From Demequinaceae bacterium (GTDB taxonomy: Bacteria; Actinomycetota; Actinomycetes; Actinomycetales; Demequinaceae), in the NCBI GenBank assembly GCA_024643505.1, contig JAHEMW010000006.1, positions 1 through 35,718 on the forward strand: 35,718 nucleotides of DNA, given 5' to 3'. The translations under genes and the position numbers were made by a program. Positions 1 to 35,718 of this stretch are shown piece by piece (positions within the stretch are counted from its first letter, which is position 1; each line of letters begins with the position of its first letter). The notes below the pieces were generated by a model. It worked only from the letters and a program-made list of their open reading frames with translations, was not told where the DNA came from and searched no databases.

Positions 1-1321
1 CGCCAGTTCCACCGGTGCCCGTGCCGCCAGTGCCCGTTCCGGAGCCGGAGCCGGAGCCAGTGTCGGAGCCGGTGCCATTGTCGGAGCCGGTGCCCGATCC
101 GCCAGTGCCGCCGCCGGTACCCGATCCGTCACCGTTGACACCAGTGCCGCCGCCGGTACCCGATCCGTCACCGTTGACACCAGTGCCGCCGCCGGTACCC
201 GATCCGTCACCGTTGACACCAGTGCCGCCGCCCGTGCCCGATCCGTCACCGTTGACACCAGTGCCGCTCGCGGGATCGGTGATTCCTGGTACATCCTGGC
301 CAAATGCGGCCCCGGCCGGGTCAAACAGACCGAAGTAGCTCGCGCCGCTGACAACCAACGCGAGGATTCCGACCGCGGCGGCGGCGGGAAGTGCAGCGCT
401 CGAGAACCCTGCCAGAGCGGCCGCGAGCCCAGTCCCGGCCGATCCGACGCTGGCCGTCCCCGCGGCTGCCGAACCGCCCGCAGCATTCTTTGGGCCGAAC
501 GCTCCGCCAACGGGAAGGCCGCCCTCGAGCGCGCCCATGCCTAGGACTCCGAGAACGAGGGGTGCGATGACGCCGCGCATTCCGCGGTTGACATCTTCGA
601 GTTCTACGACGAGCGCCGTGCAGCGTTCGCACTTCTTCACGTGTTCGTCAACGCGGGTGTGTTCGCGCTTGCTGAGTCCGCCGCGTACGTAGGCACCGAG
701 CTGCGTGTTCGCTTCGAGACAGTTGATGTCGTCCGACGTCCCCAGGTGCTGCTGCAGGTATGCCTGACGCAGGGCTTCGCGTGCGCGATACGCAAGGGCG
801 GCGACACCGTTCGCCGTCAGGCCTAGCAGGGGAGCGATGTCTTTCGGCTGCTTCTTCTCGACCTCGGTGTACCACAGCACCGCCTGCCACCGTTCGGGCA
901 GCGAGCGGAAAGCATCCGCGACCATTCCTTGCTCGAAGCCGGCGAGTGCGCCCTCATCGGATGCCGGCTCGAAACCGAGCGACGACTCGTACTGGCCCAT
1001 GTCGTCGCCGGGACGCGTGCGGTTGGCGCGGTTGATGACGTCCATACCGGTGCGGCGCACGATCGTAAACAGGTAGGCGCGGAACGCGAGATCCGGGCCG
1101 TCTCCACGCTGGAGAGCCCGCAAGACCCGTGAAAAGGACTCGGATACCACGTCGTCAACGTCAGAGACGGAGTTGGTGTACATCGACGCGACCTTGCGGG
1201 CAGCATCGACGTGACGCTCGTAGAGCACACCGAAGGCGGCCGAGTCGCCTGCGCGAACGCCTGCAATCAGCTCAGGATCGCTGGACGTTTCCGTCCATAG
1301 CGCGATCGCCTCGTGGCTCAT
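1..1321 (-). CDS. ECF-type sigma factor fused to zinc-finger, membrane segment and Gly-rich repeat tail (3' end outside window)
   Basis: An open frame of 440 codons starts at ATG 1321 and reaches the window edge without a stop. An AAGGGAGA ribosome site lies about 11 bases upstream. Residues about 30-110 resemble sigma region 2 (LYERHVDAARKVA, then DVDDVVSESFSRVL). Residues about 135-195 resemble sigma region 4 (SLPERWQAVLWYTEVEKK, then an HTH). Next comes a zinc-finger-like motif, C201 ... H227-x3-C231-x2-C234, as in ZAS-type anti-sigma factors. A hydrophobic stretch lies near 251-265 and a likely membrane helix at about 299-333. After that the chain is Gly/Thr/Ser/Asp-rich, with four 13-residue repeats, presumably outside the cell. 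Fused sigma plus anti-sigma-like C-terminal extensions are known in some actinobacterial ECF groups. That the tail tethers and restrains the sigma domain is inference. The total length is unknown. Confidence 0.85.
   Translation of the reverse strand, partial: MSHEAIALWTETSSDPELIAGVRAGDSAAFGVLYERHVDAARKVASMYTNSVSDVDDVVSESFSRVLRALQRGDGPDLAFRAYLFTIVRRTGMDVINRANRTRPGDDMGQYESSLGFEPASDEGALAGFEQGMVADAFRSLPERWQAVLWYTEVEKKQPKDIAPLLGLTANGVAALAYRAREALRQAYLQQHLGTSDDINCLEANTQLGAYVRGGLSKREHTRVDEHVKKCERCTALVVELEDVNRGMRGVIAPLVLGVLGMGALEGGLPVGGAFGPKNAAGGSAAAGTASVGSAGTGLAAALAGFSSAALPAAAAVGILALVVSGASYFGLFDPAGAAFGQDVPGITDPASGTGVNGDGSGTGGGTGVNGDGSGTGGGTGVNGDGSGTGGGTGVNGDGSGTGGGTGGSGTGSDNGTGSDTGSGSGSGTGTGGTGTGGTG
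105..260 (-). repeat. Four tandem 39-bp units inside the sigma-factor tail
   Basis: Units lie at 105-143, 144-182, 183-221 and 222-260. The first three are identical, and the fourth differs at two bases. Each encodes 13 residues, TGVNGDGSGTGGG in the minus-strand frame, so length changes keep the frame open. Shorter Gly/Ser/Thr repeats continue to the window edge. Identity at silent positions suggests recent expansion. Confidence 0.95.
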
Positions 1322-1499
1322 AGTGAGTGGGGTCTCCCTTGACTATTGGGTTCTTTCCATTGTCCAGGGGCCACATTGCGATTCTCAACAACCACGGTGC
1401 GGGATTGGTCACACGCCACGCGTGGGGGCAGAAACAAATTCTTCAAAAGAAATCCGACAAAGCGCGTCATAGTCGCGAACGTGACCCCTCTCATCGGGT

Positions 1500-2273
1500 A
1501 TGAGCATCGAAGTGAGCAGCCAGGGAGCCACCCCCACCGCAGTTCTGCTGCGCAAGTGGGAGACCGCAAGTGTCGACTCGGTATGGCGTCGTCCGGGTGA
1601 CTGGTACACGCCAGCAGCCGAGGCGCTCGTCGAGGCGCTTGAGTCCAAACTGGACACCGCACCCGCAGCCTTCCGACTCGGCCAGGCACGCGCTCTTGCC
1701 GGTGTCGGTATTACTGAAGCGATCGACGACATGGCGGTGTTGTTCCGCCAGGCCGGCTACCAATCCGCGCCCATCCGCTCCATTCGCGCCCTGTGCGAAG
1801 GCTGGACCGACGGCGACGCCGCTCCTGCTGTCTCCCCGGTCATGACTGACGCGGAGTCTGGGCTTGGCACCGCCGAGTACCTGGTTCAGCGGCTCGCGGA
1901 GGTCTACGGGGGCGCGCAGCGGATCGGCACGCATGTCTCGGAGACCCACGCTCTCGTGCTGGTTGACGTCGCGGTCAACGACACTGACCCGTGGCAGCGC
2001 ATCGCACGAAACGCCGCCGTCGGAAACGCTCTGCAGGATGCGTACGGTGAAGGCTTCCCGATGGCCCGCCTGTCGGACGGAATTTACGCCGTGCTCGTTG
2101 AGCGCGGTTTGGCACTCGGACACGGGATCGCGGAATTGCGCGATCACATCGCCCAGCGGGCGACCGAGATGCGCGTGGGTAACCTCATGCGCCAGCCCCC
2201 CAGGGTGTGGGTGGAGTCATTGCCTCACTCACACGCCTACGTGGCCGACCTCTTGGAGTCGGTCTACCGCTAG
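1500..2273 (+). CDS. Hypothetical protein with a degenerate GGDEF-like domain
   Basis: This 257-residue soluble protein has no signal peptide or membrane helix. Residues 1-110 are helical and unrecognised. Residues about 115-235 follow the GGDEF (diguanylate cyclase) pattern: ESGLGTAEYLVQRLAE resembles the family's LTGLPNRxxLxxRL start, ALVLVDVAV resembles the first metal-binding strand, and RLSDGIYAVLVE sits where RLGGDEFAVLL is expected. The signature is therefore SDGIY (residues 192-196) in place of GGDEF, and the metal aspartate is not evident, so cyclase activity is unlikely. It may bind a nucleotide or a protein partner. It is transcribed away from the fused sigma factor across a 178-bp gap. 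No good ribosome site precedes ATG 1500. A GTG in frame at 1512 is an alternative start. The domain call is my own alignment by eye. Confidence 0.7.
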   Translation: MSIEVSSQGATPTAVLLRKWETASVDSVWRRPGDWYTPAAEALVEALESKLDTAPAAFRLGQARALAGVGITEAIDDMAVLFRQAGYQSAPIRSIRALCEGWTDGDAAPAVSPVMTDAESGLGTAEYLVQRLAEVYGGAQRIGTHVSETHALVLVDVAVNDTDPWQRIARNAAVGNALQDAYGEGFPMARLSDGIYAVLVERGLALGHGIAELRDHIAQRATEMRVGNLMRQPPRVWVESLPHSHAYVADLLESVYR

Positions 2274-2281
2274 AGAGTGCC

Positions 2282-2314
2282 GGGTCGGCGTCGAGCTGAG
2301 GGCGACGCCGGCCC
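2282..2314. terminator. GC-rich hairpin between convergent genes
   Basis: A 12-bp stem pairs 2282-2293 with 2303-2314 (GGGTCGGCGTCG with CGACGCCGGCCC, one G-U pair) around a 9-base loop. It lies between the stops of the GGDEF-like gene and the ABC permease, so it could end transcription from both sides. No U-tract follows, which is common in high-GC Actinobacteria. Confidence 0.6.
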
Positions 2315-2320
2315 GCGCCT

Positions 2321-3127
2321 CTACGACTTGCGGTTGTAGGCGCGGATCGCCAGCGGGGCGAAGACGAGCACGAAGGCGGCGGACCATCCGAGCGTCCAGG
2401 CGACGGGACTTGCCCAGTCTCCACCGCTCCACAACGCCCGCAGCGACTCAATGAGATGCGACAACGGATTTGCGTCGGCAAATGCGGCGAGCCAGTCCGG
2501 CAGAGTTTCGGTCGGGACGAACGCATTCGAGGCGAACGTGAGTGGGAAGAGCGTCATGAACACGATGCCCTGCACCGCTCGTTGCGACCGCGCAAGTAGT
2601 CCGACGAGCATCGGCGCCCACGCGAGGCACAGTGCGAACACGATCGCGAGCAGGCAGCCGCCGAGGAACTCGGGAACCGACGTCGTCACGCGATAGCCAA
2701 GCACGTACCCGGTTCCCACCATGATCGTGATGAGCAAGACGTACCGGACGATATCGCCGAGCGCGGCACCGAGGAGCGGAGATATGCGCGAAATCGGGAG
2801 CGAGCGGAATCGGTCGAAGATCCCCTTCTCCATGTCGGCGTTGAGCTGGATGCCGATTCCCACCGACGCGAATGCGATGTTCTGCCCGATGATCCCGGGG
2901 ATGAGCAGCAGCAAGTATTCGTCCGTCGATCCCGATATGGCACCGCCGAAGATGAAGGCGAAGAGCACGGTGAAGAGAATCGGCGACAAAGTGACGTCGA
3001 TGAGTCCCTCTGGCGTGCGCATCGTCTTGACGAGCGACCTCCTCGCAAGTACCGCGCTGTGGCGAATGACGTCGAATGGCCCGCTCGGAATGGTGGAAAC
3101 ATCGTGGGTCACTGATTGAGTGCTCAT
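2321..3127 (-). CDS. ABC-2 type exporter permease, DrrB-like
   Basis: A 268-residue integral membrane protein with the six-helix pattern of ABC-2 permeases, starting near residue 45 (SPILFTVLFAFIFGG) and ending with a helix just before the basic C-terminus. The cytoplasmic loop DMEKGIFDRFRSLPISR after the second helix is typical of DrrB/NodJ-type subunits. Its ATG overlaps the stop of the upstream ATPase gene by four bases (ATGA), so the two are translationally coupled and form one exporter. The family exports drugs, lipids or polyketides. The substrate here cannot be read from sequence. It converges on the GGDEF-like gene. Confidence 0.9.
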   Translation of the reverse strand: MSTQSVTHDVSTIPSGPFDVIRHSAVLARRSLVKTMRTPEGLIDVTLSPILFTVLFAFIFGGAISGSTDEYLLLLIPGIIGQNIAFASVGIGIQLNADMEKGIFDRFRSLPISRISPLLGAALGDIVRYVLLITIMVGTGYVLGYRVTTSVPEFLGGCLLAIVFALCLAWAPMLVGLLARSQRAVQGIVFMTLFPLTFASNAFVPTETLPDWLAAFADANPLSHLIESLRALWSGGDWASPVAWTLGWSAAFVLVFAPLAIRAYNRKS

Positions 3128-4107
3128 GAGTGCACCTCTTCCGCGTCGCTTGTCGTTGGCGCCTTCTGGCGTTCGCCCGTCAGGGTGAAGAACACTTCGT
3201 CGAGGCTTGGAAGCCGCAGAGAGAGTTCCGTCACGGCTATCTTCTCGACGCCTAGCCGCGCCACCGCCTCCGCGAGCGCACGGTCTCCCGGGACCGGCGT
3301 CGACAGTTCGCCTGGTCGAGCTTCGTCCACCCCGGCCCCTGGCGTGCCAACGGCGGCAAGAATTGCGCGCACGGCATCGGCGTCGTCCGGGACGGTCGGT
3401 CGCACATGCAGGGTCTGTGATCCCACCACTCTCTTGAGGTTGTCGGCCGTGTCGTGCGCGATCACCTGTCCGTGATTAATGACGACGATGTCGTCCGCGA
3501 GCGCGTCCGCCTCTTCCAAATATTGGGTGGTGAGCAGGACGGACGTTCCCCGCGACACGATCGCACGTACCACGTCCCACATGTCTTCGCGCTTGGCGGG
3601 GTCTAGCCCAGTGGTGGGTTCGTCGAGAAAGACGATCTCGGGGTGTCCCGTGAGCGAGGCAGCGAGATCGAGGCGCCTGCGCATGCCGCCCGAGTATGTT
3701 TTTGCGTTGCGATCGGCCGCATCGCCGAGGTCAAACCAGTCAAGGAGTTCAGTGGCGCGCGCCTTTGCGGCGCTCGACCGCATGTTGAGCAAGGCGCCAA
3801 TCATCAGGAGGTTTTCCCTCCCGGTGAGTTCTTCGTCGACAGATGCGTACTGGCCGGTCAGTCCGACGCGCTTGCGGACTTCCGACGGATGCCGCGCGAC
3901 GTCAAAGCCTGCGACGGTCGCGCGTCCGCCGTCTGCGCGCAGCAACGTCGCGAGGATTCGCACGGCGGTGGTCTTGCCTGCACCGTTGGGGCCAAGAACT
4001 CCGAGCACTTTTCCGCGGGGGAGTGAGAAGCTCACTCCGCGCAGCGCCTGCGTCTTCTTGAATGACTTGACGAGGCCGTCCGCCTCGACTGCGTATTCCG
4101 AGGTCAT
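3124..4107 (-). CDS. ABC transporter ATP-binding protein, DrrA-like
   Basis: A 327-residue ATPase with Walker A GPNGAGKTT (residues 39-47), Q-loop GLTGQYASVDEELTG, signature YSGGMRRRLDLAASL, Walker B IVFLDEPTTGLDP and the switch histidine region. The roughly 100-residue extension after the nucleotide-binding domain (SLRLPSLDEVFFTLTG) is the DrrA-type C-terminal domain of daunorubicin-resistance-like exporters. It powers the permease encoded next, whose start overlaps this stop. Its own start ATG has no ribosome site. A TAGGCT box six bases upstream suggests a leaderless transcript, separate from the chaperone operon 41 bases upstream. Confidence 0.93.
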   Translation of the reverse strand: MTSEYAVEADGLVKSFKKTQALRGVSFSLPRGKVLGVLGPNGAGKTTAVRILATLLRADGGRATVAGFDVARHPSEVRKRVGLTGQYASVDEELTGRENLLMIGALLNMRSSAAKARATELLDWFDLGDAADRNAKTYSGGMRRRLDLAASLTGHPEIVFLDEPTTGLDPAKREDMWDVVRAIVSRGTSVLLTTQYLEEADALADDIVVINHGQVIAHDTADNLKRVVGSQTLHVRPTVPDDADAVRAILAAVGTPGAGVDEARPGELSTPVPGDRALAEAVARLGVEKIAVTELSLRLPSLDEVFFTLTGERQKAPTTSDAEEVHS

Positions 4108-4113
4108 GAGGCG

Positions 4114-4119
4114 AGCCTA
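4114..4119 (-). promoter_or_regulatory. -10 box of leaderless promoter for the DrrA-like ATPase
   Basis: TAGGCT on the minus strand is followed by six bases and the ATG at 4107. No Shine-Dalgarno sequence fits between them. The same box recurs before DUF4229, menE and menB. Confidence 0.55.
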
Positions 4120-4148
4120 GGCGACTGACCGCGTCATCCCAACCCTCA

Positions 4149-4568
4149 CTATGGGCGTTCGCGACGGGGTCGCCACAGCACAATCGAACGACCTTCGTCG
4201 CGGGGCGCTCGGTGTCCGCGTTCGACGATGACCACCGAACCCGACGGGCCGGTCGTGAACACGCGCGAGCCCGGGTCAGCTCGAGGTCGTAGCTTCTCGA
4301 CTTCGTGCTCGAGGTCGTTGACGCGGCGCGCGAGCGTGAGGATGCGCGCGATGCCCGCGAGATTGATGCCTTCGTCCTGACTCATGCGTTGAATTTCTCG
4401 CAGGGTCGCAACGTCGCGAAGCGAGTACCGGCGGCCACCCCCCGGTCGCCGCTGGGGGACGACGAGGCCGAGCCGGTCGTATTGGCGCAGCGTTTGGGCG
4501 TGCATTCCCGACAGTTCCGCGGCGGCCGAAATGAGGAACACCGGTTCGTCGACATCTGGCTGCTCCAC
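4149..4568 (-). CDS. hspR: Heat-shock repressor HspR (MerR family)
   Basis: A 139-residue MerR-type regulator. The winged HTH spans residues about 12-80 (AAELSGMHAQTLRQYDRLGL, then GGGRRYSLRDVATLREIQ), and a coiled segment follows (LTLARRVNDLEHEVEKL). This is the HspR pattern of Actinobacteria, where the repressor binds HAIR inverted repeats with DnaK as co-repressor (family knowledge). It starts at GTG 4568 after a GGAG site, 11 bases past the dnaJ stop, and is the last gene of dnaK-grpE-dnaJ-hspR, so it should regulate itself through the HAIR sites upstream of dnaK. The basic tail after residue 100 (ending RPRRERP) has no predicted role. Confidence 0.93.
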   Translation of the reverse strand: MEQPDVDEPVFLISAAAELSGMHAQTLRQYDRLGLVVPQRRPGGGRRYSLRDVATLREIQRMSQDEGINLAGIARILTLARRVNDLEHEVEKLRPRADPGSRVFTTGPSGSVVIVERGHRAPRDEGRSIVLWRPRRERP

Positions 4569-4579
4569 GGTGTCTCCGC

Positions 4580-5518
4580 CTATTTCAGCGCGTCGCCGTA
4601 GAGCGACGCGCGCGGGTCGGCGGCCGATTCCTGTGCCAACTCTTCAACGAGCCGCTTCGCTTCCTTCGACATCTTGCTCGGCACCACGACCTCTACTGTC
4701 GCGAGCAGGTCCCCTGTCCCATGCTTGGCGACGAGCCCCTTGCCCTTGACGCGGAAGGTCTTGCCCGACGCGGTGCCTGACGGGATCTTCACCGAGACGC
4801 GATCACCGGACAGGGTGGGGACCTCGACGGTCGCGCCCAGCGCGGCTTCGTCGAACCGGAGCGGAACGCGCACGCGCACGTTCAGCCCGTCGGTCGAGAA
4901 CACCGGGTGCTTCGCGACATGCACCGTGAGCAGAAGGTCGCCGGGTGGCCCTCCACCCGCGCCAGCACGTCCCTTGCCGCGCACGCGAATCCGCTGCCCG
5001 TCTTTCACTCCGACGGGTAGTCGCGTCGAGACCTTGTGCCCATCGAGGCCGAGGGTGACAGTCGCGCCTTCTGCGGCTTGCCTGAACGAGACCTCCGTCG
5101 CTGCCGCGATATCTGAGCCTGGCTGCGGTCCTCGTTGGAACGACCCCCCACCGAAGAGACCGCTGAGAATGTCGTCGAACCCCTGCGCGCCTCCCCGCCC
5201 GGATTGGCCGCCGAACATGCCGCCGAGCACGTCCTCAAACCCGGCGCCGCCGGGCCCTCCTGCCTGGAACCTTGGCCCGCCGCCACCCATCGCTCGAACC
5301 GCGTCGTACTGCTGACGCTGCTCGGGATCGGACAACACTGCGTAGGCCTCGCCGACGTCCTTGAAGCGCTGCTCAGATGCGGCATTCCCTGGATTGCGAT
5401 CGGGGTGCAGTTGCTTCGCGAGGGCCCGGTACGACTTCTTGATTGCCGCCGCGTCGGCATTCTTGGGGACCCCGAGCGTCGCGTAGAAGTCTTTGGTGAA
5501 CCAGTCCTGACTCGTCAT
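4580..5518 (-). CDS. dnaJ: Co-chaperone DnaJ, type B-like, lacking the zinc-finger domain
   Basis: A 312-residue J-protein that stimulates DnaK ATPase and delivers unfolded substrates. The J-domain covers residues about 10-75 with HPD at 38-40. The opening (DWFTKDFYATLGV) is that of operon-encoded actinobacterial DnaJ1. A Gly/Phe-rich linker (about 80-135) leads directly into the two beta-sandwich substrate-binding domains (from SFRQAAEG to the C-terminus). The four CxxCxGxG repeats of classical DnaJ are absent and I see no cysteine at all, so it is a type II/CbpA-like architecture in the dnaJ1 position. GGGAGG lies four bases before the ATG. It sits between grpE and hspR. Confidence 0.92.
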   Translation of the reverse strand: MTSQDWFTKDFYATLGVPKNADAAAIKKSYRALAKQLHPDRNPGNAASEQRFKDVGEAYAVLSDPEQRQQYDAVRAMGGGGPRFQAGGPGGAGFEDVLGGMFGGQSGRGGAQGFDDILSGLFGGGSFQRGPQPGSDIAAATEVSFRQAAEGATVTLGLDGHKVSTRLPVGVKDGQRIRVRGKGRAGAGGGPPGDLLLTVHVAKHPVFSTDGLNVRVRVPLRFDEAALGATVEVPTLSGDRVSVKIPSGTASGKTFRVKGKGLVAKHGTGDLLATVEVVVPSKMSKEAKRLVEELAQESAADPRASLYGDALK

Positions 5519-5554
5519 GGCGCCTCCCTTCTGGCGATCGCGCCGGGGTGGGCG

Positions 5555-6106
5555 CTACGCCTCGTCTTGGGGGAGCTGCACGATCACGCGCGCGGGCCGA
5601 AGCACGCGCTCGCCGACGCGGTGTCCGGGCTGCGCCACGTGCTGGACGGTGGGTTGTGTCACGTCTGCACTCGGTTGCGACAGGAGCGCCTCATGCACGG
5701 TGGGATCAAAGAACTCGCCTGGTGCACCGAAACTCGACCAGCCAAGCCGACCAAGCGCCGTCTCAAGCTTCTCCGCTATCGAGGCGAACGGGCCGTCCGT
5801 CAGGTCGCCGTGCTCCCGCGCGGCGGAGATGTCGTCGAGCACGGGCACGAGTGTCTCAATCGCGCGCGCCGTCGCCAATTCGCCCGCGGCCGCACGATCG
5901 CGGTCCACGCGCTTGCGGTAGTTGACGTACTCAGCCTGCAGCCGCTGGAGGTCGGCAAGGTGTTCCGCCGCCTTCCGCTCCGCCTCGGACAGTGCGTCGT
6001 CGGCATGCGCCTCGTCCCGCTCCGCGTCACCTTCCGCGATCGCCGCATTCACGATCGCCTCGGCTGCAGCCACCGGATCCGGGGCGTCTTTGTTGTCGTC
6101 GCTCAC
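5555..6106 (-). CDS. grpE: Nucleotide exchange factor GrpE
   Basis: A 183-residue GrpE that releases ADP from DnaK. An acidic N-terminus leads into the long coiled coil (AERKAAEHLADLQRLQAEY, NYRKRVDRDRA), then the four-helix and beta-wing head (LVPVLDDISAAREHGDL; GEFFDPTVHEALLSQPS). The usual terminal strand is recognisable as LRPARVIVQLP. It starts at GTG 6106 with GGGAGG five bases upstream. It lies second in the operon, after a strong intercistronic hairpin that may set its level relative to DnaK. Confidence 0.95.
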   Translation of the reverse strand: MSDDNKDAPDPVAAAEAIVNAAIAEGDAERDEAHADDALSEAERKAAEHLADLQRLQAEYVNYRKRVDRDRAAAGELATARAIETLVPVLDDISAAREHGDLTDGPFASIAEKLETALGRLGWSSFGAPGEFFDPTVHEALLSQPSADVTQPTVQHVAQPGHRVGERVLRPARVIVQLPQDEA

Positions 6107-6123
6107 GATTGCCTCCCTCGAGC

Positions 6124-6164
6124 GCGTGGGCGACGGGCGGTCTTCCCGCCCGTCGCCTTCACGC
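6124..6164 (-). terminator. Strong intercistronic hairpin between dnaK and grpE
   Basis: A perfect 12-bp stem pairs 6129-6140 with 6146-6157 (GGCGACGGGCGG with CCGCCCGTCGCC, loop of five). It extends by GCGTG/CACGC at 6124-6128 and 6160-6164 across a two-base bulge. It begins at the dnaK stop codon. No U-tract follows and grpE starts 18 bases later, so partial termination or protection/processing of the dnaK message is more likely than full termination. Confidence 0.7.
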
Positions 6165-8017
6165 TACTTCTTGTCGTCCTCGTCAACGATCTCGGCGTCA
6201 ACCACGTCTTCGTCGTCCGACGCGTCAGGCGATTCGGGCGCGTCCTGCCCGCCCGCGCCCTCCTGCTGGGCGGCGTAGATTGCCTCGCCGATCTTCTGGG
6301 CCTTCTCGACGAGGGTGTCGTGTGCCGCCTTGACGGCCGCAGCGTCTGTCCCTTCGAGGGCCTTCTTGACGTCGGCGATGGCGCTCTTGACGTCATCAGC
6401 GACGGTCGCAGGCACCTTGTCTTCGTTTTCGGACAGGATCTTCTCTGTCGAGTATGCGAATGACTCGGCGTTGTTGCGTGTCTCGGCCTCATCGCGGCGC
6501 TGAGAGTCTTCCGCCGCATGTTCCTCGGCATCCTTCACCATCCGCTCGATGTCCTCCTTTGACAGGGCGGAGCCTCCGGTGACCGTGATCGACTGTTCCT
6601 TGCCCGTACCGCGGTCCTTCGCATGCACGTGGACAATTCCATTGGCGTCGATATCGAACGTGACCTCGACCTGCGGTACTCCTCGCGGCGCTGGGGCAAT
6701 TCCGCTGAGCTCGAACGTTCCAAGCAACTTGTTGTCCCGCGCAAACTGGCGTTCTCCCTGGTAAACCTGGATGAGCACAGAAGGCTGGTTGTCTTCGGCG
6801 GTTGAAAACACCTCTGACGACTTGGTCGGGATCGCGGTATTGCGCTCGATCAGCGTGGTCATGACGCCGCCCTTGGTCTCAATTCCGAGGCTCAGGGGGG
6901 TGACATCGATGAGCAAGACATCCTTGCGCTCACCCTTGATGACGCCGGCCTGAAGTGCGGCGCCAACAGCGACGACCTCGTCGGGGTTGACGCCCTTGTT
7001 CGGCTCCTTGCCGCCAGTGAGTTCCTTCACGACCTCCGTCACCGCCGGCATGCGCGTCGATCCGCCGACGAGCACAACGTGATCGATCTCGGCGAGCTTG
7101 ATGCCCGCATCCTTGATGACCTGGTGGAAAGGCGCCTTGGTGCGCTCGAGCAGGTCCTGCGTCATCTGCTGGAACTGGGCGCGAGTGAGCTTGCTGTCAA
7201 GGTGAACCGGCCCGTTCTCGCCGATGCTCAGGTACTGCAGTGAGATCGTCGTGGCCTGGGCGGAGCTGAGCTCCTTCTTGGCCTGCTCTGAAGCTTCGCG
7301 CAAGCGCTGGACCGCTGCGCGATCCTTCGACAAGTCAATGCCTTCCGCGTTCTTGACCTCCTTGATCAGGTGATCAACGATGCGCTGGTCCCAGTCGTCT
7401 CCACCGAGGCGGTTGTCGCCGGCGGTTGCCTTGACCTGAATGGTGGAGAAGGCGTCCTCATCCTTGCCCACCTCGAGGAGCGACACGTCAAAGGTTCCTC
7501 CTCCGAGGTCGAACACGAGAATCAGCTCGTCTTCCTTGCCCTTTTCCAGCCCGTAGGCGAGGGCCGCTGCCGTCGGCTCATTCACGATGCGCAGCACGTT
7601 GAGTCCGGCGATTTCACCGGCGTCTTTGGTGGCCTGGCGTTCGGCGTCGTTGAAGTAGGCCGGGACCGTGATGACGGCGTCGGTCACTTTCTCACCGAGG
7701 TACTCCTCCGCGTCACGCTTGAGCTTGCCAAGGATTCGCGCCGAGATCTCCTGGGCGGTGTACGGCTTGTCGTCGATCTGCTTGGACCAGTCAGTTCCCA
7801 TGTGTCGCTTGACCGACGCGATGGTGCGGTCGACGTTTGTGACGGCCTGTCGCTTAGCGATCTCGCCGACGAGCACCTCGCCCGTCTTCGAGAATGCGAC
7901 CACCGATGGTGTGGTGCGCGCGCCTTCGGCGTTCGCGATGACGGTGGGCTCGCCGCCTTCGAGGACCGCGACGACCGAGTTGGTGGTGCCGAGGTCGATC
8001 CCTACTGCTCGTGACAT
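6164..8017 (-). CDS. dnaK: Chaperone DnaK (Hsp70)
   Basis: A 617-residue Hsp70. The ATPase domain starts with [11 protein letters not shown] at residue 6, and the phosphate loops and [14 protein letters not shown] and [17 protein letters not shown] are intact. The linker [16 protein letters not shown] leads to the substrate-binding beta domain and the helical lid, which ends in an acidic tail ([11 protein letters not shown]). The reading frame extends upstream to 8089, but ATG 8017 has an AGGAAGGA ribosome site and matches the family start, so it was chosen. It is first in the operon with grpE, dnaJ and hspR. The transcript should carry a leader of about 65 bases, unlike the many leaderless genes in this window. 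Confidence 0.97.
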
Positions 8018-8069
8018 GTGCTGTGTCCTTCCTGGGCGCGGCGTTTGCCGCACGTATTCGTCGCCAAGA

Positions 8070-8090
8070 GTTGAGCGACCTAGGCTCAAG
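8070..8090. promoter_or_regulatory. HAIR operator 1 (HspR-binding inverted repeat)
   Basis: TTGAGC-N7-GCTCAA (8071-8076 and 8084-8089) closely follows the HAIR consensus CTTGAGT-N7-ACTCAAG. It overlaps the -10 box of the dnaK promoter, so bound HspR would block RNA polymerase. Confidence 0.85.
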
Positions 8091-8117
8091 TTAAGTCGCG
8101 CGACGATGCGGTGTCAA
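8088..8117 (-). promoter_or_regulatory. dnaK operon promoter
   Basis: On the minus strand a perfect -35 TTGACA (8117-8112) is separated by 18 bp from TAACTT (8093-8088), which matches the actinobacterial TANNNT -10. HAIR operators overlap the -10 and lie just upstream of the -35. Confidence 0.75.
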
Positions 8118-8132
8118 GCGCGCTCCCCGAAA

Positions 8133-8153
8133 GTTGAGCGGACCACACTAAAG
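8133..8153. promoter_or_regulatory. HAIR operator 2 (imperfect)
   Basis: GTTGAGC-N7-ACTAAAG lies upstream of the dnaK -35. It has the same 7-base spacer as operator 1 and a single mismatch in the right arm core. The two sites bracket the promoter, which would suit cooperative HspR binding (inference). Confidence 0.65.
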
Positions 8154-8251
8154 TCTTGTCGGTGCTGCGCTCTGGACGAGTTCGCGACCGCGCGGGTCGA
8201 CGCCCTCGTCGCCGTGCTGCAGCGAGACGGAGCCCTGATCGAGGGCGACTG

Positions 8252-10618
8252 CTAGGAAGGCTCGGTCGCTAGCGGCGATGGCGACGCGGACGGCTCAGGC
8301 GTGGCTTCAGGTTCAGGAGCTGCCTTCAGCGTCACGACTCCGCCGCCAGCGGCGGTCCAGTCGACGGATCCGCCCGCGAAGTCTTGGTGGATGGTCTTGG
8401 TCTTGCCGTTCCAGGTGGGGGAGTTTGTGGGCCATCCGAGCGGGCCGCGGACTCCTCCGGCTTTCTTGTGTGTCGACCAGATCTGCCGAGGGATGTAAAC
8501 GGCGCCGCTATCCGTGCTCCACACCAAGATCCCATATTGGAAGCCCTGGACTTCGCCGCCTCCGCTCGCGGATGTCGAGTACACGGGCGTGGTTGGCCAG
8601 CCGAGACGACCGTTGATCACACCGCGAGCACGCGCGAGGTCAAGAAGCTTGATACCGACGATTCCGTACTGGCGCCCGTTGTGTAGCACTGCGGCGTCCT
8701 CGAACTCCTGTGCGACCGTCGACGTCGAGGAGTCCCAGTATCGGTTGGTGGTGGGCCAGCCGAGGTTTCCGTCGAGCCCGCCCGCGTCGCGCAACGCCAC
8801 GCGAAGCCCACCGTAAACGGCCAGCACGTCCCCGTCGCCCTTCGTGGCGAGCAGCATCTTCGTGAAGTCCTGCCAGGTTGAGTCCTCAGTCGTGGCGGGT
8901 GCGGTCACGGGCCACCCGACCTTGCCCGTGAGTCCGCCGAGGGCATCGACCGTGCTGCGCAGTGGCGCGCCTACGAGCGCGTATGCGGTGCCCGAGTGGA
9001 AGATCGTGCCCGCTTCAAACTCCTGCGCCCACAAGCCTGACGTGGGATCGACGTAACGATCCGTCGTGGGCCACCCGAGCGAATTGATGCCGCCCAACGA
9101 TGTGAACGCCGAGTTGAGCCAACCGAAAGTGGTGTGCAAGCCGAATTCGTTGGACTTCGCGATCATGCCGTTGCTGAACGCCTGGAAGGTGCCACCATTG
9201 CCAACGTCTGAGGCGGTCTCATGCCCGGTTGACCAACCGATGTATCCCGCAACGTTGCGGTAGGACTGGTAGGTGTCGACGAAGGTGGTGGCGACGTAGC
9301 CGTGGCGCGAGCCATTGTGGAAGACGATGCCACCCTGGAATTTCTGGGCGACCGCGCCGGATGTCTCGTCGATGTACCTCGTTGCCGTGGGCCATCCAAG
9401 CGGGCCGCCGATGCCGCCCCAGGCCTTGAGCGCGACCGTCAACCCACCGGTCACCGGAACCGTGCCCTTGCCGGACGCCTTGGCGAGAATCCCCCCCTGG
9501 AAAGACTGGAGCAGGCCACCGCCAGCGTCGGTCGTCGTGGCGGTGTTCGCGGTAGGCCACTTGAGGTCACCGTCGGGTCCGTCATACCGGAGCCATGCGG
9601 CGTCATACGGGTACTTGATGTACTGGGCGGCCGTCGCCTCGGTCCAGGTGACAATGCCGCCGTCGAACTGCTGCCACAGGCCTCCGCCCCCAGCGTCGGA
9701 CCGTTGGATGTCGCCGACCGGAGAGCCGAGCCAGCCGGTCGTTCCGCCTTCAGAACCATGCAAGACCGCAATGGCTTGCTCGCCGATCGCTCCCGTCGAG
9801 CCGAACCAGTCGGTGTACATGCGCCAGAAGTTGCGGTTGCCGTAGGCGGAGCAGGAATTGCCCGTTCCGTACAAGTTTTGGAGCGCTGCCGCGTTCGGCT
9901 GGTAGGGGGTGTAAATGTAGAGCGCGTGCGTGGCCTGATTGGTGACATACACCGGCGCGGAGCCGCACGAGGTCTTGGGATTGAAGAGGATGTTCGTCGA
10001 TTTCCCGACGGGGTAGCGCGAGCCGTAGTCGAGTGGGTAATCCGTTCCGGCGCCGGTGCCGGGCGGCATCGTGTAGCGCTTGAGCAGGTACGAGCCGTAA
10101 TAGACCTGTTCGAAGAGCCCGGTGTTTGGAGTGGTGCAGCCGGTGGAGTCCGGGCATCCCGCGCCCATGGCGTACCAGAAGGAGCGATCTGACGGATTCG
10201 AGTTCGTGACGAGGCTCTGCTCCTTTTGGAGGATCACCAGGATCGCCTTCTGACTGATCCCACACGCTTTGCCAACCTTGGCGATAATGCGGGCCGCAGA
10301 CTCAAAGCTGCCACCCACGTACGCGTCGCACATCGGGTTCGCCGCCTTGTTCGACGTGGTTTCGCGGTAATTCTCGAGACACACCTCACCGGCCGCACAA
10401 CCGGGGTTGACGGCATCGATGAAATTCCAGACCTGAATCGGGGTCATCGCGTCACCGTCGAAGAACTTCGAGTCAGCGATGAGCGCGCCCGCGGAGAAGT
10501 CACGGGAGTCTGCGGCGGAGGCTGGTGCGGCGCCGACCAATACGAGCAGCGGCAGGAGGAGTCCAAGGAGCACCGCTCCGGAGGCGACGCGTGCGCGTCG
10601 CGGAGGCGGCATCGTCAC
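8252..10618 (-). CDS. Secreted wall protein: lysozyme-like domain plus nine LGFP-type repeats
   Basis: A 788-residue exported protein. The signal peptide ends near residue 35 (LLVLVGAAPASA). Residues about 40-275 form a Cys-containing domain reminiscent of lysozyme/transglycosylase folds. Its helix AILVILQKEQSLV carries a candidate catalytic E133, followed by FWYAMGAGCPDSTGC. From about 275 on I count nine LGFP-type repeats of roughly 45-50 residues (LGWPTxxxYxDxxS ... QxFxGGxVFHN), known from actinobacterial wall-associated proteins. A Pro/Ser/Glu tail closes it, with no sortase signal. The start is GTG 10618 with GGGA upstream. ATG 10612 is also possible. Glycan cleavage is inferred. Wall binding is the likely role of the repeats. 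Confidence 0.85.
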   Translation of the reverse strand: MTMPPPRRARVASGAVLLGLLLPLLVLVGAAPASAADSRDFSAGALIADSKFFDGDAMTPIQVWNFIDAVNPGCAAGEVCLENYRETTSNKAANPMCDAYVGGSFESAARIIAKVGKACGISQKAILVILQKEQSLVTNSNPSDRSFWYAMGAGCPDSTGCTTPNTGLFEQVYYGSYLLKRYTMPPGTGAGTDYPLDYGSRYPVGKSTNILFNPKTSCGSAPVYVTNQATHALYIYTPYQPNAAALQNLYGTGNSCSAYGNRNFWRMYTDWFGSTGAIGEQAIAVLHGSEGGTTGWLGSPVGDIQRSDAGGGGLWQQFDGGIVTWTEATAAQYIKYPYDAAWLRYDGPDGDLKWPTANTATTTDAGGGLLQSFQGGILAKASGKGTVPVTGGLTVALKAWGGIGGPLGWPTATRYIDETSGAVAQKFQGGIVFHNGSRHGYVATTFVDTYQSYRNVAGYIGWSTGHETASDVGNGGTFQAFSNGMIAKSNEFGLHTTFGWLNSAFTSLGGINSLGWPTTDRYVDPTSGLWAQEFEAGTIFHSGTAYALVGAPLRSTVDALGGLTGKVGWPVTAPATTEDSTWQDFTKMLLATKGDGDVLAVYGGLRVALRDAGGLDGNLGWPTTNRYWDSSTSTVAQEFEDAAVLHNGRQYGIVGIKLLDLARARGVINGRLGWPTTPVYSTSASGGGEVQGFQYGILVWSTDSGAVYIPRQIWSTHKKAGGVRGPLGWPTNSPTWNGKTKTIHQDFAGGSVDWTAAGGGVVTLKAAPEPEATPEPSASPSPLATEPS

Positions 10619-10767
10619 GTGTCGTCCCTTTCGCCGTCAGTTGCGGTGTTCAGTGCCGAATTCTGCCCGTGCACGCGGGGCCGCAGAGCGAGCCCGCGAC
10701 GGCACCCCGTCAGTGGAGTTATCGGCATGACCGGACCCGACTTTAGGTCGTCTGCCCTCTCGCCGCA

Positions 10768-11415
10768 CTATGGTGTGACGCGTCCCTCACGGATCCGGAC
10801 AATTCGGGACGATACGGCGTGGGCTTCCGCGGCGTCGTGGGTCACGAGCAGCGCGGCGGTTCCCGAAGCGTGCAAGACGTCGCGAACGTCGCGCGCGAGG
10901 CGTCCGCGCAGCTCCGTGTCAAGTGACGAGAACGGCTCGTCCAGTGCGATCAACCGTGGTCGAGGCGCGAGCGAGCGCGCGAGCGCGACGCGCTGGCGCT
11001 CGCCGCCAGAGAGTTCGCCGATGGATCGTGCGCCGAATCCAGCCAGTGACACCATCGCAAGTAGTGCGTTCACGCGTTCGAGACGCTCGCGGCGGGGCAC
11101 GCGCGCGACCTCGAGCCCGTAGGCGATGTTGCCCGCCACGGTCCGGTGGGGGAAGAGTTGTCCGTCTTGGAAGACGAGCCCAAAGCCGCGCTGATGGACC
11201 GGGATTCGCGTCAGGTCTTCCCCATCCCACGAGACACGACCAGCGGCGATGGGCAAGATGCCGACGATCGCGCCAAGCAGCGAACTCTTGCCGCTTCCCG
11301 ACGGTCCGAGGATTGAGACGATTTCCCCGGGCGCGACCGCGAACGACGCATCGACCACCGCCTGGGTGCCCGTTGAATAGGTGACGCTCAGTCCCTCAAC
11401 CGACAGCCCGCTCAC
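10768..11415 (-). CDS. thiQ: Thiamine-type ABC transporter ATP-binding protein
   Basis: A short 215-residue ATPase with Walker A GPSGSGKSS (37-45), signature LSGGERQRVALARSL, Walker B LIALDEPFSSLD and the H-loop VTHDAAEA. Its length and motifs fit the ThiQ/FbpC/PotA branch, without the regulatory extension of sugar or polyamine ATPases. Its start overlaps the permease stop (GTGA), and it is the last gene of the riboswitch-controlled operon. ThiQ is assigned from context: the TPP riboswitch makes thiamine or a thiamine phosphate/precursor the likely substrate. Confidence 0.88.
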   Translation of the reverse strand: MSGLSVEGLSVTYSTGTQAVVDASFAVAPGEIVSILGPSGSGKSSLLGAIVGILPIAAGRVSWDGEDLTRIPVHQRGFGLVFQDGQLFPHRTVAGNIAYGLEVARVPRRERLERVNALLAMVSLAGFGARSIGELSGGERQRVALARSLAPRPRLIALDEPFSSLDTELRGRLARDVRDVLHASGTAALLVTHDAAEAHAVSSRIVRIREGRVTP

Positions 11416-13037
11416 GCTGCACGAACCCTCGTGCGTAGGCCCTCTGCGGTGACGAGCACGGCGCCAGTCAGGACAGCAAGGACAACCGCGGCCGCGAAGC
11501 CCATGCCGACGTTGTCGAGGCCGGGTCGGCCAAGAAGTCGAGCGATCGCCGTGGGTAAAGTGGGGCGATCGGGTCGAGCGACAAAGCTTGTCGCCCCGAA
11601 CTCACCGAGCGCGATCGCGGCGCAGAAGCCCACAGCCAGCGCGATCGAGCCTCGCAGCAGGGGCGCATCGACGGTGCGCCACGTGCGCAGCGGGCTCGCC
11701 CCGAGGCTCGCCGCTGCGGCTCGTAGGCGTGGCTCGATTCCGCGCATGGCGGGGACGAGGATGCGGATCGCAAACGGCAACGCGACGACAGCCTGGGCGA
11801 TCGGAACGATCCACCACGACTGGCGCAAGTCGACGCCGACGACCGACCGATTAAGCGTCAGGAGCATGCCCAAGCCGATCACGACGGCGCTCACACCAAG
11901 TGGCGCCATCGTGAAGGCGTCGATCCAACCGATCCAGCGCGGCCCACGCGTCACTGCGACGGCGACCAGTGTCGCAAGCCCGGCCGCCACGACGGTCGCA
12001 ATGGCGGCGGTAACAAAAGAGTTCGCGGCGGCCTGCGCAACGGACACGGGTAGCACGGCGCGCGCCGGCAACGTGACGAGCGCTCGATAGTGGTCGAGCC
12101 CGTGGCCCGTGCCGGTGCGCAATGACCGCTCGATGAGCGCGAGCATCGGGGCCAGCACGAGTAGCAGCGTGATCCCGAGCACTGGGCCGGTGAGCATGAG
12201 GTCCGACCGCCGAGCAGCGCGCGAGCCGTCGATCTCCCTGCCGCCGCGCGCGAGGGCACCGCGACGGCCAGCAATGGAAGACAACGCGAACGCGACGGCG
12301 ACGAACACGACTTGCACCAGGGCAAGCACCGCAGCCGCATGGAGGTCGAGGAACTGGCCAACCTGCAGGTAGATCTGAGTCTCGACCGTGTTGACGCGTC
12401 CGCCACCGAGGACGAGGACGATTCCGAAGGACGCCGAACAGAAGAGGAACACGACGGCTCCCGCGGCCATCGTTGCGGGCGCGAGTGCCGGAGCCGTGAC
12501 GTCCCGCCACGCCCGCCACCGCGACGCACCGAGTGTGCGCGCGGCGATCGCCGTCGACGGATCGGTCGCGGCCCAAGCCGACCCCACGATCCGCGCGACG
12601 ACCGAGACGTTGAAGAAGACGAGCGCGAGCACGATGACGAGAATGCTCTGGTCCAGGTGCAGCAGCCCGAGTGGCCCAGAGCGCGCAAAGAGTGCGCCGA
12701 ACGCCGCCGCGACGACGACGGTGGGCAAGACAAACGGCACCGTCACAACGGCGCGTGCGACACGCCGACCTCGCCACCGAACGCGGTAGAGCGCATGGGC
12801 GGTGGGAATTCCGAGGGCGAGGCTACCTGCCGTTCCGAGCACCGCGAGTTGGGCGGTGGTGGCAATCGCGCTGACCGTCCACGGCGCGCTGAGGACATCC
12901 CACGCGTCGGCTGCGTCGGTTCCCGCGAGTCCGCGAGCGAGGATTGCCCCGAGCGGCCAGCCGAAGAACGCCGCCATGAATGTGACGGGCGCAGCCGCGA
13001 GCAATCCCCACGCCGCGGCCCTCGTTGATCCGTGCAC
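11412..13037 (-). CDS. thiP: Thiamine-type ABC transporter permease, two fused membrane domains
   Basis: A 541-residue permease built of two binding-protein-dependent transport domains, each with an EAA loop: GASRWRAWRDVTAPALAPA in the first half and GASPLRTWRTVDAPLLRG in the second. About twelve membrane helices are visible. This duplicated layout is that of ThiP and FbpB. It starts at GTG 13037, three bases after the binding-protein stop, so coupling is likely. ThiP is preferred over an iron permease because of the TPP riboswitch that heads the operon. Confidence 0.88.
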   Translation of the reverse strand: MHGSTRAAAWGLLAAAPVTFMAAFFGWPLGAILARGLAGTDAADAWDVLSAPWTVSAIATTAQLAVLGTAGSLALGIPTAHALYRVRWRGRRVARAVVTVPFVLPTVVVAAAFGALFARSGPLGLLHLDQSILVIVLALVFFNVSVVARIVGSAWAATDPSTAIAARTLGASRWRAWRDVTAPALAPATMAAGAVVFLFCSASFGIVLVLGGGRVNTVETQIYLQVGQFLDLHAAAVLALVQVVFVAVAFALSSIAGRRGALARGGREIDGSRAARRSDLMLTGPVLGITLLLVLAPMLALIERSLRTGTGHGLDHYRALVTLPARAVLPVSVAQAAANSFVTAAIATVVAAGLATLVAVAVTRGPRWIGWIDAFTMAPLGVSAVVIGLGMLLTLNRSVVGVDLRQSWWIVPIAQAVVALPFAIRILVPAMRGIEPRLRAAAASLGASPLRTWRTVDAPLLRGSIALAVGFCAAIALGEFGATSFVARPDRPTLPTAIARLLGRPGLDNVGMGFAAAVVLAVLTGAVLVTAEGLRTRVRAA

Positions 13038-13040
13038 GAC

Positions 13041-14099
13041 TCAGCCGTTGACGAGTGAGGTCCACTCGCGGATCCACGCGTCGCGATTCGCGTCGATGGC
13101 GGCCGGGTCGAGCGTCCACGGGCGTTCGGCGAGAGGGGCATAGTCCGCCCACTCTTGCGGTACTGACACGGACGACGACACGGGATAGACGTACATGTTC
13201 TCGGGCAACGACTCCTGAAAAGCGTCGGACAGCATCCAGTCGACGACTTTCTCCGCCGCCCGGGGATGCTTTGCCCCGGCGAGGACGCCGACGTACTCGA
13301 CCTGACGGAAGCAGGTGTCGAGCAGCGCCGCCGTGGTGGGTGCGCCGTCGATGACCTCAAATGGAGGTGACGACGCGTACGAGAGCACGATCGGATAATC
13401 GCCGCCGTAGTTGGGGGCGGAGAAGTCAGTGAAATAACTATCGGACCAGGACGCGGTCACGCGCAGCCCGTTGTCCAGCAGCGCCTGCCAGTAACTCGGC
13501 CAGCCGTCCCCCTTGGCTGCGATAGTCGCCAGCAAGAAGGCGAGCCCGGGTGAGGACGTCGCCGGGTTAGTGACGGACACGAGCCCCGCGTACTCGGGCT
13601 TCAACAAGTCTTCGAACGTCGTGGGTGCGGGCGGCCCGTCCGGCGAGAAGGCAGCGAGGTCGTAGTTGAGGCACACGTCGGAAAAGTCCACCGCGGTGAG
13701 ACCATTCGCGCCGGGCACAGCGAAAGCGGCCGCGTCCGTCGCCGCCGGCACCGACGACGTATAGGGCTCGAAGACGCCGGCATCCGCTGCGCGCGTCGCG
13801 AAGGTGTTGTCGACGCCGTAGGCGACGTCGCCCAATGGAGCGTCCTTCGTGAGGATGAGTTGATTAACGAGTGTGCCGCCGTCCCCTGGGGCCACAAAAG
13901 TCACGGTGAGTCCGCTCGACGCTTCGAACGCGGCGAGCACATCGTCCGGAACGGCGAAGCTGTCGTGCGTGACGACGGTGACCTGGGTGTTGGGTTCCGA
14001 TGGCGAGGTCGTAGGGACCACCTCACCGCTTGAGCATGCGGCGAGGGCGAGTGCGGCGAACGCGCCGATTCCCGCCACCGCAGCGGTTGGCATCTTCAT
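13041..14099 (-). CDS. thiB: Thiamine-type ABC transporter substrate-binding lipoprotein
   Basis: A 352-residue lipoprotein. The signal peptide ends in the lipobox ALAAC with the lipidated Cys at 22. The mature part has the ThiB/AfuA-type fold: VTVVTHDSFAVPDDVLAAFE at the start, GDVAYGVDNTFATRA, and the hinge and aromatic region SWSDSYFTDF with VLSYASSPPFE. GGAGG lies six bases before the ATG and is covered by the riboswitch expression platform. The protein delivers thiamine (or a related compound) to the permease encoded three bases downstream. Iron binding is a less likely alternative. Confidence 0.9.
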   Translation of the reverse strand: MKMPTAAVAGIGAFAALALAACSSGEVVPTTSPSEPNTQVTVVTHDSFAVPDDVLAAFEASSGLTVTFVAPGDGGTLVNQLILTKDAPLGDVAYGVDNTFATRAADAGVFEPYTSSVPAATDAAAFAVPGANGLTAVDFSDVCLNYDLAAFSPDGPPAPTTFEDLLKPEYAGLVSVTNPATSSPGLAFLLATIAAKGDGWPSYWQALLDNGLRVTASWSDSYFTDFSAPNYGGDYPIVLSYASSPPFEVIDGAPTTAALLDTCFRQVEYVGVLAGAKHPRAAEKVVDWMLSDAFQESLPENMYVYPVSSSVSVPQEWADYAPLAERPWTLDPAAIDANRDAWIREWTSLVNG

Positions 14100-14105
14100 T
14101 TCGGT

Positions 14106-14230
14106 CCTCCTGTAAGGGAGGGGACGAGTCTCGACTCCCTACGCCGGTGCGAGCCGGATCAGGTTCGAGGGTCTGCGGCTGGTCCGCACTCTCAGCGCTC
14201 TGGTCCCTCGCGGGAAGCGCTCCCCTGTCG
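14106..14230 (-). promoter_or_regulatory. TPP riboswitch (THI element) with SD-sequestering hairpin
   Basis: Read on the minus strand, the element contains the conserved GCGCTGAGAG (about 14186-14195), GAACCTGATC (about 14157-14166) and CCGGCGTAGGGAG (14147-14135) of the TPP aptamer. Downstream, the mRNA segment CCTCC (14121-14117) can pair with the SD GGAGG (14110-14106) around a six-base loop. The overlapping CTCCCT (14120-14115) can instead pair with AGGGAG (14140-14135), the 3' edge of the aptamer. The two pairings exclude each other, which fits translational repression by TPP. Confidence 0.95.
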
Positions 14231-14273
14231 TTGCAGCGCAAGTGTACGTCCGTGCGCGCAGCGGCGCCTCGTG

Positions 14274-14849
14274 CTAGACGTCGGAGCGGTGAAAGTTCTG
14301 GTGGCTCTTGGACGCCGTGGGGCCGCGCTGGCCGCGGTATCTCGAGCCGTAGGCGTTCGATCCGTATGGGTGTTCCGCAGGCGACGTCAGCCGAAAAAAG
14401 CACAGCTGGCCGATCTTCATTCCCGGCCACAAGTTGATGGGCAGTGTGGCCGTGTTGGACAGTTCGAGGGTGACATTTCCCTCGAATCCCGGGTCGATGA
14501 AACCGGCGGTCGAGTGCGTGAGCAGGCCGAGCCGCCCGAGCGACGATTTGCCCTCAAGCCGGGCCGCGATGTCGTCCGGCAACGTGACGGACTCAAACGT
14601 CGATCCCAGGACGAACTCGCCGGGATGGAGGACAAACGGCGTCCCATTATCGACATTAACGAGTCGGGTGAGCTCTGGCTGCTCGATTGACGGGTCGATC
14701 GCCGCGTACTTGTGGTTGTCGAAGACGCGGAAGTACTTGTCGAGCCGAACGTCAATGGACGACGGCTGGATCATGGCGGGGTCGTAGGGGTCAAGCGCGA
14801 CGCGGCCCGCGTCGATCTGGTCCCGGATGTCGCGGTCAGACAGCAGCAT
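14274..14849 (-). CDS. dcd: dCTP deaminase (possibly dUMP-forming)
   Basis: A 191-residue member of the dCTP deaminase/dUTPase trimer family, supplying dUTP or dUMP for thymidylate synthesis. Visible family motifs are [14 protein letters not shown] at the start, [45 protein letters not shown] with the catalytic Glu of the last block, and a C-terminal arm ([13 protein letters not shown]). The length equals the M. tuberculosis enzyme, which is bifunctional and releases dUMP. That activity here is inferred. The ATG lacks an SD and has TAGGTT six bases upstream, so it is probably leaderless. It stands alone upstream of the thiamine operon. Confidence 0.95.
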
Positions 14850-14855
14850 GTGCCC

Positions 14856-14861
14856 AACCTA
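14856..14861 (-). promoter_or_regulatory. -10 box of leaderless dcd promoter
   Basis: TAGGTT on the minus strand is followed by six bases and the dcd ATG, with no room for a ribosome site. Confidence 0.5.
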
Positions 14862-14982
14862 GCGCGACTTTCCCCCGCGAGCGTGCGACGCAAAATGCTA
14901 CGATTTTGAGCGCCGTTGGGGCGCAACAGTGCGGTTCGCCAGGACACTCATCCTGCTGCCGTCGGGAAGAGGGGAACGGCCG

Positions 14983-17622
14983 ATGCCAGGATCAAAGCGG
15001 GCGGCGCGAAGGCTCCTCGTCAATAAGGTCACCCGTCCAGGCATCTCGTTCATCAACCGCACGAGCGCACGCGCGCTCGGGGCAGGAGACGTGTCCGCCT
15101 CCGCCTTGGAGGGCAGGATGGATGTGCTTCGCGCGCGCGCAGCGCGAGACTCAGCCGAAGCCATGCACGTCAAGGCGACGATGGGCCACAAGGCGAGCGT
15201 CGTATCGCTCGTCGCAGAAGGCATGTCGTTCGACGAGGCAATCGTGGTTTTCGCGCACGGGTCGAATTCCGACGCCCAGCGCGTCGAGGCCCGCGCCTTT
15301 CTGCAGCGACTCGTCGACGACCCCGCCCACGCCACTATCGGCTGCGTCGGGTTCGGAATCTTCTTGTCGCTCGACGGACTTCACGAGTCGGCGCTTGCCT
15401 ACTTCCGCAAGGCTGGCGCTACGTTGTGCCGCACGCTCGCGCCCTTCGAATATTACGACTCCTTCGTGACAGAAGAGAAAGCGAAGGGTCTGAAAGACCT
15501 TGCTCGTTACCTGTCCGCGAACCGCGACACGCTCTCTTCGCTTGATCGGATGGCGTTGCTCAAGGTGCTCGCCAAGCACCATGCCCAGAAGGTGCTCGCG
15601 GACGAGGCCCTTCGGCTGGCCAAGGACGAGGCCCGCGAGCCCGCACTCTCGGGCGACGACGCCATCCAGTTGCGGTGGTACGTCGAGCACTTGCATCGGG
15701 ACGAGCCCAAGGCGGAATCCATTCCTGGTGCGATTAACGTCGCCGTGATGGACTACAAGTTGCTCGACAAGCAACGCACGTCGAGCAACCGCGGGGACTA
15801 CGTGCAGACCCTCGCCGCGATCTCGCACCTGCTCCGCTTCAGCGACGTCGAGTTTGTCGGCGACTCTGCGCTCGCCTCCTACCTCTCCGGATTGCAAGAT
15901 CACGTGTTGCCGGAGCGCCGCATTGAGGGTGTCGCCGCGAAGGTCCAGCCGATCGCGCTCGATCGGGACTTCGCGTCCGGGCGTTCATACCCCGACAACA
16001 CGTGGCTTATCTGCAACGGGTGGTTCATGCACCGCTCCTTCCGTGGCCCCGTCGACTTTCCCTTCCCGCCGAGTGTCAATCCGCTGATGCTGTCGTTCCA
16101 TATTCAGGAAGTCGACGTGCTTACGGACGAGGTTGTCGAGCGGCTACGCGAATACGAGCCGATTGGGTGCCGCGACTGGACCACCGTGTACCGGCTGCGC
16201 GACGTCGGCGTCAGCTGTTTCTTCTCGGGTTGCGTGACGACCACCGTTGGCCAAGTCTTGCCGAAGGCGACGCCGACGCGCCCCAAGCGGCTCGCGCTGG
16301 TTGAGACCGCACTCGACGTCGAGAAGTACGCCGGGTGGGAGGTCAAGAAGTTCGTGCAAATCGGCCCGCACGTGCGTGACTTCTCACTCGTTGAGGGGAT
16401 CGAAGACGCACGCCAGATGCTCGCGGAATATGCGCCGTTCGGGCGGGTGGCCACGTCCCGCCTGCACTGCTACCTACCAGCGCGCTCCATGGGTCTACCG
16501 GTCGACTTTCGACCAAAGAATCGCTCCGACGTGCGCTTCGAGGGCCTGCTCGATCTCGACGACGCCGCATTTTCCGCGATTCGTTCGGGGCTTGAGGACA
16601 AACTCGAATCGCTACTGCGCGCGATTCTCGCTGGCGCTACGCGTGATGAAGTCCACGAGTTGTGGGTCGAGTTGACGCGCGAAGAGGTCGAATTCGCCGA
16701 GAAGTACTGCACGACGTACCCGCCGCCGCCCGCCTCGAGCATCGATCTGGCCGACGCCTTGGACAAATTGCGAGCGTCGAAGACGACGCGCGGCGATCAC
16801 GCGTTCGGATCAGACGTTGTCAATACCGCGTACGCGCTCGACCAGAACCTTGAGCACATCTTCCCGGTGGTGCTGCAATCCGTTGCCGAGAACACCACAC
16901 GAGATGTGAATTGCCACGTCATGGTGCGCGGCCTCGGGGAGGACTTTTTCGACCGCCTCCACGCTGACTTCCCACAGTTCAATTTCTTCTTCTATGACTT
17001 CGGGGTCGTCGACTACGGCGACAAGGTCAACTTGCTCAAGCACATCTCGATCTCGACGATGGATCGGCTCTTCTTGCCCGAGCTCCTCGATGACCTCGAC
17101 AAGGTTCTCTATCTCGACATCGACATCCTCGTGCAAGGTGATGTTGGCGAACTTCACGATGTCGAACTGGGCGACAACATCTTCGCGGCGAAGCGCACGC
17201 GCCTGCGGACGTGGGCCAATCTCGTCAAGCCCATCACGCGCGCGTCCCTGCGGTTCCCTCCGCAGCAGGCGTGGGAGCTGCGGCGCCGACTCCACCATGA
17301 GTCCGCCCTCAATGCGCGCACTTTCAACGCCGGGATTTTGACTATCAACCTCGCGCAGATGCGTGCAGAGAACTTCACCGCGAGCAACCTGTTCCTCGTT
17401 GAGGAATGTGCGATGAATGACCAGGACGTGTTCAACCTCTATTCGCGTGACCGCGTGGTCGAGATTCCCCCAGCGTGGAATTCAGTGCCTAGTCAGGACT
17501 ACGAGCCTGACCCGCGAATCATCCACTGGGCCGGGCCTTCGAAGCCGTGGAAGCCGAACTACGTGCTGTTCAAGGACCGCTTTGAGGCGACCCGCGATCG
17601 CGTCGGCTCGTTCCGGAGCTGA
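14983..17622 (+). CDS. Composite glycosyltransferase: polysaccharide pyruvyltransferase-like domain plus GT8 domain
   Basis: An 879-residue soluble protein. Residues 1-240 are helical and unrecognised. Residues about 245-530 resemble the polysaccharide pyruvyltransferase (WcaK/CsaB) family: SSNRGDYVQTLAA near 267, MLSFHIQ, IGCRDWTTVYRLRDVGV at 394 and FSGCVTTTVGQ. Residues about 610-860 are a GT8 (LgtC/glycogenin-like) domain with VLYLDIDILVQGDV, whose DxD is D712-I-D714, then FNAGILTINL, NDQDVFNLYS and IIHWAGPSKPWKP. It probably builds and decorates a surface glycan. The frame also opens at GTG 14929, but ATG 14983 follows GAGGGGA seven bases upstream and was chosen. A TACGAT box (14899-14904) may be the -10. 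No other glycan genes flank it. Confidence 0.85.
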   Translation: MPGSKRAARRLLVNKVTRPGISFINRTSARALGAGDVSASALEGRMDVLRARAARDSAEAMHVKATMGHKASVVSLVAEGMSFDEAIVVFAHGSNSDAQRVEARAFLQRLVDDPAHATIGCVGFGIFLSLDGLHESALAYFRKAGATLCRTLAPFEYYDSFVTEEKAKGLKDLARYLSANRDTLSSLDRMALLKVLAKHHAQKVLADEALRLAKDEAREPALSGDDAIQLRWYVEHLHRDEPKAESIPGAINVAVMDYKLLDKQRTSSNRGDYVQTLAAISHLLRFSDVEFVGDSALASYLSGLQDHVLPERRIEGVAAKVQPIALDRDFASGRSYPDNTWLICNGWFMHRSFRGPVDFPFPPSVNPLMLSFHIQEVDVLTDEVVERLREYEPIGCRDWTTVYRLRDVGVSCFFSGCVTTTVGQVLPKATPTRPKRLALVETALDVEKYAGWEVKKFVQIGPHVRDFSLVEGIEDARQMLAEYAPFGRVATSRLHCYLPARSMGLPVDFRPKNRSDVRFEGLLDLDDAAFSAIRSGLEDKLESLLRAILAGATRDEVHELWVELTREEVEFAEKYCTTYPPPPASSIDLADALDKLRASKTTRGDHAFGSDVVNTAYALDQNLEHIFPVVLQSVAENTTRDVNCHVMVRGLGEDFFDRLHADFPQFNFFFYDFGVVDYGDKVNLLKHISISTMDRLFLPELLDDLDKVLYLDIDILVQGDVGELHDVELGDNIFAAKRTRLRTWANLVKPITRASLRFPPQQAWELRRRLHHESALNARTFNAGILTINLAQMRAENFTASNLFLVEECAMNDQDVFNLYSRDRVVEIPPAWNSVPSQDYEPDPRIIHWAGPSKPWKPNYVLFKDRFEATRDRVGSFRS

Positions 17623-17633
17623 TTCACCTCGAG

Positions 17634-17650
17634 TTTCGCTCACAGCGAAA
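17634..17650 (+). terminator. Small hairpin after the composite glycosyltransferase
   Basis: TTTCGCT and AGCGAAA form a perfect 7-bp stem with a 3-base loop, 11 bases after the stop. There is no U-tract and the stem is short, so it is only a candidate terminator. Confidence 0.35.
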
Positions 17651-17739
17651 GTTCACCGTCACTGCATCCAAATCCGCCACTCCCAGGGAAGTAGGGGGTG
17701 AAGCGAGTCACACCCGGTGACCGCGGAATGGAGAAGGAC

Positions 17740-18567
17740 ATGCGCTCGACCCTCATCGTCGGTGCCACTGCGGGAGCCCTGCTCGCCGCCGGTGTCGCCG
17801 CCCCTGCCCTCGCCGTCGCACCCGGCAAGGCTGACCTGTCCGTGTTGCACGGCATCCCCGGCCTGACTGTTGACGTGTACGTCAACGGCGCACTGACGCT
17901 AGACGACTTCGCCCCTGGCGATCTCGCTGGTCCCCTGTCGCTTGACCCTGGTACGTACACGGTCGCTCTCACGGCGAGCGACGCGGCTGACGACTCAGCG
18001 CCCCTCATTCCCGCGTTCGACCTGCCGCTTGCGGCGGACATGAGCTACACCGCTGTCGCGCACCTCGACGCCGCAGGTGACCCGACGGCGAGCCTGTTCA
18101 CTAACGACATCTCGGAGACTGCCTCCGGCGAGGGTCGCCTGACCGTTCGTCACGTCGCGGCCGCTCCGGCCGTCGACATCCTTGCGAACGGCGCGGCTGC
18201 CTTCACGAACGTCGAGAACCCTGACGAGGTCAAGGCCGACCTGCCCGTCGGCACGTACTCCGCCGCGGTCGCACTGGCCGGAAGCACCACTCCGATTCCA
18301 GGACTCGGACCGGTAGACGTCACACTGGCCGAGGGCAAGAACCTCATTGTCTACGCCTGGGGCTCCGCGACGGCCGATCCCGCAACGCTCGCGCTCGCGG
18401 TTCAGACGGTCGACACCGCCATGGAAATGCCGGCCGCAGTGGAGACCGGCACCCAGGGCCTCGCTGCTGACAACGGCTCCACCTCGTCCGCGATGTTGAT
18501 CGCCATTGCCGGACTCGCCCTGGTCGCCGCTGGCGGCGGCCTCGTGGTGGCGCGCTCGCGCCGCTGA
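17740..18567 (+). CDS. Exported DUF4397-domain surface protein
   Basis: A 275-residue secreted protein. A signal peptide (VGATAGALLAAGVAAPALA) is cleaved near residue 28. Two DUF4397-like segments follow, KADLSVLHGIPGLTVDVYVN and GRLTVRHVAAAPAVDILANG, each a small beta-sandwich of the kind found in surface proteins. The C-terminus has a hydrophobic helix followed by RSRR, the shape of a cell-wall sorting tail, but no LPxTG. TGTQGLAADNG precedes the helix instead. ATG 17740 was chosen over an in-frame upstream start because GGAGAAGG lies just before it. It heads an operon with a sortase, a SigK-like sigma factor and an RskA-like anti-sigma. It is probably both sortase client and regulon member (inference). 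Confidence 0.85.
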   Translation: MRSTLIVGATAGALLAAGVAAPALAVAPGKADLSVLHGIPGLTVDVYVNGALTLDDFAPGDLAGPLSLDPGTYTVALTASDAADDSAPLIPAFDLPLAADMSYTAVAHLDAAGDPTASLFTNDISETASGEGRLTVRHVAAAPAVDILANGAAAFTNVENPDEVKADLPVGTYSAAVALAGSTTPIPGLGPVDVTLAEGKNLIVYAWGSATADPATLALAVQTVDTAMEMPAAVETGTQGLAADNGSTSSAMLIAIAGLALVAAGGGLVVARSRR

Positions 18568-18590
18568 TCACCCTGTCCCCCTCCCCAACT

Positions 18591-18627
18591 CCGGTGGGGG
18601 CGCCCTTCCCCGGGGCGCCTCCACCGG
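18591..18627 (+). terminator. Long hairpin between the DUF4397 gene and the sortase gene
   Basis: A 15-bp stem pairs 18591-18605 with 18613-18627 (one G-U pair, 7-base loop). It lies between the DUF4397 stop and the sortase ribosome site and lacks a U-tract. It may partly terminate, so that the abundant surface protein is made in excess over the sortase and the regulators. Confidence 0.65.
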
Positions 18628-18648
18628 AACCCCTTAGGAGTGAATGTC

Positions 18649-19281
18649 ATGCGTGCGTGGTGGGCGGTACCGATCCTGGCTCTGGCAGCGTGTTCCGCTG
18701 CGACAGAGCAGGCGGTACCGTCCGCTTCGTCGTCGGCTATGGGCGCCATCGTCGCACCAGTGACCGCTCCCGTAGCGTCCGTCGTTGAGGTCCGCTCCTC
18801 GGCGCCAGAAGATTTGCCGAAGCCCCCTCCCGGGCCGGCAAAACTCTCGATTCCGTCGCTCGACATCAGCATGACAATCCGCGGAGTCGGCAATGCGCCC
18901 GACGGAACAATGGAACTCGTCAGCAGTTCATTGGTCGCCGGGTGGTACCGCTTCGGCGGGCACCCCGGCGCGTCGGATGGCAACGTTGTGCTCGCGGCTC
19001 ACGTTGACGACGCGAAGGTCGGCCTTGGTCCGTTCGCGAAACTTCGCGACATCACCCCTGGCGCCACCGTCGTCGTCACGTCCGGCGACGGGTCGCCGGT
19101 GTCCTATCAAGTGACGGCCATCGAACAGACAAACAAGGACCGCGTCGAGCTCGCCGATGTGTTTGCCGGCTCGCCTTCGGAGATGCTCGTGCTCATCACC
19201 TGTGGTGGACGCTTCGACCGCGATGCGCGACACTACGAAGACAACGTGATCGTGTGGGCGCTGCCGGATGGTGCATCATGA
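18649..19281 (+). CDS. Class F-like sortase with lipoprotein-type signal
   Basis: A 210-residue transpeptidase that would link surface proteins to the wall. The N-terminus MRAWWAVPILALAAC carries a lipobox with Cys15, so it may be lipid-anchored rather than held by a membrane helix. A Pro/Ser-rich linker leads to the sortase barrel (KLSIPSLDISMTIRGVG). Catalytic candidates are H118 (VVLAAHVDD), C185 (LITCGGRFD) and R194 (DARHYEDNVIVWA), matching class E/F sortases. ATG 18649 has TAGGAG eight bases upstream. A GTG at 18640 sits too close to it. Its stop overlaps the sigma-factor start (ATGA), which ties its synthesis to that of the regulator. Confidence 0.9.
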   Translation: MRAWWAVPILALAACSAATEQAVPSASSSAMGAIVAPVTAPVASVVEVRSSAPEDLPKPPPGPAKLSIPSLDISMTIRGVGNAPDGTMELVSSSLVAGWYRFGGHPGASDGNVVLAAHVDDAKVGLGPFAKLRDITPGATVVVTSGDGSPVSYQVTAIEQTNKDRVELADVFAGSPSEMLVLITCGGRFDRDARHYEDNVIVWALPDGAS

Positions 19282-19880
19282 TCGCCACATTGGAACGCGC
19301 AACTGGGAGACGACGGGTGGCCGAAGATGACCGCGTGGTACGCGGATTGGCCACGCCCTTGACCCTCGAACGTGACTTCATCGCCGGCGCGGAAGGCGCG
19401 CTTGAGACGCTCTATCGCGACGTTTCGCCGCTGGTCTACACCCTCGCGGTCCGAGCTCTCGGAAACGAAACTGAGGCGGAAGACGTCACCCAGCAGACGT
19501 TTGTCGCCGCATGGCGTTCTCGGGCGACATATGCGCCCGAGCGCGGCGCGTTACGCGGATGGGTCGTCGGGATCGCGCGGCGAGCGATCGCGGACGCGCT
19601 TGAGCGACGAAGCCGCGAACGGCGGTCGCTCGAGGCAGTCCGCGCGGTGGTGGACGAGGTGGCGCAAGATCGTTCGATGGAGCGGAGCCTGCTCGCCTAC
19701 GAGATCGACAGCCTCGGAGATCCGCGCCGCACCATCATGACGATGGCCTTCTTTGACGGCCACACTCACGAGCAGATTTCGTCCGAACTCGACATGCCGC
19801 TTGGCACGGTGAAAAGCCATATCCGTCGATCACTCACCACACTTCGAACCCGAATGGAGGCCGCAGATGTCGCATCTTGA
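19278..19880 (+). CDS. ECF sigma factor, SigK-like
   Basis: A 200-residue ECF sigma factor. Region 2 lies at about 35-100 (ALETLYRDVSPLVYTLAVRA, EDVTQQTFVAAWR) and region 4 at about 150-195 (DPRRTIMTMAFFDGHTHEQI, LGTVKSHIRRSLTTLR). The start is inferred from the ATGA overlap with the sortase gene. It is followed by an RskA-type anti-sigma gene overlapping by 14 bases, so it is the SigK-type regulator of a SigK-RskA pair. In mycobacteria this pair controls secreted antigens. Here the likely target is its own operon, including the DUF4397 protein and the sortase (inference). Confidence 0.9.
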   Translation: MIATLERATGRRRVAEDDRVVRGLATPLTLERDFIAGAEGALETLYRDVSPLVYTLAVRALGNETEAEDVTQQTFVAAWRSRATYAPERGALRGWVVGIARRAIADALERRSRERRSLEAVRAVVDEVAQDRSMERSLLAYEIDSLGDPRRTIMTMAFFDGHTHEQISSELDMPLGTVKSHIRRSLTTLRTRMEAADVAS

Positions 19881-20589
19881 CGACGACACCATCGCCTCTG
19901 CGGGCATGGGTGACGCCCTCGACGCGATCGCGATCGCGCACCTGGAGGCGTGTGCCGAATGCGCCGACGTCGTGTCGAAGACGCGCGACCTGGCCGAACA
20001 AGCCGGATCGATCCCTCGACCTGGCCCTCTGCTCGTGCCGCCGGCCCGCGTGTGGGACGCGATTGTCGCCGAACTCGAGTCCGACGACACCGGTGCCGGG
20101 GAGGACGCGCCGCAGTCTGCGCCCGCGGAACCGACGCTTGCCACTGTCACGCCGCTACGTCGGCGTCGAACCGCAGTGTGGTTGGCGTCCGCGGCGGCGG
20201 CCGGCGTCGTGATCGGGGCGGTCGGCGTGGCGCTGTGGCCATCAGCGCCTGCTGCGACGGTTCTGGCCGCGACCGAACTCTCGGATCTCGCAACGGAGGC
20301 GCCGGCGGGTGAGGCGCGGCTTGAGCAACGCGACGACGGCGTCGACATCCTCGTCGTTGACACGACTTATACCCAGGTAGCCGACGCTGATCTCGAAGTG
20401 TGGCTCATCGATCCCGAGATCGAGGGCATGGTGTCACTCGGGTACCTCACGTCCGACCACGGCGAGTTCGTGGTTCCGGCGGGATACGACATCGTCGGCT
20501 TCCCGATCGTTGACGTGTCCGTCGAACCTCGCGACGGCAAGCCGACGCACAGCGGAGCCTCCGTCACTCGGGGCGTCTTCGGCGCCTAG
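19867..20589 (+). CDS. Anti-sigma factor, RskA-like
   Basis: A 240-residue membrane protein. The cytoplasmic part carries an anti-sigma zinc-finger motif H25-x3-C29-x2-C32 (HLEACAECADVV). One membrane helix spans 103-124 after RRRR. The outer part has the RskA C-terminal pattern (LEVWLIDPEIEGMVSLGYL, GEFVVPAGYDIVGFPIVDVS). RskA-type proteins hold the sigma factor at the membrane until regulated proteolysis frees it. GGAGG precedes the ATG, which lies inside the sigma gene. Its stop shares the palindrome CTAG with the stop of the convergent ktrA-like gene, so the two genes overlap tail to tail by four bases. Confidence 0.9.
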   Translation: MSHLDDDTIASAGMGDALDAIAIAHLEACAECADVVSKTRDLAEQAGSIPRPGPLLVPPARVWDAIVAELESDDTGAGEDAPQSAPAEPTLATVTPLRRRRTAVWLASAAAAGVVIGAVGVALWPSAPAATVLAATELSDLATEAPAGEARLEQRDDGVDILVVDTTYTQVADADLEVWLIDPEIEGMVSLGYLTSDHGEFVVPAGYDIVGFPIVDVSVEPRDGKPTHSGASVTRGVFGA

Positions 20590-21251
20590 GGTCGCAGCGC
20601 GAAACGCTCGAGAAGTTCGCCGTCACCGGCGACGAGTAGCAGATCATCCGGACGGATGATCGTCGCGGGCGTCGAGTATTCGAAGTCGACGCCGGGGCTC
20701 TTGACACCGATGACGCGAACGCCGTACTTGTCGTAGAGGTCGAGGCGGTCGAGTGAGAAGTTGTGAGTCTCCTTCGGGGGGCGCATCTTGGCGATCGAGA
20801 AGCCATCCTCGACCTCGATGTAGTCGAGCATGCGGCCTCCGACGGCATGCGCGACCCGGGCACCTGCCTCGGACTCGGGGAGGATGACGTGGTGCGCGCC
20901 GATGCGCGTGAGGATGCGCGAGTGCGCGGTGGAAATCGCTTTCGCCCAGATTTCCGTGATGCCGATATCGACGAGGTTTCCGGTGATGAGCACCGACGCT
21001 TCGAGCGCGGTGCCCACTCCCACTACCGCAGAGGAAAATTCGCTGGCGCCCAGCTGCTCGAGAGCGCGCGGGTCGGTGGCGTCTGCTTCGACGACGGGAA
21101 GGCGCTGAGACCAGCGCTCGACGAGGTCGGGGTCGCGCTCGACGGCAAGTACCTCGACATCCATCGTGTCGAGCGTGTCGGCGATTGCCGCGCCAAAGCG
21201 CCCCAGCCCGATGACGAGCACGCTGTTTTTTGAGCGGTCGTTGTCAGCCAA
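20586..21251 (-). CDS. ktrA: Potassium channel regulatory subunit KtrA/TrkA-like
   Basis: A 221-residue RCK protein with an N-terminal Rossmann domain (VLVIGLGRFGAAIA, nucleotide loop G15-x-G17-x-x-G20, acidic E at the end of strand 2 in VLAVERD) and a C-terminal TrkA-C domain (VRVIGVKSPGVDFEYSTP, DDLLLVAGDGE). It gates the K+ translocator encoded just upstream in response to nucleotides. The only start consistent with the fold is TTG 21251, which lies seven bases after GAAAGG and overlaps the translocator stop by eight bases. This is the one TTG start I see in the window. Confidence 0.92.
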   Translation of the reverse strand: MADNDRSKNSVLVIGLGRFGAAIADTLDTMDVEVLAVERDPDLVERWSQRLPVVEADATDPRALEQLGASEFSSAVVGVGTALEASVLITGNLVDIGITEIWAKAISTAHSRILTRIGAHHVILPESEAGARVAHAVGGRMLDYIEVEDGFSIAKMRPPKETHNFSLDRLDLYDKYGVRVIGVKSPGVDFEYSTPATIIRPDDLLLVAGDGELLERFALRP

Positions 21252-22656
21252 TGAGCGGCCTTTCTACGGGAAAGCGAATGACGCGCCGGCTCTTGTTCAG
21301 GGCGAGCGCCGCCACGAGCGTGACGGAACCGATACGTCCGATGAACATCAGGATACTGATGGCCAGTTTCGCATCAGAGGGTAAATACGGCGTGATGCCA
21401 GTCGACAGCCCGCACGTCGCATATGCGGAGACCACCTCAAACAACACGGAGTCGAGCTTGAGCCCGACGCTCCCCGTCTCGTCGTAGGGCAAGACCACCT
21501 CGGTCGTCATCGCGAGCACCACGCCGGATCCGATGATGACGAAGAAGAGCGCGACCAGAGTCACCGCGACCGACACGCGCAGGACTTCGGTTCCAATCCG
21601 CTTTCTGAACGCCTCGATGTCGCGCCGTCCGCGCGCCTCCGCCCAGATCGCGAGCAGCAGCACAGCGAGCGTCGTCACCCGGATCCCACCGGCGGTGCCG
21701 CCAGAGCCGCCGCCGATGAACATCAGCACATCTTCGAGCAGCCACGTATGTTCTTTCATGTCTCCGTGGTTGATCGCCGCGAATCCGCCGGATCGCTGGT
21801 TGACCGAGATGAAGAGGGTCTGGAGCACCCGCGTGCCCGGGTGGTAAGCGCCGAGAGTCTTTGGGTTGTTCCATTCGAATGCCGCCAACAAGCCTGCGGA
21901 TGCGACCGTGAGTATTCCGATCATCACGAGGGTGAGCTTGGTGTGCAACGTCCAGTCGCGAGGCCGTTTCCACGAACGAATCAAGTTGAGATACACCGGG
22001 AAACCGAGCGCCCCGATGAAGACGCCAGCCGCGATCGGGAAGCGGAAGAGCACGTCGCCGGCGAACGGGACGATACCGTTCGGATCAGGACTAAACCCCG
22101 CGTTGTTGAACGACGAGATTCCGTAGAAGATCGCGTGCCAAGCGGCGGTCGGCCAGTGCTGGTGGTGCTCGAGTAGCCGCCAGAAGAGCACAAACGCGAT
22201 GACGAGTTCGGTCGACGTCGACACGATGATGATCGTGCGGAGCAGCGAGCGGATGTCGCCGAGTCCAGACGCGCGCGCCTCACCAGCAGCGAGAATGCGT
22301 TGCGTGAGGCCCAACCGACGGGAGACCGCGAGCCCGAGCAGCGAGGCAAGCGTCATGATGCCGAGGCCGCCGATCTTGATGCCGGCGAGAATCACGCCCT
22401 GGCCGAATCCGGACCAATAGCCTCCGGTGTCGACCGTCACGAGCCCGGTGACGCACACGGCCGACGTCGCGGTGAACAGCGCGTCGACGAAGGGGGCGCG
22501 CAGGCCCGACTGCGTGGCCGCCGGCAACGAGAGGAGTCCGGCGACCAGCAGCACGACCGTACCGAACCCCATGAGCGCGAGCCGAGCGGGGTACCGCAAC
22601 GCGGTGCGATCGACCCATTCGCCGATCACGCGGCGCGCCGCTCCCACCGTGGTCAT
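21244..22656 (-). CDS. ktrB: Potassium uptake translocator KtrB/TrkH-like
   Basis: A 470-residue membrane protein of the TrkH/KtrB superfamily, with four repeats of helix, P-loop and helix. Filter regions are visible as TATSAVCVTGLVTV, YGISSFNNAGFS, GGGSGGTAGGIRV (from the gating loop) and AYATCGLSTGITPYLP. It forms a K+ uptake system with the KtrA-like subunit whose start overlaps its stop. The frame extends upstream to ATG 22752, but ATG 22656 follows AAGGAG and matches the family's basic N-terminus, so it was chosen. If the longer start is used, 32 residues rich in charge are added. Confidence 0.92.
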   Translation of the reverse strand: MTTVGAARRVIGEWVDRTALRYPARLALMGFGTVVLLVAGLLSLPAATQSGLRAPFVDALFTATSAVCVTGLVTVDTGGYWSGFGQGVILAGIKIGGLGIMTLASLLGLAVSRRLGLTQRILAAGEARASGLGDIRSLLRTIIIVSTSTELVIAFVLFWRLLEHHQHWPTAAWHAIFYGISSFNNAGFSPDPNGIVPFAGDVLFRFPIAAGVFIGALGFPVYLNLIRSWKRPRDWTLHTKLTLVMIGILTVASAGLLAAFEWNNPKTLGAYHPGTRVLQTLFISVNQRSGGFAAINHGDMKEHTWLLEDVLMFIGGGSGGTAGGIRVTTLAVLLLAIWAEARGRRDIEAFRKRIGTEVLRVSVAVTLVALFFVIIGSGVVLAMTTEVVLPYDETGSVGLKLDSVLFEVVSAYATCGLSTGITPYLPSDAKLAISILMFIGRIGSVTLVAALALNKSRRVIRFPVERPLIG

Positions 22657-22750
22657 CGCGCTCCTTGCTGGCCAGAACAGTCCACCCTCTTCATCATCGG
22701 CACGTTGACCGCTCTTCACAACTGTCACTTCTGCCCCTACAGTGGGAGAC

Positions 22751-22765
22751 ATATCCCGCCGATAT
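22751..22765. promoter_or_regulatory. Inverted repeat upstream of the HTH gene
   Basis: ATATC-N5-GATAT is an AT-rich island in GC-rich DNA between the K+ uptake gene and the small HTH gene. It could be an operator or part of a promoter. No factor can be named. Confidence 0.35.
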
Positions 22766-22789
22766 CAGCGCTGGATGGTTTATTGAGGG

Positions 22790-23041
22790 ATGCGAGGGCA
22801 CATGGCTGACAGCGGGGCGACGCGGACAACGTTTCTGACGGTCGCGGAAGTGGCGGACATGCTGCGCGTATCGCGCATGACCGTCTACCGCTGGGTTCAC
22901 GCCGGCGAACTGCCCGCCGTGCGCTTCGGTCGCTCCTTTCGGGTCCCACAACAGGCCGTGGAGACGTTCATGGAGCAGGCCGAACTCGCTGGAGGGTTTC
23001 AGATCGAGGATGACGGCCGGTCCGAAGGCGCGGTAGGCTAG
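22790..23041 (+). CDS. Small HTH (excisionase-family) DNA-binding protein
   Basis: An 83-residue protein with a MerR/excisionase-type HTH at residues about 15-62 (FLTVAEVADMLRVSRMTVYRWVHAGEL, then VRFGRSFRVPQQAVETFM). An ortholog-like gene, Rv0500A in M. tuberculosis, also sits directly before the bS22 mini-gene, so this is a conserved pair and not a phage remnant. The target and function are unknown. The start is uncertain: ATG 22790 is preceded directly by GAGGG, while ATG 22802 has two GAGGG copies upstream at awkward spacing. Confidence 0.85.
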   Translation: MRGHMADSGATRTTFLTVAEVADMLRVSRMTVYRWVHAGELPAVRFGRSFRVPQQAVETFMEQAELAGGFQIEDDGRSEGAVG

Positions 23042-23107
23042 GCCACTGTCTGTCGCGTCCGTCGCGACGCCGACATCTCTAGCTGTCTATCAACCGAGGT
23101 AGGTTCC

Positions 23108-23206
23108 GTGGGTTCCGTCATCAAGAAGCGCCGCAAGCGTATGTCGAAGAAGAAGCACCGCAAGTTGCTTCGCAAGACGCGCCACCAGCGTCGCAACAAG
23201 AAGTAG
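23108..23206 (+). CDS. Small ribosomal protein bS22 (AURKAIP1/COX24 domain)
   Basis: A 32-residue, extremely basic peptide beginning [19 protein letters not shown] and ending RHQRRNKK. This is nearly the invariant actinobacterial AURKAIP1-domain protein (Rv0500B in M. tuberculosis), seen in actinobacterial 30S structures near the decoding centre. The start is GTG 23108, with GAGGT seven bases upstream. It follows the HTH gene by 66 bases and ends in an intrinsic terminator. Its size means it is easily missed in annotation. Confidence 0.95.
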
Positions 23207-23226
23207 GGCTCTGGCCCCACGCCGAC

Positions 23227-23256
23227 GCCCGTGTCACGTGAGTGACGCGGGCTTTG
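23227..23256 (+). terminator. Intrinsic terminator after bS22
   Basis: An 11-bp stem (GCCCGTGTCAC with GTGACGCGGGC, one G-U pair) with a GTGA loop is followed by TTTGT. It ends the HTH-bS22 unit and faces the convergent HAD phosphatase gene. Confidence 0.8.
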
Positions 23257-23268
23257 TGCTGTCCGGCG

Positions 23269-24090
23269 CTAGCTGACCTGTCGGCGGAACGGCGCGACGA
23301 CCTTCGCCTTAATTCCTCGCACCACGGCGAAGGTCACCCAGGCCATGCCGGTGACCGAGGCCCTGGCGAGGTTTCGGCGGCCGTTTTCGTTCCGCCCGCG
23401 GAATTCCTTGACCGGCCAGCCCTGAGCGCGAGCGAAACGGCGCAGTTTGGCGTCGGGATTGATGGCGCACGGATGCCCGACTGTGGACAACATCGGCAGG
23501 TCGTTGAGCGAGTCGCCGTACGCGTAGCAGTCATCCAACGGGATACCAGCGGACAACGCGAGGGACTTGACGGCGACCGATTTTGCGGCGCCATGGAGCA
23601 GGTCGCCAACGAGTTTGCCGGTATAGAAGCCGTCGACTGACTCAGCGACGGTTCCCAACGCCCCGGTCGCCCCAATCTTCTGCGCGATGAGGCGGCCGAT
23701 TTCCACGGGCGAGGCGGTGACGAGCCATACTTGGTGGCCCTTGGCGAGGTGACCGTCAATGAGAGCTTTGGTCTCGGGAAAGATGCGCAGCGCGAGGACC
23801 TCGTCGTACACCTCCTCGCCGATCGCGGCCATTTCCGCCACCGACCAACCCTTGACGATCGACAACGCTTCGTGTCGGATGTCGTCGATCTGCTCCTTCG
23901 ACTCTCCACGAAAGTTGTATTTCGCCTGCTCAACGGCGAAACGCACGATGTCCCGACCCTTGATAAAGCCGTGGTGGCGCAGCCCGCGCGCGATGTGGAA
24001 GGCGCTCGCGCCACGAATGATGGTGTTGTCGACATCGAAGAATGCCGCGGCGCTCGCCCCGGAGGCGGTGCCTGCCGCGTGTGCGCTCAC
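23269..24090 (-). CDS. HAD-IB family phosphatase (SerB-like)
   Basis: A 273-residue HAD hydrolase. Motif I is FFDVDNTII with nucleophile D19 and acid/base D21, motif II is WLVTASP, the Lys motif lies in AAKSVAVKSL, and motif III is YAYGDSLNDLPML. The helical cap and the order of motifs match the HAD-IB/SerB1 group found at this place in mycobacteria (Rv0505c). The substrate is not evident, and phosphoserine or a lipid phosphate are options. It starts at GTG 24090, the first base group after a TACGAT box and six bases, so it is probably leaderless and divergent from the glutaredoxin gene. Confidence 0.9.
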   Translation of the reverse strand: MSAHAAGTASGASAAAFFDVDNTIIRGASAFHIARGLRHHGFIKGRDIVRFAVEQAKYNFRGESKEQIDDIRHEALSIVKGWSVAEMAAIGEEVYDEVLALRIFPETKALIDGHLAKGHQVWLVTASPVEIGRLIAQKIGATGALGTVAESVDGFYTGKLVGDLLHGAAKSVAVKSLALSAGIPLDDCYAYGDSLNDLPMLSTVGHPCAINPDAKLRRFARAQGWPVKEFRGRNENGRRNLARASVTGMAWVTFAVVRGIKAKVVAPFRRQVS

Positions 24091-24096
24091 CCGGCC

Positions 24097-24102
24097 ATCG
24101 TA
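24097..24102 (-). promoter_or_regulatory. -10 box of leaderless HAD phosphatase promoter
   Basis: TACGAT on the minus strand is followed by six bases and GTG 24090. Confidence 0.5.
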
Positions 24103-24129
24103 CTCACGTGGGCTGACCCCAACGCGGCC

Positions 24130-24135
24130 TATGCT
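24130..24135 (+). promoter_or_regulatory. -10 box of leaderless glutaredoxin promoter
   Basis: TATGCT is followed by six bases and GTG 24142. It is divergent from the HAD promoter, with 27 bp between the two boxes. Confidence 0.6.
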
Positions 24136-24141
24136 GGCCGC

Positions 24142-24378
24142 GTGGATTCACGAGTCGTGCTTTACACGCGCCCCGGTTGCCACCTGTGCGACGACGCACG
24201 GCGTGTCGTCGAGGCCGAATGCGCCCGCGCGGGCGTTGGCTTCGACGAAGTCGACGTCGACGGCGACGAGACACTGCGGGCGCGCTACGGCGACGACGTG
24301 CCCGTGGTCCTTGTTGACGGCGCAGTCACGGGGTTTTGGCGGATCTCGCCGGACGTGCTGCGCGGCGCGCTCGCATAG
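24142..24378 (+). CDS. Glutaredoxin-like thiol protein
   Basis: A 78-residue thioredoxin-fold protein of the DUF836 (YruB-like) type, with the redox motif C13-H-L-C16 in VVLYTRPGCHLCDDARR, the cis-Pro region DDVPVVLVDG and a typical C-terminal helix. It probably reduces a disulfide in the cytoplasm. Such a gene lies near serB1 in mycobacteria (Rv0508). The reading frame is open further upstream, but GTG 24142 gives the family start and sits six bases after a TATGCT box. The next gene begins 17 bases after its stop. Confidence 0.88.
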   Translation: MDSRVVLYTRPGCHLCDDARRVVEAECARAGVGFDEVDVDGDETLRARYGDDVPVVLVDGAVTGFWRISPDVLRGALA

Positions 24379-24383
24379 TCAGC

Positions 24384-24389
24384 GACAAT
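24384..24389 (+). promoter_or_regulatory. -10 box of leaderless histidine-phosphatase promoter
   Basis: GACAAT lies six bases before ATG 24396. It matches four of six bases of TATAAT. Read-through from the glutaredoxin gene is also possible. Confidence 0.4.
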
Positions 24390-24395
24390 AGGCCC

Positions 24396-25016
24396 ATGCC
24401 TCGCGTCCACCTCGTCCGTCACGGCCACGTGCACAACCCGGACAAGGTCCTCTACGGGCGGCTGCCTCAGTTTCGGCTGTCGGACACCGGCGAGCTCATG
24501 GCGCAAACTGTCGCTGAGTGGTTTGTGGATTCTGGGGCGGTCGTCGGTCGAGTCGTTTCGTCCCCGCTCCTGCGCGCTCAACAAACGGCCGCGCCGATCG
24601 CTGCGGCCTATGACCTATCTGTCGGCACCGACGAACGACTCATTGAGGCCGCGAATGTCTATCAGGGCGAGCGCGTCCAGAGCGGCCCAAAGGACTTCGC
24701 GCATCCACGGCACTGGTGGCGACTGCGGAATCCGTGGCGACCCTCCTGGGGAGAGCGGTACACCGAGCAGCGCGATCGGATGTGGGAAGCGATCATGGAC
24801 GCCTCGCGCTCCACACCGCACGCGGACGCTGTGCTCGTGTCCCATCAGCTGCCTATCTGGGTCGCGCGACTCGCGTATGAGGGCCGACGCTTCGTGCATG
24901 ATCCACGCTCACGCGAGTGTTCGCTGGCGTCAGTGACGAGCTTCGAAATCGCCGACGGCGAGGTCATCGGCATGTCGTACGCGCAGCCCGCGGCAGACAT
25001 CGAGGTTCCTCGATGA
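24396..25016 (+). CDS. Histidine phosphatase family protein
   Basis: A 206-residue phosphoglycerate-mutase-like phosphatase. The catalytic motif is LVRHGH at residues 6-11 (His9 nucleophile), then RLSDTGELMAQ, the Arg motif SSPLLRAQQTA, the acidic E in ERLIEAANVYQGE, and the second His in VLVSHQLPIW. The substrate is unknown. The start (MPRVHLVRHGH) has no ribosome site and is probably leaderless. Its stop overlaps the ResA-like start (ATGA), so it heads the cytochrome c maturation operon, as Rv0525 does in M. tuberculosis. Confidence 0.9.
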   Translation: MPRVHLVRHGHVHNPDKVLYGRLPQFRLSDTGELMAQTVAEWFVDSGAVVGRVVSSPLLRAQQTAAPIAAAYDLSVGTDERLIEAANVYQGERVQSGPKDFAHPRHWWRLRNPWRPSWGERYTEQRDRMWEAIMDASRSTPHADAVLVSHQLPIWVARLAYEGRRFVHDPRSRECSLASVTSFEIADGEVIGMSYAQPAADIEVPR

Positions 25017-25576
25017 GGCGAGGGGCTCGCCTCATCATCCTGCTAGCCGTGGTGGTCGCGATCGTGCTCGCCCTGGTCGCCTGCGCGCCTGGAGACGCCG
25101 CAGATTCGCCAGGGTATGTCAGCGGCGACGGGACAGTGACCCAGTTCGACTCACCGGGCGCACCGCTCGAACTGACCGGCACCTCGTTCACGGGCGAGCC
25201 GGTTGACGTAGCTGAGTATCGGGGCATGGTCGTCCTCGTGAACACGTGGTACGCCTCGTGTCCGCCGTGCCGTGCCGAGGCGCCCGACCTCGCGGCGCTC
25301 GATGCGCGCGACGATGTCCAAGTCGTCGGCATCAACAATCGTGACGACGCGGGCACGGCACTCGCGTTCGAGCGCACCTTCGGCATTGAGTACCCCAGCA
25401 TCGACGACTCGGATGGCGCCGCAATCGCCGCCCTGCAGGGCATCGTCGCGGTCAACGCTGTGCCGTCGACGGTGGTACTCGACACTGAGGGCCGCGTCGT
25501 CGCCCGCGTCATCGGGCGCGCCGATCCGTCCACTCTGGCCGCGCTCGTCGACGGCGCGAGCGGGGTCGGCCCGTGA
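25013..25576 (+). CDS. resA: ResA-like thioredoxin lipoprotein
   Basis: A 187-residue extracytoplasmic thiol-disulfide reductase. A lipobox LVAC puts the anchor Cys at 24, and the thioredoxin fold carries C83-P-P-C86 in NTWYASCPPCRAEAPDL. The cis-Pro is in NAVPSTVVLD. In System II it reduces the CxxCH cysteines of apocytochrome c so that haem can be attached. It draws electrons from the CcdA-like protein encoded next, whose GTG overlaps this stop. Confidence 0.93.
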   Translation: MRRGARLIILLAVVVAIVLALVACAPGDAADSPGYVSGDGTVTQFDSPGAPLELTGTSFTGEPVDVAEYRGMVVLVNTWYASCPPCRAEAPDLAALDARDDVQVVGINNRDDAGTALAFERTFGIEYPSIDDSDGAAIAALQGIVAVNAVPSTVVLDTEGRVVARVIGRADPSTLAALVDGASGVGP

Positions 25577-26325
25577 TCGCCGCCGATGTCGCTCAGACAG
25601 TCCTCACGGGGTCTCTGCTCGCGGCCCTGCCAATTGCACTGCTCGCTGGCCTGGTGAGTTTCGCATCGCCGTGCGTCGTTCCGCTCGTCCCCGGCTACCT
25701 CGGCTTCGTGTCAGGAATGGCAGGTGCAGACGTGTCGTCGAGGCGCGGCCGGCCGCGGCTTGTCCTCGGTGTGATGCTTTTCGTGGCGGGATTTACCGCG
25801 GTGTTTGTCGCGCTGTCGATCGTCGTGTCTGCTGTCGGTTCGGCGCTGTCGCAGCACGTCGATGTCGTGACGCGAATCCTTGGGGTTGTCATCATCGTGC
25901 TCGGGCTCGCGTTCATGGGTTTCGTGCCCTTTCTTCAGGCTGAGCGACGGCTCCACGTGTCGCACCGCGCGGGTCTGGCCGGCGCACCGCTGCTCGGTGT
26001 TGCCTTCGGTCTCGGCTGGACGCCGTGCATCGGCCCCACGCTCGCGGCAGTACTCACCCTGAGTCTCACCGACGGCTCGCAAGGTCGCGGCGTGGCGTTG
26101 GCCGTCGCCTATTCGATTGGCCTCGGACTGCCGTTTCTCGCGCTCGCGCTGTGGATCGAGCGCTCGGCCCGCATTCTCGCATGGCTGCGTCGTCACCGGG
26201 TCGCACTCATGCGCGTCGGAGGCGGGGTGCTCGTGCTGCTGGGCGTCGCGCTTGTGACCGGTGCGTGGACACACATCACGAACGCCGTCCAGTCATGGGT
26301 CGATGGCTTCTGGGTGGCGCTGTAG
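25573..26325 (+). CDS. ccdA: CcdA-type thiol electron carrier
   Basis: A 250-residue membrane protein with six helices. The two conserved half-motifs are SFASPCVVPLVPGYLGF in helix 1 and LGWTPCIGPTL in helix 4, each with one redox Cys. It moves reducing power from cytoplasmic thioredoxin to ResA outside. It starts at GTG 25573, overlapping the resA stop as GTGA. The next gene begins on the last base of its stop. Confidence 0.95.
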   Translation: MIAADVAQTVLTGSLLAALPIALLAGLVSFASPCVVPLVPGYLGFVSGMAGADVSSRRGRPRLVLGVMLFVAGFTAVFVALSIVVSAVGSALSQHVDVVTRILGVVIIVLGLAFMGFVPFLQAERRLHVSHRAGLAGAPLLGVAFGLGWTPCIGPTLAAVLTLSLTDGSQGRGVALAVAYSIGLGLPFLALALWIERSARILAWLRRHRVALMRVGGGVLVLLGVALVTGAWTHITNAVQSWVDGFWVAL

Positions 26326-27950
26326 TGGCGCGCGTCCGGCTTGATAACTACGCGGTGGTGGACGCGCCGCGCCTCGGGGTGCGCGGCTGGCTGCGCTGGG
26401 TATGGCGACAGGTCACGTCGATGCGCGTCGCAATCATCCTGCTCCTGCTCCTTGCGCTTGGCGCGATTCCGGGTTCCGTGTTGCCGCAGTGGCCGCGCGA
26501 ACCGGCGCGCGCCCGCGAGTTCCTCGCCGACAATCCCACCCTCGGCCAGTGGTGCGAGCGACTCGGGCTGCTCGACGTCTACGGCTCGGCGTGGTTTACC
26601 GCGATCTACGTGCTTCTGTTCGCCTCACTCATCGGATGCATCATCCCGCGTGCGATGGCGCACTTTCGCGCATTGAGGGCCCCGGTGTCGGCTGCGCCGA
26701 CGGCGCTTGGCCGGTACGAGCACGCCGAGAGCGCGCCCGTACCACAGGGCGCACGGACGTTCATGACCGCGGCAGCGCGGTTCCTGCGTCCGCAACCGGG
26801 GTGGTGGGGCGCGGTTCGCGGCTACCGCGTGCGTATTGACGAACGCGCCCCCCGAGGAGACGACGCCGAGACGGAACTGGCGCTGTCCGCGGACAACGGA
26901 CACATGCGCGAGTTGGGCAATCTCATCTTCCACACTGCCCTCGTTGGCGTGCTCGTGGCGGTTGCCGCCGGCTCGCTCCTCACGTATCGCGGGCAGGCGA
27001 TCATCGTCGAGGGGCGCTCGTTCACGAATGCAGTCGCCGCGTACGACACGTTCACTTCTGGGCGGCTGTTCAACCCCGATCGCTTGTACCCATTCACCTT
27101 GCGTCTCGACCGCTTCGAAGCGGTGTTCTCGCCTTCGGCTAGGCCGCAGTCATTCACCGCCTTCGTGACGCTCACTGAGCCGGATTCCGACCCCCGCGCA
27201 ACCGATATTCGGGTGAACAAGCCGCTCGGGGTCGGCGGCGCAAATCTGTACCTGCAGGGCAATGGTTTTGCTCCGGACCTGACCGTGACCGATGCGGATG
27301 GGAACGTGGCGTTCGCCGGGCCCGTCGTCTTTCTTCCGCAGAACGGCGCGTACACGTCGACCGGGGTTGTCAAGGTTCCCGACGTGACCTCCGGACCGCA
27401 ACTTGGCCTCAAGGCGACGCTGTATCCCACGGCCGTGGGCGCGGGCACCAACCTTTCCTCGGTCCACCCCGACCCGACCAATCCAGTGATGGTCTTCACG
27501 GCGTACCAAGGCGACTTGGGGCTCGACGACGGGGTACCGCAGAACGTGTACCGGCTGGACGAATCGCAACTGTCGCCGGTCAGGGGCGTTGACGGGGATC
27601 CCGCGGTTCTGACCCTCACGCCCGGCGCGACCGTCGACCTGCCCGATGGGCTCGGTTCCGTCACGTGGAACTCTCTGCCGCGATTCGCGGCGATCGACAT
27701 CCGTGCCGATCCCTCGTTGCCGTGGTTACTCTCCTTCGCGATCCTCGTCGTGGTGGGACTCGCGCTCAGCCTGTTCAGTCAGCGCCGGCGGATCTGGCTG
27801 GTTGCCCCGCTGAATCCCCGTGCCGGTCACGCGACTACAGTGGTGGTCGGCGCCGCGTATGCTCCGCCGCACGACGTCGGAGTGGGCGATCACCTACGCA
27901 GGGTGATGGCGGCGGCGACAGGCACGTTGACCCGTTCGGAGGATCGATGA
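26325..27950 (+). CDS. resB: Cytochrome c biogenesis protein ResB (Ccs1)
   Basis: About 541 residues with the ResB layout: helices near residues 28-48 (SMRVAIILLLLLALGAIPG), about 85-105 and about 200-225 (ELGNLIFHTALVGVLVAVAAG), a large extracytoplasmic domain, and a last helix near 470-490 (LPWLLSFAILVVVGLALSLF) with a short cytoplasmic tail. With CcsB it forms the haem-delivery and ligation complex of System II. The start is uncertain: GTG 26325 overlaps the ccdA stop by one base, and ATG 26295 would add 10 residues. Its stop overlaps the ccsB start (ATGA). Confidence 0.93.
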   Translation: MARVRLDNYAVVDAPRLGVRGWLRWVWRQVTSMRVAIILLLLLALGAIPGSVLPQWPREPARAREFLADNPTLGQWCERLGLLDVYGSAWFTAIYVLLFASLIGCIIPRAMAHFRALRAPVSAAPTALGRYEHAESAPVPQGARTFMTAAARFLRPQPGWWGAVRGYRVRIDERAPRGDDAETELALSADNGHMRELGNLIFHTALVGVLVAVAAGSLLTYRGQAIIVEGRSFTNAVAAYDTFTSGRLFNPDRLYPFTLRLDRFEAVFSPSARPQSFTAFVTLTEPDSDPRATDIRVNKPLGVGGANLYLQGNGFAPDLTVTDADGNVAFAGPVVFLPQNGAYTSTGVVKVPDVTSGPQLGLKATLYPTAVGAGTNLSSVHPDPTNPVMVFTAYQGDLGLDDGVPQNVYRLDESQLSPVRGVDGDPAVLTLTPGATVDLPDGLGSVTWNSLPRFAAIDIRADPSLPWLLSFAILVVVGLALSLFSQRRRIWLVAPLNPRAGHATTVVVGAAYAPPHDVGVGDHLRRVMAAATGTLTRSEDR

Positions 27951-28903
27951 ACCCCCAGACACTGAGCGCGCTGGCGCTGTGGGGAGCTACCACTCTGTAC
28001 GCGATCGCGATGGTCGCGTACTCGGTGCGGCTGGCGCGTGAGGCTGACGCGAAGGTGGCCGCGCGAGCGCGCGTGAGCGTCGGCGCGGCGTCAGGCGATG
28101 ACGTCCCTGCCGCCGAGGGTGGCGCACTACCGCGCTCTGCCGCGAAGGCGCTCGGGATCGCCCGATCGGCCACGCTTGTCGGCGTCATTCTCCATGGCGT
28201 TGGTGTCGCGGCCCGAGGTATCGAAGCGGGCCATGTGCCGTGGTCGACGATGTACGAGTACACCATTTCCGGGTCGTTCGTCGCGGTCGTCCTCTTCCTC
28301 CTTATCCAGCGCCGCCGCGACGTGACGTTCCTCGGCGCGGGCGTGACGGGTCTCGCGACCGTGGCGCTCGGACTGGCGCTCACGGTGCTGTACGAGGCGG
28401 CGACGGGCCTGCAGCCCGCGCTCCAAAGCTTCTGGCTCGTCATCCACGTGTCGATCGCGACAATCTGCGCGGGGATCTTCGGTGTCGCCTTCCTTGTGAG
28501 CGTGCTCCAACTGTTGCGCGACTCGCGTGATAAGGCCTCGAGGACCGTCTCTGGCCGCGGCTTCCGGTTCCTCGATGCCGTTCCTGCGGCCCCAACTCTT
28601 GAGGCGCTCGCCTTTCGACTGAACGCCGTTGGCTTCGTGCTGTGGACGTTCACGGTGATGGCTGGCGCGATCTGGGCTGAGCACGCTTGGGGCCGCTATT
28701 GGGGATGGGATCCCAAGGAGATCTGGAGCTTCGTCATCTGGGTCGTCTACGCGTCCTACCTCCACGCTCGCACCACTCAAGGGTGGGCCGGCCGTCGCTC
28801 CGCGTACCTGGCCATCGCGGGTTTCGTGGCGCTGATTCTCAACTTCACGGTGGTGAACTTCGTGTTCCAGGGCCTGCACACCTACGCCGGGTCGGGCTCC
28901 TGA
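27947..28903 (+). CDS. ccsB: Cytochrome c biogenesis protein CcsB (CcsA/ResC family)
   Basis: A 318-residue membrane protein with about eight helices and the haem-handling WWD-type motif WGRYWGWDPKEIWSF near the C-terminal part, plus conserved His residues in VILHGVGVAARG and VIHVSIATICAG that could be axial haem ligands. It forms the haem transport and ligation complex with ResB. A GGAGG site precedes its ATG, which lies in the resB stop region. It completes ResA-CcdA-ResB-CcsB, so the organism makes c-type cytochromes by System II. Confidence 0.95.
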   Translation: MNPQTLSALALWGATTLYAIAMVAYSVRLAREADAKVAARARVSVGAASGDDVPAAEGGALPRSAAKALGIARSATLVGVILHGVGVAARGIEAGHVPWSTMYEYTISGSFVAVVLFLLIQRRRDVTFLGAGVTGLATVALGLALTVLYEAATGLQPALQSFWLVIHVSIATICAGIFGVAFLVSVLQLLRDSRDKASRTVSGRGFRFLDAVPAAPTLEALAFRLNAVGFVLWTFTVMAGAIWAEHAWGRYWGWDPKEIWSFVIWVVYASYLHARTTQGWAGRRSAYLAIAGFVALILNFTVVNFVFQGLHTYAGSGS

Positions 28904-28907
28904 ACTC

Positions 28908-30035
28908 GTGAAGATTGCGCTCGTGCTCGACGACAGCATTGATCGCACCGATGGCGTCCAGCAGTATGTCCGTGCGCTTGGTTCGCACCTGTCGACGCTC
29001 GGTCACGAGGTGCATTACCTGTGTTCAACGTCGGAGTCGACAGACCCGAGGGTGCATGCGCTCGCGCGTTCCGCTGGCGTGACATTCAACGGCAACGGCA
29101 TGCGGACGCCGTTGCCCGCTTCCCGGTCGGCGATCCGCGAGCTCCTGAGCCGCGAGATGTTCGACGTCATCCACGTGCAGACGCCGCACTCGCCCTTTCT
29201 CGCTGCCCGCGTCGTCGACGAGGCGCGCCGCCTCCAGGCGCGCTCCGTTCGCATCGTCGCGACGTTCCACATCCTTCCCCACGGGCGCGTGAGCGCGCTC
29301 GGCACATCGTTGCTCGGCAGAGTGCTTCGGAGCAACTTGCGCCGGTTCGACGACTTCTGTGCGGTCTCCGCGCCCGCCGCCCAGTTTGCGCTCGAGACGT
29401 TCGGAATCGAGTGCCGGGTGATTGCGATCGGCATAGATCTCGAGTGGTTCGCGTCGCGCGTCACGGCGCAGCGACCCGCGCGCGGCCCCGACGATCGCCT
29501 GGTCCTTGCCTTCCTTGGCAGGCTCGTTGCCCGCAAGGGAGTGCTCGAACTTGTCGAGGCGCTCTCGCGGCTCAACCCGGAGTCCCTCGCGCGTCTGGAC
29601 GTCCGGATCGGTGGCAAGGGCCCGCTCCTGGGCGACGTTGAGGCGGCCGTCGCGAGCCGAGGCCTTGAGCGCAGCGTGAGCCTGCGCGGATTCGTCGCAG
29701 AGGACGACAAGCCGCAATTCTTCGCCGACGCCGATATCGCGGTTTTCCCAGCGACCGGTGGCGAGAGCTTCGGCATCGTGCTGATAGAGGCGATGGCGTC
29801 GGGCGCGGGTGTCGTGCTTGCCGGTGCCAACCCTGGCTATCTGTCCGTGATCGGCGACGGCGCTGACGTGTCCGTCGACGCGCGCGACGCGGACGCGTTT
29901 GCCGCCGTGCTCACGCGGCTCATCACGAATCCGGATATTCGTGACCGTATCCATGCGGAGCAGGCCACCCGGGTCAAGGCTTTTGACCTCAACGTGGTGG
30001 GGCGGCGGATCCTGGATCTCTACCAGGTTCCCTAG
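28908..30035 (+). CDS. GT4 family glycosyltransferase (PimA/MgtA-like)
   Basis: A 375-residue GT-B enzyme. The N-terminal acceptor domain (MKIALVLDDSIDRTDGVQQYVRALG, a glycine-loop start; FDVIHVQTPHSPF) is followed by the donor domain with FLGRLVARKGVLELVEAL, IGGKGPLLGDVE and the GT4 signature GGESFGIVLIEAMASGAGVV. It resembles phosphatidylinositol or diacylglycerol mannosyltransferases of Actinobacteria (PimA, PimB'/MgtA), but the acceptor cannot be read. It starts at GTG 28908, five bases after ccsB, without a strong ribosome site, so coupling is likely. Confidence 0.9.
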   Translation: MKIALVLDDSIDRTDGVQQYVRALGSHLSTLGHEVHYLCSTSESTDPRVHALARSAGVTFNGNGMRTPLPASRSAIRELLSREMFDVIHVQTPHSPFLAARVVDEARRLQARSVRIVATFHILPHGRVSALGTSLLGRVLRSNLRRFDDFCAVSAPAAQFALETFGIECRVIAIGIDLEWFASRVTAQRPARGPDDRLVLAFLGRLVARKGVLELVEALSRLNPESLARLDVRIGGKGPLLGDVEAAVASRGLERSVSLRGFVAEDDKPQFFADADIAVFPATGGESFGIVLIEAMASGAGVVLAGANPGYLSVIGDGADVSVDARDADAFAAVLTRLITNPDIRDRIHAEQATRVKAFDLNVVGRRILDLYQVP

Positions 30036-30044
30036 GCGCGGCCG

Positions 30045-30323
30045 TCAACTGCGCCGACGCTTGCGTTCCTGTTCGCGCAGCCAGCGAAGGTAGTCGGGGT
30101 CGTCGTCGGGCGCTCGTGGTCCGCCGCGAGCCCCCTTTGAACCGCGTCCGCGAAGCTTGAGGATGAGCCACGCCGCCGCCCCCGCGTAGGGGAACAGCAC
30201 GATGATGACGATCCACAGGACCTTGTGGACTCCGAAGGGAGACCGGTCATCGTGATTCAACACGTCGGTCACGCAATACGCGACAAGTGCGACATAGACG
30301 CCGACCGGAACCAGGTACCTCAT
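30045..30323 (-). CDS. PLDc_N-domain membrane protein
   Basis: A 92-residue protein with two membrane helices: one at about 3-20 (LVPVGVYVALVAYCVTDVL) and one at about 35-57 (KVLWIVIIVLFPYAGAAAWLIL). These match the PLDc_N domain (named for cardiolipin synthase N-termini, but common as stand-alone proteins in Actinobacteria). A basic/acidic cytoplasmic tail follows. Function is unknown. It is convergent with the GT4 gene, with nine bases between stops. ATG 30323 lies six bases after TACAGT and lacks a ribosome site, so it is probably leaderless. GTG 30329 is an alternative. Confidence 0.85.
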   Translation of the reverse strand: MRYLVPVGVYVALVAYCVTDVLNHDDRSPFGVHKVLWIVIIVLFPYAGAAAWLILKLRGRGSKGARGGPRAPDDDPDYLRWLREQERKRRRS

Positions 30324-30329
30324 GCGCAC

Positions 30330-30335
30330 ACTGTA
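30330..30335 (-). promoter_or_regulatory. -10 box of leaderless PLDc_N gene promoter
   Basis: TACAGT on the minus strand is followed by six bases and ATG 30323. It is only 8 bp from the opposing -10 of the DUF4229 gene. Confidence 0.55.
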
Positions 30336-30345
30336 ACCGCGGTTA
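30334..30345. repeat. 12-bp perfect palindrome in a divergent promoter
   Basis: TAACCGCGGTTA is self-complementary. Its centre lies exactly midway between the two -10 boxes, and its ends overlap both. It may be an operator or simply part of a symmetric bidirectional promoter. Confidence 0.6.
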
Positions 30346-30349
30346 GGCT
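30344..30349 (+). promoter_or_regulatory. -10 box of leaderless DUF4229 gene promoter
   Basis: TAGGCT is followed by six bases and ATG 30356. There is no ribosome site. Confidence 0.6.
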
Positions 30350-30355
30350 CGTCCC

Positions 30356-30616
30356 ATGAAGGTGCTCATGTACTGGCTCGCTCGCACCCTGTTGTTTGTC
30401 GCGGTGCTCGCCATTTTGTGGGGGGTGGGGTGGCGCGATCTGTTCGCCATGGTGGCAGCGTTTATCGTCGCCTGGCTCGTGTCCTACCTCGTACTGCCGC
30501 GGATGCGCAAAGCCGCGGCCGAGCAGATGGATGGTTGGATTACCCGCGCGCAACGCCCGCTCGCCGAGGCAGACGCCGATGAGGATGCAGAGATCGAGGG
30601 CCGCGAGCGGCCTTAA
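30356..30616 (+). CDS. DUF4229 small membrane protein
   Basis: An 86-residue protein with two membrane helices (YWLARTLLFVAVLAILWGVG and LFAMVAAFIVAWLVSYLVLP), then RMRKAAAEQMDGW and an acidic tail. This is the pattern of the actinobacterial DUF4229 family, which often lies in menaquinone or cytochrome clusters. The function is unknown. It is divergent from the PLDc_N gene across only 32 bases, and convergent with menA (21 bases between stops). Confidence 0.85.
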   Translation: MKVLMYWLARTLLFVAVLAILWGVGWRDLFAMVAAFIVAWLVSYLVLPRMRKAAAEQMDGWITRAQRPLAEADADEDAEIEGRERP

Positions 30617-30637
30617 TCCGCCCACCGTGCCGCGGTA

Positions 30638-31510
30638 CTAAAGGACGATCCCGAACGACAGCAGCACCCCATAGGTGAGTCCGACGGCGCTCACGCCGCC
30701 GAAGATGACCGCCATTTGCGGGCCTTGGGCACGTAGCCGCATCGCAAGGCCGATCAACAGCGATGGCAGCGCGACCACCGTGGCGAGCAGCGCCCACGGG
30801 TGGACAAACGACACGACCACTGCGAGCGCGACGGGGACACCCATCGTCGCGGCGAAGAGCCGGCGAGCGCGGAAATCGCCGAGACGCACCGCGAGCGTGC
30901 GCTTGCCCGCGATCGCGTCGGTATCGATGTCGCGGATGTTGTTCACCAGCAACATCGCGACGGCGTAGAGGCCCACACCGATCGACGCGACCCACGACCA
31001 CCACGGCACTGAACCCGTTTGAACATACGCGGTGCCAATGGTCGCAACGGGCCCAAAGAAGATGAAGACGCTGACCTCGCCCCACCCCGAATAGCCATAG
31101 GGCCGGTTCGATCCCGTGTAATACCACGCGGCACCGATCGCGGCCGCGCCCACCGCGATCAGCCAGAGCTGGCCGGACAACACCGTGAGCGCGAGCCCGA
31201 GGACGGCGGCAACAGCAAAGAACGCGAATGCCGCCCGCCTCACCGTCGACGGCGCGGCGAGGCCACTCGCCGTGAGCCGGGCTGGGCCGACGCGGTCGAC
31301 GTCCGTGCCGCGCACGCCGTCGGAATAGTCATTTGCGTAGTTCACGGCAACCTGCAAGGCGAGCGCGACGCCGAGGGCGAGGAACGCGAGGGTGGCGTCA
31401 AATGCGTCAAGGTCGATCGCCACCGCTGTGCCCACGAACACGGGAGACACCGCACCCCAGAGCGTGCGTGGGCGTGCGCCCGCGAACCAGTCGGCGGCGG
31501 TCGTGCTCAC
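30638..31510 (-). CDS. menA: 1,4-dihydroxy-2-naphthoate polyprenyltransferase MenA
   Basis: A 290-residue UbiA-superfamily membrane enzyme that attaches the isoprenoid tail to dihydroxynaphthoate. The first Asp-rich motif is NYANDYSDGVRGTD (57-70), and the second is NNIRDIDTDAIAGKRTLAVRLG. About eight helices are visible. The opening WFAGARPRTLWGAVSPVFVG is typical of actinobacterial MenA. It starts at GTG 31510 with GGGAG five bases upstream, nine bases after the menE stop, so menE-menA form one unit. Confidence 0.95.
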   Translation of the reverse strand: MSTTAADWFAGARPRTLWGAVSPVFVGTAVAIDLDAFDATLAFLALGVALALQVAVNYANDYSDGVRGTDVDRVGPARLTASGLAAPSTVRRAAFAFFAVAAVLGLALTVLSGQLWLIAVGAAAIGAAWYYTGSNRPYGYSGWGEVSVFIFFGPVATIGTAYVQTGSVPWWSWVASIGVGLYAVAMLLVNNIRDIDTDAIAGKRTLAVRLGDFRARRLFAATMGVPVALAVVVSFVHPWALLATVVALPSLLIGLAMRLRAQGPQMAVIFGGVSAVGLTYGVLLSFGIVL

Positions 31511-31519
31511 AGCATCTCC

Positions 31520-32542
31520 CTAGGGTTGACGGCGCGCGAGCGACCGCGCGGCCGTGCGGTCAATCTTGCCACCCACGCCGAGGGGTAACGCATCGACGTA
31601 CACGACGTCGCGAGGTAGCGCGTGAGCGGGCAGGCGATCGCGCAGCAGCGCGCGCAGCGCTTCGGCGCTGCCTCGGTATCCAGCCGCCACGACCACCACG
31701 CGCTCGCCCCATTCGCTGTCGGGGACTCCCACGACAACACCGTCGAGCGTCGGTACGGTCGTCGCGAGCGCCCGTTCAACCGCTTCCGGATGCACCTTGT
31801 AGCCGCCCGTGACGATGACCTCGTCTGCCCGCCCGGCAACGACGAGCCGACCGCCCTCGATGCGCCCGACGTCGGGCATGGTGACCCACCGGACCCCAGC
31901 GATCGTGGTGAAGGCCGTGTTGTCGCCATCCTCATAGCCCGCCGCGAGCGTTGGTCCGGACACGCGAACACGTTCGTGGTCGAGACCGAACTCCACGCCG
32001 TCAAGCGCGACGCCGTCGTACACGCAGCCGCCGCAGGTCTCGGTCGAGCCGTACGTCTCGATCACGGGAAGTGCGTCGCGCTCCCCTCGCAGGGGGGCGC
32101 CTCCCACCAGGATCGCTCGAAATGCCGAGAGGGCGTCGCGGCCGGCGTGCGTCGCAAGCAGCCGACCCAGTTGCGTCGGCACGAGCGAGACATACTGGGG
32201 TCCACCGCTGTCGTGCGCAAGAGCGTCAGTCGCGCGCGCGAATGCTTCGGCGGTGAACGGGCCTTGCGGGAGGTGGTTCACGCGGGTGTCGGCGATCGCC
32301 GCGCGCGCGACCACCATCGCTCCGCCGATCCGCTCTGCAGGCAGCGCGAGCAACCAGGACCCAGCGCCGCCGAGCCGCGCATGAGTCGCGGCCGCAGAAG
32401 CGCGAATGGCGTCTGCGCCAAGAAGGACCGTCCGCGGCCGTCCCGTCGAACCGGAGGTGTCGACGGCCAGACCCAAAGCGCGCCCGCCGAGCACTGAGGC
32501 GACCGCCTCGAGCGGATTGCTTTCCAGACGCGCGTACTGCAT
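31520..32542 (-). CDS. menE: O-succinylbenzoate-CoA ligase MenE (short form)
   Basis: A 340-residue acyl-CoA synthetase, shorter than the usual 450-500, as is normal for actinobacterial MenE. It has the AMP-binding loop DTSGSTGRPRTVLLG, the adenine motif YGSTETCGGCVYDG, the hinge region VVAGRADEVIVTGGYKVHPE and the C-terminal catalytic Lys region GVGGKIDRTAARSLA. It makes OSB-CoA, the substrate of MenB. The ATG lacks a ribosome site, and TAGGCT lies six bases upstream. It is divergent from the DUF3048 gene with 34 bases between starts. Confidence 0.94.
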   Translation of the reverse strand: MQYARLESNPLEAVASVLGGRALGLAVDTSGSTGRPRTVLLGADAIRASAAATHARLGGAGSWLLALPAERIGGAMVVARAAIADTRVNHLPQGPFTAEAFARATDALAHDSGGPQYVSLVPTQLGRLLATHAGRDALSAFRAILVGGAPLRGERDALPVIETYGSTETCGGCVYDGVALDGVEFGLDHERVRVSGPTLAAGYEDGDNTAFTTIAGVRWVTMPDVGRIEGGRLVVAGRADEVIVTGGYKVHPEAVERALATTVPTLDGVVVGVPDSEWGERVVVVAAGYRGSAEALRALLRDRLPAHALPRDVVYVDALPLGVGGKIDRTAARSLARRQP

Positions 32543-32548
32543 GAGGTC

Positions 32549-32554
32549 AGCCTA
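32549..32554 (-). promoter_or_regulatory. -10 box of leaderless menE promoter
   Basis: TAGGCT on the minus strand is followed by six bases and ATG 32542. Confidence 0.55.
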
Positions 32555-32563
32555 GGCGGCCCC

Positions 32564-32569
32564 TACACT
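32564..32569 (+). promoter_or_regulatory. -10 box of leaderless DUF3048 gene promoter
   Basis: TACACT is followed by seven bases and ATG 32577. It faces the menE -10 with only 9 bp between the boxes. Confidence 0.55.
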
Positions 32570-32576
32570 GCCCGAT

Positions 32577-33659
32577 ATGACCGCCCGCATCGCGCTCGGC
32601 AGCACAGCGCTCCTGGTCTCCGTGGCGCTCGCTGTCACCGCCTGCGCTCCCGCAGCGGAAGTCCTCCCGGATCAGACCGTCACGGCGTCACCCGTGCCGT
32701 CCCGCGGGCCAGCGCCATCGCCGCCAGCGGATCCGCGACCCGAGGTCGTGTGGCCGCTCACGGGCGTCGACGCCGCCGGCAAGCCCGCCGCGGACCTTGC
32801 TCGGCCCGCCCTGTCAATCAAGATTGAAAATTCCGCAGCCGCAAAGCCGCAAGAGAACCTGCAGTACGCCGACATCGTGTTCGAGGAATATGTCGAGGCG
32901 GGCATATCGCGACTCATCGCTGTCTACCAATCGGCGTGGCCAAAGTCGGTCGGCCCGATCCGCTCGATGCGCCCCATGGATCCCAACATCATGAGCCAGC
33001 TGGGCGGGCCGCTCGTCTTCTCTGGCGCGCAGAAGCGATTCGTCAACGCGGCTGCCGCGACGGGCCTCAAGCTCATCACCCAGGACCTCGGGTCACCTGG
33101 CTTCTACCGCACGTCGGATAAGGCAGCACCGCACAACCTTCACGGGTATCTCGCGACCTTCGGTCAGCAGGTTCCGAAGGCGAAGGCGCCGCCTGAGCAG
33201 TGGGCGTTCGCTTATCCGGCCCGTTCCGCAACCGCGCAACGCGACGGCACGGTGGCGTCGTACATCGACATCTACATGTCGCCCTATGCGCAGCCGGAAT
33301 GGCGTTTCAGCGATTCAAAGCAGATGTGGATGCGCTACGAGGGCAAGGCCAAGCACGTCACCACTGACGGCACTCAATTGGCCGCCAAGAACGTGCTCAT
33401 GATGTGGGTGACAGTCCGCTACACGGGCGGCGGCGGCCACTCCTCGGTCCCGGAAACCCTCATCGCAGGCAAGAGCGGCTGGGGTTACCTCGCGTCCGGC
33501 AACAAGTTCGTCACGATCCGATGGTCCAAGAAGGGCCAGTGGGATCCGTTCGTCATCACGACATCGGAGGGCGCGCCGGTGACGCTCATCCCCGGCAAGA
33601 CGTGGGTGGAACTCGTCCCGAACAAGGGCGTTGCGCCAGGCAAGATCGACATCTCCTAG
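32577..33659 (+). CDS. DUF3048 (YerB-like) lipoprotein
   Basis: A 360-residue lipoprotein with lipobox VTAC (Cys23), a Pro-rich linker to about residue 60, then the DUF3048 domain (LSIKIENSAAAKPQ, ADIVFEEYVEAGISRLIAVYQS, VGPIRSMRPMD, FSGAQKRFV) and its C-terminal extension (WDPFVITTSEGAPVTLIPGKTWVELVP). Members are exported in Firmicutes and Actinobacteria, and their role is unknown. It is embedded between menE and menB but transcribed on the other strand, so a link with menaquinone is by position only. It is convergent with menB, seven bases between stops. Confidence 0.92.
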   Translation: MTARIALGSTALLVSVALAVTACAPAAEVLPDQTVTASPVPSRGPAPSPPADPRPEVVWPLTGVDAAGKPAADLARPALSIKIENSAAAKPQENLQYADIVFEEYVEAGISRLIAVYQSAWPKSVGPIRSMRPMDPNIMSQLGGPLVFSGAQKRFVNAAAATGLKLITQDLGSPGFYRTSDKAAPHNLHGYLATFGQQVPKAKAPPEQWAFAYPARSATAQRDGTVASYIDIYMSPYAQPEWRFSDSKQMWMRYEGKAKHVTTDGTQLAAKNVLMMWVTVRYTGGGGHSSVPETLIAGKSGWGYLASGNKFVTIRWSKKGQWDPFVITTSEGAPVTLIPGKTWVELVPNKGVAPGKIDIS

Positions 33660-33666
33660 CGGCGCC

Positions 33667-34596
33667 TCAGAATGCGTACGGAAACGCTGTCCAATCCGGA
33701 TCGCGGCGCTCAAGGAACGCATCGCGTCCCTCCTGGGCTTCGTCAGTCATGTAGGCAAGACGCGTGGCCTCTCCAGCGAACACCTGCTGGCCCGCGAGGC
33801 CGTCATCGGCAAGGTTGAACCCGAACTTCAGCATGCGAATCGCTTGTGGTGACTTCGTCGCGACGATTCGGGCGTACTCAAGTGCGCGCGTCTCAAGGTC
33901 CGCATGCGGCACCGACTCATTCACTGCGCCCCAACGTTCTGCCTCATCCGCCGAGTACTCGCGGCCAAGGAAGAAGATCTCGCGAGCCCGCTTGTCGCCG
34001 ACCTGGCGGGCAAGGAGCGCGGAACCATAGCCTGCGTCGAAGGACGCGACGTTGGCGTCCGTTTGCTTGAAACGTGCGTGCTCGCGCGATGCGATCGAGA
34101 GGTCTGCGACGACGTGCAGCGAGTGTCCGCCCCCTGCCGCCCAGCCGTTGACCGCCGCGATGACGACCTTTGGGCTGGTCCGCATGAGACGCTGCACTTC
34201 GAGGATGTGGAGGCGACCCCCGTGTCCGCTCCCGGCGTCGCCTGAGCCGTCGTACAGGTAGCCATCGCGGCCGCGGCTGCGCTGGTCGCCTCCTGAGCAA
34301 AACGCGTGGACGCCGTCAGCGGCCGGCCCGTTGCCGGTGATGATGACGGCAGCGACATCCGCGCTTTGGCGCGCGTGATCGATCGCGCGGTAGAGGTCGT
34401 CAACCGTTTGTGGCCTGAAGGCGTTGCGCACGTCGGGCCGATTGAACGCGATCCGCACGGCTGGGAGGTCCCTTTCGGCGCCGTCGGTGCGCTCCACCCA
34501 CCGGTGATACGTCATGTCACCATCGGCGAAGCCATCGACGGCGCGCCATTGGTTCGGATCCATGAGATCCGACACCGCCGCGGGGATGTCACTCAT
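33667..34596 (-). CDS. menB: 1,4-dihydroxy-2-naphthoyl-CoA synthase MenB
   Basis: A 309-residue crotonase-family enzyme that closes the naphthoquinone ring from OSB-CoA. Oxyanion and active-site blocks are FCSGGDQRSRGRDGY (99-113), AAVNGWAAGGGHSLHVVADL (about 148-166) and the Asp/Tyr region SFDAGYGSALLARQVG. The C-terminus ends DWTAFPYAF, as in MenB. The N-terminal extension of about 40 residues is normal for actinobacterial MenB. The ATG has no ribosome site. TAGGCT lies seven bases upstream. It is divergent from menC across 74 bases. Confidence 0.96.
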   Translation of the reverse strand: MSDIPAAVSDLMDPNQWRAVDGFADGDMTYHRWVERTDGAERDLPAVRIAFNRPDVRNAFRPQTVDDLYRAIDHARQSADVAAVIITGNGPAADGVHAFCSGGDQRSRGRDGYLYDGSGDAGSGHGGRLHILEVQRLMRTSPKVVIAAVNGWAAGGGHSLHVVADLSIASREHARFKQTDANVASFDAGYGSALLARQVGDKRAREIFFLGREYSADEAERWGAVNESVPHADLETRALEYARIVATKSPQAIRMLKFGFNLADDGLAGQQVFAGEATRLAYMTDEAQEGRDAFLERRDPDWTAFPYAF

Positions 34597-34603
34597 ACGG
34601 GCG

Positions 34604-34609
34604 AGCCTA
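34604..34609 (-). promoter_or_regulatory. -10 box of leaderless menB promoter
   Basis: TAGGCT on the minus strand is followed by seven bases and ATG 34596. Confidence 0.5.
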
Positions 34610-34658
34610 GCCCGCTCGTTCGCGACAATGGTCCGCGACCGCTCGCGTGCCTGCGGCG

Positions 34659-34664
34659 TAAGTT
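34659..34664 (+). promoter_or_regulatory. -10 box of leaderless menC promoter
   Basis: TAAGTT is followed by six bases and ATG 34671, with no ribosome site. Confidence 0.5.
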
Positions 34665-34670
34665 GTGGCC

Positions 34671-35540
34671 ATGGAGTTCCGCCCGTTTCGCATCGCGCTC
34701 ACGATGCCGTTTCGAGGCGTTCACCACCGAACTGGCGTTCTCATTCACGGTGCGGCGTGGGGCGAGTACTCTCCGTTCGCCGACTACTCGGCCGAGCGAG
34801 CGAGTCGCTGGTGGGCGGCGGCGATGGAGGCCGCGCGCGGTCAGTGGCCGACGCCCGTCCGTGAGGCGGTGCCAGTCAATTCGATCGTCCCGGACGTGTC
34901 CCCGGAGCTGGCGGCCGTCCTCGCCGTCGCAGGCGGCTGTCGCACCGCGAAAGTGAAGGTCGGCGGGCGCGACACTCTCGCTGCCGACGAGGCGCGCATC
35001 GAGGCGGTCGCCGCAGCGCTCGGGCCCTCCGGCCGAGTGCGGATCGACGTCAACGGCGCGTGGGACGTCGACCAGGCAGTTCGGGCGGTGCGTGCACTCG
35101 ACGCGGCCGCCCGGCGCGGGGGCGTCTCGGGCATCGAGTATGTGGAGCAGCCCTGCGCGAGCGTTGCGGAACTCGCGATGGTGCGCCGCCGCGTGTCGGT
35201 TCCCATCGCGGCGGACGAGTCGGTTCGGATTCCAGGCAATGCAGACGCGGTCGTTGCGGCGAGCGCAGCAGATCTCATTGTGCTGAAAGCCGCGCCGCTT
35301 GGGGGCGTGCGACGGAGTCTGTTGGTGGCAGAGCGGGCGGGGCTACCGTGCGTGGTTTCCTCGGCGATGGAGACCTCGGTGGGGCTGAGCGCCGAACTGG
35401 CGCTGGCGCTCGCACTTCCGGACCTGCCCTACGCCTGCGGCCTGGGTACGGGAGCCCTGCTCGCTGGCGATACGGTGGAACAGACACTGCTTCCTAGCAA
35501 CGGCATGATGCGGCAGCGGCCACTGGAGGTGATCGTGTGA
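34671..35540 (+). CDS. menC: O-succinylbenzoate synthase MenC
   Basis: A 289-residue enolase-superfamily dehydratase that makes o-succinylbenzoate. Catalytic lysine motif K94-V-K96 (RTAKVKVGG), metal ligands D127 (RIDVNGAW), E159 (YVEQPC) and D182 (ADESVR), and the second lysine K206 (LIVLKAAPLGG) are all present. It is shorter than enteric MenC in the same way as other actinobacterial forms. ATG 34671 is preferred over GTG 34665 because of the TAAGTT-N6 spacing. Its stop overlaps the menD start. Confidence 0.95.
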   Translation: MEFRPFRIALTMPFRGVHHRTGVLIHGAAWGEYSPFADYSAERASRWWAAAMEAARGQWPTPVREAVPVNSIVPDVSPELAAVLAVAGGCRTAKVKVGGRDTLAADEARIEAVAAALGPSGRVRIDVNGAWDVDQAVRAVRALDAAARRGGVSGIEYVEQPCASVAELAMVRRRVSVPIAADESVRIPGNADAVVAASAADLIVLKAAPLGGVRRSLLVAERAGLPCVVSSAMETSVGLSAELALALALPDLPYACGLGTGALLAGDTVEQTLLPSNGMMRQRPLEVIV

Positions 35541-35718
35541 GCGCTCGACCCTCTGCCGCGTTCGCGCGTGAACTCGTGAATGCGCTCGCCGTTCACGGCG
35601 TGGAAGATTTTGTCCTCGCGCCGGGCTCGCGTTCCGGTCCGCTCGCGCACGCGCTCGCTGAGGCGGGTTCGCGCAACCCGCCGCTCGGAGCGCCGCGCGT
35701 CAACCTTCATGTCCGCGT
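35537..35718 (+). CDS. menD: SEPHCHC synthase MenD, N-terminal part (cut by window end)
   Basis: About 60 residues are visible before the window ends. The ThDP-enzyme start FARELVNALAVHGVEDFVL and the MenD motif APGSRSGPLAHALAE identify it. MenD joins isochorismate and 2-oxoglutarate using thiamine diphosphate, which is of note because a TPP-regulated thiamine importer lies in the same window. GTG 35537 overlaps the menC stop (GTGA) and follows GGAGGTGATC, an almost full-length match to the anti-SD. Confidence 0.92.
   Translation, partial: MSARPSAAFARELVNALAVHGVEDFVLAPGSRSGPLAHALAEAGSRNPPLGAPRVNLHVR

Follow-up and report, generated by a model that had tools for sequence, protein, structure and literature searches.

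The window analysed here, a stretch of 35,718 nucleotides, comes from a Demequina metagenome-assembled genome (MAG) of 158 contigs and 86% completeness. At its beginning (positions 2-1321, minus strand) lies a gene of 440 codons with an ATG start, in which a sigma factor, a zinc finger, a membrane helix and a stalk follow one another. The 3' end of this gene is missing: the window edge is also the edge of contig C44, and the frame is still open there. Sigma region 2 occupies aa 33-101 (1019-1225, minus strand; Pfam PF04542 Sigma70_r2, E 2.2e-12) and region 4 occupies aa 134-184 (770-922, minus strand; Pfam PF08281 Sigma70_r4_2, E 2.6e-05). The region 4 match, with 24.2 bits, falls slightly under the Pfam cut-off of 25.7, and the NCBIfam model TIGR02937 (sigma70-ECF) spans aa 29-187 with 67 bits against a cut-off of 42.9 (E 1.4e-18). 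Regions 2 and 4 are present with no further sigma region, as in ECF sigma factors, and the fold matches of the sigma part are E. coli sigmaE and RNAP-bound ECF sigmas. The finger, a ZAS-like segment at aa 201-234 (620-721, minus strand; Pfam PF13490 zf-HC2, E 8e-08), has the ligands C201 and H227-x3-C231-x2-C234, all four invariant in an alignment of 13 rows with identity down to 38%. The window protein is an ECF sigma factor with a fused ZAS-type finger. We propose that this finger may hold the sigma domain inactive; the AF2 model of the sigma part plus finger is weak (pLDDT 70.1, pTM 0.41), and docking of the finger is not evident in it.

A main membrane helix is predicted at aa 306-324 (350-406, minus strand; mean Kyte-Doolittle 2.12, octanol -4.0), as the preliminary description had noted, and a weaker, conserved hydrophobic segment precedes it at aa 251-269 (515-571, minus strand; Kyte-Doolittle 1.82, octanol about 0). 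This weaker segment, absent from the preliminary description, bears on the topology. The first part of a stalk of Gly, Thr, Ser and Asp (2-325, minus strand) contains neither Lys nor Arg, and the 109 residues past the helix include 49 Gly and 3 Pro. Within it, TRF found four tandem units of 39 bp (13 aa), GTGVNGDGSGTGG, at aa 353-404 (110-265, minus strand; period 39, 4.3 copies, 98% matches), as well as a second array with a period of 18 bp and 2.7 copies (46-94, minus strand). Three of the 39-bp units, at 110-226, are identical at the DNA level, and the fourth carries two silent third-position differences; TRF and the DNA comparison thus agree with the at least four 13-residue repeats and the silent-site identity of three units described previously. 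Judged by codon frequencies in four genes of the window, two independent copies would match at every codon with p ~1e-6, and such improbable agreement leads us to regard the 39-bp units as recent tandem copies.

To locate the missing end, the initial 1.7 kb of the window served as a query against the genome. Two further short matches were obtained, and each lies at the end of contig C106; the terminal 28 bases of this contig agree with the first 28 of the window at all but one position (window positions 1-26 are identical). On C106 the putative continuation of the sigma gene (L004:2069-3559, minus strand) comprises more repeat, a head of about 465 residues and the stop codon, so that extension past the contig edge, as initially recommended, did reach the end of the gene. 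The head was found once in the genome. Beyond it, C106 carries an MFS transporter gene and one for a DJ-1-like protein, which are found in 34/38 and 33/38 of the fetched relative loci, respectively; this gene order supports C106 as the likely continuation. Because the contig breaks inside the repeat, the copy number of repeats in the MAG is unreliable.

Nearest named matches of the sigma protein belong to Demequina, and the sigma-finger part was recovered in 36/36 same-genus relatives with 71-87% identity. In 33 of these 36 loci the gene forms a full uninterrupted frame of 870-1120 aa; the other three are one locus cut by a contig end and two with broken frames. Sigma, finger, helix, stalk and head are present in all 33 intact relatives (the head of L069 has masked bases), and their heads are 33-47% identical to that of the window organism. 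Together with the Pfam and NCBIfam domains, these loci bear out the single-chain reading of sigma factor, finger, helix and repeat tail in one frame, and no frameshift upstream of the repeats is shared by the relatives.

Several irregular homologues deserve a comment. The sigma-gene frames of L089 (D. sediminis, the same genome as L070) and L090 (D. litorisediminis) are broken. We considered phase variation by a frameshift in the linker and rejected it, as the head is also split over two or three frames in both; such splitting points to sequence errors as the probable cause. L072 (G008) shows a frame break inside the sigma region. Finally, L304 (G190:C7) and L108 are Demequinaceae homologues of about 250 aa that end soon after the finger and have no helix, stalk or head.

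Among the 33 relatives, the stalk varies from 118 to 279 aa (median 187), with a coefficient of variation in length of 0.20 against 0.05 for the head. Its composition is retained: G, S, T, D, N, P, A, E and Q make up 86-96% of the residues, Lys and Arg number 0-9 (median 1) and Asp and Glu 10-75. Gly is usually the most frequent residue, and Pro reaches 19-24% in 4/33 Demequina stalks. TRF detected in-frame tandem arrays in 30/33 stalks, every period being divisible by three, and most arrays have a unit of their own, such as GGGDN, GGTDN, DGGT or SG. In this comparison, which used one genome per species, the arrays differ even between species with 91-94% DNA identity in the sigma part. The repeats are therefore not fixed among relatives, and fast repeat turnover between species is supported. 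Overall, the composition and approximate length of the stalk are kept, while its sequence is replaced from species to species; a stalk of this kind is probably disordered.

An AF2 model of the head of Demequina sp. NBRC 110052, built with 26 relatives, reached pLDDT 92.3 and pTM 0.89. Its residues 1-150 match Ig-like surface domains of integrin, complement and fibrillar-adhesin proteins (Z about 10, ~110-117 residues), among them the fibrillar-adhesin CLIPPER domain 9ifr (Z 9.9, 115 aligned residues, 3.1 A). Foldseek gave only weak global scores for the whole head (TM about 0.2), and our fold claim is limited to the first ~150 residues. Below the Pfam threshold, DUF11 appeared in the window organism's own head (E 0.95), and both DUF11 (E 0.032) and DUF3344 (E 0.0014) appeared in that of the relative L079; a PDB sequence search with the head as the query gave a single match at E 0.07, which was set aside. 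As modelled, the head would be a beta-sandwich, adhesin-like region of about 465 residues, Ig/DUF11-like first and DUF3344-like afterwards. A head profile also matched the C-termini of homologues from Cellulomonas, Actinotalea, Acrocarpospora and an Actinomycetes MAG, where the stalks differ, and did not match the tested homologues from Oerskovia, Cellulosimicrobium, Isoptericola, Nocardioides and Pseudonocardiaceae; consequently, this head is not general to the class. Other heads do occur: all three scanned proteins of family f37 carry NPCBM according to Pfam (E 9e-31 to 3e-27), and in L299 (family f38) three Ig stretches and a ricin-type lectin domain follow the finger. L301, of the same family as L299, is likewise a homologue with a different head. 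Overall, this kind of protein seems to be built on a single chassis to which different heads can be fitted.

A partner gene of 257 aa (1500-2273, plus strand) starts 178 bp from the sigma gene and runs in the opposite direction. A search of 248 genomes of the order returned 40 matches to the partner in 39 genomes (E<=1e-5), 39 of which are divergent and within 600 bp of a sigma homologue; the 40th is a piece of a split gene whose other piece adjoins the sigma gene. In these 248 genomes the partner thus never stands away from such a sigma gene. Neither Pfam nor NCBIfam assigns it to a family. Its second half is possibly GGDEF-like and degenerate: hhalign against GGDEF gave P 0.0011 with a weak probability of only 20.9%, and each of the three PDB profile matches at E<=1 is to a GGDEF protein, the best at E 0.033. 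Among the 15 of the 40 matches that make up the partner alignment A6, none has the GG[DE]EF active site; a Pfam scan of these 15 members found GGDEF_2 once (E 0.039) and, with a better score, the unrelated PilX once (E 0.0015), one example of unrelated families that equal or surpass GGDEF in single members; PF00990 did not match the partner.

Between the two genes, 24 aligned Demequina sequences share invariant blocks that read, towards the partner, GCGTCAT-N17-[CG]TCTCAT. In the window this candidate ECF-type promoter is GCGTCAT-N17-CTCTCAT (1464-1494, plus strand) and ends 5 bp before the partner ATG; we consider GCGTCAY-N17-[GC]TCTCAT a candidate leaderless promoter of ECF type. In the same alignment of 24 sequences (A4), a TGTGA block that never varies lies ahead of the sigma gene (1395-1413, minus strand), perhaps the site of some regulator, and promoter-like blocks were also seen before the sigma gene itself.

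Since the motif was derived from the upstream region of the partner, its presence there says little alone. We searched genomes with the pattern GCGTCATN{16,18}TCTCAT. The motif occurs in 40/41 Demequina genomes, with one to five sites in each; a control with the backward pattern gave no match in the 41 Demequina genomes and two in the 248 genomes of the order. Outside Demequina, 63 homologue loci were reduced to 56 tabulated ones by leaving out seven of Amycolatopsis, and 55 of these had upstream DNA. A divergent site with at most two mismatches in 13 positions and within 350 bp upstream of sigma is found in 36/55 of these loci, compared with 2/55 on the other strand, and for each of the 36 none of 60 shuffles reached the site score. 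Fourteen of the 19 loci without a site belong to Pseudonocardiaceae. Upstream regions of the NPCBM-type family f37 offered no match better than 4-5 mismatches in 6/6 loci, so the motif is no general feature of sigmas of this kind.

The backward control is imperfect, as a loose form of the motif also matched genomes without the sigma (22/165, next to 26/32 with a close orthologue and 10/51 with a distant homologue); we therefore relied on a stricter form and on the contrast between groups. Strict sites were found in 25/32 genomes of the order with a close orthologue (E<1e-75), in 7/51 with a distant homologue and in 3/165 with none; a Fisher test of close orthologue against none gave 3e-22, with kinship ignored. 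The remaining 7/32 close-orthologue genomes had no strict exact site. Within family f9, strict sites occur in 7/13 genomes with a close orthologue and in 0/5 without one. Of the 56 strict sites, 46 lie in the 32 genomes of two families, and for this reason the co-occurrence of motif and sigma is confounded with phylogeny. The comparison supports the promoter assignment, with kinship as a confounder.

What lies behind the motif elsewhere was assessed in 60 fetched regions, a subset of all sites, which hold 64 sites away from known sigma genes; classes were assigned by tblastn to one example each. With this procedure, 23 sites precede an LRV-repeat gene, nine BldC, six a LuxR-type HTH gene (all in family f9), five a NIT/HAMP/HATPase kinase and three an EAL protein, leaving 18 others. 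The latter, which fall in no recurrent class, include the partner itself (L274), a further EAL protein identified by Pfam (L262) several short secreted-looking proteins, and sites that are possibly due to chance. In the window genome, the three sites precede the partner, BldC (NF033787, E 3.8e-30) and a kinase. The distance from motif to match is narrow in each class (39-40 bp for EAL, 42-52 bp for BldC and 120-125 bp for the kinase), and the genes behind the motif vary between species. BldC, kinase and EAL genes in these positions suggest an output in development or c-di-GMP signalling. The small LRV-repeat gene, of the MFSENYS... type, is the one met at L188-L223, L269, L270 and L272. Short secreted-looking proteins stand behind the motif at L190, L204, L213, L221, L268 and L271; some of them start RRRVLxGAAW-like, and those scanned had no Pfam match.

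Such evidence induces us to favour, as a reading we hold to be somewhat more probable than its contraries, a membrane-anchored, wall-spanning one-component ECF sigma factor that is freed by intramembrane proteolysis and reads GCGTCAY-N17-[GC]TCTCAT promoters. Inside the cell, sigma2-sigma4 would be kept inactive by the fused ZAS-type finger beside the membrane. The helix would lead into an acidic, probably disordered stalk of Gly, Ser, Thr and Asp (in some cases also Pro), whose 120-280 residues or so would be enough to cross the actinobacterial wall, and which would end in the adhesin-like head at the cell surface. Binding by the head, or lost contact with the wall or a surface, might expose the protein to proteolysis, and a site-2 (M50) protease might then release the sigma domain. 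The genome has M50 proteases on C152 (E 5e-42) and C133; these are non-specific, being found in 14/14 control genomes as well. Once freed, the sigma would act on the leaderless divergent partner and, depending on the species, on LRV-repeat, BldC, NIT/HAMP kinase, EAL, LuxR-HTH and secreted-protein genes. Computation establishes the domain order, the presence of the head, the turnover of the stalk with its chemistry kept, the pairing with the partner and the conserved motif with the genes behind it; the topology, the disorder, the autoinhibition, the signal and the proteolysis of the window sigma, and its being the factor that reads the motif, are what we infer.

A tail spanning or touching the wall had already been put forward in the preliminary description. 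It is plausible by analogy, considering the length and composition of the stalk and the parallel with RsgI (as described in the available parts of PMC10202637 and PMC10128001), and the same holds for its sensing the wall; the repeats do not form the end of the protein but a stalk that carries the head. The anatomy given in that description is correct, and the head, the partner, the promoter and the gene set come in addition to it.

Several other readings have to be weighed against this scenario. The sensor might be a classical glycan sensor of ECF52 type, with a head that binds carbohydrate and a stalk that only serves as inert spacing; we deem this possible, though not likely. The succession of sigma, finger, helix, spacer and beta domain is that of SCO4117 as given in the available part of PMC5826349, and the homologues with NPCBM or with Ig and ricin-lectin heads fit it. 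Against it, Pfam detects no carbohydrate-binding family, NPCBM included, either in the window organism's own head or in that of L079, but just the sub-threshold DUF11 and DUF3344 matches. A sugar-binding head, NPCBM or other, was rejected for want of a family match in these two heads.

It is rather unlikely, in our opinion, that the stalk alone gauges the wall, as a disordered stalk does for RsgI of B. subtilis (a precedent taken from the accessible text of PMC10202637 and PMC10128001), the head being an anchor or cap. The maintenance of stalk chemistry and rough length through sequence replacement is what such a gauge would predict. However, none of the 33 intact Demequina orthologues lacks the head (it is partly masked in one), and it is met again, on other stalks, in Cellulomonas, Actinotalea, Acrocarpospora and an Actinomycetes MAG, which indicates that selection acts on the head itself.

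Another sigma factor or regulator might read the motif, while the window sigma has other targets, and to this we also assign a low probability. The co-occurrence does fall within related families, the partner's own promoter would be conserved in any case, and the motif is a candidate site. Nevertheless, all matches to the partner in the order stand next to such a sigma, one divergent motif position is kept in several families and, within f9, strict sites follow the close orthologue (7/13 against 0/5). We regard the window sigma as the probable reader of the motif.

It is tempting to go further and suppose a two-gene relay from the surface to c-di-GMP and development, in which the evolving stalk of a wall-spanning sigma would serve as a gauge through its length and charge and not through its sequence. 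The always divergent partner, possibly a degenerate GGDEF protein, might bind some nucleotide and in turn act back on the freed sigma, while BldC, EAL, kinase and LRV genes would be driven from one ECF promoter common to Demequinaceae, Cellulomonadaceae, Promicromonosporaceae and Nocardioidaceae. We offer this relay as a speculation that is doubtful as a whole.

Very unlikely, in turn, is a hairpin formed by the two hydrophobic segments (aa 251-269 and aa 306-324), which would leave stalk and head in the cytoplasm. DUF11 is otherwise a domain of surface proteins, and the fold of the head resembles surface adhesins; the 60 residues past the second segment hold 3-21 Asp/Glu against 0-3 Lys/Arg. 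An acidic tail and an adhesin-like head favour an outside position, and we place the head, presumably, outside the cell. In favour of the hairpin, the segment aa 251-269 is conserved, with a hydrophobicity that is borderline in each of the 34 sequences compared (Kyte-Doolittle 1.44-2.06), and one or two helices are allowed for the class in the available part of a review (PMC8999054). As for an assembly artefact that wrongly joined repeat and head to the sigma, the 158 contigs of the MAG and the break within the repeat would permit it, but its probability is negligible and it is ruled out for the architecture by the uninterrupted frames of 33/36 relatives, several on contigs of 2.9-3.1 Mb, by the single-copy head and by the flanking gene order of C106.

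Finally, we would like to compare the window system with those already described. ZAS anti-sigma factors are the class of RsiW, ChrR and RslA type; the window protein shares with them the H-x3-C-x2-C finger ahead of a membrane helix and differs in that its finger is fused to the sigma. SigI is not an ECF sigma, and in SigI/RsgI the anti-sigma and the sigma are separate proteins, whereas the window system is one chain with a ZAS finger. What SigI/RsgI of Bacilli and Clostridia would have in common with it is membrane-tied sigma control through an outer, partly disordered sensing region and, for the proposed release, S2P cleavage. The partner is weakly similar by profile to diguanylate cyclases (GGDEF) but lacks GG[DE]EF.

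As a single chain, the architecture is known already, from SCO4117 and ECF52 as well as from ECF48 and ECF53. According to the available part of PMC8999054, ECF48, ECF52 and ECF53 are sigmas with a fused finger and helices for which proteolytic release is expected, in accordance with the earlier remark that some actinobacterial ECF groups have C-terminal extensions. The likeness to ECF48 and ECF53 is by description only and consists in a C-terminal anti-sigma-like fusion, a finger and one or two helices (PMC8999054). With ECF52 and SCO4117 the window protein shares an ECF sigma, a zf-HC2 finger, a membrane segment, a low-complexity spacer and an outer beta domain in a single chain. SCO4117 of Streptomyces coelicolor has, in the accessible part of PMC5826349 (2018), a Pro-rich spacer and a carbohydrate-binding domain, and is called the first characterised ECF52 member; its authors leave the promoter motif open there. 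The stalk of the window protein is made of Gly, Thr, Ser and Asp instead of being Pro-rich, and its head is DUF11/DUF3344-like instead of NPCBM. We also considered the SCO4117 motif CSGY-N17-SRHA, as given in that text, as a match to the window motif and dismissed it as too loose for comparison. The window sigma-finger is 40-42% identical to the f37 homologues, which were taken as SCO4117-like by their NPCBM domain. In the sigma tree, f37 and Demequinaceae rows each group in a clade of their own (100/100 for both), that of f37 on a long branch; the forks that separate these clades are unsettled and subject to long-branch warnings.

The available parts of PMC10766802, PMC8103513 and PMC11256431 contain no closer match to the window system, and a literature search of titles and abstract openings, with most subscription papers outside it, found neither the partner, nor the promoter, nor a study of a Demequina sigma. 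Sigmas that combine their own anti-sigma, anchor and sensor in one chain have been predicted in Actinobacteria and little tested. The Demequina branch represents a concrete and inexpensive test case, with a short invariant promoter, a list of candidate targets and a partner. Its stalk, swapped by species with little change in chemistry or approximate length, amounts to a natural test of whether the bulk properties of a disordered region are enough for envelope sensing. Overall, what this branch adds to the known systems is the partner gene, the candidate leaderless promoter of ECF type and the presence of its motif before LRV, BldC, EAL, NIT-kinase and LuxR-HTH genes; compared with SCO4117 and its kin, the stalk, the head, the partner and the probable promoter seem to make up a new version of a plan that is already known.
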